A DNA stretch of 64,000 nt from Acrocarpospora phusangensis (GTDB taxonomy: Bacteria > Actinomycetota > Actinomycetes > Streptosporangiales > Streptosporangiaceae): the NCBI RefSeq assembly GCF_016862995.1, contig NZ_BOOA01000002.1, forward strand, positions 1-64,000, in the 5' to 3' direction. Shown here one piece after another: positions 1-64,000 of this stretch (position 1 is its first letter; every line of letters starts with the position of its first letter). Below the pieces are notes generated by a model. The model was not told where the DNA came from. It did no database searches and was given only the letters and a program-made list of their open reading frames with translations. The position numbers were made by a program, and so were the translations under genes.

Positions 1-1
1 C

Positions 2-181
<180 letters not shown>

Positions 182-201
182 ACAGCGGCTGAAATCACGG
201 A

Positions 202-233
202 GACGCCCGGTGAAACGCCGGGCGTCTTTGTGT
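202..233 (+). terminator. Rho-independent-type hairpin after sucD
   Basis: A perfect 9-bp stem (202-210 pairing with 218-226, GACGCCCGG/CCGGGCGTC) with a 7-nt loop is followed by TTTGTGTT. It separates sucD from the DUF6350 gene. Confidence 0.75.
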
Positions 234-333
234 TCTCTTGGCGAGACAGCCGTACTGGATCTTGGGCAAACGGGACGGAGGCTACGGCGCGGCGCGAACA
301 CGTGAGCGTCGGAGCTTGAGAACATCGGGTACT

Positions 334-1872
334 GTGACGGCGCTTCTTGACCAGATTCGGACTGTCCCCAGGGCCGTCTTCGGTGACGAGGACCGGCGCC
401 CGCTCCCGGTCTCGGGCATGCTGGCGGCGGCGCTGACGCTCGGCGTGGGGCTGGCCGTGCTGACCACCCTGACGCTGATCGGGTGGATCGCCGCACCGCG
501 CAGCGCGTTCGGGCAGGGCCTGCCCGGCGTGTTCCGCACGGCGTGCCAGCTCTGGCTGGCGGCGCACCACGCGGGCTTCGCCATCCCGGGGGGCCGGGTG
601 GGGCTGCTCCCGCTGGGCCTGATGATCCTGCCGGGCACGCTGCTCTACCGGGCGGGCCTGTGGATGGCCAGGGACGCCGACCTGCGGCTGCGCATGCCCG
701 CGCGGCTGCCCAAGGGCACGCCGAAGGATCTGGCCAACGCCCGCCGCCGGGCCCAGTTCGTGCTGATCGCGCGGGCGGGCATCTCGCTGGCCGCGCCGTA
801 CGCGCTGCTGGCGGGCATGATCGCGCTGGTGGCCGAGAACGATGTGACCCAGCCGTTCCTGGGGGAGGCGCTGGTCAGCCACTTCCTGCTGGCGTTCCTG
901 GCCGGTTCGGTGGCGGTGGCCCGCACGATCGGGCCGTGGCGGTCGATGCTGCGGCTGCTGCCGGAGCGGCCGAGGTCGGTGGTGGTCGGCACGGCGGTGG
1001 CCATGTCGATGATGCTGGCCGCGGGCCTGGTGCTGGTGCTGGGCTCGATCGTGGTCAACTTCGGCGAGATCCAGAAGCTGTCGGAGGTGCTGAGCCCCGG
1101 TTTCGTGGGCGGGCTGCTGCTGCTCCTGGTCGAGGGGCTCTACCTCTTCAACGCCGTCATCTGGGGCATGTCGTACATCGCCGGACCGGGGTTCGCGATC
1201 GGCGCGGGCACGCTGGTCGCGCCGACCGGGGTGAAGCTGAGCACCCTCCCGACACTGCCGCTGCTGGGCGCGCTGCCCGAGTCGGGGCCCGCGCCGCCGT
1301 GGCTGATGGCGGTGATCGCGGTGCCGTTCGCGGCGGGCACGGTGGCGGGTGCGGTGGTGGCCAGGATCGCCCCGACTCCGTCGCTGGAGACGGCTCCGCT
1401 GTGGGGGTTCGTCTGCGGTCTGACCACGGGCGGCGTGGCCGGGGTGCTGGCCGCGCTGTCGGGCGGGCCGCTGGGCGGCGACCGCCTGTCCGCGGTCGGG
1501 CCCTCGCCGTGGGAGGTGGCGCTGTCGGTGACGCTGGAGGTCGGCGTGGCCGCCGGCATCTCGGCGGGCCTGTCCAACTGGTGGCTGATGTCCCGCTCCC
1601 CGGCGGCCCCGATCAAGAAGGTCGTGGGCAAGGTCGCCAAGAAGGTCAAACCGGCCAAGCCGCTGCCCGGCCACTGGATGGACGCCACCGAGTCCGACAC
1701 GATGCCCATCCCGGTCATCAAGGACGACTGGTCGGACGAACACGGCGACACCGACGCGTTCCCCCGCAAGCGCTCCGAGCCCGTACGCCCCGGCCGCGAC
1801 GACATCATCGACGAGACCGACGACCGAGGCGGTCACATCATCTACGTGGACCCCTGGGAGAAAGAGGACTGA
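334..1872 (+). CDS. DUF6350 family multi-pass membrane protein
   Basis: 512-aa polytopic membrane protein of unknown function. It has about ten hydrophobic segments (the first around residues 28-50), short basic loops, and a hydrophilic C-terminal tail from about residue 420 rich in Lys then Asp/Glu (ending DPWEKED). Proteins of this type (DUF6350) sit between sucD and purN in many actinobacteria, and the same context is seen here. The GTG at 334 was chosen because the protein then starts just before the first conserved stretch (TALLDQIRTV). An upstream TTG at 238 in the same frame would add 32 residues without membrane character. The Shine-Dalgarno sequence is poor. No transport or enzymatic motif was recognised. 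Confidence 0.8.
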   Translation: MTALLDQIRTVPRAVFGDEDRRPLPVSGMLAAALTLGVGLAVLTTLTLIGWIAAPRSAFGQGLPGVFRTACQLWLAAHHAGFAIPGGRVGLLPLGLMILPGTLLYRAGLWMARDADLRLRMPARLPKGTPKDLANARRRAQFVLIARAGISLAAPYALLAGMIALVAENDVTQPFLGEALVSHFLLAFLAGSVAVARTIGPWRSMLRLLPERPRSVVVGTAVAMSMMLAAGLVLVLGSIVVNFGEIQKLSEVLSPGFVGGLLLLLVEGLYLFNAVIWGMSYIAGPGFAIGAGTLVAPTGVKLSTLPTLPLLGALPESGPAPPWLMAVIAVPFAAGTVAGAVVARIAPTPSLETAPLWGFVCGLTTGGVAGVLAALSGGPLGGDRLSAVGPSPWEVALSVTLEVGVAAGISAGLSNWWLMSRSPAAPIKKVVGKVAKKVKPAKPLPGHWMDATESDTMPIPVIKDDWSDEHGDTDAFPRKRSEPVRPGRDDIIDETDDRGGHIIYVDPWEKED

Positions 1873-1875
1873 GAC

Positions 1876-2280
1876 TCAGCCGGGCAGCGGCATGTCCGCG
1901 GGCCACGGCACGCCCAGCTTGCTCTCCAGGGCGCGCTTCAGCGCCCCCGTGCACTCCTGCTGGGCGGTGACCGTCCCGGCCCCCTTCCGGCATTCCGTGT
2001 ACGCGGTGAGCTCGGCCGAGAAGTACACCTGCACGAGCGTGGTCACCGCCCCCAGCACGAACGCGATCACGGAGATCACGATGGCGCTGATGGCCATCCC
2101 GGTGCGCTGTTTGGCCCGTCCCAGCAGGCGCACGTCCCGTACGCCGACCACGAACCCGAAGACCGACAGGGCCAAGCCCGCGGCGGGCAGCATGAATGTG
2201 AAGATCAGTGCCATCAGGGCCAGAGTGAGCGCCCTGCGCCCGCCCAGTTCCGGCGTCGACACTTGCAGCGGTGTAGTCAC
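1876..2280 (-). CDS. small DUF4190-like membrane protein
   Basis: 134-aa protein with two or three hydrophobic segments in its first half (about residues 17-45 and 60-85). A soluble tail carries two cysteines (YTECRKG and QQECTGA). The layout resembles DUF4190-type proteins, but the assignment is by general pattern only. GTG at 2280 is preferred because GAGGAG lies immediately upstream; longer in-frame starts to 2346 would add a polar stretch containing the ribosome-binding site. The gene converges on the DUF6350 gene (3 nt between stops) and diverges from purN, so the 85-nt gap to 2366 should hold promoters for both. The two cysteines could form a disulfide outside the membrane (inference). 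Confidence 0.65.
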   Translation of the reverse strand: MTTPLQVSTPELGGRRALTLALMALIFTFMLPAAGLALSVFGFVVGVRDVRLLGRAKQRTGMAISAIVISVIAFVLGAVTTLVQVYFSAELTAYTECRKGAGTVTAQQECTGALKRALESKLGVPWPADMPLPG

Positions 2281-2365
2281 GTTCTCCTCGCCCGATACCC
2301 TTTTCCCGCACCCGTTTACCGCATCCACGTGCTCCCGCACGTGCACTCGCCGTTAGGAGCCCGTC

Positions 2366-2977
2366 CTGTCTTCCCGGCTCGTGGTCCTCGTCTCGGGTTC
2401 GGGGACCAACCTACAAGCCCTGCTGGACGCCGCGGCAGATGACGCCTTCGGCGCCGCCGTGGTCGCCGTCGGAGCCGACCGCGACGACATCGAGGGCCTG
2501 GCCCGCGCGCGGCGCGCCGCCATCCCGACGTTCGTCACCCGGGTGGCCGACCACGACACCCGTGTGGCCTGGGACGCCGCGCTGGCCGCGCGCATCGCCG
2601 AGCACAAGCCGGATCTGGTGGTCTCCGCCGGGTTCATGAAGATTCTCGGTCCGAGCGTGCTGGACGCCTGGCCGGTCGTCAACACCCACCCTGCCCTGCT
2701 GCCCGCTTTCCCGGGCGCTCATGCCGTCCGCGACGCGTTGGCGTACGGCGTGCGCGTGACCGGCTGCACCGTGCACCTGGTCGACGCGGGCGTGGACACC
2801 GGGCCGGTGATCGCCCAGGAGGCGGTGGCCGTACGGGACGGGGACGACGAGGACGCGCTGCACGAACGCATCAAAACGGTGGAACGCCGGCTGCTGGTGG
2901 AGGTCGTGGGCCGGATGGCCCGCGAGGGCTGGCACGCGGAGGGCCGGCACGTCCGGTTCGGCCGCGCGGAGAAATGA
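2366..2977 (+). CDS. purN: phosphoribosylglycinamide formyltransferase (GART)
   Basis: 203-aa enzyme transferring formyl from 10-formyl-THF to GAR in purine synthesis. The N-terminal substrate loop [14 protein letters not shown], the catalytic Asn-x-His in [14 protein letters not shown] and the Asp of [15 protein letters not shown] are all present. Start choice: AGGAG at 2355-2359 is followed 6 nt later by CTG at 2366. The only stop-free upstream stretch is 2357-2380 (in-frame TAG at 2354), and the next start, GTG at 2381, lies 21 nt from the SD and would cut into the first beta strand. CTG is therefore the best start. purH follows 46 nt downstream with its own strong SD, probably in the same operon. 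Confidence 0.92.
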
Positions 2978-3023
2978 CCCGGTTCCTGATAACCCGGGTG
3001 GAATCAAAACAGGAGGAGCATCC

Positions 3024-4565
3024 GTGACCAGAATCGCCATCCGGCGCGCGTTGATCGCGGTTTACGACAAGAGCGGGCTCGAGCAGCTGGCGCGCGGCCT
3101 GGAGGCGAGCGGCGTGGAGATCGTCTCCACCGGCGGGACCGCTGCCGCGATCGCGTCCTTCGGCATCCCGGTCACCAAGGTGGAGTCCCTCACCGGCTTC
3201 CCCGAGTGCCTGGACGGCCGGGTCAAGACCCTGCACCCGCGGGTGCACGCGGGCCTGCTGGCCGACGGCTCCAAGCCGTCCCACGTCAAGCAGCTGGAGG
3301 AGCTGGAGATCGAGCCGTTCCAGCTGGCCGTGGTCAACCTGTACCCGTTCCGCGAGACGGTCGAGTCGGGCGCCTCGGACGCGGACTGCGTCGAGCAGAT
3401 CGACATCGGCGGCCCGGCCATGATCCGCGCCGCCGCCAAGAACCACAGCACGGTCGCCGTGGTCACCGACCCGGCCGCCTACCCGGACGTGCTGACCGCG
3501 CTGTCCGAGGGCGGCTTCACGCTGACCGACCGGCGCCGGCTGGCCGCGCGGGCGTACGCGCACACGGCCTCCTACGACATCGAGGTCGCCTCCTGGTTCG
3601 CCAACGTCTACGCGGCGGAGCAGTCCTGGCCGGCCTTCATGGCCGCGTCCTGGCGGCACCGCGCGACCCTCAGGTACGGTGAGAACCCTCACCAGCAGGC
3701 TGCGCTGTACAGCGGCCAGACCACCGGCCTGGCCAACGCCGAGCAGCTGCACGGCAAGGAGATGTCCTACAACAACTACGTGGACGCCGACGCCGCCTGG
3801 CGGGCCGCCTGGGACTTCGCGGACCCGGCCGTGGCGATCATCAAACACGCCAACCCCTGCGGCATCGCGGTCGCCGACGACGTGGTCGAGGCGCACCGCA
3901 AGGCCCACGCCTGCGACCCGGTCTCCGCCTACGGCGGGGTGATCGCGGTCAACCGCGAGGTGACCCGCGAGCTGGCCGAGCAGATCGCGCCCATCTTCAC
4001 CGAGGTCGTGATCGCGCCGTCGTACGCCGAGGACGCGCTGCCCGTGCTGACCGGCAAGAAGAACCTGCGCGTGCTGGCCTGCCCGCAGGAGCCGGCCAAC
4101 CCGGCCGAGTTCCGCCGCATCGACGGCGGCCTGCTGGTGCAGCGCGCCGACCGGTTCCAGGCCGACGGGGACCGGCCGGAGAACTGGGAGCTCAAGGCCG
4201 GACCCGCCGCCTCACCCGAGGTCCTGGCCGACCTGGAGTTCGCCTGGCGGGCCTGCCGCTCGGTCAAGTCCAACGCGATCCTGCTGGCTTCGGGCGGCGC
4301 CTCGGTCGGGGTGGGCATGGGCCAGGTCAACCGGGTGGACTCGGCCCGGCTGGCGGTCTCCCGCGCGGGCGACCGCGCGGCGGGCTCGGTGGGCGCCTCG
4401 GACGCCTTCTTCCCGTTCGCGGACGGTCTGCAGGTGTTGATCGACGCCGGGGTGACGGCGATCGTGGAACCCGGTGGCTCGATCAGGGACGAAGAGGTCA
4501 TCGCCGCCGCCGAGGCCGCCGGGGTGACGCTCTACTTCACCGGCACGCGGCACTTCTTCCACTAG
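3024..4565 (+). CDS. purH: bifunctional AICAR transformylase / IMP cyclohydrolase
   Basis: 513-aa bifunctional enzyme catalysing the last two steps to IMP: formylation of AICAR by 10-formyl-THF, then ring closure. The N-terminal MGS-like IMP cyclohydrolase domain (about residues 1-140) contains [22 protein letters not shown] and [14 protein letters not shown]. The C-terminal transformylase domain has the Lys-His catalytic pair in IIKHANPCG (about residues 274-275), [24 protein letters not shown] and [10 protein letters not shown]. The length is normal. The GTG start is preceded by AGGAGG 7 nt upstream. It lies between purN and folD, so formyl-folate users and a formyl-folate maker are grouped. 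Confidence 0.96.
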
Positions 4566-4606
4566 ACGCAAGCCACCAGACGTACACAGCCACACGAGGG
4601 GGCACC

Positions 4607-5467
4607 ATGACGGCACAAATCCTGGACGGCAAGGCCACCGCCGCGAAGATCAAACTCGACCTGGCCCGGCGGGTCGGCAAGCTCGCCGAGCAGGGCGTCA
4701 CGGCCGGCCTGGGCACCATCCTGGTCGGCGACGACCCCGCCAGCCGCATCTACGTGGCCAGCAAGCACCGGGACTGCGCCGAGGTCGGCATCACCTCCAT
4801 CGGCCGCGAGCTGCCCGGCGACGCCACCCAGGCCGACGTGGAAGCCGTGATCGACGAGCTCAACGCCGACCCGGCTTGCGACGGCTACCTGGTCCAGCTG
4901 CCGCTGCCGCGCCACCTCGACACGATGGCCCTGCTGGAGCGGGTCGCCCCGGCCAAGGACGCGGACGGCCTGCACCCGGTCAACCTGGGCCGGCTGGTCC
5001 ACATGGTGGAGGCCCCGCTGCCGTGCACCCCGAACGGCATCGTCCACCTGCTCCGCGAGTACGGCGTGCCCATCAACGGCGCCGAGGTGGTCGTGGTCGG
5101 CCGGGGCATCACGGTCGGCCGCCCGCTCGGCCTGCTGCTCACCCGGCGGTCCGAGAACGCCACCGTCACCCTGTGCCACACCGGCACCCGCGACCTGGCC
5201 TTCCACGTGCGCAACGCCGACATCGTGGTGGCCGCGGCGGGCGTGCCCGGCCTGATCACCGCGGACATGGTGAAGCCCGGCGCCGCGGTGCTCGACGTGG
5301 GCGTGTCCCGGGTGGACGGCAAGATCGCCGGTGACGTGGCCCTCGACGTCAGCGAGGTCGCCGGTTACGTGGCGCCCAACCCCGGCGGGGTGGGGCCGAT
5401 GACGCGTGCGCTGCTGCTCACCAACGTCGTCGAGGCGGCGGAACGGGCGGCCGCCTCGACACGCTAG
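4607..5467 (+). CDS. folD: methylenetetrahydrofolate dehydrogenase / cyclohydrolase
   Basis: 286-aa bifunctional enzyme interconverting 5,10-methylene-THF, methenyl-THF and 10-formyl-THF with NADP. The Tyr-x3-Lys catalytic motif is in YVASKHRDC (Tyr49, Lys53). QLPLPRH, PCTPNG, the dinucleotide-binding [11 protein letters not shown] and the C-terminal PGGVGPMT are all present. The usual GRS of the nucleotide loop is GRG here, a mild change. GAGGGGG precedes the ATG. It lies 41 nt after purH, whose transformylase consumes 10-formyl-THF, so co-transcription makes sense. Streptomyces has DUF3017 next to folD; here that gene lies 2 kb away, after citrate synthase. Confidence 0.95.
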
Positions 5468-5483
5468 AAGCCCGCTGCGCGCC

Positions 5484-5531
5484 GGACGTCAGCTCGTCCG
5501 CCGGCAGGAGGACGTCAGCTCGCCCGCCGGC
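5484..5531. repeat. 22-bp direct repeat pair in the folD/FHA convergent gap
   Basis: Two copies of GGACGTCAGCTCGYCCGCCG plus GC (5484-5505 and 5510-5531, one mismatch) lie with a 26-bp period. The second copy runs into the last codons and stop of the FHA gene on the minus strand. The first copy can fold (GGACG with CGTCC), so the pair may act as a two-way terminator; no T-tract is present. Confidence 0.5.
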
Positions 5532-6183
5532 TCGCGGCTCCCGCCGCGGGCTGCGCGGGCGCTGCTCCCGGGCCTGCCGACTCGGTCGCCCGCTGCGGCG
5601 GGACCACCGGGGTCGGCCGGACCAGACCCAGCGCGACGACCTCGTTGGCGAGGCGGGTGCGCCGGTTGGTGCCCTCCGGGATGCGGAACTTCTGGTAGAG
5701 CCGGAGCAGGTGCTGCTTGACCGCGGCCTCGGTCACCACCAGGTCGTCGGCTATCTCGCGGGCGGTGGCCGGAGCCACGAACGCCTCGTCCGAGAGCGCC
5801 GGGCGGCATAACGAGGTGAGCACGTCGACCTCGCGCCGGGTGAGCTCGGGCGCGGCGGCCCGCCGCAGCTCGACCTCGGGCGCGATGTCCTCGCGGGGCA
5901 CCCCGCCGACTCTGGCCCTGGCGGCGCCGAACGACACGACGTCGCCGTCATCGAGCACCCTCCGGGCGATCGGCCTGCCGTTCACCCGCGTGCCGTTCCT
6001 GGACAGGCCCAGGTCAACGACATACAGGTACGGCCCGCGGCGGACGAATTCGGCGTGCAGTCGTGACACGCTCGGATCCGTCAGCCGGATGTCGGCCCCT
6101 CGGCCCCGGCCGATCGTGGTGATCTCGGGGCGCAAGGGCACCACCTCGCCGGTGTCCTCGATCCGTATGAACGGCCCCTCCAC
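5515..6183 (-). CDS. FHA domain protein with C-terminal LuxR-like HTH
   Basis: 222-aa cytoplasmic regulator candidate. Residues about 20-95 form an FHA phosphothreonine-binding domain with the expected GRG...SRLHAEF...NGTRVNGRPI pattern (Gly-Arg, Ser-x2-His, Asn-Gly-Thr). Residues about 115-190 contain TRREVDVLTSLCRP, ATAREIADDLVVTEAAVKQH and RTRLANEVVALGLV, which read as a LuxR/GerE-like helix-turn-helix. The tail is Pro/Ala-rich and disordered. GTG at 6183 has GGGGAGGA upstream. It is transcribed away from citrate synthase, with 181 nt between the starts. A phospho-dependent transcription factor downstream of a Ser/Thr kinase is the natural reading; the target is unknown. Confidence 0.8.
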   Translation of the reverse strand: MEGPFIRIEDTGEVVPLRPEITTIGRGRGADIRLTDPSVSRLHAEFVRRGPYLYVVDLGLSRNGTRVNGRPIARRVLDDGDVVSFGAARARVGGVPREDIAPEVELRRAAAPELTRREVDVLTSLCRPALSDEAFVAPATAREIADDLVVTEAAVKQHLLRLYQKFRIPEGTNRRTRLANEVVALGLVRPTPVVPPQRATESAGPGAAPAQPAAGAASRRAS

Positions 6184-6364
6184 GGCAGTTCCTCCCCAGG
6201 TAGCCCGCCGTTACTTTCACTACACCTCCGGCTTACCCAAACGTGGGGATGGGGAATCGCCTTTGCCCAACGGAGAATCCAGCGGGAAATTGGTTTGGAC
6301 CTCTGCAAAGCCCTTTACCTGCTCACAGGTAGACTTCCAGCGTAGATAAGTGGAGGAAACACTT

Positions 6365-7486
6365 ATGGCGGACAAGCCCACCAAAGGCCTCGCAGATGTC
6401 GTCGCCGCGTCCACAGCGCTGAGCGACATCGACGGCAAGGCGGGTCGGCTCTTCTATCGTGGCTACGACATCCACGATCTGGCCGGCCGCACCACCTTCG
6501 AAGAAACCGCCCACCTGCTCCAGCACGGAAAACTTCCCAACAGGGAGCAACTCGCCGTATACGGTGACGAATTGGTCCGTGGGCGGAGCCTGGGCAACCT
6601 GGTCCAGGCCAATGTGGCCGAGATCGCCGAGAAGCAGGAGCCGATGGAGGCCCTGCGCACGCTGGTGTCCCTGGCCAGCGCCGACGATCCGGACAAGGAC
6701 TCCAACGCCGCGGACGCGAACCTGCGCAAGGCGGCCAGACTCACCGCCCAGCAGCCGCTCCTCGTCGCCCGCTACCACGCCTCCAGAACCGGTACGGAGA
6801 TCGCCGAACCGGACCCGGACCTGAGCATCGCGGCCAACTTCCTGCTCCAGATCACCGGGCGCATGCCGTCCGCGCGGGAAGTGGAGATCTTCGACGAGTG
6901 CCTGGTGCTCCACGCCGACCACACCATGAACGCGTCCACGTTCGCCGCCCGGGTCTGCGCGGCGACCCTGTCGGACATGCACTCCGCCGTGGTGGCCGCG
7001 ATCGGCACCCTCAAGGGTCCCCTGCACGGCGGCGCCAACGAGCAGGTCATGCGGACGCTGGAGAGCATCGACCCCAGCGGTGTGGCCCAGGCCGTACGGG
7101 ACAAGCTGGCGGCGCACGAGAAGATCATGGGCTTCGGGCACCGGGTCTACAAGGTGGAGGACCCGCGGGCCACGCATCTGCGTGAGATGTCGCGTGAGCT
7201 GGGCGAGGCGTCCGGGGATGACACGTACTACCGGATGTCCAAGGAGATGGAGGAGGTCGTGCTCGCCGAGAAGGGCCTCTACCCCAATGTCGACTTCTTC
7301 GCCGCGACCGTTTACCACTACCTTGGGATTCCAACTGATTTGTTCACGCCGGTCTTCTCGGTCAGCCGGATGGCCGGGTGGACCGCGCACGTGATCGAGC
7401 AGCACGCCGACAACCGGCTGATCCGCCCGGACAGCGAGTACATCGGCGAGCGCGACCAGAAGTGGACCCCGATTGACGAACGGTGA
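6365..7486 (+). CDS. citrate synthase (short, PrpC/GltA2-type)
   Basis: 373-aa citrate synthase condensing oxaloacetate with acetyl-CoA; a methylcitrate synthase role with propionyl-CoA cannot be excluded. The catalytic residues are His221 (GPLHGGANE), His259 (GFGHRVYKVEDPRA) and Asp310 (YPNVDFFAATVY); His186 (LHADHTMNAST) binds substrate. Its length matches the short bacterial/archaeal class rather than the ~430-aa GltA. ATG at 6365 is preceded by GGAGGAA 7 nt away; the in-frame GTG at 6350 lies inside that SD and is rejected. The 3' end overlaps the DUF3017 gene by 14 nt. The upstream neighbour is a divergent FHA-HTH regulator. Confidence 0.93.
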   Translation: MADKPTKGLADVVAASTALSDIDGKAGRLFYRGYDIHDLAGRTTFEETAHLLQHGKLPNREQLAVYGDELVRGRSLGNLVQANVAEIAEKQEPMEALRTLVSLASADDPDKDSNAADANLRKAARLTAQQPLLVARYHASRTGTEIAEPDPDLSIAANFLLQITGRMPSAREVEIFDECLVLHADHTMNASTFAARVCAATLSDMHSAVVAAIGTLKGPLHGGANEQVMRTLESIDPSGVAQAVRDKLAAHEKIMGFGHRVYKVEDPRATHLREMSRELGEASGDDTYYRMSKEMEEVVLAEKGLYPNVDFFAATVYHYLGIPTDLFTPVFSVSRMAGWTAHVIEQHADNRLIRPDSEYIGERDQKWTPIDER

Positions 7487-7757
7487 GAAGACCCCCTGGT
7501 GGCCGTACCTGCTGGTGGCAGCGGGTGCGGCCGTCGGTCTTGGGCTGATCGCCCTCGGTTTCGCCGCCACCACCGGAGCCATGGTCATGGGCGTCGCCAT
7601 GCTGGCGGGCGCCGGGCTGCGGCTCGTGGTGCCGGGGCGGAGCACCGGGGCGCTGGCCATTCGCAGCAGGAAGGCGGACGTGCTCACCCTCGCCGTGTTC
7701 GGATTCCTGCTTGTGGCGGGGTCACTCGCCTTCGCCATCAAGTTTCACGCGACCTAG
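7473..7757 (+). CDS. DUF3017 family small membrane protein
   Basis: 94-aa protein with three hydrophobic segments (about residues 10-30, 33-50 and 68-90) joined by a short basic loop ([18 protein letters not shown]). This is the DUF3017 pattern, usually found beside folD in actinobacteria. Function unknown. It starts at TTG 7473, inside the end of citrate synthase (14-nt overlap, different frame), so its translation is probably coupled to citrate synthase. Confidence 0.8.
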
Positions 7758-7852
7758 TCGCGGACCGGTCACGCCGGTTCGATAGCCTCAACGGCACCGC
7801 AAAAAGGACTGCCGCAGCAGGATTGTGTTCGTTCAGAAGGGGAACCCCACGC

Positions 7853-9070
7853 ATGCCCAAGATCAAGGTAGCGGGCCCGGTCGTCGAGCTTGACGGCGAC
7901 GAGATGACCCGGATCATCTGGCAGTTCATCAAGGACCAGCTGATCTTGCCCTACCTGGACGTCGATCTCAAGTACTACGACCTCGGCATCGAGCACCGCG
8001 ACGCCACCGACGACCAGGTCACCATCGACGCCGCCCACGCCATCAAGCAGTACGGCGTCGGCGTCAAGTGCGCGACCATCACGCCGGACGAGGCCCGGGT
8101 CGAGGAGTTCGGCCTGAAGAAGATGTGGCGCTCCCCGAACGGGACGATCCGCAACATCCTCGGCGGCGTCATCTTCCGCGAGCCGATCATCATGTCCAAC
8201 GTGCCGCGCCTGGTCCCCGGCTGGACCAAGCCGATCGTGGTCGGCCGTCACGCCTTCGGCGACCAGTACCGCGCCACCGACATCAAGATCCCCGGCGAGG
8301 GCGCGCTCACCCTGACCTTCACCCCCAGCGACGGCAGCCAGCCGATCGAGCTGGACGTGTTCGACTTCCCCGGCGGCGGCGTGGCCCTGGCCATGTACAA
8401 CCTGGACGAGTCCATCCGCGACTTCGCCCGCGCCTCCTTCCGGTACGGCCTGGACCGCAACTTCCCGGTCTACCTGTCCACCAAGAACACGATCCTCAAG
8501 GCGTACGACGGCCGGTTCAAGGACATCTTCGCGGAGGTGTTCGAGTCGGAGTTCAAGGCCGACTTCGAGGCCGCCGGCATCACGTACGAGCACCGCCTGA
8601 TCGACGACATGGTGGCCGCGGCGCTCAAGTGGGAGGGCGGCTACGTCTGGGCCTGCAAGAACTACGACGGCGACGTGCAGTCCGACGTGGTGGCGCAGGG
8701 CTTCGGCTCGCTCGGCCTGATGACCTCGGTGCTGATGACCCCGGACGGCCAGACCGTGGAGGCCGAGGCCGCGCACGGCACGGTGACCCGGCACTACCGC
8801 CAGCACCAGCAGGGCAAGCCCACCTCCACCAACCCGATCGCCTCCATCTTCGCCTGGACCCGCGGCCTGCAGCACCGCGGCAAGCTGGACAACCAGCCCG
8901 AGGTGATCGACTTCGCGGAGAAGCTGGAGCAGGTCTGCGTGGAGACCGTCGAGGGCGGCCAGATGACCAAGGACCTGTCGCTCCTGGTCGGCGGCGACGC
9001 CGAGTGGCTGACCACCCAGGACTTCCTCGCCGCGCTGGACGAGAACCTCAAGAAGAAGATGTCCGCCTGA
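7853..9070 (+). CDS. icd: NADP-dependent isocitrate dehydrogenase, dimeric (eukaryote-like) type
   Basis: 405-aa enzyme oxidising isocitrate to 2-oxoglutarate + CO2 with NADP. It belongs to the homodimeric class related to eukaryotic IDH1/IDH2 rather than the ~740-aa monomeric enzyme of Streptomyces. Visible motifs: [14 protein letters not shown] at the N-terminus, [12 protein letters not shown] (substrate Ser and Arg), [13 protein letters not shown] with the Arg equivalent to human IDH1 Arg132, IDDMVA with the metal Asp, and [12 protein letters not shown] for NADP. ATG at 7853 has an AAGGGGA-type SD; the longer open frame upstream is not conserved sequence. The M. tuberculosis Icd1 (Rv3339c) is of the same class. 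A strong terminator follows the stop. Confidence 0.95.
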
Positions 9071-9079
9071 CCCGTGAGA

Positions 9080-9116
9080 ACGGCCCCTACCTCGGCAGGT
9101 AGGGGCCGTTTCGTTT
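9080..9116 (+). terminator. hairpin terminator after icd
   Basis: A perfect 13-bp stem (9080-9092 with 9097-9109) around a CGGC tetraloop is followed by TTCGTTT. It lies 10 nt after the icd stop and just before the converging VOC gene, so it can serve both strands. Confidence 0.85.
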
Positions 9117-9119
9117 GGG

Positions 9120-9593
9120 TCAGCGGCCGGGGGCGCGCTCCTTGACCTCCTGGAGCACCCAGCCGTTGCCGTCCGGGTCGCTGAAGGTGGCGTAGGAGCC
9201 GTAGTCGGCGCGGTCGGGGTGCGGGGCGGGCTTGCGTTCCTGGCCGCCGGCGTGGTGGGTGACCTCGCCGTCCTCGTGGCCGTGGTAGAAGACGCCGCCG
9301 CCGTCATGGAAGATCTCGCTCACCGCGACGCCCCGGCCGACGAGTTCCGCGTGGGCCCGCTCGATGTCGGAGACGATGAGGTAGAGGCCCTGGACCGAGC
9401 CGGGGACGGCGGCGGTGATGCCCGTACCGAACATGATCGAGGTCTCGGAGCCGGGCGGGGTGAGGTGCACCGCGCGCCAGGTCTGGCTGACGGCCTTGTC
9501 GAGGTCCACACGGAATCCCGCCGCCGCGTAGAAGTCCTTGGCCCGGTCGACGTCGGACACGGGCAGCATGATGAGTTCGAGTTTCAGATCCAT
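9120..9593 (-). CDS. VOC (glyoxalase/bleomycin-resistance) superfamily protein
   Basis: 157-aa single-domain VOC protein. It starts with the typical LKLELIMLPVSDVDRAKDFY, followed by a second half (TYATFSDPDGNGWVLQEV-like: SYATFSDPDGNGWVLQEV) that supplies the last metal/substrate residues. Such proteins include glyoxalases, dioxygenases and antibiotic-binding proteins; the substrate cannot be told. ATG at 9593 fits the family N-terminus; an in-frame ATG at 9632 adds 13 residues (MITRFSGKEFEPP) with no family counterpart and no better SD. An inverted repeat matching the one in the Rrf2 promoter lies about 130 nt upstream, so Rrf2 control is possible (see findings). Confidence 0.85.
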   Translation of the reverse strand: MDLKLELIMLPVSDVDRAKDFYAAAGFRVDLDKAVSQTWRAVHLTPPGSETSIMFGTGITAAVPGSVQGLYLIVSDIERAHAELVGRGVAVSEIFHDGGGVFYHGHEDGEVTHHAGGQERKPAPHPDRADYGSYATFSDPDGNGWVLQEVKERAPGR

Positions 9594-9722
9594 CGGGGGT
9601 TCGAATTCCTTACCGGAGAAGCGGGTGATCATGGCCGGCGGGGCCCCTGTCGCCCGCCGGGATGGTCGTCTGCGTCACGGCGGCCACTCGGCTTCCGCTC
9701 CGCCAGGCTGATAACCCGTAAT

Positions 9723-9741
9723 CTGGATATCCCTTATCCAT
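9723..9741. promoter_or_regulatory. CTGGA-N9-TCCAT inverted repeat, putative Rrf2 site upstream of the VOC gene
   Basis: CTGGA (9723-9727), nine bases, TCCAT (9737-9741). It contains a perfect TGGATA-N5-TATCCA inverted repeat. The same arrangement, CTGGA-N9-TCCAG, overlaps the promoter of the neighbouring Rrf2 gene. The sharing is seen directly; regulator binding is inferred. Confidence 0.5.
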
Positions 9742-9786
9742 GTTCACCTCCGGAAAAGACGCGCGGCGTGCCGCGGGGGAGAAGGA

Positions 9787-10272
9787 TCAGTCGCGCCCGA
9801 GCGCCTGGCGGACGTGTGCCGCCACGCCGGGAGCGTGCGCGTCGGCCGCGCCGAGCACGTCGGCGAGGCTCTGCTCGGCCAGCGCCTGCCGCCAGGCCGC
9901 CTCGGCCCGCGCCATGGCGGTCTTGACCGCGCACGGCTCGGCGAAGCTGGCCTCGGGACAGCGCCGCCCGATGGTGCCGCAGCGCCGGATCTCGGTGCAG
10001 CGGAAGAGGGGGGCGTCCCCCTCGATGGCGAGCACCACGTCCAGCACCGATATCGCCGCCAGCGGGCGGGCCAGGCGGAACCCGCCCCGCGCGCCCGGCA
10101 CCGACTCCAGCAACCCGGCCCTGACCAGCTGCTGGAGCTGCTTGTTCAGGTACGTCACCGACAGGTCGTGCCCGGCGGCCAGCTGAGCGGTGGCCACCGG
10201 CTCCCCGTCCCCCGACCAAGCCAGATTGAGCAGCGTGTGCATCGCCCACTCGACGCCCTTGCCCGTACGCAC
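9787..10272 (-). CDS. Rrf2 family transcriptional regulator
   Basis: 161-aa regulator of the IscR/NsrR/Rrf2 family. The N-terminal winged helix (GKGVEWAMHTLLNLA, then LAAGHDLSVTYLNKQLQQL and GARGGFRLARP) is typical. It is followed by a cysteine-rich segment RCTEIRRCGTIGRRC then CPEASFAEPC, with spacing C-x5-C-x6-C-x8-C. Rrf2 proteins use cysteines here to hold an Fe-S cluster or sense redox/NO, so a sensing role is likely. The start is placed at GTG 10272, not ATG 10290: a TTGACA-N17-TAGTGT promoter has its -10 at 10285-10280, downstream of that ATG and exactly 7 nt before the GTG, implying a leaderless mRNA. The first residues (VRTGKGVEWAM) fit the family start. Confidence 0.9.
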   Translation of the reverse strand: MRTGKGVEWAMHTLLNLAWSGDGEPVATAQLAAGHDLSVTYLNKQLQQLVRAGLLESVPGARGGFRLARPLAAISVLDVVLAIEGDAPLFRCTEIRRCGTIGRRCPEASFAEPCAVKTAMARAEAAWRQALAEQSLADVLGAADAHAPGVAAHVRQALGRD

Positions 10273-10275
10273 AAC

Positions 10276-10308
10276 CTGGACACTAGACATCCAGATTCAG
10301 TCTGTCAA
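10276..10308 (-). promoter_or_regulatory. rrf2 promoter (leaderless) with overlapping inverted-repeat operator
   Basis: On the minus strand a -35 TTGACA (10308-10303) is followed by 17 nt and a -10 TAGTGT (10285-10280). The GTG start codon follows 7 nt later at 10272, so transcription should begin at or next to the start codon. The inverted repeat CTGGA-N9-TCCAG (10276-10294) covers the -10, a standard position for autorepression. Confidence 0.75.
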
Positions 10309-10319
10309 AAAATGCCTGG

Positions 10320-10688
10320 TCAGCGGCCACGAGACGCCTGCCGGGCGGTGTGGATGGCGTCGAGGTGCCGGTCGGTCCAGCGCGCGACCCCGCTGAGGAT
10401 GGCCAGCAGCTCACGCCCGGCGTCGGTGAGGCCGTACTCGACCTGAGGGGGGACGGTGGGGTGCACGGTGCGGGTGATCAGCCCGTCGGACTCCAGGCCG
10501 CGCAGGGTGGCCGTGAGCATGCGCTGGGTGATGGGCGCCAGCCGCCGGCGTAGCTCGTTGAATCGGCGCGGCTCGGTGACCAGCTCCGTCATCACCACGG
10601 GGGCCCACTTCTCGCCCACCCGGGACAGGATGCTCCGGAGCGCGGCGCAGGACTCCTCCGATTCGACGATTTCGGCGCTTTCGGCCAT
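10320..10688 (-). CDS. HxlR family winged-helix regulator
   Basis: 122-aa regulator with the HxlR signature: a Cys near the N-terminus (EESCAALRSILSRVGEKWAP), RRFNELRRRLAPITQRML as the recognition helix region, and VEYGLTDAGREL in the wing. HxlR/DUF24 proteins often sense electrophiles or oxidants through the N-terminal Cys (Cys14 here). AAGGAG lies upstream of the ATG. It is divergent from the cupin gene with 122 nt between the starts, the usual arrangement for a regulator and its target. The gene ends 31 nt before the Rrf2 -35 element. Confidence 0.9.
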   Translation of the reverse strand: MAESAEIVESEESCAALRSILSRVGEKWAPVVMTELVTEPRRFNELRRRLAPITQRMLTATLRGLESDGLITRTVHPTVPPQVEYGLTDAGRELLAILSGVARWTDRHLDAIHTARQASRGR

Positions 10689-10810
10689 GTGAGTTCTCTC
10701 CTTGGTACTACGGCACAGAAAACTGCCTTCTTGCGGGTGTTCTGGGGGGAACGACAGCCTGTTTCCCCGACCTCCCGAAACTTACCTTCTGACACGACCA
10801 GGAGCTTGGC

Positions 10811-11326
10811 GTGAGCCTTCCCTTCCAGACCCCCGAGGATCCCCGGTACACCACCCGCGGCTCCCTCTACGTGCCGTCCGGGCAGGGCCCGACGGTGTGG
10901 GCCGTGGGCGACATCTACACGATCAAGGCGACGGGCGCGCAGACCAACGGCGGCTTCGGCCTCATCGAGGCCACCGTGCCGGCGGGCGGCGGGCCGCCCG
11001 CGCACATCCACCCCGAAACGGAGGAGACCTTCTACATCCTCGACGGCGAGCTGGAGTTCCTGGACGGCGACCACTGGTTCACCGCCTCGGCGGGCGACTT
11101 CATCCACGTTCCGCGGGGCATCCGGCACAGCTTCCAGAACAAGCGCATGCACGCCGCGCGGATGCTCTTCATGTTCACGCCGCCCGGGCCCGAGCAGGTC
11201 ATCGCCGACCACGCGATGCCCGCCAGGAACGGCGAGACGGCGCCGCCCCTGGACGACGAGCAGATCGCCCGGCTGGAGACGATGGCCACGCTGATCGGGT
11301 CGGTCATGGTGCCCGACCCCGTCTGA
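10811..11326 (+). CDS. cupin domain protein
   Basis: 171-aa single-domain cupin. Motif 1 (PPAHIHPETEETFYILDGEL, with two His, a Glu and the final Gly) and motif 2 (GDFIHVPRGIRHSFQN, with the third metal His) are complete, so a metal-binding beta-barrel is expected. Related proteins are annotated as quercetin 2,3-dioxygenase-like or general cupins; the substrate is unknown. GTG at 10811 has AGGAG 6 nt upstream. It is transcribed divergently from HxlR, which probably controls it. The C-terminal helix (DDEQIARLETMATLIG) lies outside the barrel. Confidence 0.85.
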   Translation: MSLPFQTPEDPRYTTRGSLYVPSGQGPTVWAVGDIYTIKATGAQTNGGFGLIEATVPAGGGPPAHIHPETEETFYILDGELEFLDGDHWFTASAGDFIHVPRGIRHSFQNKRMHAARMLFMFTPPGPEQVIADHAMPARNGETAPPLDDEQIARLETMATLIGSVMVPDPV

Positions 11327-11351
11327 AAGATGGCTGGATAGAAACCCGTTT

Positions 11352-11387
11352 CGCACAAAAGGCCGCCCTTGGGTGGCCTTTTGTGCG
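11352..11387 (+). terminator. long symmetric hairpin terminator after the cupin gene
   Basis: CGCACAAAAGGCC (11352-11364) pairs perfectly with 11375-11387, plus further inner pairing. The stem itself ends in an A-run on one side and a T-run on the other, so it can terminate in either direction. It isolates the cupin gene from the kinase gene. Confidence 0.8.
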
Positions 11388-11459
11388 CGGGGGATCACCT
11401 TGCCGCCTCTGGGTCGTAAAGTGCTGCTGGTCAGTAGTTCGCCGAATCATGGGGACCAG

Positions 11460-13259
11460 ATGATCGTTCCGCTCGGGCCGGGGGATCCCAAGCAGCTCGG
11501 GCCCTTCACGCTGTCCGGGCAGCTGGGCGAGGGCGGCCAGGGGATCGTCTACCTCGGCCAGAACGAGGCCGGGGAGCGGGCCGCGATCAAGCTCCTGCAC
11601 GTCAAGTTCACCGGGGACGCCATCGCCAGGTCCCGGTTCGCCCGCGAGTTACGGGCCGCGCAGCGCGTCTCCAGCGTGCGTACGGCCCGGGTGATCGCCG
11701 CCGATCTGCAGGGCGACACGCCGTACATCGCGAGTGAGTACATCGAGGGACAGTCGCTGCGGCACGCGGTGGAGTCGGGCGGGCCGCTGCGCGGGGAGGC
11801 GCTGGAGCAGCTCGCGATCGGTACCGCCACCGCGCTCACCGCCATCCACCAGGCCGGGATCGTGCACCGGGACTTCAAGCCGGACAACGTGCTGCTGGCC
11901 GCGGACGGCCCCCGGGTGGTGGACTTCGGCATCGCCCGGATCATCGACTCGACCGGGACGATCACCAGCAGGGCGGTCGGCACACCGGCCTACATGGCCC
12001 CCGAGCAGATCTCCGGGGACGAGATCGGCCCGGGCACCGACGTGTTCGCCTGGGGCGCGACCATGGCGTACGCGGCGACCGGCCAGGTCGCCTTCGGCGG
12101 GTCGTCCATCGCGGCCGTGCTGAACCGGATTCTCAACCACGACATCGATGTCAGCGGGCTGCCCGAGCCGCTGCGCGGGGTGGTGCGGTCCTGCCTGCGC
12201 AAGGCCGCCGCGGACCGGCCGACGGCCGACGAGATCCTGTCCCGCCTGCTCGCCGGGCCCGACCAGGCTCCGCCGGCCACGATGGAGTTCGAGCAGGTGC
12301 CCGTCCAGCGCACCCAGTACGTGCCGAAGCCGGAAAAATCCCGATCAGGAGGGCGGCGCTGGCTACCGGCCGGACTGGCGGTGGCCTGCGCGGTCCTGGT
12401 GATCGGCGGCGTGGTGGCCGCCACCCAGTTCATGCCCATCGGGGAGCCGCCGCCCACCTTGCCCCCCAGCCCGACGCCGGGGATCACCACGGCCACCCCC
12501 ACGCCGTCCCGGTACGCCTCGGTCTTCGACAAGGCCGCCGCCACCGGCCGGCTGGTCATCGGGGTCAGAACCGACCTGCCCGGCGTGGCCTTCGGCGACG
12601 AGAGCGCCCCCCGCGGCTTCGAGGTCGAGGTGGCCAAGTTCATCGCCGACAAGCTCGGCGTGCCCGCGCGCGGCATCACGTTCAAGTCCGTCTCCCGCTT
12701 CACCCGCGCGGACGCGCTGAAGCGGGGCGAGGTGGACCTGGTCGTGGCCACCTACTCCTACGACGACTTCAAGACCGACGAGGTCACCTTCGCCGGGCCG
12801 TACTACGAGGCCAAGACCGACGTGCTGGTACGGGAGGACGCCGGCATCACCACCGAGGCCGACCTGGCCGGCAAGCGCATGTGCGCCCGTACCGGCAGCC
12901 CCAGCAACGACCAGATCCTGGCCCGGGTGAAGATGACACCGGTCCCCGCGGACAACTACGGCGACTGCATGAACCTGCTCAAGGACGGCGTGGTGGACGC
13001 GGTTCCCGGCGACGACCTGATCCTGGCCGGGTTCGCCAACCGGGAGGCCACTCTCAAGTTCCGGGTGGTCGGCCTGGGCCTGGGCGGGATGCGGTACGCG
13101 GTCGGGCTGCCCCGCGGGGACACCCGTACCTGCGAGCCGGTCCGCCAGGCCATCCTGGACCTGTACGAGAGCGGCTCCGCCAAAGCCCTGATGCGCCGCT
13201 TCTTCGGCAAGGTGGCCTTCACCCCCGAGACGGACACCCCCGAGCGGCTGGCCTGCTGA
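11460..13259 (+). CDS. Ser/Thr protein kinase fused to an extracellular solute-binding domain
   Basis: 599-aa one-pass membrane receptor kinase. Residues about 15-275 form a PknB-like kinase: LGEGGQGIVYLGQ glycine loop, Lys44 in AAIKLL, HRD at 136-138 (VHRDFKPDN), DFG at 155-157 and APEQISG. A Pro-rich juxtamembrane stretch leads to one TM segment (about 302-325, LAVACAVLVIGGVVAATQ). Outside is a complete family 3 solute-binding domain (about 360-599): GRLVIGVRTDLPG, GFEVEVAKFIADKLG, RGEVDLVVATYSY and LAGKRMCARTGSPS. This class normally binds polar amino acids, so ligand-gated kinase signalling is the obvious reading. ATG at 11460 starts the kinase cleanly. The gene is monocistronic between terminators. 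Confidence 0.93.
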   Translation: MIVPLGPGDPKQLGPFTLSGQLGEGGQGIVYLGQNEAGERAAIKLLHVKFTGDAIARSRFARELRAAQRVSSVRTARVIAADLQGDTPYIASEYIEGQSLRHAVESGGPLRGEALEQLAIGTATALTAIHQAGIVHRDFKPDNVLLAADGPRVVDFGIARIIDSTGTITSRAVGTPAYMAPEQISGDEIGPGTDVFAWGATMAYAATGQVAFGGSSIAAVLNRILNHDIDVSGLPEPLRGVVRSCLRKAAADRPTADEILSRLLAGPDQAPPATMEFEQVPVQRTQYVPKPEKSRSGGRRWLPAGLAVACAVLVIGGVVAATQFMPIGEPPPTLPPSPTPGITTATPTPSRYASVFDKAAATGRLVIGVRTDLPGVAFGDESAPRGFEVEVAKFIADKLGVPARGITFKSVSRFTRADALKRGEVDLVVATYSYDDFKTDEVTFAGPYYEAKTDVLVREDAGITTEADLAGKRMCARTGSPSNDQILARVKMTPVPADNYGDCMNLLKDGVVDAVPGDDLILAGFANREATLKFRVVGLGLGGMRYAVGLPRGDTRTCEPVRQAILDLYESGSAKALMRRFFGKVAFTPETDTPERLAC

Positions 13260-13332
13260 TTCCCGGCGTGTCACGCCGATCCCCGCCGACCGGCCGGGTT
13301 TGAATTGGTTCCTGAGCGTTCGGGGGAGCCGC

Positions 13333-14151
13333 ATGGGTCGTTGGGTTGTTGCCGCATTCGTTTGCCTGCTCACGGGGGTCGCGGCGCCGCCCGCGCACGC
13401 CGAGGAGATGGGCGGAGCCGATCTCACCGTGAAGATCGAGTCATTCCCGCCGCTGGCGCAGCCAGGGCAGCCGATCACCTACCGGGTCACGGTCGGCAAC
13501 ACAGGACCGGGCGACGCGGTGCTGCCGGTGCTCACCGTGCGCATCCCGCGCGAGGTCGAGATCATGAGCGTGGACGTGGCGGAGTGCCTGCCCGGACGCG
13601 GCTACAACGAGGTCGTCTGCCGTTCGCCGCGGGACATCCTGACCGGCGGTAGCGGCGGGGTCACCATCACCGGCCTGGTACGGCCCAGCGCCACCGGCCC
13701 GCTCCACGCCTACGCCACCCTCGTCTCCGAGGTGATCGACGGCGACGAGCGGAACAACCGCGCCGACTCCGACGTCAAGGTCGACGAGGGCGCCGACCTG
13801 GCCATGCGCCTGGCCCCGGCCCGCCGCGCCGCCCGCCCCGGCGAGGAGTACGCGGTGGACGCCGTCGTCCGCAACCGGGGCCCGCAGGAGGTCCGGGACG
13901 CGTACGTCTACGTGCAGTCCGGCCGGGCGCGTTTCCTGACCGGTTCCGGCGCGCGCTGCAAGCTCCGCCAGGACCTCGTCGGCTGCGCGCTGCCGCCGAT
14001 CAGGTCGGGCGCCTCGGCCCATGTCGAGCTGGCCTTCCGCGCGCCGGCCCGCCCGGTCCGCACCCAGGCCACGGTCCACTCACGCGGCCTGGGCGACCGC
14101 CACCCGGCCAACAACCAGGCGCATCTCCGGCTCGCCGCGGTGTCCCGCTAG
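13333..14151 (+). CDS. secreted DUF11/CARDB-like repeat protein
   Basis: 272-aa exported protein. The first 25 residues are a signal peptide (RWVVAAFVCLLTGVAA, cleavage after AHA). Two Ig-like beta domains of the DUF11/CARDB kind follow: DLTVKIESFPPLAQPGQPIT...NTGPGDAVLP and DLAMRLAPARRAARPGEEYA...NRGPQEVRDA, each with the typical 'non-coinciding N(T/R)GP' turn and one Cys pair (CLPGRGYNEVVC; CKLRQDLVGC). These are extracellular structural or adhesive modules. There is no sortase motif or C-terminal TM, so it should be released or held by another surface protein. ATG at 13333 has GGGGGAG upstream. Confidence 0.8.
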   Translation: MGRWVVAAFVCLLTGVAAPPAHAEEMGGADLTVKIESFPPLAQPGQPITYRVTVGNTGPGDAVLPVLTVRIPREVEIMSVDVAECLPGRGYNEVVCRSPRDILTGGSGGVTITGLVRPSATGPLHAYATLVSEVIDGDERNNRADSDVKVDEGADLAMRLAPARRAARPGEEYAVDAVVRNRGPQEVRDAYVYVQSGRARFLTGSGARCKLRQDLVGCALPPIRSGASAHVELAFRAPARPVRTQATVHSRGLGDRHPANNQAHLRLAAVSR

Positions 14152-14276
14152 AGGGGACACTCCACCGAGGCCTCGGGTCCCGGGCCGCCGGTGGCGAACA
14201 CCACACCGGCGGCGGCGATGAGACTGCCCAGCACGATGAGAGCGACCAGGCCCAGCGCGGGAAGCACTTCCCTCAT
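14148..14276 (-). CDS. 42-aa single-pass membrane peptide (candidate)
   Basis: Small ORF starting MREVLPALGLVALIVLGS and ending in ASVECPL. It consists of one 25-residue hydrophobic helix preceded by a charged start and followed by a Gly/Pro/Glu tail with one Cys. Its TAG shares bases with the stop of the DUF11-like gene on the other strand, a tight convergent junction. The Shine-Dalgarno sequence is weak (GATGAGAT). Composition and codon third positions are GC-rich like its neighbours. It could be a real small membrane protein; no family was recognised. Confidence 0.5.
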   Translation of the reverse strand: MREVLPALGLVALIVLGSLIAAAGVVFATGGPGPEASVECPL

Positions 14277-14316
14277 GATGAAATCTCATCACATTTCACG
14301 GATTGAATCCGGGCAA

Positions 14317-15255
14317 TTACTGAAGTGCCGCCCAGGCGTCCTCGACGATGCCCCGCAGCGTCGTGTGCTCCGGCTTCCAGCCCAGCTCACGCTGGATCAG
14401 CTCGGAGGAGGCCACCAGCACGGCCGGGTCGCCGGCCCGCCTGGGCGCCACCTCGGCCGGGATCGGGTGCCCGGTCACCTCGCGGCAGACGTCGAGGACC
14501 TCCTGGTTGGAGAAGCCGGTGCCGTTGCCCAGGTTGTAGATGCGGTGCCGGCCGGGCGTGCAGGCGTCCAGGGCCAGCAGGTGCGCCCGGGCCAGGTCGG
14601 CCACGTGCACGTAGTCGCGGACGCAGGTGCCGTCCGGGGTGGGGTAGTCGTCGCCGAAGAGGCTGATGGCGTCGCGTTCGCCCCGGGCGACCTTGAGGAC
14701 GTTGGGGATGAGGTGCGTCTCGGGGGAGTGGCGCTCCCGGAAGGGTCCGTACGCGCCGGCCACGTTGAAGTAGCGCAGGCTGACGGCGGCCAGGCCGTAC
14801 AGGCCGGCGAAGGTGGTGAGGGCGGTGTCGACGGCCAGTTTGGACGCGCCGTACGGGTTGCCGGGGCGGGTGGGGTCGGTCTCGCGGACGGGGGTGCGCT
14901 CGGGCTCGCCGTACACGGAGGCGGTGGAGGAGAAGACGATGCGGCCGACGCCCGCGCCGCGCATGGCGTCGAGCAGGGTGAGGGTGCCGCCGAGGTTGTT
15001 GGCCCAGTAGCGGCCCGGCTGCTGGACCGACTCGCCGACCAGGGACTTGGCGGCGAAGTGCAGCACGGCGTCGAAGCCGGTCAGGTCGCCCGGCTCGGTG
15101 ATCGACCCCTCGACGAAGGCCGCGCCCGCGGGGACCGCGTCGGCGTGGCCGGTGGAGAGGTCGTCCAGCACGGTCACCGCGTGCCCGGCCTCCACCAGCT
15201 GGGCCGCCACGACGCTCCCGATATAACCGGCACCCCCGGTCACCAGTAGCTTCAC
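14317..15255 (-). CDS. galE: UDP-glucose 4-epimerase
   Basis: 312-aa extended SDR enzyme interconverting UDP-glucose and UDP-galactose for cell-wall and capsule sugars. The NAD loop [13 protein letters not shown] is at the N-terminus. The catalytic Ser is in FSSTASVYG and the Tyr-x3-Lys in [24 protein letters not shown] and the C-terminal [12 protein letters not shown]...[10 protein letters not shown] match GalE. GTG at 15255 has AGGA 7 nt upstream. It is divergent from the CNNM/CorC-type gene (67 nt between starts). Confidence 0.94.
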
Positions 15256-15322
15256 GTTTGATCCTGTTCATTCTTGTTTGAATCTGTACGACTAGCCTAG
15301 CCGAGTACGCTGGCAGATCATT

Positions 15323-16645
15323 GTGTCGGCCCCGGGCGGGAACCCAGTGAACAGTCTCCTCGCGAACATCGCCATCGTTCTGATCTTCATTCTGATCGGA
15401 GGCTTCTTCGCCGCCGCCGAGATGGCCATGGTCTCCCTCCGGGAGAGCCAGGTCCGCCGCCTGGCCACGCTCGGCCGGCGCGGCGCCCGGGTGGCCAAAC
15501 TGGCCCGCGACCCCAACCGGTTCCTGTCCGCCGTGCAGATCGGGGTGACCGTCGCCACCATGCTGTCGGCCGCGTTCGGCGCCGACCGGCTCAGCGGCGA
15601 ACTGGCCCCCGTGCTCGAAGACTGGGGCCTCACCGCCCAGGCCGCCCCGGTGGTCGCCCTCGTGCTGGTCACCCTGGCCATCTCGTACGCCTCGCTGGTG
15701 CTGGGCGAACTGGCCCCCAAACGCCTGGCCCGCCAGCGCGCCGAAGGCCTGTCTCTGGTGATCGCCCCCTTCCTGGACCGGGTGGCCGCGCTGTCCCGCC
15801 CGATCATCTGGGCGCTCTCCAAGTCCACCGACGGCGTGGTACGGCTGCTCGGCGGCAACCCGCAGGCCGACCGGGAGAAGATGTCCACCGAGGAACTGCG
15901 CGACATGGTGGTCGGCCACACCGAGCTCACCACCGACGAGCGGCACCTCATCGGCGAGGTCTTCGCGGCCGGCAAACGCCAGCTCCGCGAGGTCATGCTG
16001 CCCAGGACCGAGGTCGAGTTCATGGCCGCGGACACACCCCTGGCCGAGGCGGCGGTGCTGGCGGCGAGCATGCCGTACTCGCGGTTTCCGGTGTTCCGGG
16101 GCTCCTACGACGACGTGCTGGGCTTCGTGCACGTGCGTGACCTGCTGGATCCGGTGCTCACCGGCCGGATCGACCCGATCAGCGAAGTGGTCCCGATCCG
16201 CCCGGTCAAGCTGCTGCCCGGCACCAAACGGGTGCTGATCACCCTCTCCGAGATGCGCGACGAGGGCCACCACCTGGCCATCGTGGTCGACGAGTACGGC
16301 GGCACCGCCGGCATCATCACCCTGGAGGACCTGGTCGAGGAACTCATCGGCGACATCCGCGACGAGTACGACGAGGACGACCAGCCGGTCCGCAGGATCG
16401 CCGGGGACATCGAGGTCGAGGGCCTGGTCCGGCTGGTCGACTTCGCCGACGAGACCGGCATCCGCCTGCCCGAAGGGCCGTACGAGACGCTCGGCGGCTA
16501 CGTCATGGCCGTGCTCGGCCACCTGCCGCAGGTGGGCGATTCGGTGGACAGTCCGGGCGCCGGGCTCACCGTCACCGAGATGGACGGCCGCCGCGTCTCC
16601 CGGGTTCTGGTCACGCCCAAGCCGCCGCCGTCCGAGGCTCGGTGA
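15323..16645 (+). CDS. CNNM/HlyC-CorC family membrane protein with CBS pair
   Basis: 440-aa protein. An N-terminal DUF21 membrane domain (about residues 8-190, three or four TM helices, [20 protein letters not shown]) is followed by a CBS pair (about 205-330, [20 protein letters not shown] and [20 protein letters not shown]) and a C-terminal CorC_HlyC FAD-like domain (about 345-430). The family is linked to Mg2+/Co2+ efflux or membrane protection; 'hemolysin' is a historical name. GTG at 15323 is used; an in-frame GTG at 15347 ([11 protein letters not shown]) gives a protein starting right at the first TM and is equally plausible. trpS follows 44 nt later. Confidence 0.88.
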
Positions 16646-16689
16646 TTCAAGTCGCGCGTGGTCCCGCTCTCCTGCCAGAATCGGGAGTT

Positions 16690-17694
16690 ATGGCCCGTCC
16701 TCGCGTACTGTCCGGCATCCAGCCCACCGCCGACTCGTTCCACCTCGGCAACTATCTGGGCGCGGTGCGTCAGTGGGTCGCGCTGCAGGACACGCACGAC
16801 GCGTTCTACATGGTCGTGGACCTGCACGCGCTCACCGTGAACCCGAGCGCCGCCGAGCTGCGCACCCGGACCAGGCTGGCCGCGGCGCAGCTGTTCGCCT
16901 CCGGCCTGGACCCGGAGCGCTCGGCCGTCTTCGTGCAGAGCCACGTGCGGGAGCACGCCGAACTGGCCTGGATCCTGATCTGCCAGACCGGCATGGGGGA
17001 AGCCGGCCGGATGACGCAGTTCAAGGACAAGTCCGCCAAGGTCGGCGAGGGCTCCACCAGTGTCGGGCTGTTCACCTACCCGATCCTGCAGGCCGCCGAC
17101 ATCCTGCTCTACCAGGCCGACCAGGTCCCGGTGGGCGCCGACCAGAAGCAGCACCTGGAGCTCTCCCGCGACCTCGCGCAGCGCTTCAACCACCGGTTCG
17201 GGCCCACGTTCACGGTGCCCAGCCCGTACATCCTGAAAGAGGTCGAGAAGATCACCGACCTGCAGGACCCGACGGCGAAGATGTCCAAGTCCTCCTCCAG
17301 CCCGCAGGGCATCCTGGACGTGCTGGAGCAGCCGGGCCCGCTGCGCAAGAAGGTCATGCGCGCGGTCACCGACACCGGCAGCGACGTGGTCATGGACGAG
17401 GAGAACAAGCCGGGCGTCAGCAACCTGCTGCGCATCCAGTCCGCGGTGACCGGCGTGCCGGTGCCCGAGCTGGAGGCCAGGTACGCGGGCCAGGGTTACG
17501 GCACCTTCAAGAAGGACGTGGCCGAGGCCGTGGTGGAGGTGTTCGCGCCGATCCGGGAGCGGACCGAGAAGCTGCTGGGCGACGAGGCCGAGCTGGACCG
17601 CATGCTCGCCGTCGGCGCGGCCAAGGCGCGCGCGGTCGCGGCCGAGACGATGGCCCACGTCCGCGAGAACATCGGGCTGCTGCCGACCCCGTAG
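16690..17694 (+). CDS. trpS: tryptophanyl-tRNA synthetase
   Basis: 334-aa class I aminoacyl-tRNA synthetase charging tRNA-Trp. The HIGH-type signature appears as FHLGNYLGA, and KMSKS as [23 protein letters not shown] at the N-terminus, [19 protein letters not shown] and TDTGSDV are also typical. The length is usual for bacterial TrpS. ATG at 16690 is preceded closely by GGGAG. Longer in-frame starts from 16642 lie before the SD and are rejected. It is followed after 39 nt by the YihY gene; M. tuberculosis has the same pair (Rv3336c-Rv3335c, from memory). Confidence 0.96.
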
Positions 17695-17733
17695 GCCTGG
17701 TGAGGCGCGCGCCTTCGCGGGTAGAGACAGCCT

Positions 17734-18681
17734 GTGATCGCGCGCGTCAGCCAGCTCATCGACTCGATCAAGGCGCGCGGGCGCGACCTGACCGAACGCG
17801 TCCGGATCCGGTTCGCCTGGGCGGACCATCTGATCAGGACCGTGCAGCGGTACCAGATCCAGTCGGGCGACCACCTGGCCGGCTCGGTCAGCTACTTCGC
17901 GTTCCTCTCCTTCTTCCCCCTCATCGCGCTCGTCTTCGCCCTGTTCGGGTACGTGGTGGCGTTCGGCTGGCTGAACCCCGAGGCCAGGCAGACGATCACC
18001 GACGCCATCTCCACGCAGCTGCCCGGCCTGGCGGACCAGCTCAACCTGGACCAGCTCGCCTCCGCCCGGGTGAACGCCGGGCTGATCGGCCTCATCGGCC
18101 TGCTCTACGCCGGGCTCGGCTCGGTGGACGCCCTCCGGGTGGCCTTCCACAGAATCTGGATGAGCACGGAGCCGCAGCTCAACTTCTTCCTGCTCAAGCT
18201 CAGGGACCTGGTCGCGCTGGTCCTGGTCGGCGTGATCATGATCGCGTCGGTGCTGATCGCCGGTTTCGCGGGCGGCGCCACCACCACGGTGGCCGGCTGG
18301 TTCGGCCTGGAGCACTCAGGCCTCGGCACGTTCAGCGTGGCCGTGGTGGGCCTGCTGGTCAGCCTCGCCGCCGACGTGCTGCTCTTCCTGGTGCTGCTGG
18401 GCTGGATGGCCAAGCCGAAGCCGGCGCAGCCGTTCTCGGTGGTGGTCAAGGGCGCGGTGCTCGGCGCGGTCGTCTTCGGCGTGCTCAAACAGGTGGCGAC
18501 GCTGCTGCTCTCGCACACCCTCAGCAACCCGGTGTACGGCACGTTCGCGGTCATCGTGGGACTGCTGGTCTGGATCAACCTGTCGGCCCGGGTGATCCTC
18601 TACGCGGCGGCCTGGACGGCCACGGCCACCTTCGGGCCGCCTCCGGAGCCCACTCCGGCGCCGCTGGTGGAGAACTACTGA
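17734..18681 (+). CDS. YihY/BrkB family inner-membrane protein
   Basis: 315-aa membrane protein of the YihY/UPF0761 family (once misnamed ribonuclease BN). Six hydrophobic segments are visible. The hallmark region is GSVSYFAFLSFFPLIALVFA near residue 50, and the next conserved stretch is GLGSVDALRVAFHRIW. The C-terminal helix region ends LVWINLSARVILYAAAWT. Function is unknown; transport or envelope roles have been proposed for the family. GTG at 17734 has a weak SD, and TAGAGA lies 6 nt before it, so a leaderless start is possible. It converges on the D-Ala-D-Ala carboxypeptidase gene. Confidence 0.9.
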   Translation: MIARVSQLIDSIKARGRDLTERVRIRFAWADHLIRTVQRYQIQSGDHLAGSVSYFAFLSFFPLIALVFALFGYVVAFGWLNPEARQTITDAISTQLPGLADQLNLDQLASARVNAGLIGLIGLLYAGLGSVDALRVAFHRIWMSTEPQLNFFLLKLRDLVALVLVGVIMIASVLIAGFAGGATTTVAGWFGLEHSGLGTFSVAVVGLLVSLAADVLLFLVLLGWMAKPKPAQPFSVVVKGAVLGAVVFGVLKQVATLLLSHTLSNPVYGTFAVIVGLLVWINLSARVILYAAAWTATATFGPPPEPTPAPLVENY

Positions 18682-18691
18682 CTACCACTGA

Positions 18692-19792
18692 CTACCACTG
18701 ACGGCGGCGGGCGCGGCGGCGCACGCCGTACCCGATCCAGACGACGCCGGCGATCAGGCCGGCGGCCAGCACGAAGGTGGCGGCCAGCGGAGCGGCGCCG
18801 GGCTGGGCGGTGGTGGCGGAGACGTCCGCGGCCGGGATCGGCGTGGGGCTGATCGGCTTCATCGCGCGTGAGGTGGGCTTGCGCTCGGGCAGCGGGTCCA
18901 CCAGGGCGCCGACCGGGGCGACCTTGCCGCGGTTGGCGAAGCCCCAGTCGAGCAGCTCGGCCACCTCCTTCCAGAAGGAGCCCTCATGGCGCATGACCGA
19001 GACGATCACGGTGTGGCCGTCCCGGGTGGCCGCGCCCACGAAGCTGCCCAGGGCCTTGGAGGTCCAGCCGTTCTTCACGCCGACCATGCCGTCGTAGGTC
19101 CACAGCAGCTTGTTGTGGTTGCCGATCTGGTAGTAGCCCTTGGGCGCCGGGAAGTTGGCGGTCTTGGTGGAGATGTAGTCCTTGAACGTGGGCAGTTTGA
19201 GGCCGGCGCGGGCGATCAGCGCCAGGTCGTAGGCGGAGCTGCTCTGGCCGGGTTCGTCCAGGCCGCTGGGGGTTTTGGCCACCGTGTCGTTGGCCTGCAG
19301 GCGCCTGGCCTCCGCGTTCATCGCGGCCAGCGTGACCGGCACGCCCCCGTTGGCCTCGGCCAGCGCGTGCGCGGCGTCGTTGCCCGAGACCATCAGCAGG
19401 GCCCGGAACAGGTCGTCCACCTGGTAGATCGGCTTGGGCACCAGCCCGACCGCGCTGCCCTCGATGTTGCAGGCCTCCCGGCTCGGCTTGACCCGCTTGT
19501 TCTTGTTCAGTTTGGGGATCAGGGTGACCGCGGTCAGCGCCTTGAGCGTGCTCGCGGGCAGGAAGCGCCCGTGCGGGTTCTTGGCGGCCAGCACCTGCCC
19601 GGTGTCGGCGTCGGCGATCACATAGGACTTGGCCTCACTTTTGGGGGGCTCTTTCACCCCGTCCGGCACGATCAGGCCGGTCCCGGCCAGCCGCTCGCCG
19701 CCGATCGTGTCGGCGTGCGCTCCCGTTTGCCCCGCCCCGACCAGGGCAGTCGTCAGTACCGCGACCCCGAGGGCGCTTGTCCCTATTCGCAT
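18692..19792 (-). CDS. D-alanyl-D-alanine carboxypeptidase (S11), membrane anchored
   Basis: 366-aa low-molecular-weight penicillin-binding protein trimming the terminal D-Ala of peptidoglycan stem peptides. A signal peptide spans residues 1-27 (GVAVLTTALVGAGQTGAHA). Catalytic motifs: SxxK as S81-T-L-K84 (LPASTLKALT), SxN as VSGNDAAHAL, and the third motif KNG (MVGVKNGWTSKAL) where KTG is commoner. A Pro-rich linker leads to a C-terminal TM helix (about 335-355) and a basic end RRRARRRQW, so it is anchored outside the membrane. ATG at 19792 was chosen because the signal peptide starts there; ATG at 19804 is possible. It corresponds in position to M. tuberculosis dacB1 (from memory). Confidence 0.92.
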   Translation of the reverse strand: MRIGTSALGVAVLTTALVGAGQTGAHADTIGGERLAGTGLIVPDGVKEPPKSEAKSYVIADADTGQVLAAKNPHGRFLPASTLKALTAVTLIPKLNKNKRVKPSREACNIEGSAVGLVPKPIYQVDDLFRALLMVSGNDAAHALAEANGGVPVTLAAMNAEARRLQANDTVAKTPSGLDEPGQSSSAYDLALIARAGLKLPTFKDYISTKTANFPAPKGYYQIGNHNKLLWTYDGMVGVKNGWTSKALGSFVGAATRDGHTVIVSVMRHEGSFWKEVAELLDWGFANRGKVAPVGALVDPLPERKPTSRAMKPISPTPIPAADVSATTAQPGAAPLAATFVLAAGLIAGVVWIGYGVRRRARRRQW

Positions 19793-20040
19793 GTGCGGAC
19801 ACATCCCCCAAAGCTCGCAGCCGTACGCATCGCGACACGCCGACCCTACTGGGACTCGGGCACGGAAGGCCGTACGCCGCAAGGGCGTTGGCGAAGTGTG
19901 ATTGTTTGGGGCCTATTGGCGGATCTTGGCCCGTGAGTGACCATGCTCTGAACGGGACTGCTCACGGTGGGGGATTCGGGATGGCCGATTTTTGCCACGC
20001 CGAGTGACAGCGCCTGAGACGATGGACTATGGAGGTAGTT

Positions 20041-21222
20041 GTGGCGATTGAGTTTAATCCGTCCCGCGGCGCCACACTCGGCGTCGAATGGGAGCTTCAG
20101 CTCGTCGACACGCGCACACGGCACCTCCGCCAGGACGCGCGCCACGTGCTCGCCGCCGTGCCCGACCTGAGCGAAGGCGCCCGGCCGAAGGCCATGCACG
20201 AACTCATGCAGTCGCAGATCGAGATCGTCACCGACATCTGCCACACGGCGGCGGAAGCCGTACAGGATCTGGAGAAGAGCATCCAGCGGTTACGGCCCGT
20301 GGTCGAATCCCGGGGCATGGCGCTGGCCTGCACGGGGACACACGCCATCAGCGAATGGCAGGACGCCGAGTACGCGCCCATGCAGCGCTACGCGGAGCTG
20401 GTCGTGGAACTGCAGTGGCTGGCGCGGCGCATCCAAACATTTGGCGTACATGTCCACGTGGGAGTGCGGGAAAGAGATAAAGTCATTCCTATAGTCAACG
20501 CACTTGCGGCCTACCTGCCGCATTTCCTGGCGCTGACGACCTCCAGCCCGTACTGGGGCGGCCAAGACACCGGGCTAGCCTCCAGCCGGGCCATCGTTTT
20601 TGGTGCACTGCCCACGGCTGGACCGCCGCATCTGCTGGCGGATTGGGCGGAGTTCGAGGAGTACATGGACACCCTGGTGCGTGCCGGCACCATCAAGAGC
20701 ATCAAAGAGGTGTGGTGGGACATCCGACCGCACCCCGACTTCGGCACGATCGAGATCAGGATGTTCGACGGCATTCCGACCTTGCGGGAGGTCGGGATGG
20801 TGACCGCGCTGTCGCAGTGTCTCGTGCAGCTGTTCGACCAGCAGCTCGACCGAGGGTACACGCTCCCCCACCCGGCCACCTGGGTGGTCAGGGACAACAA
20901 GTGGCGCGCCACCCGGTACGGCCTCGACGCCACCGTCATCACCGACGACCGCGGCTCCACCGCGCCGATGCGGGACATGCTCTACGAGCTCCAGCGCGAG
21001 CTGGAACCCGTCGCCGACCGGCTCGGCTGCGCGGACGAGCTGGCGGTGCTGACCGACGTCCTGGAGCAGGGCAGTTCCAGCGAGCGCCAGCGGGCCGTTC
21101 GCGCCGGGGGCGGCACCCTCGAAGACGTCGTGGACGCCACCATCACCGAATTCGCCGAGAACCGGTTCGTGACAGCCGGCCGGCACTCCTCCCGCGAACC
21201 GTCTGACCACATAGGAACGTGA
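20041..21222 (+). CDS. GCS2-type glutamate-cysteine ligase / carboxylate-amine ligase
   Basis: 393-aa YbdK/GCS2-family ATP-grasp-like ligase. The N-terminus has TLGVEWELQLVD (the Glu-rich metal site), then CTGTHAISEWQD, FGVHVHVGV and TIEIRMFDGIPTL, all family hallmarks. It joins glutamate to cysteine or another amine. Actinobacteria make mycothiol rather than glutathione, so the product could be gamma-glutamylcysteine for ergothioneine-type chemistry or another gamma-glutamyl compound. GTG at 20041 is chosen because GGAGG lies 5 nt upstream; the ATG at 20029 sits before that SD. The M20 amidohydrolase gene follows after 12 nt and may be co-translated. Confidence 0.88.
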   Translation: MAIEFNPSRGATLGVEWELQLVDTRTRHLRQDARHVLAAVPDLSEGARPKAMHELMQSQIEIVTDICHTAAEAVQDLEKSIQRLRPVVESRGMALACTGTHAISEWQDAEYAPMQRYAELVVELQWLARRIQTFGVHVHVGVRERDKVIPIVNALAAYLPHFLALTTSSPYWGGQDTGLASSRAIVFGALPTAGPPHLLADWAEFEEYMDTLVRAGTIKSIKEVWWDIRPHPDFGTIEIRMFDGIPTLREVGMVTALSQCLVQLFDQQLDRGYTLPHPATWVVRDNKWRATRYGLDATVITDDRGSTAPMRDMLYELQRELEPVADRLGCADELAVLTDVLEQGSSSERQRAVRAGGGTLEDVVDATITEFAENRFVTAGRHSSREPSDHIGT

Positions 21223-21234
21223 AAGGGAACGCCA

Positions 21235-22434
21235 GTGACAACCTCGCTCGCGGAGGGGACCGAGCTCGCCGGGCAGTTGACCCAGTTCCTCGTCAAGCAC
21301 GACGAGGAACTGATCGAGTTCCGGCGTGACCTGCACGCCCACCCGGAGACCGCCTTCAACGAGCACCGCACCACCGAGGCGATCGCCCAGCGGCTGAAGG
21401 AGGCCGGGCTCAACCCCCGGCCCCTCGCCCGGGGCACCGGCCTGTGGGCGGACATCGGCCGGGGCGACGGGCCGCTCATCGCCCTGCGCGCGGACATCGA
21501 CGCGCTGCCGATCGAGGATGAGAAGGACGTTCCGTACCGGTCGGTGTATCCGCACGCCTGTCACGCGTGCGGGCACGACGCGCACACCGCGATCGTGCTC
21601 GGGGCCGGGCTGTTCCTCCAGACCCAGGCCGAGGCGGGTACGCTGCCCGGCCGGGTCCGGCTGATCTTCCAGCCGGCCGAGGAGATCGCGGGCGGCGCCC
21701 TGGAGGTCGTCAAGGAGGGCGGCCTGTCCGGGGTCGACCGCATCTTCGCGGTCCACTGCGACCCGCGCATCGAGGTGGGCAAGGTCGGCCTGCGCACCGG
21801 TGCGATCACCGGCTCCTGCGACAACGTGCAGATCAAGGTGTCCGGTCCCGGCGGCCACACCGCCCGCCCGCACCTGACCGTGGACCTGGTCTTCGCGCTC
21901 AGCAAGATCGTCACCGAGGTGCCCGCCGTGCTGTCCCGCCGGGTGGACCCGCGCTCCAGCCTCAGCCTGGTCTGGGGCCAGATCTCGGCCGGCTCCGCCT
22001 TCAACACCATCCCCGACGTCGGGTACGCCCAGGGCAGCGTGCGCTCCCTCGACGAGGACGCCTGGCACACCGCGCCGGACCTGATCAAGTCCCTGGTGGA
22101 CCAGGTCGCCGCGCCGTACGGGCTGGACGTGGAGCTGGACTACCGCCGGGGCACCCCCGCCACGGTGAACGAGGCCAAGAGCATCCAGATGCTCAACGAC
22201 GCGGTGAGCAAGTTCATCGGCGAGAGCGCCGCCGTGCCCACCCCGCAGAGCCTGGGCGGCGAGGACTTCTCCTGGTACATCGAGTCGGTGCCCGGCGCGC
22301 TGGCCCGGCTGGGCGTGCAGCCCGCCGGCGCGGGGATCGTCAACGACATCCACCACCCCAAGTTCGACATCGACGAGCAGGCCATCGGAATCGGCGTCAA
22401 GGTGATGGCCACCACCGCGCTCGCGGCCATGTGA
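21235..22434 (+). CDS. M20 family amidohydrolase (aminoacylase/hippurate hydrolase type)
   Basis: 399-aa metal-dependent peptidase-like amidohydrolase. RRDLHAHPETAFNEHRTT, ALRADIDALPI, HACGHDAHTAIVLGA (metal Cys/His/Asp), FQPAEE (catalytic Glu pair) and the dimerisation-domain motif VSGPGGHTARPH are all present. C-terminal SLGGEDFSWY and HHPKFDIDEQAI complete the site. Family members split N-acyl amino acids or indole-amino acid conjugates; the substrate is unknown. GTG follows AAAGGGAA. M. tuberculosis carries amiA1/amiB1, M20 homologues, in the comparable deoD region. It lies 12 nt after the GCS2 ligase gene, so it might cleave a gamma-glutamyl or acyl amino acid product (speculative). Confidence 0.9.
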   Translation: MTTSLAEGTELAGQLTQFLVKHDEELIEFRRDLHAHPETAFNEHRTTEAIAQRLKEAGLNPRPLARGTGLWADIGRGDGPLIALRADIDALPIEDEKDVPYRSVYPHACHACGHDAHTAIVLGAGLFLQTQAEAGTLPGRVRLIFQPAEEIAGGALEVVKEGGLSGVDRIFAVHCDPRIEVGKVGLRTGAITGSCDNVQIKVSGPGGHTARPHLTVDLVFALSKIVTEVPAVLSRRVDPRSSLSLVWGQISAGSAFNTIPDVGYAQGSVRSLDEDAWHTAPDLIKSLVDQVAAPYGLDVELDYRRGTPATVNEAKSIQMLNDAVSKFIGESAAVPTPQSLGGEDFSWYIESVPGALARLGVQPAGAGIVNDIHHPKFDIDEQAIGIGVKVMATTALAAM

Positions 22435-22693
22435 CGTTCATCTCCCTGTCCCGGCGCGGTGACGAGTCGTTCCGCGCCGGGAACCCCTTCTTCGGCGAGC
22501 CCGCGGACGGAACGATCAAGATCCGGACCGGTTGACCTGGTCACAGGCAGGACTGAGCTGCATAACGGACCTGTTGCGGACTTGTGTGACCATTTGGTGG
22601 TTGCAGGTCAAACAACTATCTTCCGTGCAGGGTTGCCGTGCGTTCCTTTCGCGCGTGCGACGGAAGTTGGACGTCACGGAAGGGGAGTTCACC

Positions 22694-23758
22694 TTGCTCC
22701 GCAATCGTTTTGGCAGGCTCATCGCCGGTACCGCGGCGGGCGCCATGCTGTTGGCAGTAGCCGCCTGTGGCGGCGGCGAGACCGAAGCGGCCCCCAGCGC
22801 CGCCCCGGGCTCGTCCTCCGCCCCCGCCGCCGCCACGGCGAAGGTCGGCCTCGCGTACGACATCGGCGGGCGTGGTGACCAGTCGTTCAACGACTCCGCC
22901 GCGGCCGGCCTGGACAAGGCCAAGGCCGAACTCGGCGTCGAGGTCAACGAGCTCGAGGCCGCCAACGGCGAGACCGACGCGCAGAAGGAGGAGCGCCTGC
23001 GCCTGCTCGCGACCGGCGGCTTCAACCCCGTCATCGCCGTCGGCTTCGCCTACTCCGCCGCGATCACGAAGGTCGCCAAGGAGTTCCCCGAGGTCAAGTT
23101 CGCCATCGTGGACGACGCCGCCGAGGGCCCCAACATCTCCAACCTGGTCTTCGCCGAGGAGCAGGGCTCGTTCCTGGTCGGCGTGGCCGCGGCGCTCAAG
23201 TCCACCAAGAACAACGTGGGCTTCGTGGGCGGCGTGGACGTGCCCCTGATCCACAAGTTCGAGGCGGGCTTCGAGGCCGGCGCCAAGGCCGTCAAGCCGG
23301 ACATCACCGTCCAGAAGAAGTACCTCACCCAGCCCCCGGACTTCTCCGGCTTCGGTGACCCGGCCAAGGGCAAGACGGCCGCCGAGGGCATGTTCGACGC
23401 GGGCGCCGACGTGGTCTACCAGGCCGCGGGCGGTTCCGGCGCGGGCGTCTTCGAGGCCGCCAAGGCCGCGGGCGGCCTGGCCATCGGCGTCGACTCCGAC
23501 CAGGCCAAGACCGCGGACCCGACCGTCGCCGACGTCATCATCACCTCGATGCTGAAGAAGGTCGACGTCGCGGTCTTCGACTTCATCAAGAACTTCACCG
23601 CCGGCACGGTCAAGGCGGGCGTCACCGTCTACGACCTGAAGGCGGGCGGCGTCGACTACTCCGTCACCGGCGGCAAGATCGACGACATCAAGACCCAGAT
23701 CGACGAATACAAGAACAAGGTCATCAGCGGCGAGATCACGGTTCCGACCGGCGCCTGA
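22694..23758 (+). CDS. BMP family nucleoside-binding lipoprotein
   Basis: 354-aa extracellular substrate-binding lipoprotein of the basic membrane protein (Med/BmpA/PnrA) family, which binds purine or pyrimidine nucleosides. The lipobox is LLAVAAC, Cys25, followed by a Ser/Ala/Pro linker. The binding domain has VGLAYDIGGRGDQSFND, LATGGFNPVIAVGF, VGFVGGVDVPLIHKFEAGF and AAGGSGAGVFEAAK. TTG at 22694 has AGGGGAG 6 nt upstream and starts a clean signal peptide; the longer frame from 22532 runs through the promoter region. A strong terminator separates it from the ABC ATPase and permease genes, allowing a higher level of binding protein. Confidence 0.92.
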   Translation: MLRNRFGRLIAGTAAGAMLLAVAACGGGETEAAPSAAPGSSSAPAAATAKVGLAYDIGGRGDQSFNDSAAAGLDKAKAELGVEVNELEAANGETDAQKEERLRLLATGGFNPVIAVGFAYSAAITKVAKEFPEVKFAIVDDAAEGPNISNLVFAEEQGSFLVGVAAALKSTKNNVGFVGGVDVPLIHKFEAGFEAGAKAVKPDITVQKKYLTQPPDFSGFGDPAKGKTAAEGMFDAGADVVYQAAGGSGAGVFEAAKAAGGLAIGVDSDQAKTADPTVADVIITSMLKKVDVAVFDFIKNFTAGTVKAGVTVYDLKAGGVDYSVTGGKIDDIKTQIDEYKNKVISGEITVPTGA

Positions 23759-23768
23759 TCCGATGCGT

Positions 23769-23809
23769 CAAGGGGCCCGGTAGCTAAGCTCCGGGCCCCT
23801 TGGTTTACT
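23769..23809 (+). terminator. internal terminator between BMP lipoprotein and ABC genes
   Basis: CAAGGGGCCCGG (23769-23780) pairs perfectly with 23791-23802 around a 10-nt loop, followed by GTTTACTT. A 12-bp stem of mostly GC pairs is strong. Partial read-through would explain high binding protein and low transporter expression. Confidence 0.8.
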
Positions 23810-23879
23810 TTACTCATCACCGTCTGTAATTAGGGCATGGCCGGATTTGGGTCCGCGGTCACGTCCTAAGGGCCATCCA

Positions 23880-25400
23880 GTGGGGGAGGCCGAGATCAGC
23901 ACCCAGACCGCAGTCGCATTGGACGGGATCACCAAACGATTCCCGGGCGTCGTCGCCAACCGCGACATCCACCTGAGCGTGGCCAAAGGTCACATCCACG
24001 CCATCGTCGGAGAGAACGGCGCCGGCAAGTCCACGCTCATGAAGATCCTGTACGGCATGCAGCGGCCGGACGAGGGTGAGATCCGCATCGACGGCACCCC
24101 CGTCTCCTTCCACACCCCCGGCGACGCCATCGCCGCCGGCATCGGCATGGTCCACCAGCACTTCATGCTCGCCGACAACCTCACCGTGCTGGAGAACGTG
24201 GTCCTCGGCAGCGAACCCCGCAGGGGCGGCCTCGCGCTCGACTTCGCCGCCGCCCGCAAGAAGATCAAAGAGATCTCGGACGCGTACGGGCTGGACGTCG
24301 ACCCCGACGTGCTGGTCGAGGACATCGGCGTCGGCGCCCGGCAGCGGGTCGAGATCCTCAAGGTCCTCTACCGGGGCGCCCGCATCCTCATCCTGGACGA
24401 GCCCACCGCCGTGCTCGTGCCGCACGAGGTGGACGAGCTCTTCGAGAACCTGCACGGGCTGGTCCGCGAGGGCATCACCATCATCTTCATCTCCCACCAC
24501 CTGGACGAGGTGCTCAAGGTCGCCGACGCGATCACGGTCATCCGCCGCGGCACCACGGTGGCCAGCGTGGACCCCAAGTCCGTCACCGCCCGGCAGCTGG
24601 CCGAGCTGATGGTCGGCTCCGAGCTGCCCAGCCCGGAGACCCGCGAGTCCACGGTCACCGACACGGTGGCCCTGGAGGTCTCCGGCCTGACCATGGGGAA
24701 CGACGGCGGGCGCCTGCTGCTTGAGGACATCTCCTTCACCATCCACAAGGGCGAGGTCCTCGGCATCGCCGGCGTGGAGGGCAACGGCCAGGCCGAACTG
24801 GTCGAGGCCATCATGGGCATCCGCGCCTCCACCGGCGCCGTCAGGCTGTCCGGCGCCGACATCGGCGACTGGTCCACGCTGCGCCGCCGCGAGGCCGGCA
24901 TCGGCTACATCCCGGAGGACCGGCAGCGGCACGGCCTGCTCCTGCTGGCCCCGCTCTGGGAGAACCGCATCCTCGGCCACAACTCCGGCGGCATCTGGAT
25001 CGACCGCAAGGGCGCCCGCGCCGACACCCAGCGCATCGTCGAGCAGTACGACGTGCGCACCCCCGGCATCGACGTGGACGCGGCCGCCCTCTCCGGCGGC
25101 AACCAGCAGAAGCTGATCGTCGGGCGGGAGATGAGCGGCGACCCGGTGCTGCTCATCGCCTCCCACCCCACCCGCGGCGTGGACGTCGGCGCCCAGGCGG
25201 CGATCTGGGACCATCTGCGCAGCGCCCGCGCCGCCGGGCTCGCGGTGCTGCTCATCTCGGCCGACCTGGACGAGCTGATCGGCCTCTCGGACACGCTGAA
25301 GGTACTGCTACGCGGCAAGATCGTCGCGGACGTCGACCCGGCGAACGTGACTCCCGAACAGCTCGGCTCGGCCATGACCGGTGCCGGGGAGGACGCATGA
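23880..25400 (+). CDS. nucleoside ABC importer, double ATPase subunit
   Basis: 506-aa protein with two ABC domains in the RbsA/YufO arrangement. Domain 1 (about residues 8-230) has Walker A GENGAGKST, Walker B RILILDEPTAVL and His loop FISHHLDEV. Its signature motif is GVGARQRVEILK rather than LSGGQ, as usual in this subfamily. Domain 2 (about 255-490) has a degenerate Walker A (GVEGNGQAEL), intact LSGGNQQKLIVGREM, and HPTRGVDVGAQ after a Walker B without the usual DEPT (LLIASHPT). It drives nucleoside uptake with the two permeases encoded next. GTG at 23880 has AAGGG 7 nt upstream. Its stop overlaps the next start (ATGA). Confidence 0.93.
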   Translation: MGEAEISTQTAVALDGITKRFPGVVANRDIHLSVAKGHIHAIVGENGAGKSTLMKILYGMQRPDEGEIRIDGTPVSFHTPGDAIAAGIGMVHQHFMLADNLTVLENVVLGSEPRRGGLALDFAAARKKIKEISDAYGLDVDPDVLVEDIGVGARQRVEILKVLYRGARILILDEPTAVLVPHEVDELFENLHGLVREGITIIFISHHLDEVLKVADAITVIRRGTTVASVDPKSVTARQLAELMVGSELPSPETRESTVTDTVALEVSGLTMGNDGGRLLLEDISFTIHKGEVLGIAGVEGNGQAELVEAIMGIRASTGAVRLSGADIGDWSTLRRREAGIGYIPEDRQRHGLLLLAPLWENRILGHNSGGIWIDRKGARADTQRIVEQYDVRTPGIDVDAAALSGGNQQKLIVGREMSGDPVLLIASHPTRGVDVGAQAAIWDHLRSARAAGLAVLLISADLDELIGLSDTLKVLLRGKIVADVDPANVTPEQLGSAMTGAGEDA

Positions 25401-26587
25401 CCACAGCCCCCGAAGCCCCCAAAGCCCCCGAAGCCCCCCAGACCCCCCCGCCCGCCCATCGCGACACCTTCGGCAACCGGCTCATCGGGCGGATCAAGCT
25501 CAACGGGATGCTGGCCCTGGCCGCGCCGGTGCTGGCGATCGTGTTCGCGGGCCTGGTCACCTCCGTGGTGCTGATCCTCACCGACCACCCGCCGATCGAC
25601 ACCCTGCTGGCCATGGTCGAGTACGGCAGCACGCCGCGCTCGATCGTGCTGATCATCAACCTGGCCTCGGCCTACTACCTGTCCGCCATGGCCGTCGCGC
25701 TCGGCTTCCGGATGAACCTCTTCAACATCGGCGTGGACGGCCAGTACCGGCTGGCCGCCCTGTGCGCCGCCGCCGTCGGCGGCGCGGTCGCGCTGCCGAA
25801 ACCGCTGCACATCGGGCTGATCATCGTGGTCGCGGTGGCCGTGGGCGCGGCCTGGGCGGGCATCGCCGGCGTGCTCAAGGCCAAGCGCGGGGTCAGCGAG
25901 GTCATCTCCACCATCATGCTGAACACCATCGCCACCGGCCTCGGCGCCTGGCTGCTGGCCCAGTGGGCGGTGCCGGTGGCGGGCAGCAACAACATCGGCA
26001 CCAGCCCGATCCCCGAGTCGGGGCGGGCGCCGGGCATCTCGTTGATCCCGCAGGCCCCGAACGAGGTGTTCGGCCTGTTCATCCTGGCGGTCCTGGTGGG
26101 CATCGGCTTCCACGTGCTGCTCAACCGCACCCGGTTCGGCTTCAACCTGCGCTCCACCGGCCTGTCCGAGCCGGCCGCCGTGGCCAGCGGGGTCAACGTC
26201 AAGAAGATGATCGTCGTGGCCATGCTGATCTCCGGCGGCATGGCCGGCCTGGTCGGCATGCCGCAGCTGCTCGGCTCCTCCTACTCCTACAGCCTCGACT
26301 TCCCGCCCGGGTTCGGCTTCACCGGCATCGCCATCGCGCTGATCGGCCGCAACAACCCGATCGGGGTCGCGTTCGGGGCGCTGCTGTGGAGCTTCCTGGA
26401 CGTGTCGCAGAACATCCTCAGCCTCGAAAAGGTGTCACCCGAGATCGTCACGATCATGCAGGGCGTGATCGTGCTCGCGGTCGTCATCGCGTACGAGCTG
26501 GTGCACCGCTACCGGATCGTGGCCGAGCAGCGGCGGGTCAGCCGGGAACTGTCGGCATCGGTTCGCATGGAAGGAGCCGCCGCGTGA
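25397..26587 (+). CDS. nucleoside ABC importer permease 1
   Basis: 396-aa BPD_transp_2 permease (YufP/NupP type) with about nine TM helices. Recognisable stretches are NIGVDGQYRLAALCAAAVGG, GVSEVISTIMLNTIATGLG, the EAA-like TRFGFNLRSTGLSEPAAVASG and GFTGIAIALIGRNNPIG. The N-terminus is a short Pro/Ala repeat (APEAPKAPEAPQTPPP), probably cytoplasmic. It pairs with permease 2 to form the channel. The ATG overlaps the ATPase stop and its own end overlaps the next GTG by 4 nt, so translation is coupled throughout. Confidence 0.92.
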   Translation: MTTAPEAPKAPEAPQTPPPAHRDTFGNRLIGRIKLNGMLALAAPVLAIVFAGLVTSVVLILTDHPPIDTLLAMVEYGSTPRSIVLIINLASAYYLSAMAVALGFRMNLFNIGVDGQYRLAALCAAAVGGAVALPKPLHIGLIIVVAVAVGAAWAGIAGVLKAKRGVSEVISTIMLNTIATGLGAWLLAQWAVPVAGSNNIGTSPIPESGRAPGISLIPQAPNEVFGLFILAVLVGIGFHVLLNRTRFGFNLRSTGLSEPAAVASGVNVKKMIVVAMLISGGMAGLVGMPQLLGSSYSYSLDFPPGFGFTGIAIALIGRNNPIGVAFGALLWSFLDVSQNILSLEKVSPEIVTIMQGVIVLAVVIAYELVHRYRIVAEQRRVSRELSASVRMEGAAA

Positions 26588-27885
26588 GCACGGTCACCAC
26601 CTCTCCGCCGGCCGCCGCCGCACCGCCGGCCCGGAAGTTCCGGGTGACCCTGCCGGTCATCCTGCTCGGCGCCGCCGGGCTGCTGGTGCTGCTGTCGCTG
26701 GCCAGAGTCGTCACCGGCGCGCACGACATCACCTCCAGCGGCACCGTGAGCGCGGCCCTCTACCTGGCCGTGCCCATCGGGCTGGCCGGTCTGGGCGGCC
26801 TGTGGTCCGAGCGGTCCGGCGTGGTCAACATCGGCCTCGAAGGCATGATGATCCTCGGCACCTGGTTCGGCGCGTGGGGCGCGATCGTCACCGGCAACCC
26901 CTGGGTGGGCGTCATCGCCGGCGCGATCGGCGGCGCGGTGGCGGGCGTGCTGCACGCGATCGCCACGGTCACCTTCGGCGTCGACCACGTGGTCTCCGGC
27001 GTCGCGATCATCCTGCTGGGCACCGGCATCGCCAAGTACCTGTCCGCCCTGATCTTCTCCACCATGCAGGGCGGCGGCGACACCCAGTCGCCCCGGATCC
27101 CCGCGATGCAGACGATCGGCCTGTGGGGCACCAGCGGGGACAGCCGGTGGGTCCTGTTCGACGGCGCGGACCCGCTGCGCACGCTCGAAGGCCAGCGCTG
27201 GTTCTTCATCTCCGACCTGGCCGGGCTGCTGCGCGGCCTGACCACCAACGTCTCGCTCTTCACCATCCTGGCCATCCTGCTGGTGCCGTTCACCTTCTGG
27301 ATGCTCTGGCGGACCGCCTTCGGCCTGCGCCTGCGCGCCTGCGGCGAACGCCCGGTGGCGGCCGAGTCCCTCGGCGTCAACGTCTACTTCTACAAGTACG
27401 TGGCCGTGATCGTCTCCGGCGCGCTGGCCGGGCTCGGCGGCGCGTTCCTGTCCATCGTCGCGGCCGGCACCTACCGGGAGGGCCAGACCGGCGGGCGCGG
27501 CTTCATCGGCCTGGCCACGGTCATCTTCGGCAACTGGCGGCCCGGCGGCCTCGCGGCCGGCGCCGGCCTGTTCGGCTACACCGACGCCCTCCAGCTCCGC
27601 CAGGGCGGCACCTCCGTGCACGCGCTGCTGCTGGTCGTCGCGCTGCTCCTCGCCGCCGTCGCGGTCTACCAGCTGGTACGGCAGTCGCGCAACCGCGCGG
27701 CGCTGCTCACCGGCGTGAGCGCGATCGTGGTCTTCGCGGTGTTCGCGGTCACCGACACGGTGCCCGAGCAGTTCACCTCGTTCACGCCGCACCTGACTAC
27801 GCTGCTGGTACTGTCCCTGGCCTCGCAGCGGCTGCGCATGCCGGCCGCGGACGGCTTGCCGTATCGGAGAGGACAGGCGAAATGA
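26584..27885 (+). CDS. nucleoside ABC importer permease 2
   Basis: 433-aa BPD_transp_2 permease (YufQ/NupQ type). It has NIGLEGMMILGTWFGAWGAI, GVDHVVSGVAIILLGTGIAK, GLRLRACGERPVAAESLGVN and GRGFIGLATVIFGNWRPGG, with about ten TM helices and a longer C-terminus than permease 1. GTG at 26584 has AAGGAG 7 nt upstream; the same frame stays open far upstream, but that part overlaps permease 1 in another frame and is not coding. It overlaps cdd by 4 nt (ATGA). Partner of permease 1 and the double ATPase. Confidence 0.92.
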   Translation: MSTVTTSPPAAAAPPARKFRVTLPVILLGAAGLLVLLSLARVVTGAHDITSSGTVSAALYLAVPIGLAGLGGLWSERSGVVNIGLEGMMILGTWFGAWGAIVTGNPWVGVIAGAIGGAVAGVLHAIATVTFGVDHVVSGVAIILLGTGIAKYLSALIFSTMQGGGDTQSPRIPAMQTIGLWGTSGDSRWVLFDGADPLRTLEGQRWFFISDLAGLLRGLTTNVSLFTILAILLVPFTFWMLWRTAFGLRLRACGERPVAAESLGVNVYFYKYVAVIVSGALAGLGGAFLSIVAAGTYREGQTGGRGFIGLATVIFGNWRPGGLAAGAGLFGYTDALQLRQGGTSVHALLLVVALLLAAVAVYQLVRQSRNRAALLTGVSAIVVFAVFAVTDTVPEQFTSFTPHLTTLLVLSLASQRLRMPAADGLPYRRGQAK

Positions 27886-28283
27886 GCGGCGGAATCGCCA
27901 TCGACTGGGACCTGTTGCGGGAGCACGCGGCGGAGGCGATGACGCACGCGTACGCGCCGTACTCGAAGTTCCCGGTGGGGGCGGCGGCGCTGGTGGACGA
28001 CGGCAGGATCGTCGTCGGCTGCAACGTGGAGAACGCCTCGTACGGGATCGGCCTGTGCGCCGAGTGCGGCCTGGTGTCCGCGCTGCACGCCTCCGGCGGG
28101 GGCAGGCTGGTGGCGTTCACCTGCGTGGACGGCCACGGCGAGCTGCTCATGCCGTGCGGCCGCTGCCGGCAGCTGCTGTACGAGCAGGGCGGACCTGAGC
28201 TTCTGGTGGAGACGCCGGAAGGGCCGTGGCGCATGGCGGACATCCTGCCGTTCGCGTTCGGCCCGGAAGACCTGTCGCGTTAA
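27882..28283 (+). CDS. cdd: cytidine deaminase
   Basis: 133-aa homotetrameric-type zinc enzyme converting (deoxy)cytidine to (deoxy)uridine. The zinc/catalytic motif is Cys-Ala-Glu in GIGLCAECGLV and Pro-Cys-x2-Cys in LMPCGRCRQLLY. The substrate loop APYSKFPVGAA and the NVENASYG motif are present. ATG overlaps the permease stop. Position after the importer and 12 nt before deoA gives a simple route: import, deaminate, phosphorolyse. Confidence 0.96.
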   Translation: MSGGIAIDWDLLREHAAEAMTHAYAPYSKFPVGAAALVDDGRIVVGCNVENASYGIGLCAECGLVSALHASGGGRLVAFTCVDGHGELLMPCGRCRQLLYEQGGPELLVETPEGPWRMADILPFAFGPEDLSR

Positions 28284-28295
28284 TCGGGGGAGAGC

Positions 28296-29579
28296 ATGGG
28301 ATTCGACGCCGTCGAGATCATTTCGATCAAGCGGGACCGGGGGGAGCTGTCCACCCCGCAGATCGACTGGGTGATCGACGCTTACACCAAGGGCGACGTG
28401 GCCGACGAGCAGATGTCCGCGCTGGCCATGGCGATCCTGCTCAACGGCATGAACCGGCGGGAGATCGCGGACTGGACCCAGGCCATGATCCGCTCGGGTG
28501 AGCGCATGGACTGGTCGGTCCTGGACCGGCCGACCGCCGACAAACACTCCACCGGAGGCGTCGGCGACAAGATCACCTTGCCGCTGGCGCCGCTGGTCGC
28601 CGCCTGCGGCGCGTACGTCCCGCAGCTGTCCGGGCGCGGCCTCGGCCACACGGGCGGCACGCTGGACAAGCTCGAATCCATCCCCGGCTGGCGCGCCAAC
28701 CTCTCCAACGACGAGATGCTGGGCGTCATCCGGGCCTCCGGGGCGGTGGTCTGCGCGGCGGGCACCGGGCTGGCCCCGGCCGACAAGAAGCTCTACGCCC
28801 TGCGCGACGTCACCGGCACGGTCGAGTCCATCCCGCTGATCGCCTCGTCGATCATGTCCAAGAAGATCGCCGAAGGTACCGGCTCGCTCGTCCTGGACGT
28901 CAAGGTGGGCTCCGGCGCGTTCATGAAGAACGTGGACAGCGCCCGCGAGCTGGCCACCACCATGGTCGCCCTGGGCACCGACGCCGGCGTGCGTACGGTC
29001 GCCCTCCTCACCGCCATGGACCGGCCACTCGGCCTCAAGATCGGCAACGCTCTGGAAGTGGCGGAGTCCCTGGAGGTCCTCGCCGGCGGCGGCCCCGCCG
29101 ACGTGGTCGAGCTGACCCTGCGCCTGGCCCGCGAGATGCTGGCCGCCGCGGGCATCTCCGGCAAGGACCCCGAGCAGGCGCTCAAGGACGGCTCCGCTAT
29201 GGACGCCTGGCGTCGCATGATCACCGCCCAGGGCGGCGACCCCGACGGTGTGCTGCCCCAGGCCGCCGAGTCCATGACCGTCAACGCCCCGGCCTCGGGC
29301 GTGCTGTCCCGGCTCGACGCGTACGGCGTGGGCGTGGCCGCCTGGCGGCTGGGCGCGGGCCGCGCCCGCAAGGAGGACCCGGTGTCCTTCGGCGCCGGCA
29401 TCACCCTGCACGCCAAGCCCGGCGACGTCGTCCGCGAGGGCCGGCCCCTGATGACCCTGCACGCCGACGAGACCGCGCGTTTCGACCGCGCCCTCCAGTC
29501 CCTGGACGGCGCCTACGAGGTGACCGCCGCCGGCGACCCCGGCCTGCTTCCGCTGGTGATCGACCGCATCGAGGCGTAA
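28296..29579 (+). CDS. deoA: thymidine phosphorylase
   Basis: 427-aa pyrimidine nucleoside phosphorylase splitting thymidine/deoxyuridine with phosphate to the base and deoxyribose 1-phosphate. Signature stretches include SGERMDWS, KHSTGGVGDKITLPLAPL (phosphate site), SGRGLGHTGGTLDKLESIPG, YALRDVTGTVESIPLIASSI and KVGSGAFMKN. GGGGGAG precedes the ATG. Last gene of the importer-cdd-deoA operon. The sugar phosphate produced needs a phosphopentomutase, probably the phosphohexomutase homologue encoded at 33.9-35.6 kb. Confidence 0.95.
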   Translation: MGFDAVEIISIKRDRGELSTPQIDWVIDAYTKGDVADEQMSALAMAILLNGMNRREIADWTQAMIRSGERMDWSVLDRPTADKHSTGGVGDKITLPLAPLVAACGAYVPQLSGRGLGHTGGTLDKLESIPGWRANLSNDEMLGVIRASGAVVCAAGTGLAPADKKLYALRDVTGTVESIPLIASSIMSKKIAEGTGSLVLDVKVGSGAFMKNVDSARELATTMVALGTDAGVRTVALLTAMDRPLGLKIGNALEVAESLEVLAGGGPADVVELTLRLAREMLAAAGISGKDPEQALKDGSAMDAWRRMITAQGGDPDGVLPQAAESMTVNAPASGVLSRLDAYGVGVAAWRLGAGRARKEDPVSFGAGITLHAKPGDVVREGRPLMTLHADETARFDRALQSLDGAYEVTAAGDPGLLPLVIDRIEA

Positions 29580-29580
29580 C

Positions 29581-29958
29581 TCACAGGTGTTTGCCGAGGA
29601 CGGCCCGGTGGGTGGGCTGGGCCTCGGCATGGGCGTCGCGGCCCTTGGGGGTGAGGGAGACATAGACGCCGCGGCGGTCGTCCTCGCAGAGGGAGCGGAC
29701 GACCAGGCCGTCCTTCTCCAGCCGGGCGATGAGGCGGGAGAGCGCGCTCTGGCTCAGGTGCACGCATTCGGCCAGCTCCTGGACGCGGAAGCCGCCGCCG
29801 GGTGACCTGCAGACGCCTTCGGCCATGCGGTCGAGGACCTCGAACTCGCTCACGCCCAGGTCGTGTTTGTCGTGCAGCTCGCGCTCCAGGGCGCACACGA
29901 TCGTCGCGTGCTGGGCCAGCAACTGGCGCCAGGCGGTGACGACGTCGGTGTCGTTCAT
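29581..29958 (-). CDS. MarR family repressor of the adjacent MFS exporter
   Basis: 125-aa winged-helix regulator. VSEFEVLDRMAEG, LAECVHLSQSALSRLIARLEKDGLV (recognition helix) and EDDRRGVYVSLTPKGRD (wing) are classic MarR. ATG at 29958 has GGGGAGGA upstream; the longer frame to 29985 contains the SD and is rejected. It is divergent from the MFS gene. The 96-nt gap has a TTGCAT-N17-TACGGT promoter for marR and a -10 for the MFS gene, both touching palindromes of ATGCA/TGCAT type. So it should repress both, released by an exported drug or metabolite. Confidence 0.93.
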   Translation of the reverse strand: MNDTDVVTAWRQLLAQHATIVCALERELHDKHDLGVSEFEVLDRMAEGVCRSPGGGFRVQELAECVHLSQSALSRLIARLEKDGLVVRSLCEDDRRGVYVSLTPKGRDAHAEAQPTHRAVLGKHL

Positions 29959-29975
29959 GATTCCTCCCCGCGCGT

Positions 29976-30047
29976 ACCGTAGCATGCTCGGTCATTAGAT
30001 GCAAACGCATTAATTGCTTGTGCATTGAATGCATGTGCATCTAAAAT
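29976..30047. promoter_or_regulatory. overlapping divergent promoters and MarR operators
   Basis: Minus strand, marR: -35 TTGCAT (30004-29999), 17 nt, -10 TACGGT (29981-29976). Plus strand, MFS: -10 TAAAAT (30042-30047) 7 nt before the ATG, with TTGTGC (30018-30023) 18 nt upstream as a weak -35. Operators: TTAGATGCA (29995-30003) and TGCATCTAA (30036-30044) are perfect inverted copies. The second half also forms a tight palindrome TTGAATGCA-TG-TGCATCTAA (30025-30044). The palindromes cover the marR -35 and the MFS -10. Confidence 0.75.
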
Positions 30048-30054
30048 CGGGGTC

Positions 30055-31467
30055 ATGGAATCGTCTGCGCGGGACGCGCGCTGGGGGGCAGCCCTGTGGG
30101 GGTTGCTCGCCGTTCTGTGTGCTGTTGTCTTCCTTGACGGGCTGGATGTGTCGATGGTCGGGGTGGCGCTGCCGTCCATCCAGGCCGAACTGGGGATGTC
30201 GACCGCCGCCCTGCAATGGGTGGTCAGCGGTTATGTGCTGGGGTACGGCGGGCTGCTGCTGCTCGGCGGGCGGACCGCCGACCTGCTGGGACGGCGGCGG
30301 GTGCTGCTGGTCGCGCTCGGAGTGTTCGCGGGGGCATCACTCCTGGGCGGGCTGGCCACGGACGGGACGCTGCTCATCGCGGCGAGGTTCGTCAAGGGAG
30401 TCAGTGCGGCTTTCACGGCTCCGGCGGCCTTCTCGATCATCACCACCACGTTCGCCGAAGGGCCGGCCAGGAACCGGGCCCTGAGCATCTTCACCGCCTG
30501 CGCGGCCAGCGGCTTCTCGCTCGGCCTGGTGCTGTCCGGCCTGCTCACCGAACTCGGCTGGCGGTGGACGTTCCTGATGCCGGCGCCGATCGCCGTCCTG
30601 GCCCTGCTGGCGGGCCTCAAGCTGATCCCCAGGAACGACGAGCGGGCCGAGGGCGGCTACGACGTGCTGGGAGCCGTCACCATCACGGCCGCCATGTTGC
30701 TGCTGGTGTTCACCGTGGTCGAGGCGCCCGAGGCCGGCGTGGCGCGTACGGTCGCGACGGGGGCCGCGTCACTCGCCCTGCTGGCGCTGTTCATCTGGCT
30801 GGAACGCCGGGTACGGCACCCGCTCGTCCGCCTCGGCCTCCTGCGAACCGGCCACCTGGCCAGGGCCAACATCGGCATCATGATCCTGTTCGGGTCGTAC
30901 GTGGGGTTCCAGTTCGCGGCCATGCAGTACTTCCAGAACCTGCTGCACTGGTCGGCGCTGGAGACGGCGCTCGCGTTCCTGCCGTCCGGGCTGCTGGTGG
31001 CGATCACCTCCACCCGGATGGGCGGCTTCGCGGACCGGTTCGGCACCGGCAAGCTGATCGCGGTCGGCGCGGCCGCGCTGACCGCCGGGTACAGCCTGTT
31101 CCTCCGCCTCGACGAGGCGCCCAGCTTCGCCGGCATGGTGCTGCCGGGCATGGTCCTGCTGGGCATCGCGTTCGCGCTGTCGTTCCCGTCGCTCAACATC
31201 CAGGGCGTGGCGGGCGTCCACGACGACGAGCAGGGACTGGCCTCGGGGCTGCTCAACACCTCGGGGCAGATCGGCGGCGCGGTGGTGCTGGCGATCGTGA
31301 CGGCCGTGCTGACGATCGGCGTGGGGGACCCGATCGCGACCTTCCGGGCGGCGATCGTGATCTCGGTCGTGTTCGCGCTGCTCGGGCTGGGCGTGGCGAT
31401 CAGCGGGCTGCGCTTCCGGTCCGCCGAGCCGGCGGACCAGCAGGAAAAGGTCTTGGAAACCGTCTGA
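30055..31467 (+). CDS. MFS drug exporter, EmrB/QacA (DHA2) family
   Basis: 470-aa transporter with about 14 TM helices. The start FLDGLDVSMVGVALPSIQ and motif LQWVVSGYVLGYGGLLLLGG then GRTADLLGRRRVLL (motif A) are typical of proton-driven DHA2 multidrug exporters. The C-terminal half has GGFADRFGTGKLIAVG (second motif A) and LASGLLNTSGQIGGAVVLAI. ATG at 30055 lies 7 nt after a TAAAAT -10, so the mRNA is probably leaderless; there is no good SD. Paired with MarR. No clue to the substrate. Confidence 0.93.
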   Translation: MESSARDARWGAALWGLLAVLCAVVFLDGLDVSMVGVALPSIQAELGMSTAALQWVVSGYVLGYGGLLLLGGRTADLLGRRRVLLVALGVFAGASLLGGLATDGTLLIAARFVKGVSAAFTAPAAFSIITTTFAEGPARNRALSIFTACAASGFSLGLVLSGLLTELGWRWTFLMPAPIAVLALLAGLKLIPRNDERAEGGYDVLGAVTITAAMLLLVFTVVEAPEAGVARTVATGAASLALLALFIWLERRVRHPLVRLGLLRTGHLARANIGIMILFGSYVGFQFAAMQYFQNLLHWSALETALAFLPSGLLVAITSTRMGGFADRFGTGKLIAVGAAALTAGYSLFLRLDEAPSFAGMVLPGMVLLGIAFALSFPSLNIQGVAGVHDDEQGLASGLLNTSGQIGGAVVLAIVTAVLTIGVGDPIATFRAAIVISVVFALLGLGVAISGLRFRSAEPADQQEKVLETV

Positions 31468-31490
31468 GAACTTTCTTCTCCGTCTTCTCG

Positions 31491-31523
31491 TCCTACGGAG
31501 TACAGAACACACTCCGAGGAGGG
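31491..31523 (+). promoter_or_regulatory. hairpin overlapping the ribosome-binding site of the AMIN-like gene
   Basis: TCCTACGGAGT (31491-31501) can pair with ACTCCGAGGA (31511-31520), a 10-bp stem with one bulged A and a 9-nt loop. The right arm contains the start of the GAGGAGGG Shine-Dalgarno (31516-31523). It could mask translation initiation, if the transcript starts upstream. Confidence 0.4.
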
Positions 31524-31531
31524 AAACGGAC

Positions 31532-32047
31532 ATGAAACTCCGTGCGTTACTGGTGGCGCTGGTCGCCGCAGGGGCCACCTTCGGCGTGGCGGCCCAGCCC
31601 GTGGCCGCCGCGCCGAAGCCGTTCAGCAAGAAGGAAGTCACCGTCACACGGGCCTGGAACGCTCCAGCGACCGTCGCCGGCGTGCGGTACGCCCGGCACA
31701 AGGGCTACGACCGCGTCGTCGTGGATCTCAAGGGGCCGTTCCCCGGCTACACCATCCGGTGGGTGAAGAAGCTCATCTCGGACGGGTCCGGAATGCCGTA
31801 CAACGTGAAGGGGAAGGCGTTCCTGGAGGTCAGGCTCGGCTGGGCGCGGGCGCACACCGACGCGGGGAAGCCCACCTGGGCGGGCGGGCCGATCTACAAG
31901 GCCGACCTGGGCAACCTCACCAGGGTGGTCAGGACCGGCGACTACGAGGGGTACGTGACGATCGGGCTCGCGCTCAAGAAGAAGGCGGGATTCCGCGTCC
32001 TTGAGCAGAAGCAGCCCGACCGGATCGTCATCGACGTCGCCCACTGA
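31532..32047 (+). CDS. secreted AMIN-like domain protein
   Basis: 171-aa exported protein. Signal peptide 1-27 (RALLVALVAAGATFGVAA, AAA cleavage). The mature part is one beta-rich domain with HKGYDRVVVDLKGPFPGY, FLEVRLGWARAHT and the closing PDRIVIDVAH, the pattern of actinobacterial 'AMIN-like' proteins. AMIN domains often localise cell-wall enzymes; here there is no enzyme domain attached. AGGAGGG upstream of the ATG is partly enclosed in a hairpin. Neighbours (MFS, adenosine deaminase) do not suggest a function. Confidence 0.8.
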   Translation: MKLRALLVALVAAGATFGVAAQPVAAAPKPFSKKEVTVTRAWNAPATVAGVRYARHKGYDRVVVDLKGPFPGYTIRWVKKLISDGSGMPYNVKGKAFLEVRLGWARAHTDAGKPTWAGGPIYKADLGNLTRVVRTGDYEGYVTIGLALKKKAGFRVLEQKQPDRIVIDVAH

Positions 32048-32090
32048 GATTCGGCAAACTCTGCTAGATCGTCGTTTTCGCAGGTGGCGG

Positions 32091-32102
32091 TAGGATGCCG
32101 GG
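32091..32102 (+). promoter_or_regulatory. -10 element for leaderless add transcript
   Basis: TAGGAT (32091-32096) lies 6 nt before the add ATG with no Shine-Dalgarno between them, the spacing of leaderless actinobacterial transcripts. No clear -35. Confidence 0.5.
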
Positions 32103-33179
32103 ATGACCCAGCCCACTCTAGAGCAGATTCGCCAGGCCCCGAAGGTCCTGCTCCACGACCACCTCGACGGTGGCCTGCGGACCGGCACGATCATCGATCT
32201 GGCCCGGGAGTCCGGCTACGACAAGCTGCCGTCGAACGACCCGGCCAACCTGGCGCAGTGGTTCCAGGAGGCGTCCGACTCCGGGTCGCTGGAGCGGTAT
32301 CTGGAGACCTTCGCGCACACCGTGGGGGTCATGCAGTCCCGGGAGGCGCTGATCAGGTGCGCGGCCGAATGCGCCGAGGACCTGGCCGCCGACGGCGTCG
32401 TCTACGCCGAGGTGCGGTACGCGCCGGAGCTGCACACCTCGAACGGGCTCACCCTGGACGAGGTCGTCACCGCGGTCAACGAGGGCTTCCGGCTCGGCTC
32501 CGAGGGCCGGGGCATCCGGGTCGGCACGCTGCTCACCGCCATGCGCCACCAGGCGAGATCCATGGAGATCGCCGAACTGGCCGTGCGCTACCGGGACGTG
32601 GGCGTGGTCGGCTTCGACATCGCCGGCGCCGAGGCCGGGTACCCTCCCACCCGGCACCTCGACGCCTTCGAATATCTCCAGCGCGAGAACGCGCACTTCA
32701 CCATCCACGCCGGCGAGGGCTTCGGGCTGCCCTCGATCTGGCAGGCGATCCAGTGGTGCGGCGCCGACCGGCTCGGCCACGGCGTGCGGATCATCGACGA
32801 CATCGCGGTCGCGGCGGACGGCGAGGCCAAACTGGGCAGGCTCGCGGCCTACGTCCGGGACAAGCGCATCCCGCTGGAGATGGCCCCCACCTCCAACCTG
32901 CAGACCGGCGCCGCCGCGTCCATCGCCGAGCACCCCATCGGGCTGCTCCGCCGGCTCTACTTCCGGGTCACGGTCAACACCGACAACCGCCTGATGAGCG
33001 CCACCTCGGTGTCCCAGGAGTTCGACAAACTGGTCCAGGCGTTCGGGTACGACTGGGACGACCTCCAGTGGTTCACCGTCAACGCGATGAAATCGGCGTT
33101 CATCCCGTTCGACGAGCGGCTCGCCCTCATCAACGGCGTGATCAAGCCGGGGTTCGCGCAGCTCAAGTGGCGCGCATGA
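32103..33179 (+). CDS. add: adenosine deaminase
   Basis: 358-aa zinc enzyme converting adenosine/deoxyadenosine to inosine. [11 protein letters not shown] gives the first zinc pair (HxH), HAGEGFG the catalytic His-Ala-Gly-Glu, DRLGHGVRI the next His, and NTDNRLMS the Asp of the last metal site (family usually NTDDP; here NTDNR). ATG at 32103 follows a TAGGAT -10, no SD. Feeds inosine to the purine nucleoside phosphorylase at 35.6 kb. Its stop overlaps the next gene (ATGA). Confidence 0.94.
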
Positions 33180-33796
33180 CGTACCGGTCGACGATGGCCT
33201 GGATCTTCGGGTGGGTCTGGGTGGTGTTCGCGGTGCTGAACACGGCCGACCTGATCATCCGCGGGACGATGCCGGTCGCGCTGGTGGTGGGCTCCGTGCT
33301 GGGCGTGATCACCTTCCTCGTCTTCGTGCTGTCGCTGCGCCCGGCGACGATCACCGAGGAGACCGGCGTACGGGTCCGCAACCCGTTCCGCAACGTGTTC
33401 CTGCCGTGGCACACGGTGGACGACGTCGAGGTGTCGAACGCGATCACGATCAAGGCCGGGGAGCTGCGCGTGCGGTGCTGGACGCCGCAGCCGTCGGCGC
33501 GGGAGCGGGCCAAGGCCGTCCGGCAGGCCGGATCGAGCCGGTCCGGGCGTTCTGGCCGGTCTGGCCGGTATCCGACGTCGGAGCCGGTGCGGTCGAAGGG
33601 GGAGCGGGCCGCCGCGGAGGCCCTGGCCGGGCGGACGCACGCCGACTGGGTGGCCGAGCAGATCCGCGAGCTGGCCGGGCGGAACAAGCGCAAGACCGGC
33701 GGGGAGGCCACGGTGACGTGGTCGCCCTCCGCGATCGCCGCCGCGGCCGCGGCGGGAGCGCTCGTCATCGCGGCCGTGATCGCGGCTTCGCTCTAG
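33176..33796 (+). CDS. PH-like domain membrane protein
   Basis: 206-aa protein: two N-terminal TM helices (about residues 8-28 and 32-53), then a small beta domain ([37 protein letters not shown]) of the bacterial PH (DUF2581/PH_6) type. A long basic Ser/Arg/Gly-rich stretch ([14 protein letters not shown]) and a last TM helix ([18 protein letters not shown]) follow. It overlaps add by 4 nt and so is co-expressed. The same add-PH pair exists in other actinobacteria by memory. Function unknown. Confidence 0.82.
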
Positions 33797-33910
33797 GCTT
33801 CCCGGAGCGTCCGAGACCCGCCCAAGACCCAAGGAGCCGCTTCTCGCCGTTATCCGGCGCCGTCAACGCAGGTGCCGGTTCGCGCCGTACCGGCGCCAAG
33901 AGGACCTGCT

Positions 33911-35563
33911 TCACAGCCCCAGGGCTTGGGCGATGTCGTGTTTGAGGGTGGCCAGGTCCTCGGCGGCCTGGGTGCGGGCCTCGTCCACCTCGCCGGTCAC
34001 CGGGAGGACGACCTCCAGGTAGCACTTGAGTTTGGGTTCGGTGCCGCTCGGACGGACCACCACGCGGGCGCCCCCCGCCAGGCGGAAGCGCATGCCGTCG
34101 GTGGGCGGCAGGCCGCCCGCTCCCGCCGCCAGGTCCTCGGCCGACTCGACCTTCCGGCCGCCCAGCTCGGCCGGGGGCGTCGCGCGCAGCCGCTCCATCG
34201 CCTGGGTGATCAGCGACAGGTCCTCGACCCGGAACGAGAGCTGCGACGTCGCGTGCAGGCCGTACTTTCTGGCCTGGTCGTCGAGGAGGTCGATGAGGGT
34301 GCGGCCGTCCCGTTTGGCCTGGGCGGCGATCGCGCCGATGGTGAGGGCGGCGCTGATGCCGTCCTTGTCGTGCACCGGCAGGCCCGCGTCGGAGCCGACG
34401 CTGTAGCCCAGCGCCTCCTCGTAGCCGTAGACCAGCCCGTCGCCCGCCTTCATGATCCACTTGAAGCCGGTCAGCGTCTCCCGGTAGGGCACGCCGTACG
34501 CCTCCGCGATCCGTCCCAGCAGGGACGACGACACGATCGTGGTGGCCACCAGCCGGTCCGGCCCGGACGTGTTCCGCAGCACGTGCTCGCCGAGCAGCCC
34601 GCCCACCTCGTCCCCGGTCAGCATCCGGAACCTGCCGTCCGGCAGCCGCGCCCCCACCGCGCACCGGTCCGCGTCCGGATCGTTCGCGACCACGAGATCC
34701 GCCTGTACGGCAGGCGCCGACGCCAGCTCCAGCGCCAGATCCATCGCCCCCGGCTCCTCCGGATTCGGGAACGCCACAGTGGGGAAGTCCGGATCCGGCC
34801 GGTGCTGCGCCCCCACGATCATCGGCGACTTGAACCCGGCCGCCACGAACGCCGCCGCCAGTGTGGACCCGCCCACCCCGTGCAGCGGCGTGTACGCCAC
34901 CCGCAGCTCCCGGGCGTCCCCCAGCGGCAGCGAGATCACCGCGTCCAGGTACGGCTGCACGATCGCGTTCTGCCCGAGGACCGTCCACTCCTCCCCGAGC
35001 GGCAGCTCGTCCACCCGGCCCACCGCGTCGATCGCCCGCGAGATCTCCCCGTCGATCGGCGGCACGATCTGGGTGCCGTCCCCCCAGTAGACCTTGTAGC
35101 CGTTGTCCCTGGGCGGGTTGTGCGAGGCGGTGACCATGACTCCGGCGTCCGCGCCCAGGTGCCGTACCGCGAAGGCCAGGACGGGGGTGGGGTAGCGGTC
35201 GCCCATGACGGCGACGCGCAGGCCCGCGCCGGTGAGCACGGCCGCGGTGTCGCGGGCGAACACGTCCGAGTTGTGCCGCGCGTCGTAGCCGACCACGACC
35301 AGCTTGCCGGGGCCGAGCACCGCCGCCAGACCGGCCGCCGCGCGCATCACGGTGACCCGGTTCATCCGGTTCGGTCCCGCGCCCAGTTCGCCGCGCAGCC
35401 CGGCAGTGCCGAACTCCAGCTTGGCGCCGAACCGGTCCCGCAGCGCCTCCGGATCCCCGAGCAGGGACTCCAGTTCGGCCCGGGTCACCGGGTCGGGATC
35501 CTGCGCGAGCCATTCGGCCGCCAGCAGTTCGAGCTCAGCGTGCTCAGCGAGCTCAGCGTTCAT
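33911..35563 (-). CDS. phosphohexomutase family enzyme, probable phosphopentomutase
   Basis: 550-aa alpha-D-phosphohexomutase of the PGM2/PmmB type. Four domains with the phosphoserine loop in VMVTASHNPPRDNGYKVYW, metal loop NDPDADRCAVG, sugar loop GYEEALGYSVG and phosphate loop RPSGTEPKLKCYLEV. N-terminal FGTAGLRGELGAGPNRMN is typical. The equivalent Mtb gene pmmB (Rv3308) is also beside deoD. With PNP 40 nt upstream and deoA, cdd, add nearby, and no deoB in the window, (deoxy)ribose 1-phosphate to 5-phosphate is the likely reaction; glucose or mannose phosphate remain alternatives. SD not strong; ATG at 35563. Confidence 0.88.
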   Translation of the reverse strand: MNAELAEHAELELLAAEWLAQDPDPVTRAELESLLGDPEALRDRFGAKLEFGTAGLRGELGAGPNRMNRVTVMRAAAGLAAVLGPGKLVVVGYDARHNSDVFARDTAAVLTGAGLRVAVMGDRYPTPVLAFAVRHLGADAGVMVTASHNPPRDNGYKVYWGDGTQIVPPIDGEISRAIDAVGRVDELPLGEEWTVLGQNAIVQPYLDAVISLPLGDARELRVAYTPLHGVGGSTLAAAFVAAGFKSPMIVGAQHRPDPDFPTVAFPNPEEPGAMDLALELASAPAVQADLVVANDPDADRCAVGARLPDGRFRMLTGDEVGGLLGEHVLRNTSGPDRLVATTIVSSSLLGRIAEAYGVPYRETLTGFKWIMKAGDGLVYGYEEALGYSVGSDAGLPVHDKDGISAALTIGAIAAQAKRDGRTLIDLLDDQARKYGLHATSQLSFRVEDLSLITQAMERLRATPPAELGGRKVESAEDLAAGAGGLPPTDGMRFRLAGGARVVVRPSGTEPKLKCYLEVVLPVTGEVDEARTQAAEDLATLKHDIAQALGL

Positions 35564-35603
35564 CGCCGTCCCCCAGGGTGAATCTCGATCAGAGCTTCTT
35601 CGA

Positions 35604-36407
35604 TCAGAGCTTGTTGACGACCTCGCTGAGCAGCACGCCCATCCGCTTCGCGGTGGCCTTGCCCACAGCCAGGACCTCTTCGTGGTTGAGCGGCTCGCCG
35701 ACCAGGCCCGCCCCCGGGTTGGTGACCAGCGAGATGCCCAGCACCTCCGCCCCCGCCTCGCGGGCGGCGATCGCCTCCAGCACGGTGGACATGCCGATCA
35801 TGTCCCCGCCCAGCGTGCGCAGCATCCGGATCTCGGCCGGCGTCTCGTACGTCGGGCCCCGGAAGGCCACGTAGACGCCCTCGGCCAGGGTCGGGTCCGC
35901 CTCCTTGGCGAGCGCCCGCAGCCGCGGCGAGTACACGTTCGTGAGATCCAGGAAGGTGGAGCCGGTGAGCGGGTTCGCCCCGGTCATGTTGATGTGGTCG
36001 CTGATCAGCACCGGCTCGCCGACCCGCTGCGTCTCCGGCCGCAGTCCCCCGGCCGCGTTGGTCAGCACCACCGTGCGCACGCCCGTGGCGGCGGCCGTGC
36101 GGATGCCGTGCACGACCGGCTCGACGCCGCGTCCCTCGTACAGGTGGGTCCGGCCCAGGAAGATCAGCGCGTGCGCGCCGGACTCGATCCGTACCGCGCG
36201 GATGGTGCCCCCGTGTCCGGCCACGGCGGGCGCGGAGAACCCGGGCAGTTCGGTCACCGGCACCTCGGCCAGCGTCTCGCCGATCGCCTCGGCGGCCGGC
36301 ACCCAGCCCGACCCCATCACCAGGGCCACGTCGAAACCGTTCACCCCGGTACGGCTCTGCAGGGCCTCAGCGGCCTCGGCGGCGAGGGAATACGCGTCGT
36401 TGCTCAC
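35604..36407 (-). CDS. purine nucleoside phosphorylase (trimeric type)
   Basis: 267-aa PNP splitting inosine/guanosine with phosphate. VALVMGSGWVPAAEAIG (phosphate loop), GRTHLYEGRG, TNAAGGLRPE, SDHINMTGANPL and the base-site GPTYETPAEIRMLRTLGGDMIGMSTV are the trimeric PNP signatures. GTG at 36407 was chosen because TACGCT lies 7 nt upstream: a leaderless start. The longer frame to 36452 contains this promoter. Operon order is PNP then phosphomutase, with the GGCT-like gene upstream. Confidence 0.94.
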   Translation of the reverse strand: MSNDAYSLAAEAAEALQSRTGVNGFDVALVMGSGWVPAAEAIGETLAEVPVTELPGFSAPAVAGHGGTIRAVRIESGAHALIFLGRTHLYEGRGVEPVVHGIRTAAATGVRTVVLTNAAGGLRPETQRVGEPVLISDHINMTGANPLTGSTFLDLTNVYSPRLRALAKEADPTLAEGVYVAFRGPTYETPAEIRMLRTLGGDMIGMSTVLEAIAAREAGAEVLGISLVTNPGAGLVGEPLNHEEVLAVGKATAKRMGVLLSEVVNKL

Positions 36408-36420
36408 AGGACCGAGCGTA
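36408..36420 (-). promoter_or_regulatory. -10 element for leaderless PNP transcript
   Basis: TACGCT at 36420-36415 (minus strand), 7 nt before the GTG, no SD. A small hairpin GGGAT-N5-ATCCC (36427-36441) sits just upstream. No convincing -35. Confidence 0.55.
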
Positions 36421-36496
36421 CAGAAAGGGATGAAGTATCCCAGCCGCCCCACCTGCCAGAATCATTCATCAAATTTTCAGCGAGATTTCCCAACCC

Positions 36497-36949
36497 TCAG
36501 TCGCCGAGGGATTTGCACGGCCGGGAGCGCAGGTCCTTCACGTAGTCGTCCGGGGCGCCGGCCTTCTCCGCCGCGTCCGCGATGATGCCCAGATAGCGGG
36601 CCGAGGGCAGGCCGCCCTCGTAGGAGTCCAGCACGTAGACCCAGGCCAGCACGTCGCCGTCCAGGGTCGCCACCCGGAGCCGGACCCGCCGGTAGATGCC
36701 CAGTTCGAGGCCCGTCCACTGGTCCAGGGAGGCCTCGTCCCACTCGGGCACGTCGTACAGCACCACGAAGACCTGGTCGTGCCGGTCCTCCACGATGGAG
36801 GCGAGGGCGCCCTCCCAGTGCACGTCCTCGCCTCCGAAGGTCAGCCGCCAGCCGACCAGCCAGCCGGTGCCCCGCATCGGAGAGTGCGGGGCACGCTCAG
36901 CCATCTGCTTGGGGTCCATGTTGCTCGCGAACGCGGCGTAGACAGGCAC
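36497..36949 (-). CDS. gamma-glutamylcyclotransferase-like protein
   Basis: 150-aa protein with the GGCT fold pattern: YAAFASNMDPKQMAERAP at the N-terminus corresponds to the YGSN loop; YDVPEWDEASLDQWTGLELG supplies an acidic helix with candidate catalytic Glu; GIYRRVRLRV and YVLDSYEGG follow. Such enzymes release 5-oxoproline from gamma-glutamyl compounds. Given the GCS2 ligase at 20 kb, a gamma-glutamyl substrate is conceivable. M. tuberculosis Rv3304, beside lpdA, is the positional counterpart. GTG at 36949 is 8 nt after TACGCT: leaderless. Confidence 0.8.
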   Translation of the reverse strand: MPVYAAFASNMDPKQMAERAPHSPMRGTGWLVGWRLTFGGEDVHWEGALASIVEDRHDQVFVVLYDVPEWDEASLDQWTGLELGIYRRVRLRVATLDGDVLAWVYVLDSYEGGLPSARYLGIIADAAEKAGAPDDYVKDLRSRPCKSLGD

Positions 36950-36963
36950 AGCGTCCTAGCGTA
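36950..36963 (-). promoter_or_regulatory. -10 element for leaderless GGCT-like transcript
   Basis: TACGCT at 36963-36958 (minus strand), 8 nt before GTG 36949, no SD. Same hexamer and near-same spacing as the PNP gene. Confidence 0.5.
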
Positions 36964-37062
36964 ATCCAAGATCGCTATGCGGCGCCCGGTCGCGGCCATT
37001 CCGCGTAGGCGCGTCCATTGCGCGTAACCCCATTCGTTAAGCACCCGGGCGTATACGCGAGA

Positions 37063-38463
37063 ATGGGGTATGTGACGAGGATCGTGATCATCGGTGGCGG
37101 GCCCGGCGGCTACGAATCGGCCTTGGTCGCCGCGCAACTCGGCGCCCAGGTGACCGTCGTCGAACAGGACGGGCCGGGCGGCGCCTGCGTGCTGACCGAC
37201 TGCGTGCCGTCCAAGACCCTGATCGCCTCGTCCGTGCGCAAGCAGGCGCTGCTGGACGCCGAGTCGCTGGGGGTCTACCTCACCGGCGGCGAGGACGGCG
37301 ACGTGGGTGACGCCGTGGCCGACATGCCGCTGGTCAACGGCCGCGTCAAGGAGCTCGCCCGGGCCCAGTCCGCCGACATCGCCGCCCGGCTCTCCGCCGA
37401 GAACGTCGAGGTCATCCGCGCCCCCGGACGGCTGCTCGACCCCCAGTCCGTACGGGCGGGGGACCGCACCATCCGCGCCGACGTGGTCATCGTGGCCACC
37501 GGAGCCACCCCCAGGGTCCTGCCCGGCGCCGAACCCGACGGCGAGCGCATCCTCACCTGGCGTCAGATGTACGACCTGACGGAGCTGCCGGAGAACCTCA
37601 TCGTGGTCGGCTCCGGGGTGACCGGGGCCGAGTTCGCGGGGGCGTACCAGTCGCTGGGCTCCGAGGTCACGCTGGTGTCCAGCCGGGACCGCATGATGCC
37701 CAACGAGGACGCCGACGCCGCCGAGGTGCTCGAAGCCGTCTACCGGCGGCGCGGCATGAACGTGATGGGCCGCTCCCGGGCCGCCTCGGTCAAACGCACC
37801 GCGCACGGCGTCGTCGTCACGCTGGAGGACGGCAGGACCGCCGAAGGCACCCACTGCCTGATGACCGTCGGCATGGTGCCCAACACCTCCGGCATCGGCC
37901 TGGAGGACAACGGCGTCAAACTCGACCGCAACGGCTTCATCGAGGTGGACAAGGTGTCCAGGACCTCGGCCCCCGGCGTGTACGCGGCGGGCGACTGCAC
38001 CGGCGTGCTCATGCTGGCCTCGGTGGCCGCCATGCAGGGCCGGATCGCCGTCTGGCACGCGCTCGGCGAAGCCGTACAGCCGATCCGGCTGGCCACGGTG
38101 GCCTCCAACATCTTCACCGACCCCGAGATCGCCGCCGTCGGCGTCTCGCAGCGGCAGGTCGAAGCGGGCGAGATCGAGGCGAAGGTCGTCAAGCTGCCGC
38201 TGGCCACCAACGCGCGGGCGAAGATGCAGGGCTTCAACGACGGCTTCGTCAAGCTGTTCTGCCGCCCGAACACCGGCATCGTGCTGGGCGGCGTGGTCGT
38301 CGCGCCGCGCGCCTCCGAGCTCATCCTGGCCCTGTCCGTGGCCGTCCAGCACCGGCTGACCGTGGACCAGCTGGCCCACACCTTCGCCGTCTACCCGTCG
38401 CTGTCCGGCTCGATCACCGAGGCCGCCCGGCGGCTCATGTCCCCCCTGACCGCCGGGATCTAG
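37063..38463 (+). CDS. flavoprotein disulfide reductase / NAD(P)H-quinone dehydrogenase (LpdA-like)
   Basis: 466-aa two-dinucleotide-domain FAD enzyme. FAD loop VIIGGGPGGYESALVAAQLG, the CxxxxC segment GGACVLTDCVPSKTL (Cys42, Cys47), NAD(P) loop VVGSGVTGAEFAGAYQSLGS and the FAD motif GVYAAGDCTG. The C-terminal interface domain lacks the His-x4-Glu base of true disulfide reductases (AVYPSLSGSITEAA in its place). This is as in M. tuberculosis LpdA (Rv3303c), a quinone reductase, yet here both redox cysteines are present. Start: ATG 37063 or GTG 37072; a 10-bp palindrome GCGTATACGC (37049-37058) lies just upstream. Divergent from the GGCT-like gene. Confidence 0.88.
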   Translation: MGYVTRIVIIGGGPGGYESALVAAQLGAQVTVVEQDGPGGACVLTDCVPSKTLIASSVRKQALLDAESLGVYLTGGEDGDVGDAVADMPLVNGRVKELARAQSADIAARLSAENVEVIRAPGRLLDPQSVRAGDRTIRADVVIVATGATPRVLPGAEPDGERILTWRQMYDLTELPENLIVVGSGVTGAEFAGAYQSLGSEVTLVSSRDRMMPNEDADAAEVLEAVYRRRGMNVMGRSRAASVKRTAHGVVVTLEDGRTAEGTHCLMTVGMVPNTSGIGLEDNGVKLDRNGFIEVDKVSRTSAPGVYAAGDCTGVLMLASVAAMQGRIAVWHALGEAVQPIRLATVASNIFTDPEIAAVGVSQRQVEAGEIEAKVVKLPLATNARAKMQGFNDGFVKLFCRPNTGIVLGGVVVAPRASELILALSVAVQHRLTVDQLAHTFAVYPSLSGSITEAARRLMSPLTAGI

Positions 38464-38519
38464 CCTCCGTTTAGTGCGATAGCTGCTGACCTGCGACGAA
38501 GCGCCATCCGCGAAACCGT

Positions 38520-39779
38520 TTAGCGGGGAGCCCGGCCCATGGTGGCCCTGACCCGGTGCAGCGCCTGCCGCCCGTGATGCACGGCCACGGCCGCCGCGTG
38601 CAGCTCACCGGGCGTGCGGGCCAGCATCAGCGCCCGCTTCGCCGCCTCGTACGCGTCCAGCGCCGCCCGCCAGTCGTGGCTGGGCCCGCTCACCGCATTC
38701 ACCTTCATCTCGAAGTCCAGCGTGTCGATCTCCTCGCCGAACCGGGTCACGTCCTCCTCGGCGGCGTGCCTGGCCATCGTGAACGTGGCGTGGGAACGCT
38801 TCCTGCGGCCGCTCGTGAGGCCCCAGACCAGCAGCGTCATGCTCAGGCCGAACGCGCTGACCAGCACCACGATGAACGCGGGCGACAGGCCGCCCGACGA
38901 CCTCCGCGCGGGCTCGGTGTCGCTCTCCCCGCCGGAGGGCTCGCCGTCCCCGGCGGGCGGTTCTGTCTCGGTGGCGGGCGCGATGACCGCGTCGTCGGGC
39001 ACGTTGGTGCCCTCGCCGCGCGCCCCCGTCAGGTTCAGGTCGCTCGCCTGGATGAACGAGGCGCCCTCGATGATGGCCCCGGTGAAGTCGGCGCCCTGCA
39101 GTTCGGCCTGGGTGAAGACGGCCTCGGTCAGGTCGGCGTCCTTGAACACCGCGTGCTGGAGCGCGGCCTGGCCCAGCTTCACGTCCTTGAGCTTGGCCCC
39201 GGTGAAGTCGGCCGTCCGCGCCTTGATCTGGCCCAGGGTGGCCTGGTTGAGGTCGGCCCCGCCCAGCTTGGCGTTGGTGAAGGTGGCCTGGGTGAGCACC
39301 GCCCGGGTCAGCACCGCCTTGCGCAGGTCCGCGTGCGGGAACTCGGCCTGGCCGGCCTCGGCGTCGATCAGGATCGCGTTGCGCAGGTCGGCCTGCTTGG
39401 CCCGCAGCTGCCCGAGGTCGGCCGCGGTCAGGTCGGCGCCGCGCAGGTCCGCGTACTCCAGGTGGGCCTGGGTGAGGTCGGCCTCCTTGAGGGACGCGCC
39501 GCGCAGCACCGCGCCGCTCAGATCGCGCTGGGTCAGGTCCAGCTCGTCCAGCTTCGCGTTGGTGAGCGTCGCGCAGCGCAGGTTCGCGGGCAGCTGCTCG
39601 ACCCGGGTGAAACGTTTGCCGGCCAGATTCGGGCCGCTCCCGACCGCGCACGGACGGGCGGCGGACTCGGCGGGGCCGGCCGGCAGCATGATCGCCATGG
39701 CGAGGCCGAGTAAGACGGTGATGAGCGCGGCGGCTAAAGCCACGAAAAGCGGGGTGATTCGGGGGGTGATGCGGCGCAC
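38520..39779 (-). CDS. membrane-anchored pentapeptide-repeat protein
   Basis: 419-aa protein. TM helix 1 (about residues 9-33), then an extracellular block (about 60-240) of pentapeptide repeats of A(D/N)Lxx type, e.g. ADLTQAHLEYADLRGADLTA, forming a right-handed beta helix. An acidic Pro/Gly/Ser linker and TM2 (about 280-302, FIVVLVSAFGLSMTLLVW) lead to a cytoplasmic tail with EEDVTRFGEEIDTLD and DWRAALDAYEAAKRAL. That tail is shared with the next upstream gene. GTG at 39779 has AGGAGG 5 nt upstream; GTG at 39800 precedes the SD. Function unknown. Confidence 0.82.
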   Translation of the reverse strand: MRRITPRITPLFVALAAALITVLLGLAMAIMLPAGPAESAARPCAVGSGPNLAGKRFTRVEQLPANLRCATLTNAKLDELDLTQRDLSGAVLRGASLKEADLTQAHLEYADLRGADLTAADLGQLRAKQADLRNAILIDAEAGQAEFPHADLRKAVLTRAVLTQATFTNAKLGGADLNQATLGQIKARTADFTGAKLKDVKLGQAALQHAVFKDADLTEAVFTQAELQGADFTGAIIEGASFIQASDLNLTGARGEGTNVPDDAVIAPATETEPPAGDGEPSGGESDTEPARRSSGGLSPAFIVVLVSAFGLSMTLLVWGLTSGRRKRSHATFTMARHAAEEDVTRFGEEIDTLDFEMKVNAVSGPSHDWRAALDAYEAAKRALMLARTPGELHAAAVAVHHGRQALHRVRATMGRAPR

Positions 39780-39906
39780 GGGGTCCTCCTGGGGAAACAC
39801 CAGGATTCTCCCATGGCCGCTTGAAATCCCCTTGCAGCCGTCTTACCGGCAGTCCGGCCAGCCCCAGCCGTTCCAGCTGTCCCGCCGTCCTGCCGGTTCG
39901 GCCGGT

Positions 39907-41286
39907 TTACCAGTCGCCGCCGCCGAAATCGCCACCACCGAAGTCGCCGCCGCCCCAATCGCCGCCGCCGCCACCCCAGTCGCCACCGCCGCCGTCGGCG
40001 GCCAGACCGTCGGCGTAGCCCGCGCCGTACCCACCCATGCCCCAGCCGCCGAAGGCGCTGCCGAGCATGGTGCCGACCAGCATGCCGGTCAGCAGGCTGC
40101 CGCCGTCGAACCCGCCGTAGTACCCCGACGCGTACGGCTGGTAGGCCGGGCCCGCGTTCCAGTACGGCGCGCGCTGCCCGTTGGGGAGCACGACCTCGCG
40201 CATCTGCGGGTCGAAGCCGCGCTCGATGGCCTGGGCGTCCATCGCGCAGGCGGGCACGTCCCTGAGGGCGCCGCCGGGCGGGGCCCAGCGCACGTTCCGG
40301 ACCGAGGGCCCGTGCTGCGGGTTGAAGAAGCAGGGGGCCAGCCGCTCCGGCACCGGCTCCTGGTTCATCTTCGCCTTGACCACGGCCAGCGCGTAACGGC
40401 CGTCCTCCAGCGTGGCGGTGACCGTGCGCAGCTCATCCGGCCGCTTGGTCGCGGCCAGTTCCGTCTTGGCCTTCTCGTAGGAGTCGAGGGCGTGCTGCCA
40501 GTCGTGGTCGGTGCCGGCGGCCGGGAGCATGCGGGCGTCCAGGTCCAGCGCGGTGATCTCCTCGCCGAACTTGGTCACGTCCTCCTCCACCGTCCGCTTG
40601 ACGGCGGCCAGCTCGGCGGCCTCCCTGGCCTCACGCTGCCGCTTCATCCGGCGCGAGATGAACCACAGGCCACCGCCGCCGACCACGGCGACGCCGAGCA
40701 ACCCGTACCAGATCGCGGCGGAGCCGGCGCCCGGGTTGGCCATCGACTCCGGCCGCTGCGCCTTGCGTGATTCACCGCCGGCGACCAGGTTGACCCGGTT
40801 CACGAAGTCCTGCATGCCGGTGACCACGTCGCCGTTGTGCTGGGTGGCCAGATTGGCCAGGATGGCGGGCGCGCCGCTCGGGATCGCCGAGGACCCCGCG
40901 AACAGGCTCATACCGTCCAGCACCGCCACCGTGGCGGCGGATCGGCCGGCCTTGTCGAGGGCGGCGATGGTCCGGGTGATGAACTGGCCCGCCTCGGCCT
41001 CGGTGACCGAGCCGTCCGGCAGCGCCACCGCGTAGATCTTGGACTTGGAGCCCTTCAGTGCCTCGCGCACACCGGACTGCTGCTCGGAGCTGAGCGGTGA
41101 GCCCGACAGGACGAAGAGCGGGTCTCCGGACCGCCAGGCGGCCACCGCGGTCGCGACATCAGGCGGAGCGGCGGCGGCGTTGGCCACCGGGGTGAACAGG
41201 AACGTGGAGAAGAGCAGCGCCACCAGCCCGGTCAGCAGAGCCGCCGCGGCGGCCTTCAGGCGGGTCGGCGAGTGGGTCTTGGTCAC
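39907..41286 (-). CDS. membrane protein with shared cytoplasmic tail and Gly/Asp/Trp C-terminus
   Basis: 459-aa protein. Signal/TM (about 10-36, ALLTGLVALLFSTFLFTPV), an extracellular alpha/beta domain (about 45-150, FVLSGSPLSSEQQSGVREAL...IYAVALPDG), TM2 (about 195-215), then a basic coiled-coil-like stretch. The tail has EEDVTKFGEEITALDLD and DHDWQHALDSYEKAKTEL. A Cys-containing domain (CFFNPQHGPS, VPACAMDAQAIERG) and a repetitive end of GGGDW/GGGDF units follow. The glycine/Trp end recalls TPM-domain (YgcG) proteins. Located 127 nt before the pentapeptide gene, same strand, sharing a tail. GTG 41286 with AAGGAGG. Confidence 0.75.
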   Translation of the reverse strand: MTKTHSPTRLKAAAAALLTGLVALLFSTFLFTPVANAAAAPPDVATAVAAWRSGDPLFVLSGSPLSSEQQSGVREALKGSKSKIYAVALPDGSVTEAEAGQFITRTIAALDKAGRSAATVAVLDGMSLFAGSSAIPSGAPAILANLATQHNGDVVTGMQDFVNRVNLVAGGESRKAQRPESMANPGAGSAAIWYGLLGVAVVGGGGLWFISRRMKRQREAREAAELAAVKRTVEEDVTKFGEEITALDLDARMLPAAGTDHDWQHALDSYEKAKTELAATKRPDELRTVTATLEDGRYALAVVKAKMNQEPVPERLAPCFFNPQHGPSVRNVRWAPPGGALRDVPACAMDAQAIERGFDPQMREVVLPNGQRAPYWNAGPAYQPYASGYYGGFDGGSLLTGMLVGTMLGSAFGGWGMGGYGAGYADGLAADGGGGDWGGGGGDWGGGDFGGGDFGGGDW

Positions 41287-41381
41287 GGCTTTACGGCCTC
41301 CTTCGCCCTTCAGGACGAACGGCGAGTCGCGATGGTTCCTCACTGACCACCGTATCCGCCGGACGGCGGACCCACGCACGC

Positions 41382-43127
41382 TCAGGCGTCCTTGATCTCA
41401 CAGATGACCGAACCGGCGGTGACCGTCTGGCCGACCGCCGCCGCCAGGCCCGTGATCGTGCCGGATTTGTGGGCGGTCAGCGGCTGCTCCATCTTCATCG
41501 CCTCCAGCACGACCACGACGTCCCCGGCGGACACCGCGTCCCCATCCGCGGCCACCACCTTCACGATCGTCCCCTGCATCGGGCTGACCAGCGCGTCCCC
41601 GCTGGTCACCGCCTTCCGGGCCGAGCCGCCGCCGCGCCTGGGCGCCCGCCGCTCCTCTTTCACGCCGGTACGGCTCCCGAACCCGGCCGGCAGCACCACC
41701 TCCAGGCGTTTCCCGCCCACCTCCACCGTGATCCGCTCCCGGGCCTCGGGCTCGGCCGCCTCGGAGGGCCCCTCGTACGGCGGGATCCGGTTCACGAACT
41801 CGGTCTCGATCCAGCGGGTGTGCACCGAGAACGGCTCACCGGTGAACGCCGGGTCGGTGACGACCGCCCGGTGGAAGGGCAGCACGGTCGGCATGCCGTC
41901 GATCTCGAACTCGGCCAGCGCCCGCCGGGCCCGCTCCAGCGCCTGCTTCCGGGTCGCGCCCGTCACGATCAGCTTCGCCACCAGGGAGTCGAACGACTGC
42001 GGGACGGTCATCCCGGCCTCGTAGCCGGAATCCAGCCGTACGCCCGGACCCGCCGGGGTGCGCATCGCCAGCAGGGTGCCCGGGGCGGGCAGGAAGCCTC
42101 GGCCCGCGTCCTCCGCGTTGATCCGGAACTCCAGCGAGTGGCCGCGCAGCACCGGGTCGTCGTAGCCGATCGGCTCGCCGTCGGCGATCCGGAACATCTC
42201 GCGGACCAGGTCCACGCCCGCGACCTCCTCCGTCACCGGGTGCTCCACCTGGAGGCGGGTGTTGACCTCCAGGAAGGAGATCGTGCCGTCCTGGCCGACC
42301 AGGAACTCGCAGGTGCCGGCGCCCACGTAGCCCGCCTCGCGGAGGATGGCCTTGGAGCTGTCGTACAGCAGGGTCAGCTGCTCCCCGGTGAGGAACGGCG
42401 CGGGGGCCTCCTCGACCAGCTTCTGGTGGCGGCGCTGCAGGGAGCAGTCCCGGGTGCTCACCACGACCACGTTGCCGTGCGTGTCGGCCAGGCACTGCGT
42501 CTCCACGTGGCGGGGGCGGTCCAGGTAGCGCTCGACGAAACACTCGCCCCGGCCGAAGGCGGTGACGGCCTCGCGGACCGCCGACTCGTACAGGTCGGGG
42601 ATCTCGGCGAGGGTCCTGGCCACCTTGAGGCCGCGCCCGCCGCCGCCGAACGCCGCCTTGATCGCGATCGGCAGGCCGTGCTCCGAGGCGAAGGCGACCA
42701 CCTCGTCCACGCCGGACACCGGGTCCGCCGTGCCCGCCACCAGCGGCGCGCCCACACGCTGGGCGATGTGCCGGGCCTGGACCTTGTCGCCCAGCGCCAC
42801 GATCGCCGACGGGGGCGGGCCGATCCAGGTCAGGCCCGCGTCCAGGACGGCCTGGGCGAAGTCGGCGTTCTCGGCAAGGAAGCCGTAACCGGGGTGCACC
42901 GCGTCGGCCCCGGTCTCCCGGGCCACCGCGAGGATCTTCCCGATGTCCAGGTACGTCTCCGCCGGGCTCTGGCCGTTCAGCGCGCGGGCCTCGTCGGCCG
43001 TACGCACGTGCAGCGCGTCCAGGTCCTGGTCGGCGTAGACGGCGACGCTGCCCAGGCCGGCGTCCGCGCACGCGCGGGCGATCCGAACGGCGATCTCGCC
43101 GCGATTGGCGATCAGGACCTTCTCCAC
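41382..43127 (-). CDS. accA: acetyl/propionyl-CoA carboxylase alpha subunit (biotin carboxylase + BCCP)
   Basis: 581-aa protein with biotin carboxylase (about residues 1-445) and a C-terminal biotin carrier domain (about 515-581). [27 protein letters not shown], the ATP-grasp Gly loop [16 protein letters not shown]-type [26 protein letters not shown] (catalytic Arg/Glu) and [11 protein letters not shown] (biotin Lys) are present. It provides carboxybiotin for acetyl- or propionyl-CoA carboxylation with a separate beta subunit not in the window. GTG has GGGAGGAG upstream. M. tuberculosis AccA3 is the counterpart. Confidence 0.94.
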
Positions 43128-43340
43128 CGGATCTCCTCCCCTGACTTCAAGCCTGACATGGGGAAGTGTAAGCAGGCCCTTTGTGGTTTCCGATCCGGCC
43201 CCTTGCTCTTTTACAGATCCCTACTAATACGGCTGGCTGACGGCTCCTGACAGCTCTCATAACCGCTGGGCATAACCGGGGCAATTCCCGTCCCCGAGAT
43301 CTACGGTGAGGGCGCCCATACGTCGGCGAAGGGAAACGAG

Positions 43341-43613
43341 ATGAGTCACAGCTTGCTCGGCGGCGACCCCGCGGAAATGCAGAGCATGGCCGCGCAGTTC
43401 ACCCAGCAGGCAGACCAGGTCCGGGCGACCATGGCCAACCTCGACCGCGAAGCGGCCAAGGTCGGCACCGTCTGGACCGGCGCCGGAGCACAGCGCTTCA
43501 AGGACTCCTGGCAGAGTTACCGCGCCGCATTCCAGCGCATGTCCGAGGAACTCAACGAGGCGTCCCGGGTGATCAACACCTACCGAGGGAACATCGAGTC
43601 GGCGACCCGCTGA
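43341..43613 (+). CDS. WXG100 family (ESAT-6-like) T7SS protein
   Basis: 90-aa helical-hairpin protein. The turn motif is Trp45-Thr-Gly (VWTGAGAQRF). Two amphipathic helices flank it, with MQSMAAQFTQQADQVRATM before and FKDSWQSYRAAFQRMSEELN after. The length and motif are those of secreted EsxA/EsxB proteins. The C-terminal export signal YxxxD/E is present as YRGNIE. AAGGGA precedes the ATG. It is alone rather than paired, and converges on an EccC-like ATPase gene 428 nt away. Other T7SS parts (EccB, D, E, MycP) are not in the window. Confidence 0.92.
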   Translation: MSHSLLGGDPAEMQSMAAQFTQQADQVRATMANLDREAAKVGTVWTGAGAQRFKDSWQSYRAAFQRMSEELNEASRVINTYRGNIESATR

Positions 43614-43698
43614 CCCGGGGTTCGGGACGGCGGCCTGGATGGGAGTGGCACTCCCCGACACAACCAGCAGGCCGCGCCCCAGCCCGTACGGACGAACC

Positions 43699-43980
43699 GG
43701 CAGGGCCCGCGCCCCTGCCTGTACCCGGTCAGGACCTGTATCCCTGTTTCGCAGGGAGATGAGCCGCCCCTGCCCGTTAGAGGCGACTGGCAGGGGTCCG
43801 CGCCTCCTGCCTGTGCCTGGTCAGGACCTGTGCCCCTGTTTCGTGGGGAGATGAGCCGCCCCTGCCCGTTAGAGGCGACTGGCAGGGGTCCGCGCCTCCT
43901 GCCTGTACCTGGTCAGGACCGGTGCCCCTGTCTCGTAGGGGACGAGCCGCCCTGCCCGTGAGAGGGGGCAGGGTCCGCGC
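43699..43980. repeat. 92-bp tandem repeats with alternating hairpins between wxg100 and eccC
   Basis: The 427-nt gap 43614-44040 holds no gene. From 43699 to about 43980 it consists of about three copies of a 92/91-bp unit (GATGAG at 43758 and 43850, GACGAG at 43941). Each has CCCCTGCC and GGCAGGGG arms (43767-43774 with 43789-43796; 43859-43866 with 43881-43888; CCCTGCCC/GGGCAGGG 43950-43957 with 43966-43973). An outer CCTGCC lets each GGCAGG pair forward instead. The position suits a two-way transcription barrier. Confidence 0.8.
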
Positions 43981-44040
43981 CCCCGCCGGGTTGGGACACG
44001 ATGACGGGGGCTTTTGGCTTTCCTGGGTTTGGGAGACGCT

Positions 44041-47000
44041 CTAGATCGGGTTGGGGACGGCGGCGTGGACAGGGGTGGCGGTTCCTGAGACGACCAGGAG
44101 GCCGCGTCCTGGAGGGCCGCCGGTGGCGCCTCGGGGGAGGCGGACGTTGAACAGGTCGCCGTCGGCGGGGCTCTGTACGGACAGCAGGACGCCGGTGCGG
44201 GATTTACGGGCTTCCGCTACGAAGCCGCGGTAAGCGGTGGCCAGGTCTCCCGTCGTTCCGGCGATCAGCAGGGCGTGTTCGCCGTCGCGGGCGGTGCGGT
44301 GGATCTCGTCCAGGGCGGAGCCCAGCGCGGAATCCGGGGAGATCAATTCGGCGTCGTCGACGATTACGACGTATCTGTGCCGTTCTTTGTGGTGATCTTC
44401 TTCTTTGGTGTCGCTCTGATCTTTAATCCGTCCGGTCTGTTCGGCCAGGAGTTTGAGCGGATCGACCGCGCCGGGCAGGCCGCCGAAGCTTTCGCCGCCG
44501 GCGGAGTCGTCGCGGAGGCTGCGGGCGTTGCCGTCCAGGACGGCCAGGACGCCGCGCAGTTCTCGGAGCGGGCTGCGGCGCGGGGTGATGATCAGGACGG
44601 GGACGCCCCGGTCGAGCAGGTCCTGGGCGGCGGTCAGGAGGGTGGAGGAGCGGCCCGATCTGGCCGGTCCTGCGACGATCGCGGCGGGGCCGTGGGCCAG
44701 CAGGTCCAGACCCGAGGGAGCGAGGGCGTCGCCGCCCGCTCCGATCAGAGCCCAGAGGGGGGATGGCGGGGTGAAACCGGGGGACAGGTCCATGACCTGG
44801 GCCGCCGTGATCCGGGTCGGGAGGGCGTCCACCCGCAGCGGCTGCTGGTCCCGGGGTTCCTTCACCGTGCGGGCCAGCGCTTGCAGGGCCGCGACCTGGG
44901 CGGGGCCGGAGGGGTCGTCGGCGAGCAGGGCGATCTGGCTCTCGACCACGCCCTGCTCGGTCATCGCGAGGGCGCGGCCGTTCGGCATGGCAGCGGGCAG
45001 GTTCTTGGCCGGAAGCCCGGCCAGGCCGTAGTCGGCGGGGTCGGCCAGCCGGAGGATCAGACGGTCCTCGAAGACGGTGGAGATCTGGCCGAGCAGACCC
45101 GACCGGTCCGAGGTGACCACGGCGCGCAGCCCCACCGCCGGGCCTTCGCGCAGCAACTGGAGCATCGAGTCGAGCAGGCGGCCGTAGTCGTAGTTCTCGA
45201 AGGCGGCCACGTAGCCTTCCCAGCGGTCGAGCATGAGGATCAGCCAGGGCTCGCGCAGGCCGCCCGCGCGGGCCTCGGCCAGTGAGGCGTAGCCGGCGTC
45301 GGCCAGGACATGCTGGCGGCGGGCCACCTCGGCGCGCAGCCGGGTGAGCAGGCGTTCGACGCGCTCCAACTGGTCGCGGGTGACGACCGCGCCGCAGTGC
45401 GGCAGAGCGACCAGCGGCAGCAGGGCGCCGGAGCCGCAGTCGATCACGTGCAGGTGCACATCGTCGGCGGAGGTGTTGGCGGCGATCGATCCGGCGATCG
45501 TCCGTAGGGCGGTGGATCGTCCGCTTCTGGCGGTGCCGGCGATGAGCAGGTGGCCGGTACCGAGGGCCAGCGGGCGCGTGCGCTGATCCCACGGCAGGTC
45601 GGACAACCCGAACGGGATCTCATCCTGCTGCCCGAGAGCCTGCCGGGAATTCCGCTTGACTCCGCTGGAGCCCTGTCGGGGGGAGTCTTCGTGGAACGCG
45701 CCGAAGGCTTGCTGCGCGGAGTTCTCGTGGCGTGCGCCGAGGGCCTGTCGTGCGTAGTCATCGCGGAACGCACCAGAGGCTTGCCGTGCGGAGCCTTCGT
45801 GGAGCGCGCCGGAGGCGTGCCATGGGGCGTCCTCTCGGGATGCGCCGGACGCTTGCTGTGCGGAGTCTTCGTGGAATGCAGCGGAGGCTTGCCGTGCGGA
45901 GCCTTCGTGGAGTGCGCCGGAGGCGTGCCATGGGGCGTCTTCTCGGGATGCGCCGGACGCTTGCTGTGCGGAGTCTTCGTGGAATGCAGGGGAGGCTTGC
46001 CGTGGGGTGTCTTCGTGGAACGCGCCGGAGGCTTGGCGTGAGGTGTCTTGGAATGTGCCGGACGCTTGCTGGGCGGAGTCTTCGTGGAATGCGCCGGAGG
46101 GCGGTCGTGCGGGGTTCTCCTGGAGCGTGCCGAGGGTGATCTGCTCAGGGAGCGGGGGTAACCAAGGGCTTGGTTGCCGGGGGATGGAGTGGGTGACGGT
46201 GAGGACCTGGTCGACCAGTCTCGCCAGGTCGGTGGTGCCGGAGGTCTCGATGCCGCTCCTGGTGGCCAGCGGGTGGCCGAGCGCTGCCCAGGAGAGGTCG
46301 GTGACTCTCAGTTCGCCGTGGGAGCCCGGGCCGCCGGGGGCACGGCCGCCGATCCGCGCGGCCTGCACGGCGACCGAAGCTCCCGAGCCGGAGCGCACGT
46401 AGCATCGGCCCGGCAAGGTCTTCGGGATGTGTGCGGCTTCGGGGCCGTCGATCACGTCGGCGGACTCCTGGGTGTCGGTGACCCGCAGGGCGATGCGCAG
46501 GGAGGTGTTGGCCTGGATGTCGGCGGTGACGACGCCGGCGGGCCGCTGGGTGGCCAGGACCAGGTGGATGCCCAGTGACCGGCCTCGTCTGGCGATGTCC
46601 ACCAGGCCGTCCACAAAGTCGGGCAGTTCGGCCACCAGGGCGGCGAACTCGTCGATGATCAGTACCAGCCGGGGGAGCGGCGGCAGCTGCGCGCTCGCGG
46701 TCGTCCAGACGGCGCCCGCGCTGGGCCGGTCGAACAGGCCGGTGGCCTTCGCCTGGGTCACGCCGGACGCGCCCAGCACCCAGGTCGTGCCGCGTTCGGC
46801 CGCGTCTCTGGCCTCCAGGTAGTCGTCGATGTCCTTCGCGCCCGCGTTCAGCAGCAGGCGCTCCCTACGGCGGATCTCGGCCGCCAGGGAGGTCAGGGCG
46901 CGCTGGGTGAGGTGGCCGTCCAGGTCGCTGACCATGCCGACGGTGTGCGGGAGGCGTACGCACTCCTTGAAGGCGGCGCCGCCCTTGTAGTCGATCAGGA

Positions 47001-49581
47001 CGAAGGTCATCTCGTCGGGGCGGTTGGCTACGGCCAGCGAGCTGATCATCGTCTGGAGGAGTTCGGACTTGCCCGCGCCGGTGGTTCCGGCGATCAGCGT
47101 GTGCGGGCCGTCCCGGCGCAGATCCACCGCGTACGGACCGTCGGGGCCGACGCCGATCACGGCGCGGGTGTCGCGGCCCGGGGCTTTGCCCAGGTCGATC
47201 AGGTCGAGCAGGCGGGCGGAGCCGGGGAGCGCGGTGGCGGGATCGTCGCGGCTCACGTCGCGGAGTGGGGCCAGGGCGCGGGCCACCCGGTCGGCCCAGC
47301 GGGCGGAGACCTGGTCGGCGCGGATCCGGCCGAGGGCGTCGAGGCCGCCGCCGCGCAGCCGGAGGGTGCCGTCCGCGGCGCAGGAGACGACGGTCGCGCA
47401 CTCCTCGGGGAGCAGGGCTTGGTCGTCGTCGATGGCGATCGTGTAGACGCCCGCGGGTGGACCTTGGCGCAGCACCTGGGGCATGCCGGGCAGGCCGCGC
47501 AGGACCTGGGCGCCGTCGAGGACGACCAGGACGTCGTACGGGCGTTCGTCGTAGGTGCCGAAGGTGGGTTCCGCGGGGCGGGGGGTGCCGCGGCCGAGAT
47601 CGTTCCAGCCGGTGGGGCCGCCGGTGAGCCTGCCGGGGCGCAGAAGAGGGGCGTTCTCCTCGTCCAGGCGTTCGGTGATCAAGGCGGCCAGCTCCGCGAC
47701 GCGGCGGGCGGCGGCGTCGGGGTCGGCGCCGATCAGGGCGACGCTGTCGGTGACGTGGGTTACGCAGTGCGGGAGCCAGCGGACCCAGCTCCACTGGTCG
47801 GCGCCGTCGGGGTGGGCGGTGAGGACGACGACGGCCAGGTCGCGGGGGCTGTGCAGGGTCGCGGCCTGGCCGACCAGCCAGCGGGCGGTGTTGAGCGCGA
47901 CCCTGCGGGGGCCGGTGAGGCCGGCCACACCCAGGCGGCGCATCGCCAGGGCCACGGGGACGTTGCGGGCGGTGGGAATGTCCTTCTGGGGCGGCTCGAA
48001 TTCGATCTCGGCGGGGAGGTCGGCGAGGCCGACCCGGAGACGGAGGGCGTCCTGGTCGTGGGTTCTGCGTTCCCAGAGGCGGCGTCTCGGGCCGGTCGCG
48101 GTGAGGAGGAGTTCGGCGGGGTCGGGGGCGGCGGCGCGGCGGGCCTTCTCGTCCTCGGCGCGGGCGGCTTCGACGCGCCGGGTGAAATCCTCGAGTTCCT
48201 GGCGGTAGTCCTTGAGGGCCTGGCGGTGCTGTTTGCGGCCGTGGCGGCGGTCGCTGATCCACTGGCCGATCATGATCATGGGGGTCATGAAGGCGATCAG
48301 CAGGAAGTACCAGGCTTGGAAGACGATCGCCATGACCAGGCCGAAGACGGCGGGGAGGAACGCCGCGAGGAGTTGGAGGCGCATTCCCTCGGCGCGTTTG
48401 GGCTCCTGGGGGACGGCGAAGGAGATGGTTCGTTCCGGGAGGCGCAGGCGTGGGGGGCGGTTGTAGGCGAGGCCGCCGTCGGGGAGGGCGTCCAGGTGGG
48501 CGTCGGGGGGTTCGATGGGGCCCACCGAGAAGACCGAGTTGCCGCAGGACAGCATCGCGCCCTCGTCCCAGGCGACCGCTTCGTTGACCGCGTTGCCGTC
48601 GAGAATCGGGCCCTTGGATCCGGGCGCGTTGCCCAGGAGGGAACCAGCCGTGCTTCCTCGGCCGGAGCCGGATGTTCCTCGGCTGGATCGGGGCGTGCTT
48701 CCAAGGATGGAGCCAGGTGGGCTTTCTCTGCTGGAACCGGATGCTCCTCGGTTGGATCCGGGCAGGCTTCCAAGGATGGAGCCAGAGGTGCGCCCTCCGC
48801 TGGAATCAGACGTGCCTCGGTTGGATCCGGGCGCGTTTCCTTGGGGGGATCCAAGGTTCGATCCGCTGTCCCGGGTGGATCCGTTCTCTCGGAGGGTGGG
48901 TCCTCGTTCGTCCCTCGAATTCCTAGGAGATTCTTTCCAGAATTCCTCTTCCGCGTCTCGCGAAGGGCCGGGGCGAGCGCTGGATGACCTCGGGGTGCCG
49001 GCGGGATCCGCCGAGGTTCTGAAAGGTGATCTGGATTTCGTCGTCGGGGGGTCGGTCGGGGTTCTGAAGGATGAGCCGGCCTCGATGGTGATTCCGGAGG
49101 GGATGAGGCGGATGATCGCCGCTTCGGTGCCCAGCGTCGGGTCGGGGACGGTGATCGCGCAGGCCGGGTCTGAGCCGATGACGTGGGTGCCCAGGGCCAG
49201 GCGGTGTACGGCGCCTGCTCCTGGGCCGCCGACCACGCGGAGTTCGACCATGCCGGCGGGTTCCTCGATGACGGTGGCCAGCGCGGATCGGCGGTCCAGG
49301 GCGATGCGGTCGCCTTCGCGGAGCAGGCCGAACACGCGGGCCGCGGGGTCCAGGCGCTGGCCGTCGAGCCAGACCTCGGTGTGGCCGGGGTCGGGGGGTT
49401 CGCGGTCCATGCCGTACGGGGCGCGGGCGCGGGGGAGGCGCACGACGTTCGAGGGGCGGGAGTTGGGGCTTTCCAGTGCCCTGGCCAGGGCGGCGACGGT
49501 GGTGCTCTCGTCTCCTTCGACGAGGACGTCGCGGGCGGCGGTGGCCCCGGGGGTTCCGACCACGCTGATCGTTATCCGCAT
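44041..49581 (-). CDS. EccC/EssC-type T7SS FtsK-SpoIIIE ATPase with FHA domain and repeat linkers
   Basis: 1846-aa motor protein. N-terminus (1-105) with ubiquitin-like or FHA-like pattern. An FHA domain (about 112-168 and 326-356) is split by a Ser/Gly/Pro insert (about 172-324). Two TM helices (about 402-438). ATPase 1 has Walker A GTTGAGKSE (~830-838), Walker B LVLIIDEFAA (~973) and a catalytic-type ATQRP. A linker of 13 twelve-residue repeats (about 1150-1305) follows. ATPases 2 and 3 have P-loops GTARSGRST (~1349) and GPARSGRSS (~1633) with Arg for Lys. ATG at 49581 with GGAG; ATG 49593 precedes the SD. Presumably exports the WXG100 protein. Confidence 0.9.
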   Translation of the reverse strand: MRITISVVGTPGATAARDVLVEGDESTTVAALARALESPNSRPSNVVRLPRARAPYGMDREPPDPGHTEVWLDGQRLDPAARVFGLLREGDRIALDRRSALATVIEEPAGMVELRVVGGPGAGAVHRLALGTHVIGSDPACAITVPDPTLGTEAAIIRLIPSGITIEAGSSFRTPTDPPTTKSRSPFRTSADPAGTPRSSSARPGPSRDAEEEFWKESPRNSRDERGPTLRENGSTRDSGSNLGSPQGNAPGSNRGTSDSSGGRTSGSILGSLPGSNRGASGSSRESPPGSILGSTPRSSRGTSGSGRGSTAGSLLGNAPGSKGPILDGNAVNEAVAWDEGAMLSCGNSVFSVGPIEPPDAHLDALPDGGLAYNRPPRLRLPERTISFAVPQEPKRAEGMRLQLLAAFLPAVFGLVMAIVFQAWYFLLIAFMTPMIMIGQWISDRRHGRKQHRQALKDYRQELEDFTRRVEAARAEDEKARRAAAPDPAELLLTATGPRRRLWERRTHDQDALRLRVGLADLPAEIEFEPPQKDIPTARNVPVALAMRRLGVAGLTGPRRVALNTARWLVGQAATLHSPRDLAVVVLTAHPDGADQWSWVRWLPHCVTHVTDSVALIGADPDAAARRVAELAALITERLDEENAPLLRPGRLTGGPTGWNDLGRGTPRPAEPTFGTYDERPYDVLVVLDGAQVLRGLPGMPQVLRQGPPAGVYTIAIDDDQALLPEECATVVSCAADGTLRLRGGGLDALGRIRADQVSARWADRVARALAPLRDVSRDDPATALPGSARLLDLIDLGKAPGRDTRAVIGVGPDGPYAVDLRRDGPHTLIAGTTGAGKSELLQTMISSLAVANRPDEMTFVLIDYKGGAAFKECVRLPHTVGMVSDLDGHLTQRALTSLAAEIRRRERLLLNAGAKDIDDYLEARDAAERGTTWVLGASGVTQAKATGLFDRPSAGAVWTTASAQLPPLPRLVLIIDEFAALVAELPDFVDGLVDIARRGRSLGIHLVLATQRPAGVVTADIQANTSLRIALRVTDTQESADVIDGPEAAHIPKTLPGRCYVRSGSGASVAVQAARIGGRAPGGPGSHGELRVTDLSWAALGHPLATRSGIETSGTTDLARLVDQVLTVTHSIPRQPSPWLPPLPEQITLGTLQENPARPPSGAFHEDSAQQASGTFQDTSRQASGAFHEDTPRQASPAFHEDSAQQASGASREDAPWHASGALHEGSARQASAAFHEDSAQQASGASREDAPWHASGALHEGSARQASGAFRDDYARQALGARHENSAQQAFGAFHEDSPRQGSSGVKRNSRQALGQQDEIPFGLSDLPWDQRTRPLALGTGHLLIAGTARSGRSTALRTIAGSIAANTSADDVHLHVIDCGSGALLPLVALPHCGAVVTRDQLERVERLLTRLRAEVARRQHVLADAGYASLAEARAGGLREPWLILMLDRWEGYVAAFENYDYGRLLDSMLQLLREGPAVGLRAVVTSDRSGLLGQISTVFEDRLILRLADPADYGLAGLPAKNLPAAMPNGRALAMTEQGVVESQIALLADDPSGPAQVAALQALARTVKEPRDQQPLRVDALPTRITAAQVMDLSPGFTPPSPLWALIGAGGDALAPSGLDLLAHGPAAIVAGPARSGRSSTLLTAAQDLLDRGVPVLIITPRRSPLRELRGVLAVLDGNARSLRDDSAGGESFGGLPGAVDPLKLLAEQTGRIKDQSDTKEEDHHKERHRYVVIVDDAELISPDSALGSALDEIHRTARDGEHALLIAGTTGDLATAYRGFVAEARKSRTGVLLSVQSPADGDLFNVRLPRGATGGPPGRGLLVVSGTATPVHAAVPNPI
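45668..46130. repeat. 36-bp coding repeats in eccC (12-aa units)
   Basis: Minus strand codes for about 13 copies of a 12-residue unit, consensus AFHEDSAQQASG with variants ASREDAPWHASG and ALHEGSARQASG. Three units (108 bp) are duplicated in tandem almost exactly. It lies between ATPase domains 1 and 2. Confidence 0.85.
48610..49066. repeat. low-complexity insert inside the eccC FHA domain
   Basis: Minus strand codes for residues about 172-324, Ser/Gly/Pro/Arg-rich, with recurring GSILGS and GSNRG(T/A)S. It separates FHA strands ending RLIPSGITIEAGS from those starting ILDGNAVNEAV. Confidence 0.75.
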
Positions 49582-49681
49582 GTGCGGCTCCAATGCTGGG
49601 GGGCGGGGTCAAGGTACAGAAGCCGCCCTGGGGGCTCTCCTGGTATGCGGATTCGGTAACACGCGAGCCATTGAAGCGGAC

Positions 49682-49863
49682 TGTGGACACGTTCGTGTTG
49701 GGGGTTGTGGATGACTGGGTGGAGCGGTGGATATCTCTGTGGATAACTTCTGACCCTGTGGACAAAGTTGGACCAATCCACCTGCGACCAGCGCATGAAG
49801 TGCTTGTAATCGTTTCGATAAACACGAATCGCATTCATGTTCACTGAACAACCCTGTGGATAA
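49682..49863 (-). other. cluster of DnaA-box-like nonamers
   Basis: All in one orientation (TTATCCACA reads on the minus strand; TGTGGATAA on plus). Exact TGTGGATAA at 49738-49746 and 49855-49863; TGTGGACAA (rc TTGTCCACA, the Streptomyces-type box) at 49757-49765; near matches TGTGGACAC 49682-49690, TGTGGATGA 49706-49714, GGTGGATAT 49726-49734. No dnaA, dnaN or gyrB is near, so this is not the usual oriC. Confidence 0.7.
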
Positions 49864-50102
49864 CTTTGCTTCGTGGGGGCCTGTCCGCGGTCCTGGTGAC
49901 GTCCATGGGTACGCCGATGCCGGTGCTTCGGATCGGTCCCGAAGTTGCCGAGTTCTCCCACCCACCCACCCTTTTGTTCTTCCGGGGCTCCGCCCCTCCG
50001 GTCTGGTCGGCTCCGCCCTTCCCGGCTTGCCCTTCCGGGCTCCGGTCCTCGCGCCTTCCGGCTCCGCCCTCCCAGCCTTCCGGCTTGCCCTTCTGGGCTC
50101 CG

Positions 50103-50181
50103 CGCTCCGCGCCCTCTGGGCACTGCCTCTCCCGCGCCCTGCGCTCCGCGCCCTCGGGGCACCGCCTCTCCCGCGCCCTGC
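50103..50181. repeat. 39-bp tandem repeat, about two copies
   Basis: GGGCAYYGCCTCTCCCGCGC... starts at 50118 and again at 50157 (period 39), including CCCTGCGCTCCGC. It runs directly into the heptamer array. Confidence 0.65.
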
Positions 50182-50383
50182 GCTCCGCACTCCGCACTCC
50201 GCACTCGCACTCCAGGCTCCGCGCTCCGCACTCCAGGCTCCGCGCTCCGCATTCCGCGCTCCGCATTCCAGGCTCCGCATTCCAGGCTCCGCGCTCTGCA
50301 TTCCGCGCTCCGGGCTCCGGGCTCCGCATTCCGCGCTCCAGGCTTCGGGCTCCGCGTTCCAGACTCCGCGCACCAGGCTTCGG
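50182..50383. repeat. 29-copy heptanucleotide tandem array
   Basis: Units of seven bases: GCTCCGC, ACTCCGC, ACTCCAG, ATTCCGC, ATTCCAG, GCTCCGG, consensus (G/A)(C/T)TCC(G/A)(C/G). 29 units fill 202 bp with a single 1-bp deletion (unit 4). A 7-bp period shifts through all codon frames, so it is not a protein repeat by design. Confidence 0.9.
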
Positions 50384-50466
50384 GCCATCTGGCTTCGTGC
50401 CTTCCGGTTCCACCTCTTCCGCGCTTCGGGTTGCGGGCTTCGCCTCCTCCGGGCGCTGCCCCACCC

Positions 50467-50506
50467 GATCCGCGCCTCCCGATCCGCGCCTCCCGATCCG
50501 CGCCTC
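50467..50506. repeat. 14-bp tandem repeat, about three copies
   Basis: GATCCGCGCCTCCC at 50467-50480 and 50481-50494, then GATCCGCGCCTC to 50506. Two heptamers (GATCCGC + GCCTCCC) per unit, so it keeps the 7-bp register. Confidence 0.8.
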
Positions 50507-51186
50507 GCGCCTTCGCGCTTGGCCCTTCGTGTTTCGTCCCATGCCGTGGTGGCCGTTGCAGGGGCTGTGGATGCATTCCGCTCCTGCTGGAGAGCCGGGC
50601 TCTTGCTTCCCCCTCCTGGTTCCATGGCGCCTTGCCGGGCGGCTCGTTTGGTCGGGGTTGTGTACTTGCTTCTGCTTTCGGCGTTGGCGGGGTGCCCGCC
50701 CTTTGATTCGCTGACGCGAAACCGCCGACAACAGGGCGGCCTGGAGGCTATCCGCACTATGCGCAGGTTGCGCCGTGCCCAGGTTGTGGCCAATTCGGTC
50801 AATTGTCGTGTCATTAGTCATATGTCCCGGCTTGGCAGGTCGGGGGGTGCGGACCGAACAACGCAGATCGCAAGCGGCCGGGGCGGCGAGAAAAGACGCC
50901 AGCCCCTGGTTGGGCGGGCTCCCGCGCCACAAGTCCGGACATGAGCGCAGCCCCGATTGAACGCACCCGGCTGGTTCGGCGTAGCAACCAGTGAAGGCGT
51001 GGGAACGGTCGAAGTCGGGGATCGGCTGGGCGCGCATGGATGGTCGAGCGTTCCAGGGGGCGGGTGCGTGGGACGAGTAGGGGCATATGGCTCCGTCGCG
51101 TGGGGGCGAGGGGTGGGTGGGAGGGGGCCACCCCCGGGCATTCCTCATCTGGCGATCTCCACAATGAAGCCACGGCAACAAGTTTT

Positions 51187-51378
51187 GTCAAGACAATAGT
51201 CAAGGCGATTCGCGTTGACATTTCGTACACTCTTGACTTTTTGTGGTTATGTTGTGTTAAGACAGTATCTCAGGAAGATCCGGTAGTCATGTTACGCCTG
51301 TTACCAGTGTGACGAACCTATCGCTTGACCTGCGGTAATACTTTTCTCGTTGACGGGATGACCTATAACCGATAAGCA
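51187..51378. promoter_or_regulatory. AT-rich leader with repeated TTGAC boxes upstream of the tad operon
   Basis: GTCAAG at 51187-51192 and 51199-51204; CTTGAC at 51232-51237 and 51324-51329; TTGACA at 51215-51220; TTGACG at 51350-51355. The last is followed after 17 nt by TAAGCA (51373-51378), a weak promoter candidate. GC content drops clearly here. The operon start lies at 51533. No -10 is convincing. Confidence 0.4.
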
Positions 51379-51532
51379 TGGGTCCCTCGTTTTGGGAATC
51401 AGTGCCGGTCGGTGATGTCCATAATGGCGTGAAATTTCGCGCGAATCCGAAAATGTTTTGATCGGCCCTCCTCGTGATCATGTGGCTTTGTGCCGCGTGC
51501 GCGTGGACTTGGACTCTGGGAGCCCCCCACCC

Positions 51533-52228
51533 ATGAGGATCAGCGAGAAGCCCGCCCGCGAGAGCCGTACCGGCCCGGTGGAACGATCTGGCCTGTCCGG
51601 ACCCGCCGCGCGGAAACTGCCGGTGCCGCCACGCGAGCGCAAGCCTGCCCTCGCGGCGCTGGCCGTGCTCCTCATCCTGGGCGGAGCGCTGGCGACCACG
51701 CTGCTGGTGCTGCGCAGCGGCGACCGCGTCTCGGCCGTACGGATCATCGAGCAGGTGGGCGCGGGCGAGAAGATCCCGGCGTCCGCGCTGCAGGAGGTGC
51801 AGATCGCCGAAACCGGGATCGACTACGTCGCCTGGCGCTTCCGGGACCGCGTGCTCACCACCTACGCGTCGGTGACCCTGCTGCCGGGCACCCTGCTCAC
51901 CGAGAACATGACCAGCACCGAGAGCGAGCAGCTCGGCCCAGGCAAGGCGCAGGTCGGACTCGCCCTGAAATCGGGGCAGGCGCCCGTCGGGCTCACCAAG
52001 GGCGACATCGTCCAGGTGATCTACGTGCCCGCCGCGGGGCGCGGCGCCACCGCCGCCTCCCAGCAGCGCATCCTCGCCCAGAACGCCCTCGTGCACAGCG
52101 TCGGCGCGCCCGGCCGCGCCGCCACCGGCCTGGTCACCGTGATCGTGGACACCGCGGTCTCACCCACCGTCGCGCAGTACGCCTCCAGCGGCGAGATCGC
52201 CCTGGCCGTGCTTCCCGGGGCACGGTAG
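51533..52228 (+). CDS. SAF domain (CpaB/RcpC-like) pilus assembly protein
   Basis: 231-aa protein. A cytoplasmic Pro/Arg-rich N-terminus, one TM helix (about residues 38-60, ALAALAVLLILGGALATTLL), then an extracellular SAF domain with VGAGEKIPASALQEVQIA and LPGTLLTENMTS, typical of CpaB/RcpC. A second part (QVGLALKSGQAPVGLTKGDI) continues the fold. ATG at 51533 follows GGGAG at 10 nt; the longer frame to 51458 has no SD. It opens the tad operon: the next ATG is 3 nt after its stop. Confidence 0.85.
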   Translation: MRISEKPARESRTGPVERSGLSGPAARKLPVPPRERKPALAALAVLLILGGALATTLLVLRSGDRVSAVRIIEQVGAGEKIPASALQEVQIAETGIDYVAWRFRDRVLTTYASVTLLPGTLLTENMTSTESEQLGPGKAQVGLALKSGQAPVGLTKGDIVQVIYVPAAGRGATAASQQRILAQNALVHSVGAPGRAATGLVTVIVDTAVSPTVAQYASSGEIALAVLPGAR

Positions 52229-52231
52229 CGA

Positions 52232-53020
52232 ATGGCACTGATCGTCCTGGCCGCCGACAAGGGGGCCCCGGGAGTGACCACCGCCGCGACGGCACTCGGC
52301 GCGGTGTGGCCGAGGCCCGTGCTGCTGGCCGAATGCGACCCGTCCGGAGGTGATCTCGCCTACCGCCTGCCGGCCGCCGACGGCGGCGTGCTCAATCCGG
52401 GCCGCGGCCTGCTCAGCCTGGGCGCGGTGGCCCGCCGCGGCATGCACGCCGAGCAGGTGTACGAGCACACCCAGAAGCTGGTCGGCGGCCTGGACGTGCT
52501 GGCCGGGCTCACCAACGCGGAACAGGCCGCCGGCCTGACCTGGCTGTGGAGCCCGCTCGGGCGCTCGCTGGCCGCGCTGCCGCACACCGACGTGCTGGCG
52601 GACTGCGGCCGGCTGGGCGCACACCCGGCCGTCAACGACCTGCTGGCGGAGGCGGACCAGATCGTGCTGTTCACCCGGGCCAGCCTCGACCACGTGGCCC
52701 ACCTGCGGGAGCGGCTCACGCTGCTCAAACAGCAGGTGGGGGTGGTGGTGATCGCCGACCCCAGGGCGTACAGGTCAGAGCTGGACGAAGTCCGGCGGAT
52801 CGTGTCGGGCTGGGACGTCGCGTTCGTCGGCGGTCTCGCGTACGACCCGAAGGGAGCCGAGCTGCTGCGCGGCCAGTGGGGTGGGCGGCTGGACCGCAGC
52901 ATGCTGATCAGGACCGCGCGGGAGCTGGCCGGCCGCCTGGCCGGGCGGGTGGCTGAGGCCGAGCCACGCCGGGTCAACGGGCGGCCGATCGTGCCGGGGC
53001 CCCGCGAGGAGAGCCCATGA
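52232..53020 (+). CDS. CpaE/TadZ-like ParA-MinD family protein with altered P-loop
   Basis: 262-aa SIMIBI-type NTPase fold. The P-loop region is ADKGAPGVTTAATALG; a normal deviant Walker A is KGGxGKTT, so the first Lys is kept but the P-loop Lys is Val. ECDPSGGDLAYRLP matches the switch region of MinD-like proteins and VVVIADPRAYRSELDEV the later part. In Tad systems TadZ/CpaE places the secretion machine at its cellular site. With this loop, ATP hydrolysis is doubtful and a scaffold role likelier. It overlaps cpaF by 4 nt. Confidence 0.85.
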   Translation: MALIVLAADKGAPGVTTAATALGAVWPRPVLLAECDPSGGDLAYRLPAADGGVLNPGRGLLSLGAVARRGMHAEQVYEHTQKLVGGLDVLAGLTNAEQAAGLTWLWSPLGRSLAALPHTDVLADCGRLGAHPAVNDLLAEADQIVLFTRASLDHVAHLRERLTLLKQQVGVVVIADPRAYRSELDEVRRIVSGWDVAFVGGLAYDPKGAELLRGQWGGRLDRSMLIRTARELAGRLAGRVAEAEPRRVNGRPIVPGPREESP

Positions 53021-54315
53021 ACATCGACCACACCCTGGTGAAACGCTTCCGGCAGGAGGTCGGCGACCGGCTCGCCCACCAGCGCAGGCTGGACCAGGCC
53101 AGCGGCCTGCTGCCGATGAGCGGCGAGGACGAGCGGCAGTTCGCGCGGGCGCTGATCGCGCAGGTGCTGGAGGAGTTCGCGCGCAGCGAGATCGGCGTGG
53201 GCCGCACCCCGCCGAGCGCGGAAGAGGAGGAGGCGCTCGCCGCCGGCATCCACGCGGCGCTGTTCGGCGTCGGCCGGCTCCAGCCGCTGCTGGACGACCC
53301 CGAAGTCGAGAACATCGACATCAACGGCTGCGACCGCGTCTTCGTCGGGTACGCGGACGGTCAGGAGCTCACCCACGAGCCGGTCGCCGAATCCGACGAG
53401 GAGCTGATCGAGCTCATCCAGATCCTCGCCGCCTACTCCGGCCTGTCCTCCCGCCCGTTCGACACCGCCAATCCGCAGCTGGACCTGCGCCTCCCGGACG
53501 GCTCACGCCTCTCGGCCGTGATGGACGTCACGGTGCGCCCCGCGATCTCGATCCGCCGGGCCCGGCTGGGCAAGGTCTTCGTCAGCGACCTGGTCGGCAA
53601 CGGCACGCTCACGCCCGAGCTGGGCCGGTTCCTCTCGGCCGCCGTCTCGGCCAGGAAGAACATCATGATCGCCGGGTCCACCAACGCCGGGAAGACCACC
53701 CTGCTGCGCGCGGTGGCCAACGAGATCGCCCCGGTGGAGCGCCTGATCACGGTGGAGCGCGCCCTGGAACTCGGCCTCGACCAGTTCCCCGAGCTGCACC
53801 CCAACGTGGTCGCGTTCGAGCAGCGGCTGCCCAACTCCGAGGGCCAGGGCGAGATCAGCATGGCCGAACTGGTCCGCCGCTCGCTGCGGATGAACCCGTC
53901 CCGCGTGATCGTCGGCGAGGTGCTCGGCGACGAGATCGTCACCATGCTCAACGCGATGACCCAGGGCAATGACGGCTCGCTGTCCACGATCCACGCGAAC
54001 TCCTCGATCGAGGTCTTCAACCGCATCGCCACGTACGCCCTGCAGGCCGAGGAGCGCCTCCCCATCGAGGCCAGCCACATGCTCATCGCGGGCGCCATCG
54101 ACTTCGTCGTCTTCATCGAGAAACGCAATGACTACCACCGGGGCGGGCGGTTGCGCCGTTTCGTCTCCTCGGTGCGCGAGGTGGCCGGCTGCGACGGCCG
54201 GGTGCTCTCCTCGGAGATCTTCATCGCCACCGACAACGGCTCCGTCGTCCCGCACGCCCCCATCGCGTGCATCGAGGAACTGGCCGAACACGGCTACGAA
54301 GGAGCCTGGTCATGA
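53017..54315 (+). CDS. Tad/Flp pilus secretion ATPase (CpaF/TadA)
   Basis: 432-aa type II/IV secretion ATPase. An N-terminal helical domain (about 1-100), then LQPLLDDPEVENIDINGCDRV, the Walker A GSTNAGKTTLLRA, Asp box VERLITVERALEL, Walker B SRVIVGEVLGDEI and His box DGSLSTIHANSS. It powers pilin polymerisation at the cytoplasmic face with TadB/TadC. ATGA overlaps both neighbours. Lacks nothing expected for an active enzyme. Confidence 0.95.
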   Translation: MNIDHTLVKRFRQEVGDRLAHQRRLDQASGLLPMSGEDERQFARALIAQVLEEFARSEIGVGRTPPSAEEEEALAAGIHAALFGVGRLQPLLDDPEVENIDINGCDRVFVGYADGQELTHEPVAESDEELIELIQILAAYSGLSSRPFDTANPQLDLRLPDGSRLSAVMDVTVRPAISIRRARLGKVFVSDLVGNGTLTPELGRFLSAAVSARKNIMIAGSTNAGKTTLLRAVANEIAPVERLITVERALELGLDQFPELHPNVVAFEQRLPNSEGQGEISMAELVRRSLRMNPSRVIVGEVLGDEIVTMLNAMTQGNDGSLSTIHANSSIEVFNRIATYALQAEERLPIEASHMLIAGAIDFVVFIEKRNDYHRGGRLRRFVSSVREVAGCDGRVLSSEIFIATDNGSVVPHAPIACIEELAEHGYEGAWS

Positions 54316-55217
54316 TCCCACCCGGCCTCCTCGACCCGCTCGTGCTGATCTCCGGCGCCGCCATCGGCGGCGGCCTCTTCCTCCTCGCCCTCGCCCTGTA
54401 CGGCAGGCCGCCCCGCCCCGCGGGCCCCGACGGCACCGCCCGCCGGATGGAACTGCTGCGCACGCTCTCCACCAGGACCGCGGTCGCCGTGATCACGGCA
54501 GCCGTCGTCCTCGTGCTGACCGGCTGGCCCGTCGTCGCCGTCGGCTCGGCCCTGCTCGTGATGGCCTGGCGCGGCCTCACCGGCGGCGCCGCCGAGGAAC
54601 GCGGCTCGATGCGCCGCCTGGAGGGCCTGGCCGCCTGGACCGAGTCGCTCCGCGACACCATCGCGGGCGCCGCCGGCCTGGAGCAGGCGATCCCCGTCTC
54701 CATCCGGGCCGCCGCCCCCAGTCTGCGCCCGCACCTGCGCGCCCTGGTCGACCGCATGCACACCCGGATGGCGCTCTCCGACGCGCTCCGCATGTTCGCC
54801 GACGAACTCGACGACCCCTCCGCGGACCTGGTCGTCGCCGCGCTGATCCTCAACTCCAAGCTGCGCGGACCCGGCCTGCGGGACGTGCTCTCCGCGCTGG
54901 CCCTGTCCGCCCGCGAGGAGCTGGACATGCGCCGCCGGGTCGAGGCGGAACGGCGCGCCACCCGGCGCAGCGTGCAGATCGTGGTCGGCACCGCCCTCAC
55001 CTTCGCGGCCTTCCTCGTGATCTTCAATCGGTCGTACGTGCAGGAGTACAACTCGCTGCTCGGCCAGGCCGTACTCATCGTGGTCGCGGCCCTGTTCGGC
55101 GCGGGATTCGCGTGGATGCGGCGGCTCGCCCGATTCGACCAGCCGGCCCGGATCCTCGCGCCGTACCGCAGGCCGGATGTCGCCGCCAGGCCCGAGGAAG
55201 CCGAGGTGCCCTCATGA
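54312..55217 (+). CDS. Tad pilus inner-membrane platform protein TadB
   Basis: 301-aa T2SS GspF-domain protein. TM helices near residues 10-30 and 55-85. The F domain (about 100-230) has LEGLAAWTESLRDTIAGAAGLEQAI and ALSDALRMFADELDDPSADLV. Two C-terminal TMs (about 235-280) complete the TadB layout. Start ATG 54312 overlaps the cpaF stop (ATGA). Forms the platform on which CpaF acts, together with TadC. Confidence 0.9.
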   Translation: MIPPGLLDPLVLISGAAIGGGLFLLALALYGRPPRPAGPDGTARRMELLRTLSTRTAVAVITAAVVLVLTGWPVVAVGSALLVMAWRGLTGGAAEERGSMRRLEGLAAWTESLRDTIAGAAGLEQAIPVSIRAAAPSLRPHLRALVDRMHTRMALSDALRMFADELDDPSADLVVAALILNSKLRGPGLRDVLSALALSAREELDMRRRVEAERRATRRSVQIVVGTALTFAAFLVIFNRSYVQEYNSLLGQAVLIVVAALFGAGFAWMRRLARFDQPARILAPYRRPDVAARPEEAEVPS

Positions 55218-56170
55218 CCGAGACCGTGCTCGCCGGGGCCGTACTCGGCCTGGGGATCTTCCTGCTGCTGCGGGCGCTGTTCCCGCCCCGGCCCGGCCTG
55301 GTGGCCCGGCTGGCCGCGCTCGACCAGGCCAGAGCCGGCGAGGACGTGGTGCGTGCCCCGCTGGTGGCCCCCGACGAGCAGGTCAGCGCCTTCCGGCGCT
55401 CCCTGGGCGTACGGCTGGCCAAGTTCTACCAGGCCCGCGGCTGGGAAGCCCGTTCCGTACGGGCCGACCTGACCCTGCTGGGGAAGTCTTTCGAGGGTTT
55501 CCTGGCCACCAAGGTGCTGCTCGCCGTGTCCGGGCTGTTCGCGTTTCCGCTGCTGGTCGGGTGGCTGGCGGTGATGGGCTGGGGCGTCTCCCTGCACGTG
55601 CCGTTCTGGTCGGCCCTGCTGGTGTCGGTGGTGTTCTTCCTGCTGCCGGACGCGCAGATCCGGCGTGACGCGGCCGTACGGCGTCGCGATTTCCGGCACG
55701 CGGTCGGGGCCTTTCTCGACCTGGTGTCGATGAACCTGGCCGGTGGCCGGGGCGTGCCCGAGGCGCTCCTGATGGCGGTGTCCGTCGGCAGCCCCGCCCC
55801 GGCCGCGAACGGGTCGCTGGCCGACGCGCCCGGGTCCAACTGGGCGATGGAGCGCATCCGGGAGTCCCTGGCCAACGCCCGCATCGTCGGCATCACGCCG
55901 TGGCAGGCGCTCGGCCAGCTCGGCGACGAGATCAACGTGGACGAACTGCGCGATCTGTCCGCCGCGCTCGGCCTGGTCGCCGACGACGGCGCGAAGGTAC
56001 GGGCTTCGCTGACCGCCCGATCCGCCACGCTCCGGCGCCGTGAGCTGGCCGAGATCGAGGGCAAGGCGGGCGAACGCTCCCAGTCGATGCTCGTGGCTCA
56101 ACTGCTGCTGTGCGCCGGCTTCGTGATCTTTCTCAGTTATCCGGCAGCCATGAAGATGTTGGGGTCTTAA
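55214..56170 (+). CDS. Tad pilus inner-membrane platform protein TadC
   Basis: 318-aa GspF-domain protein. TM near the N-terminus (TVLAGAVLGLGIFLLLRALF), two central TMs (about 100-150), F domain with FRHAVGAFLDLVSMNLAGGRGVPEAL and LGDEINVDELRDLSAALGLV, and a last TM (SMLVAQLLLCAGFVIFLSYP). ATGA overlap with tadB; TAA directly abuts the flp ATG. The same frame is open further upstream through tadB but that part is not coding. Confidence 0.9.
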   Translation: MTETVLAGAVLGLGIFLLLRALFPPRPGLVARLAALDQARAGEDVVRAPLVAPDEQVSAFRRSLGVRLAKFYQARGWEARSVRADLTLLGKSFEGFLATKVLLAVSGLFAFPLLVGWLAVMGWGVSLHVPFWSALLVSVVFFLLPDAQIRRDAAVRRRDFRHAVGAFLDLVSMNLAGGRGVPEALLMAVSVGSPAPAANGSLADAPGSNWAMERIRESLANARIVGITPWQALGQLGDEINVDELRDLSAALGLVADDGAKVRASLTARSATLRRRELAEIEGKAGERSQSMLVAQLLLCAGFVIFLSYPAAMKMLGS

Positions 56171-56401
56171 ATGATCGAATACCTGGTAGCGATGCTGAAC
56201 GTACGCATTCAGCAGGCACGCAACGCGCCCACCCGAGGGGCGTCCGCCGTGGAATGGGTCATCATCACGGCCATCATCGCGGGGGTCGCCCTGGGGCTGG
56301 CCACGCTCATCAAGGGTCTGGTCGAGGGGAAGTCCGCCGAGATCAGCAGCAACTTCGGAGGTGGCGGCGGGGGCGGCGACGGGAGCGGTGTCGGCCAATG
56401 A
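56171..56401 (+). CDS. Flp-type pilin precursor
   Basis: 76-aa prepilin. Leader of 23 residues ending TRG, then ASAVEWVIITAIIAGVALGL: Glu at +5 after the G|A cleavage site and a hydrophobic helix, as in Flp/TadE-type pilins. The C-terminus is a flexible run of glycines (FGGGGGGGDGSGVGQ). The ATG starts immediately after the tadC stop. It needs a prepilin peptidase, not found in this window. Confidence 0.85.
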   Translation: MIEYLVAMLNVRIQQARNAPTRGASAVEWVIITAIIAGVALGLATLIKGLVEGKSAEISSNFGGGGGGGDGSGVGQ

Positions 56402-56895
56402 TCCAGCGGAACTCCGCAGGAACCCCCTCGCGGACCGTCGTCGGTTCGCGTCGCCGTCGGGCTGGGGGTGATGGTCGTCGTCTTCGGCGTGGAGAGCGTG
56501 GGGCGACGGTGATCGAACTGGCGATTCTGATGCCGGTCATTCTTGCGGTGGTTCTGCTCGTGGTGCAGATGGCGCTGTGGTTCCACGGTCGGCAGGTGGC
56601 GGACGCGGCGGCCCGTGAAGGCGCCAGGGTCGCCCGATCCGCCGGCGCCTCGGAGGCGTGGCCCACCGAAGCCGAGGCCAAAGCCACCCAGATCATCCAG
56701 GCGATCGGCCCGGAACTCCTCCAGTCCGCCACGGCGACCGCCTTCGAGGAAGGCGACCAGCGCGGCGTCGAGGTGACCGGAACCGCCGTCCAGGTCGTTC
56801 CCCTGCTCCCCGAACTCGCCTTCACGATCACCGCCAGATCTGGGGGCCCGATCGAGTGTTTCCGTCCCGACGACGGGAGCGACACATGCGAGTGA
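56398..56895 (+). CDS. TadE-like minor pilin 1
   Basis: 165-aa protein. A basic leader, then ERG|ATVIELAILMPVILAVVL (cleavage after Gly35, Glu40 at +5), the TadE signature. The remainder is soluble: WFHGRQVADAAAREGARVARS, typical TadE helix, then a beta part ending with two Cys (IECFRPDDGSDTCE). ATGA overlap with the flp gene. Presumably a pseudopilin of the tip or base. Confidence 0.88.
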   Translation: MIQRNSAGTPSRTVVGSRRRRAGGDGRRLRRGERGATVIELAILMPVILAVVLLVVQMALWFHGRQVADAAAREGARVARSAGASEAWPTEAEAKATQIIQAIGPELLQSATATAFEEGDQRGVEVTGTAVQVVPLLPELAFTITARSGGPIECFRPDDGSDTCE

Positions 56896-57347
56896 CGCCC
56901 TCTCGTGACCGCGTCCACCAGCGCCGCCCGCGCATCGGAGCTGTCAGGAACGTTCACGACGTACGCCGTGAGCGTGGCTCGATGACCGCGGAAACGGTGA
57001 TGCTGGCCCCCGTCTTCCTCCTCTTCCTGATGTTCCTGGTGGGTGCGGGCCGCGTCGTCGAAGCCCAGGGCGAGGTCAACGGCGCAGCCCGGGACGCCGC
57101 TCGGGCCGCCTCCGTCCAGCGAACCGAAGACGCCGCCACCGGCGCGGCCGAGCAAACCGCTCAGTCAGTCCTGGGAGAGGAGTGCCCACCCCAGGTGAGC
57201 ATGGCCGGCACCGAGTGGGCCGAAGGCGGCGTCGTGGCCGTAACCATCACCTGCGAACTCGACCTCGACTTCCTCGGCTTCGGCACCACCAAGCAAATGA
57301 CCGGCAACTCAGTCGTCCCCCTGGAACAGTTCCGGAGGGTCGAATGA
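56886..57347 (+). CDS. TadE-like minor pilin 2
   Basis: 153-aa protein. Basic N-terminus, RERG|SMTAETVMLAPVFLLFLM with Gly31 and Glu36 (+5), then GRVVEAQGEVNGAARDAARAAS and a beta part with one Cys pair (EECPP, ITCEL). Start ATG 56886 overlaps the previous gene by 10 nt. Same architecture as minor pilin 1; a paralogue. Confidence 0.86.
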   Translation: MRVTPSRDRVHQRRPRIGAVRNVHDVRRERGSMTAETVMLAPVFLLFLMFLVGAGRVVEAQGEVNGAARDAARAASVQRTEDAATGAAEQTAQSVLGEECPPQVSMAGTEWAEGGVVAVTITCELDLDFLGFGTTKQMTGNSVVPLEQFRRVE

Positions 57348-57826
57348 CCAACCCCCCTTGCCGTCCATGGTCTGCGTGCGCCTCTCCGACCGGTTTCCTG
57401 GGCGGGCCTCGCCGTGAGCGCGGTTCGATGTCCGTGTTCGTGGTGTTGTTCTCGGTGGCGGTGTTTCTGCTGGCGGGGCTGCTGGTGGATGGCGGGGCCG
57501 CGATCAACTCCCGGCTCAAGGCGGCGGACATCGCTGAGCAGGGTGCGCGGGGGGCCGCCGACCAGATCGATGTCGAGAACCTGCGTGCCACTGGTCAGGT
57601 ACGCCTCCTCGGCGACGCCGAAGTCTGCGGCCGAGCCGAGGAGATCATCACCGCTCATTCCCTGGACGGCGTGCAGCTCACCGAATGCACGGTCGGCGGC
57701 GGGCAGACCGAGGTGACCGTCGGTGTCAGCGTGCACTGGGACGCCTTCTTCCTCTCCGTCATCGGCTTCGGCGGCGCCGACATGACCGCGGTCGCCACCG
57801 CGATCCCAGACGAAGGAGACGCATGA
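57344..57826 (+). CDS. TadG/Rv3654c-like Flp-locus protein lacking the +5 Glu
   Basis: 160-aa protein. RRERG|SMSVFVVLFSVAVFLLAGLLVD resembles the preceding pilins but Phe replaces Glu at +5, as in TadG-like helicase/secretion-neighbourhood proteins. GGAAINSRLKAADIAEQGARGAADQ follows. One Cys pair (EVCGRAEEI, LTECTVG). ATGA overlap with minor pilin 2. It may be membrane retained rather than a polymerised pilin (inference). Confidence 0.8.
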   Translation: MTNPPCRPWSACASPTGFLGGPRRERGSMSVFVVLFSVAVFLLAGLLVDGGAAINSRLKAADIAEQGARGAADQIDVENLRATGQVRLLGDAEVCGRAEEIITAHSLDGVQLTECTVGGGQTEVTVGVSVHWDAFFLSVIGFGGADMTAVATAIPDEGDA

Positions 57827-57921
57827 CCCCTATGCCGATCCGGTCGAATCGCTGGCCCACCCCACGACCGCTCACCACCCTGAAAGGGCCCACCGCCACC
57901 CACACCCCCGGGGAGGTCTGA
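57823..57921 (+). CDS. 32-aa peptide bridging tadG-like and LysM-BTAD genes (doubtful)
   Basis: ATGA-overlapping start with the TadG-like gene, MTPMPIRSNRWPTPRPLTT at the N-terminus, and TGA 3 nt before the next ATG, whose GGGAGG SD lies inside it. It may only be a translational bridge. No family recognised. Confidence 0.3.
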   Translation: MTPMPIRSNRWPTPRPLTTLKGPTATHTPGEV

Positions 57922-57924
57922 CGC

Positions 57925-60900
57925 ATGCCCACGAACCCCACCCCCCACACCCCGTCAGACCCACCCATCCCACCTCAACGCCCCATCCCCCGCTCCGGCG
58001 AACCCGGCGACGTCCCGGTAGCCGGCTTCCCCAAGCCATTCCTCGCCACCCACACCCTCACAACCTCCACCCAAACCCAACCACCTGCCATCCCACCCCA
58101 ACCGGCTGCGGCCTCAACCGCGATCCCAGCCCAACCTCCTCCGGCTCCAACTGCGATTCCAGCCCAACCGTCTGCGAGTCCAACCGCGATTCCAACGCAA
58201 CCTCCTGCGAGTCCGACTGCGATTCCAGCCCAGCCGCCCGGGATTTCAGCCGTGATCCCAGCCCAATCGACTGGCAGTCCGCCTCAAACGGATGCGCATC
58301 CGGCCAGGCCAGAGGCGCGTTCAGTTCCGGCCGCCACCCCAACCCCCAAAACCGACTGGGTACGCGCCTGGTACGCCGACCGCAAAACCGCACCTTCCCC
58401 CGACGACCACCACCCCCCCCACCCCACCCACGGCCGCCCGCTGACGGACCCATTCAGCAGCCCAAAGCCATGGAACTCCCTCAAAGACCACCGCGTCACA
58501 TCACTCCCCACACCCCCTCAACCCGCCAACCCACCCGGAGATCCCACCCCTCACGCCACCCCTGACGACCACCCTGCAAACGGGCACCAAACCGGCCCAT
58601 CCCCCACCTCATACGGCGACCAGCTCGTCGCGGGCTCCCCAATGGTTCCCCGCCCCGGATACCCCGCAGAGGCTTCGTCCTCAGCGGCCCCAACACGCGA
58701 TCGGCATACCGGGGCTTCGTCCAATCGCCGGCCGGAAGGTACCTCCTCGCAGAACCCGAGCCGAGGCCACGGCCAGGGCATCGAGCAGGGTCCGGACCAG
58801 GGCCGGGTCCAGGAGCAGGGCCGGGTGCAGAGCTGGGGCCAGGAGCAGGGCCGGGTGCTGAGCCAAGGCCCAAGCCCTGACCCGGGCCACGGCCAGAGCC
58901 AGAGCCGCGGCCAGAGCCAGAGCCAGGGCCAGAGCCGCGGCCAAGGACAGGGCAGTAGGCGCAGCCAGGGTTATGGGCAGGACCAGGAGCCGTGGAAGAG
59001 GGGTCGGGAATCCTTCGAGGAGCAGGACGGTCGAGCCTCCGGCGATATAAACGGGGAGGATTCGCCGATAAGGCGGTACGCGCGTGGTTCCCAGGTCGAT
59101 CGGGCGGTCAGGGGGTACGCGGAGGACCGTGGAAGCTCCCCACGTCCTTGGCCTGGCGCAGGGGCGGACGGAAGTCGCCAGAGCCACGATTCGGTGCGGG
59201 ACCGCGGAGATCTAGGTCCTGCTGGGGACCGGCCGACCTCGGCCTTCGCCGGCGATCAGAGGGTCCCGGACTCGCGTCAGAATCAGCCCTTCCCGCGCCC
59301 CACAGGGATACCCCAGGCCGGTGGTTCAGCCCGGGGACGACAGGGCGCCGGATCTCCCGGCTGGCCACGGCGGGACGAACCTACGTGGGACGCATCGAGC
59401 GACGAAGCTCTCCAAAGGGCGCGAGGCGGTCGTTCTCTCGGGGGACGACTCCCCGAAGAATCGGCTGTGCGTCAGCAGGAACGGGGAGACCTCGCGGGGG
59501 ACCGGACCTCGGGCTTCCCTGCGGAAACCGGAAAGCGCGCAGGTCAAGGAGCTGGAGAGCGAAGCCGGGAGTTCCCTTCGGGACCCGGGGTCGAAGAGCG
59601 GAACCGGAGATTCTCTTCGGATTTCGAGGCTGGAGAGCCGGACAGGGGATTCGCTTCGGGTTCTGCTGCTGAGAAGCGGGACAGGGGATTCCTGTCCGGT
59701 TCTGGGCCAGAGGAGCGGGACCGCGGGTTCCGCTCGGACTCTGAAGCCAGGGAGCGCGACCGCGGGTTCCGTTCAGGTTCTGGAGCCGCAGAGCGGGATC
59801 GCGAGTTCGGTTCGGGCTCTGGGGTCAGGGAGCGCGACCGCGAGTTCGGTTCAGGCTCCGGAGTTACGGGGCGGGATCGCGAGTTCGGTTCGGGTTCTGG
59901 GGTCAGGGAGCGCGACCGCGAGTTCGGTTCGGGCTCTGGAGCCGGAGAGCGGGATCGCGGGTTCGCGTCGGGGTCTGGAGCTCGGGAGCGGGGTGCAGGG
60001 TCCTCTGCGGGGCGGGGGCAGCGGGGGCGTGGTGGGGGGCGGCGGGAGAGGGAGTTGGGGTTGCCTGGGGGGCGGCCCAGTCGGGAGGAGATTCAGGAAC
60101 GGCGGCGGGGGGCGCAGCGGCTCGCTGTGCAGGGAGAGGTTGGGCGGAGAGCGGTGCGTGGGCGGGGGGAGCCGGGGCGGATTCCGCGTCGGCGGACGGT
60201 TGGCGATGTGTTCGCCGGCCTTGCGGCGTTGGTGGCGTTGGCGGCGCTCGTGGGTGGAGTGCCGTTCGGGCTGATTCGGCTGGCCGGGCCGCCGGTGCCG
60301 GAAGGGCTCTTCGATCTGGATGTGTTCACCAGCCAGGTCGGCCCTGAGACGATCATCGCGGTGCTGGTGCTGCTGGTCTGGCTGGCCTGGCTGCAACTGG
60401 TCATCTGCGTGATCGTCGAGGTCTATGCGGCGATCCGCCGGATCGGGATGCCGGCCAGAGTGCCGCTCGCTGGAGGCACCCAGGCGCTGGCCAATCGCTT
60501 GGTGGGCGCGGTCCTGGTCCTGTTCACCGCGACGGCTGTGGCGGTTCCGTTCGCGAGGGTCGCCACCGCGCCACCGATCCAATCCCACCTGACCGCGCAA
60601 ACGACACCCGTCCTGGCCCCGGCCGCCGAAGACCGTCCCGCCTTGCAACCCCGAGAGGTCAAGAAGGTGTACGTGGTGCAGCCACCCCACGGACGCCACC
60701 ACGAAAGCCTCTGGGAGATAGCCGAGAAATGCCTCGGCGACGGCCGCAGATACCCGGAGATCTACCAGCTCAACCAGCACAAGGAACAACCGGACGGCAG
60801 CCGCCTCCACATGGCCGACCTGATCCGCCCCGGCTGGGTCCTCGACATGCCCGACGACGCCAGGAACGTCCACATCGTCTCCGCCGACGACAACCGCCGG

Positions 60901-63414
60901 GACATCCTCAGCGACCACCCGGGCCCACCCACCGACCTCGACGCAACCCGCCCGGCTCTCCCAGACGCCAACGACCTCCGCGACAACCCCAGAATCAGCA
61001 ACCCGGACGCGGGCAGGTGGGAGTCCCGGCCGGACGCCTCAGAGAGCAGACCGGACTCGGGTAGGTCGGAGTCCCGGCCGGATGTGTCGGAGAGCAGGCC
61101 CGACGCGGGTAAGCCGGATGCCGGTAAGTCCGGGTCCGACGGCGATGGACGCGGGCAGCCCGGCGGGGTGGATTCGCGTACCCCCGGCGGTGCTGAGCAG
61201 GACATCACTCGTCCCGACACCGGTGAGGTAGGAACCGGTCAAGCCGGAAACGAAAGCGCGGACAGGGACGATTCGCCGACCAGGCCGCGGATCACGCTGC
61301 CCGATTCCGCCTGGCCCGATCAGAAGGGCGACCCGAAGGCGCAGTCCGGCGACTCCAAATCCGGAGCGTCCGCGGAGTCTTCGACCGGCGACTCCAGGTC
61401 CTCGGGCGACGTGGCCGCAGAATCCGGGAAGAGCCTGGCTGAATCGAAATCTTCTGGCGATCGCTTCGACGAAGGGGCAGAGCGGGATAACTCTCCGACC
61501 CGGCCAGCGGGCGTCGATGGCGGGGCCGTACAAGATGTGCCGGCTGTGGATGCGGTCGCTGAGCCTGAGGAGGCTGCGGCGGGGCTGGATCTGGTCGATT
61601 ATCTGGCCGGTGCGTCCCTGCTGTCGGCTGGGTTGCTCGCGTTGCTGGGGCGTAGGCGCCGGGAACAGTTGTGGCGGCGCGCTTTTGGGTATCGCGTGGT
61701 GCGTCCGCGTGGTGACGCGGCCAGTGCTGAAGTCGCGATCCGGATCGGCTCCGATGCGCCCGGCAGCAGGATGCTGGACTCCGGTTTGCGGTTGCTCGGG
61801 CGTTTGCTGGCCGACGCCGATCGACGCCCGCCGGCGATCTACGGCGTGCATCTGTCCAGCCGCAGCATGGACCTGTGGATCCACCCCCCGGACCGCAACG
61901 CCCCCGAACCCTGGGAGGTCGCCGACGACGGCCAGGTCTGGCGGCTGGCGGCGCACGAGGGACGCCGCATCGACGAGAACACGATGAGCGACGTCCCCGC
62001 GCCGTACCCGGGCTTGGTGTCGCTCGGGACGGGAGGCGGTGGGCGTGTGCTCATCGACCTGGAGGCCGCGCACGGGGTGATCTCCATGACGGGTCCCAAC
62101 ACGCTGGCGGCCCTGTCCGCGCTCGCCGTGGAGCTGGCCACCAACCGTTGGTCGGACCAGATGCGCATCACCCTTGTCGGGTTCGGTGAGGAACTCTCCC
62201 TGATCGCCCCCGATCGTGTACGCGTGGCCGCCAGCCTCGCCGAAGTCCTTCCCGAACTCGAGGAACAAGCCCAGGACCAGCCCGGCGACGTGCTCACCGG
62301 GCGCATCCACGGGCGGGCCCACGACCCGGCCTGGCCGCCGCACTACCTGCTGTCGGCCATCCAGCCCACTGCCGAGGAGGCGCGCAGGCTGGCCCTGCTC
62401 AGTAAGGGGACAAGGACGGCCTCCGGGTTCGTCGTCGCGGGAGCCGTACCGCACGCGACCTGGACGTGGGAGATCACCGAGGACGGGCGGGCGCTGGTGG
62501 AGACGCTCGGGTTCGACGTGGACGCGCAGTTGCTGCCGCGGCGGCACTACCAGGCGGTCGTGGATCTGTTCCGGACGGCTGGGCGGACCGAGGGGGAGCC
62601 CCGGTCCGAGTCGTGGCAGGACCCGCGGGAGCCGTACCGAGCGGATATGCCGCCCGCGATCGAGGTGCGCATTCTCGGTCCGATCGAGATCAGTCCGGTG
62701 AACATGCTGGAGGAGGGTCGCGCGTCGCTCGCGCAGGAGTTGGTGGTCTACCTGGCCACCCATCCGGGCGGCGTGCATCCAGTGGTGCTCGGCGGCGTGC
62801 TGTGGCCGCGCGGGGTGCAGCCGATGGTCAGGGACGCCACGATCGCCCGGGTCGCGCAGTGGCTGGGCAAGGACTCCCGGGGACGTTCCTACCTCTACAC
62901 CGACGAGTCGGGGCGGCTGCGGCTCAGCCCGGAGGTGCGCACCGACTGGGACCTGTTCCGCGATCTCGTACGCCGCGGGGACGCCGCCTCCCTGGAACGC
63001 GCCCTCGGCCTGGTCCGCGGGCCCCTGCTCAACGCCCGCCCGGGAAACCGGTACGCCTGGCTGGCCGCCGACTCGCTGGAGTACGACGTGACCGCCGCCG
63101 TGGCCGACGCCGCGCACCGGGTGTGCGAGACCCGGCTGGACCGCCGCGAACCGGACATGGCGGTGGCCGCCGCCAGGGCGGGGCTGCTGCTGGCCCCCGA
63201 CGACGAGGCGCTCTGGCGTGACCTGCTCCGCGCCGCGCACGCCACCGGCGACCACGCCCGGCTGCGTGCCGTTGTCGACGCCCTGCACCGGAGGGCGGCG
63301 TCGCACCCGTACGGCGGCGGCATGGCCCCCCAGACGGAGGCGCTGATCGACGAGCTGTTCCCGGCCTGGCGCCGGACCACCGCACCGGATCTGCGCGCTC
63401 CGCGACTGGCCTGA
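57925..63414 (+). CDS. giant membrane protein with LysM and BTAD/SARP-like domains
   Basis: 1829-aa protein of the Tad locus. Residues 1-730 are disordered: Pro/Ala repeats (AIPAQPPASPTAIPTQPP), Gln/Gly/Ser/Arg repeats, and 13-residue repeats (about 562-690, FGSGSGVRERDRE). Three TM helices (about 757-790, 807-835, 855-880). A LysM domain (about 915-975) has HESLWEIAEKCLGDGRRYPE. An acidic linker and TM4 (about 1222-1240, ending GRRRREQLWRR) lead to a domain with FDVDAQLLPRRHYQ. A winged-helix + BTAD module (about 1577-1815) starts IEVRILGPIEISPV. So one end faces peptidoglycan, the other a SARP-like cytoplasmic module. GGGGAGG precedes the ATG. Confidence 0.85.
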   Translation: MPTNPTPHTPSDPPIPPQRPIPRSGEPGDVPVAGFPKPFLATHTLTTSTQTQPPAIPPQPAAASTAIPAQPPPAPTAIPAQPSASPTAIPTQPPASPTAIPAQPPGISAVIPAQSTGSPPQTDAHPARPEARSVPAATPTPKTDWVRAWYADRKTAPSPDDHHPPHPTHGRPLTDPFSSPKPWNSLKDHRVTSLPTPPQPANPPGDPTPHATPDDHPANGHQTGPSPTSYGDQLVAGSPMVPRPGYPAEASSSAAPTRDRHTGASSNRRPEGTSSQNPSRGHGQGIEQGPDQGRVQEQGRVQSWGQEQGRVLSQGPSPDPGHGQSQSRGQSQSQGQSRGQGQGSRRSQGYGQDQEPWKRGRESFEEQDGRASGDINGEDSPIRRYARGSQVDRAVRGYAEDRGSSPRPWPGAGADGSRQSHDSVRDRGDLGPAGDRPTSAFAGDQRVPDSRQNQPFPRPTGIPQAGGSARGRQGAGSPGWPRRDEPTWDASSDEALQRARGGRSLGGRLPEESAVRQQERGDLAGDRTSGFPAETGKRAGQGAGERSREFPSGPGVEERNRRFSSDFEAGEPDRGFASGSAAEKRDRGFLSGSGPEERDRGFRSDSEARERDRGFRSGSGAAERDREFGSGSGVRERDREFGSGSGVTGRDREFGSGSGVRERDREFGSGSGAGERDRGFASGSGARERGAGSSAGRGQRGRGGGRRERELGLPGGRPSREEIQERRRGAQRLAVQGEVGRRAVRGRGEPGRIPRRRTVGDVFAGLAALVALAALVGGVPFGLIRLAGPPVPEGLFDLDVFTSQVGPETIIAVLVLLVWLAWLQLVICVIVEVYAAIRRIGMPARVPLAGGTQALANRLVGAVLVLFTATAVAVPFARVATAPPIQSHLTAQTTPVLAPAAEDRPALQPREVKKVYVVQPPHGRHHESLWEIAEKCLGDGRRYPEIYQLNQHKEQPDGSRLHMADLIRPGWVLDMPDDARNVHIVSADDNRRDILSDHPGPPTDLDATRPALPDANDLRDNPRISNPDAGRWESRPDASESRPDSGRSESRPDVSESRPDAGKPDAGKSGSDGDGRGQPGGVDSRTPGGAEQDITRPDTGEVGTGQAGNESADRDDSPTRPRITLPDSAWPDQKGDPKAQSGDSKSGASAESSTGDSRSSGDVAAESGKSLAESKSSGDRFDEGAERDNSPTRPAGVDGGAVQDVPAVDAVAEPEEAAAGLDLVDYLAGASLLSAGLLALLGRRRREQLWRRAFGYRVVRPRGDAASAEVAIRIGSDAPGSRMLDSGLRLLGRLLADADRRPPAIYGVHLSSRSMDLWIHPPDRNAPEPWEVADDGQVWRLAAHEGRRIDENTMSDVPAPYPGLVSLGTGGGGRVLIDLEAAHGVISMTGPNTLAALSALAVELATNRWSDQMRITLVGFGEELSLIAPDRVRVAASLAEVLPELEEQAQDQPGDVLTGRIHGRAHDPAWPPHYLLSAIQPTAEEARRLALLSKGTRTASGFVVAGAVPHATWTWEITEDGRALVETLGFDVDAQLLPRRHYQAVVDLFRTAGRTEGEPRSESWQDPREPYRADMPPAIEVRILGPIEISPVNMLEEGRASLAQELVVYLATHPGGVHPVVLGGVLWPRGVQPMVRDATIARVAQWLGKDSRGRSYLYTDESGRLRLSPEVRTDWDLFRDLVRRGDAASLERALGLVRGPLLNARPGNRYAWLAADSLEYDVTAAVADAAHRVCETRLDRREPDMAVAAARAGLLLAPDDEALWRDLLRAAHATGDHARLRAVVDALHRRAASHPYGGGMAPQTEALIDELFPAWRRTTAPDLRAPRLA
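58780..58985. repeat. Gln/Gly/Ser coding repeats in the LysM-BTAD gene
   Basis: Short units of GGCCAGAGC(C/G) type code for GQSQSRGQSQSQGQSRGQGQ and similar. In frame with the gene. Confidence 0.8.
59611..60000. repeat. 39-bp (13-aa) tandem repeats in the LysM-BTAD gene
   Basis: About ten in-frame units from FSSDFEAGEPDRG to FASGSGARERG, consensus F(G/R)SGSG(V/A)RERDR(E/G). Some neighbouring units are nearly identical in DNA, indicating recent duplication. Confidence 0.88.
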
Positions 63415-63508
63415 GGAGGACCCCGAAATGCGCCATGCCGAAACCCGCATAACGGTGGATCCACCCCGGTCCGCGTCATTACCGTCCGATCGACGCACGG
63501 GAGGACGA

Positions 63509-64000
63509 GTGACCATCGCGAGAGCGGCGCTGCTGGTCCTGGTGCTTTCCGCGTGCGGCGCGCCCGCCGGGCGGGAGTTCGTGCCGGGCGGCGGAGCGGC
63601 CACCGCGAAGGCCGCTCCCGCCGCGTCGTCCGCGCCCGCGCCCGGCGTGGAGACGGTCACGGCCGCGCCGGGCCTGAAGGTCACGATCGAATGGCCGTCC
63701 GAACGGAACGTCATGGTCAAGGCGTTCACCGACAGCTTCGTCGGCCAGTGGCGCGCGGTCGGCACGGACGGCGAGGACGAGTCCTACCTGGAGGGCGTCG
63801 AGGAGCCCGCCAACCGGGACGCCTACCGCTGGGTCAGGAGCTTCCTGGCCGAGAAGCAGTCCGCGCAGGGCACGGCCAAGCTGTACGCGCTCCGGGTCGC
63901 CTCGGTGACCGGGCGGGGTGCGGAGATCAACGCGTGCGTCGACACCTCCGGCATCAGGGTCACCGATGCCGCGGGTGACCCGGTGGCCGACCAGCCGCCG
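63509..64000 (+). CDS. lipoprotein of the Tad locus (partial, cut by window end)
   Basis: 164 codons are present with no stop before the window edge. GTG at 63509 has GGGAGG 4 nt upstream. The signal peptide ends in the lipobox LVLSAC (Cys16); an Ala/Pro/Ser linker follows and then a beta-type domain beginning GLKVTIEWPSERNVMVKAF. Later SYLEGVEEPANRDAYRWVRS and INACVDTSGIRV. The protein continues outside the window. It begins 94 nt after the LysM-BTAD stop and may be part of the operon. Function unknown; an extracellular partner of the pilus is inferred from place only. Confidence 0.8.
   Translation, partial: MTIARAALLVLVLSACGAPAGREFVPGGGAATAKAAPAASSAPAPGVETVTAAPGLKVTIEWPSERNVMVKAFTDSFVGQWRAVGTDGEDESYLEGVEEPANRDAYRWVRSFLAEKQSAQGTAKLYALRVASVTGRGAEINACVDTSGIRVTDAAGDPVADQPP

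Follow-up and report, generated by a model that had tools for sequence, protein, structure and literature searches.

The 64,000-nucleotide stretch of Acrocarpospora phusangensis DNA analysed here (hereafter the window) carries an array of three DnaA boxes, all facing one way, upstream of an ATPase gene that resembles those of type VII secretion systems (T7SS). Relatives keep its fixed arrangement, so the array is probably a real DnaA switch or sponge and not a chance match. We put at about 0.5 the probability that it is a genuine DnaA-binding element outside the replication origin (oriC), serving mainly as a DnaA sink or inactivation site. It has the features of an extra-oriC DnaA-box cluster, namely several close boxes in non-coding DNA outside oriC, and as a candidate site it is a well conserved, new addition to the known clusters of this kind.

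All boxes of the array lie on the minus strand. Box 1 (TTATCCACA, exact; 49855–49863), found by pattern scan, occupies a position kept in 4/4 Acrocarpospora arrays, the present one counted. A minus-strand spacer of 89 bp (49766–49854) separates it from box 2 (TTGTCCACA, exact; 49757–49765), which lies 98 bp from box 1, and box 3 (TTATCCACA, exact; 49738–49746) follows at 19 bp from box 2. The spacer lies in a local AT-rich dip, with a GC content of 0.50 in the 150 bp at 49700–49849. Three near boxes continue the array on the same strand. The first, ATATCCACC (49726–49734; 12 bp from box 3), was read by eye and has two mismatches, and an identical or similar near box stands at this place in L028, L029, L104, L034, L037 and the Herbidospora loci. 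The second, TCATCCACA (49706–49714; one mismatch), is the same in L028, L029 and L034, and the third, GTGTCCACA (49682–49690; one mismatch), is the same in L028 and L029. The six minus-strand boxes described by an initial annotation of this DNA are all present, three of them exact, two with one mismatch and one with two.

The gene downstream of the boxes is a 1,850-codon open frame (44041–49581, minus strand; start set at MRITISVVG) with a match to PF01580, encoding an EssC/EccC-like FtsK/SpoIIIE ATPase, and the boxes point in the direction of this gene. Its scores fall below the curated equivalog cut-offs for EssC/EccC, at 475 bits against 778.4 for TIGR03928, 371 against 509.15 for TIGR03924 and 285.4 against 346.55 for TIGR03925. 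The ATPase therefore looks like a T7SS EssC/EccC protein without a formal assignment as one, and the T7SS ATPase named by the initial annotation stands as a resemblance, given the strong EssC/EccC matches and a WXG100 (ESAT-6-like) gene past the 3′ end of the ATPase gene (43341–43613, plus strand), but not at the level of the curated cut-offs. On the other side of the array, divergent Tad-pilus-like genes (51458–55217, plus strand) include a TadA-like T2SSE ATPase and a T2SSF protein. Pfam gave no match for the first two genes of this set, which we take to be Tad genes, the second of them CpaE-like. A −10-like TACCTT, read by eye, precedes the ATPase gene (49611–49616, minus strand); a TA-N3-T match stands at about the same position both in loci with boxes and in the box-less Spongiactinospora and Nonomuraea loci, and is not evident in Microbispora. 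Two repetitive stretches were also seen: the middle of the ATPase frame (45550–46140) carries a run of near-identical FHEDSAQQASGA-like repeats, and the DNA between the array and the Tad genes (49960–50510) consists of C-rich, low-complexity GCTCCGC/CACTCC-like repeats with strong negative GC skew and AT skew.

Conservation upstream of the ATPase gene in relatives, which the initial annotation had proposed as a check, is substantial. A scan with the ATPase yielded 80 named loci, of which 77 were examined upstream (L064, L075 and L095 were excluded), with upstream sequence of only 472 and 626 bp for L055 and L087. The array is kept in 34/77 orthologue loci as three one-way boxes pointing with the gene. 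Of the TT[AGT]TCCACA sites in the 77 loci, 84 fall in the 500 bp upstream of the ATPase gene (38.0 kb in total) and 19 in the other 1.30 Mb; all 19, at −832 to −1,123, are part of a displaced array in six Sphaerisporangium loci. These counts are not independent, since the 77 loci are versions of a single neighbourhood shared by related species. In 28 loci, two or more forward boxes lie within 500 bp of the ATPase gene. In the displaced form, found in six of the eight Sphaerisporangium loci, the array sits at about −810 to −1,120 from the ATPase gene and is separated from it by a lipoprotein-type ORF (PF03640, run on L050 only), and the −10-like site still lies directly before the gene.

The array is far from universal, being absent from 42/77 loci, with L027 too short upstream to judge. 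Array-less loci include those of Microbispora, four Planotetraspora orthologues, Microtetraspora, Spongiactinospora, Nonomuraea and Actinomadura. None of the ten orthologue loci in Microbispora has a box within 1.2 kb, and a looser pattern finds none there either; all ten retain the divergent Tad-type gene. Presence of the array is strongly clustered on a tree of the ATPase (80 rows), where the label requires 5 changes against a shuffle mean of about 26; the rows labelled "no" include L027, L075 and L095, which were not assessable upstream, and L064 was left out. Across the family, the strict three-box geometry was found in 31/341 genomes, once in each, with none for the reversed control, and many of these 31 are the same strains as among the ATPase loci; one of the 31, G332, is not represented by a locus. 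All 16 Streptosporangium genomes have it, and in a class-wide sample it was found in 7/394 genomes, all seven of them Streptosporangiaceae. A looser two-box pattern matched at least 155/341 family genomes (control 0); since the matches listed take in other loci as well as oriC-like stretches, a pair of boxes is not by itself diagnostic.

The geometry within the array is tight. Boxes 2 and 3 are 19 bp apart in 24/24 loci where each of them fits TT[AGT]TCCACA; the ten remaining array loci have lost one of the two or have it in altered form. Across the 34 loci, the distance between the starts of boxes 1 and 2 is 97–102 bp in 23 and 88–92 bp in nine, with single loci at 80 bp and 291 bp, where for eight loci without box 2 (Herbidospora, NEAU-GS5 and Planotetraspora A-T 1434 among them) the position of box 3 minus 19 was used. 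A periodicity score for the spacer lengths reaches 0.675 at 10 bp, little above the 0.631 at 9 bp and 0.639 at 11 bp, so that helical phasing of boxes 1 and 2 is only suggestive. The spacer itself is poorly conserved across genera, with a pairwise identity of 0.43 over 30 arrays. Box identities over the same 30 arrays are biased upward, because the selection pattern fixes 8/9 box positions; the box count over the 77 loci is the freer of the two measures, yet it too is box-based. Within Streptosporangium, the spacer has an AT-rich core, GCCCATTAAGAACGGCATAAC, that is exact in L195, L196 and L199 and recurs in recognisably altered form in most of the 12 remaining arrays, while the boxes read TTTTCCACA (13/15), TTGTCCACA (11/15) and TTTTCCACA (15/15) for boxes 1, 2 and 3, respectively. 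Depending on the locus, the distance from box 3 to the ATPase start is anywhere between about 92 and about 950 bp. It is nearly constant in Streptosporangium, Planomonospora and Planobispora, where box 3 lies 92–108 bp upstream of the start aligned with the query frame, and it is not constant across genera.

These features suggest how the array might work as a sink. DnaA would occupy three high-quality boxes whose spacing, about 100 bp and 19 bp, is nearly fixed, with the weaker near boxes alongside them in Acrocarpospora, and a single DnaA nucleoprotein complex would form across the intervening DNA. Once the replication fork has copied the array, the array would take up or inactivate DnaA and so restrain re-initiation, a role already proposed for datA in Escherichia coli and for clusters in Bacillus subtilis and Streptomyces coelicolor. 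We prefer a sink because the array holds together as a unit, while its distance to the ATPase gene drifts and another gene can intervene, and because the −10-like site is also found in the box-less Spongiactinospora and Nonomuraea loci. Against a free-standing sink counts the fact that the array is seen only in this gene neighbourhood. That the array is a predicted DnaA-binding cluster outside oriC draws good support from its conservation and from the boxes it has in common with oriC. The DnaA-titrating, datA-like locus proposed by the initial annotation is the best supported of its three readings; its activity is a prediction from sequence.

The position of the array on the chromosome is compatible with such a role and may have a simpler explanation. 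In the 10 of 31 array genomes in which both lie on one contig, the array is 1.04–1.40 Mb from dnaA, or 12.4–16.2% of the genome, and is oriented so that the ATPase gene points towards dnaA in all ten. In two of the genomes, G318 and G321, the side of the array relative to dnaA is flipped and the ATPase gene still points towards dnaA. In a further genome, G016, the ATPase gene lies 0.96 Mb from dnaA (15.9%), a figure for the gene irrespective of the array. Given this similar distance, synteny alone may account for the constant position of the array relative to oriC.

Several known systems resemble the array in part. The DnaA-box clusters of Streptomyces coelicolor are likewise non-oriC and actinobacterial (Smulczyk-Krawczyszyn et al. 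2006, as summarised in passages of PMC5742627 and PMC10950094), and one such cluster is reported there to repress untimely initiation. Nothing marks the two as the same locus, and the array differs in consisting of three one-way boxes beside a T7SS-like ATPase gene in several genera. In the same two reviews, the clusters of Bacillus subtilis and of S. coelicolor are presented as analogues of datA. As described in portions of PMC4585315 and PMC5295017, datA of Escherichia coli is, like the array, non-coding, with several boxes whose spacing is kept while the spacer drifts. It also keeps a conserved relative distance from oriC, a possible likeness that for the array, at 12–16% of the genome from dnaA, is confounded by synteny. 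The spacing around an IHF site matters for datA (a section of PMC4585315), which requires this site between its boxes 2 and 3, whereas none is demonstrated in the array spacer. We liken the array to datA by layout and position, not by sequence or neighbourhood homology. The clusters of B. subtilis, like the array, lie outside oriC; in the relevant part of PMC5295017 the joint removal of all six leads to early initiation, and the same review states that these clusters play no significant role in initiation. By comparison with six clusters that are judged individually minor, Acrocarpospora has one array of strict geometry and one further conserved cluster.

The array is a site with precise limits and evolutionary support that some sister genera naturally lack, and its strong conservation makes it testable. 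It allows one to ask whether sporangium-forming actinomycetes have a datA-like sink, and whether T7SS or Tad genes are under DnaA control. To our knowledge, little work has addressed how such actinobacteria control the initiation of replication. A search of the open-access literature found nothing joining DnaA boxes, a promoter and type VII secretion, and nothing joining DnaA boxes and the tad pilus; for DnaA boxes together with Streptosporangium, only work on Kutzneria surfaced.

A possible but less probable explanation is that the array is a DnaA-dependent control region that activates or represses the T7SS-like ATPase gene, the divergent Tad operon or both, which would couple surface structures to the replication state. 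In every locus whose neighbours were inspected, the array adjoins the same ATPase gene, and the loci read have a divergent Tad-type gene opposite; the agreement in direction between boxes and gene and the 92–108 bp between box 3 and the start in Streptosporangium, Planomonospora and Planobispora point the same way. So do two further sites, a second cluster just 3′ of a T2SSF (TadC-like) gene, another Tad-type locus, in Acrocarpospora and in Herbidospora (locus L269), and a third exact triple of boxes upstream of an SSB-family gene. It is the observed confinement of the array to one neighbourhood, together with the second cluster in a Tad-type locus, that makes gene control a serious rival. There is precedent as well, in that DnaA of B. 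subtilis regulates some genes (in the part of PMC4447404 that treats them); at DnaA-regulated promoters such as sda and others, intergenic boxes occur with promoters, as the boxes of the array do with a putative one. Unlike at those promoters, the distance from array to gene is not constant, reaching nearly 1 kb with another gene between, and regulation at the array is putative. Gene control also sits poorly with the −10-like site that persists in the box-less Spongiactinospora and Nonomuraea loci, and with the ten Microbispora loci that keep the divergent gene and have no box in 1.2 kb. The DnaA-regulated eccC promoter envisaged by the initial annotation has in its favour that the array lies beside the same ATPase gene, and it falters where the gene is kept without boxes or with the array nearly 1 kb away. 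A sink and gene control may both be true, by analogy with Bacillus.

A broader possibility, which we consider doubtful, is that the array represents one actinobacterial DnaA module, with three one-way boxes and an AT-rich core in several genera, paired in Acrocarpospora with the second cluster, both in Tad/T7SS loci, and with a spacer that may step by about one helical turn. If this were true, DnaA availability and replication timing would be tied to the expression of surface secretion and pilus genes in the life cycle.

We regard it as improbable that a protein other than DnaA recognises TTNTCCACA at the array. The TTNTCCACA motif is the standard DnaA box. The array boxes are of the −CCACA form and mostly G-flanked, and −CCCCA forms abound in the oriC stretches sampled from relatives (71 of 114 boxes counted over 20 stretches, with TTCTCCACA at 4), which could hint at a different ligand; this contrast is partly built in, since the array boxes were selected as −CCACA. 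The same TTNTCCACA nonamers also occur at the oriC of these genera. Summed over the 20 stretches, TTTTCCACA occurs 17 times, TTGTCCACA 14 times and TTATCCACA 8 times, and the number of counted boxes per stretch runs from one to nine. The comparison of the array nonamers with oriC that the initial annotation had suggested, made here on the oriC stretches of relatives, finds them in both places.

That the array is a secondary or acquired replication origin, the third reading of the initial annotation, is very improbable. One-way boxes and an AT-rich dip are what might suggest it, the dip having a GC content of 0.50 over 150 bp compared with 0.56–0.62 over 600 bp in the sampled oriC stretches. 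No replication gene was found by Pfam/NCBIfam among the 11 of 47 predicted window genes checked, as the initial annotation had noted for the surroundings, and the array is inherited in one fixed gene neighbourhood. The array lies on contig C2, and the only Bac_DnaA match in the genome is on contig C9, so the array is beside no known dnaA, and neither dnaN nor another initiator gene was seen among the 11 genes. The box-rich stretch that directly follows dnaA on C9, as a normal oriC would, is taken as oriC.

Chance level was assessed over the window and the genome. With up to one mismatch, the window has 11 box matches against a shuffle mean of 7.81, and 14 of 100 shuffles reach 11; this count is unremarkable, so the case for the boxes rests on their local clustering. 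The 9.11-Mb genome contains 75 exact matches to TTRTCCACA and 15 to the reversed pattern. The genome-wide nonamer scan, advanced by the initial annotation as a way to expose equally dense clusters at many places, finds at least three exact boxes per 200 bp at three places only, which are the window array, C4:175154–175245 and C55:50842–50919. When 75 points were placed uniformly at random 2000 times, no triple fell within 200 bp. Adjacent pairs of boxes no more than 200 bp apart number 15 genome-wide against a random mean of 0.107, so close pairs are far above chance and two boxes together are not rare in the A. phusangensis genome. Chance clustering, which has the ordinary window-wide count in its favour, is rejected as next to impossible in view of the conserved geometry of the array, the zero counts in the controls and the random placements without a triple. 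A coding cause is unlikely although the boxes fall within long minus-strand ORFs, since the boxes are kept while the spacer is poorly conserved across genera. A search of the 64-kb window against Rfam at gathering thresholds gave no match, and so no known RNA.

Predicted extra-oriC DnaA-box clusters recur in Streptosporangiaceae at places that differ between genera, as indicated by the distinct sites of the C4-type, C55 and g58 clusters. The second cluster of A. phusangensis (C4:175154–175257) has four boxes in two orientations. The other four Acrocarpospora genomes conserve it, one of them lacking a single box. A pattern of this type matches 13/341 family genomes in three genera (control 0), including all seven Herbidospora genomes and two of another genus. 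The triple on C55 (50842–50919) consists of three exact boxes directly upstream of the SSB-family gene. Seven loci of genus g58 (L258–L261 and L274–L276) carry three to five boxes between a dnaN-type and a DUF2786 gene, as identified by Pfam on one of each gene, and in four g58 genomes among the matches listed the cluster lies about 124–175 kb from oriC-like matches. Also among the matches listed, L265, L266 and L271 (genera g37, g39 and g38) each have a pair of boxes about 110–120 bp apart that adjoins an fpg-like DNA glycosylase gene (Pfam on L265 only). Finally, head-to-head pairs 12–13 bp apart, of the form TTATCCACA..TGTGGA[TC]AA, make short palindromes at C12:27027, C23:40447 and C147:560.
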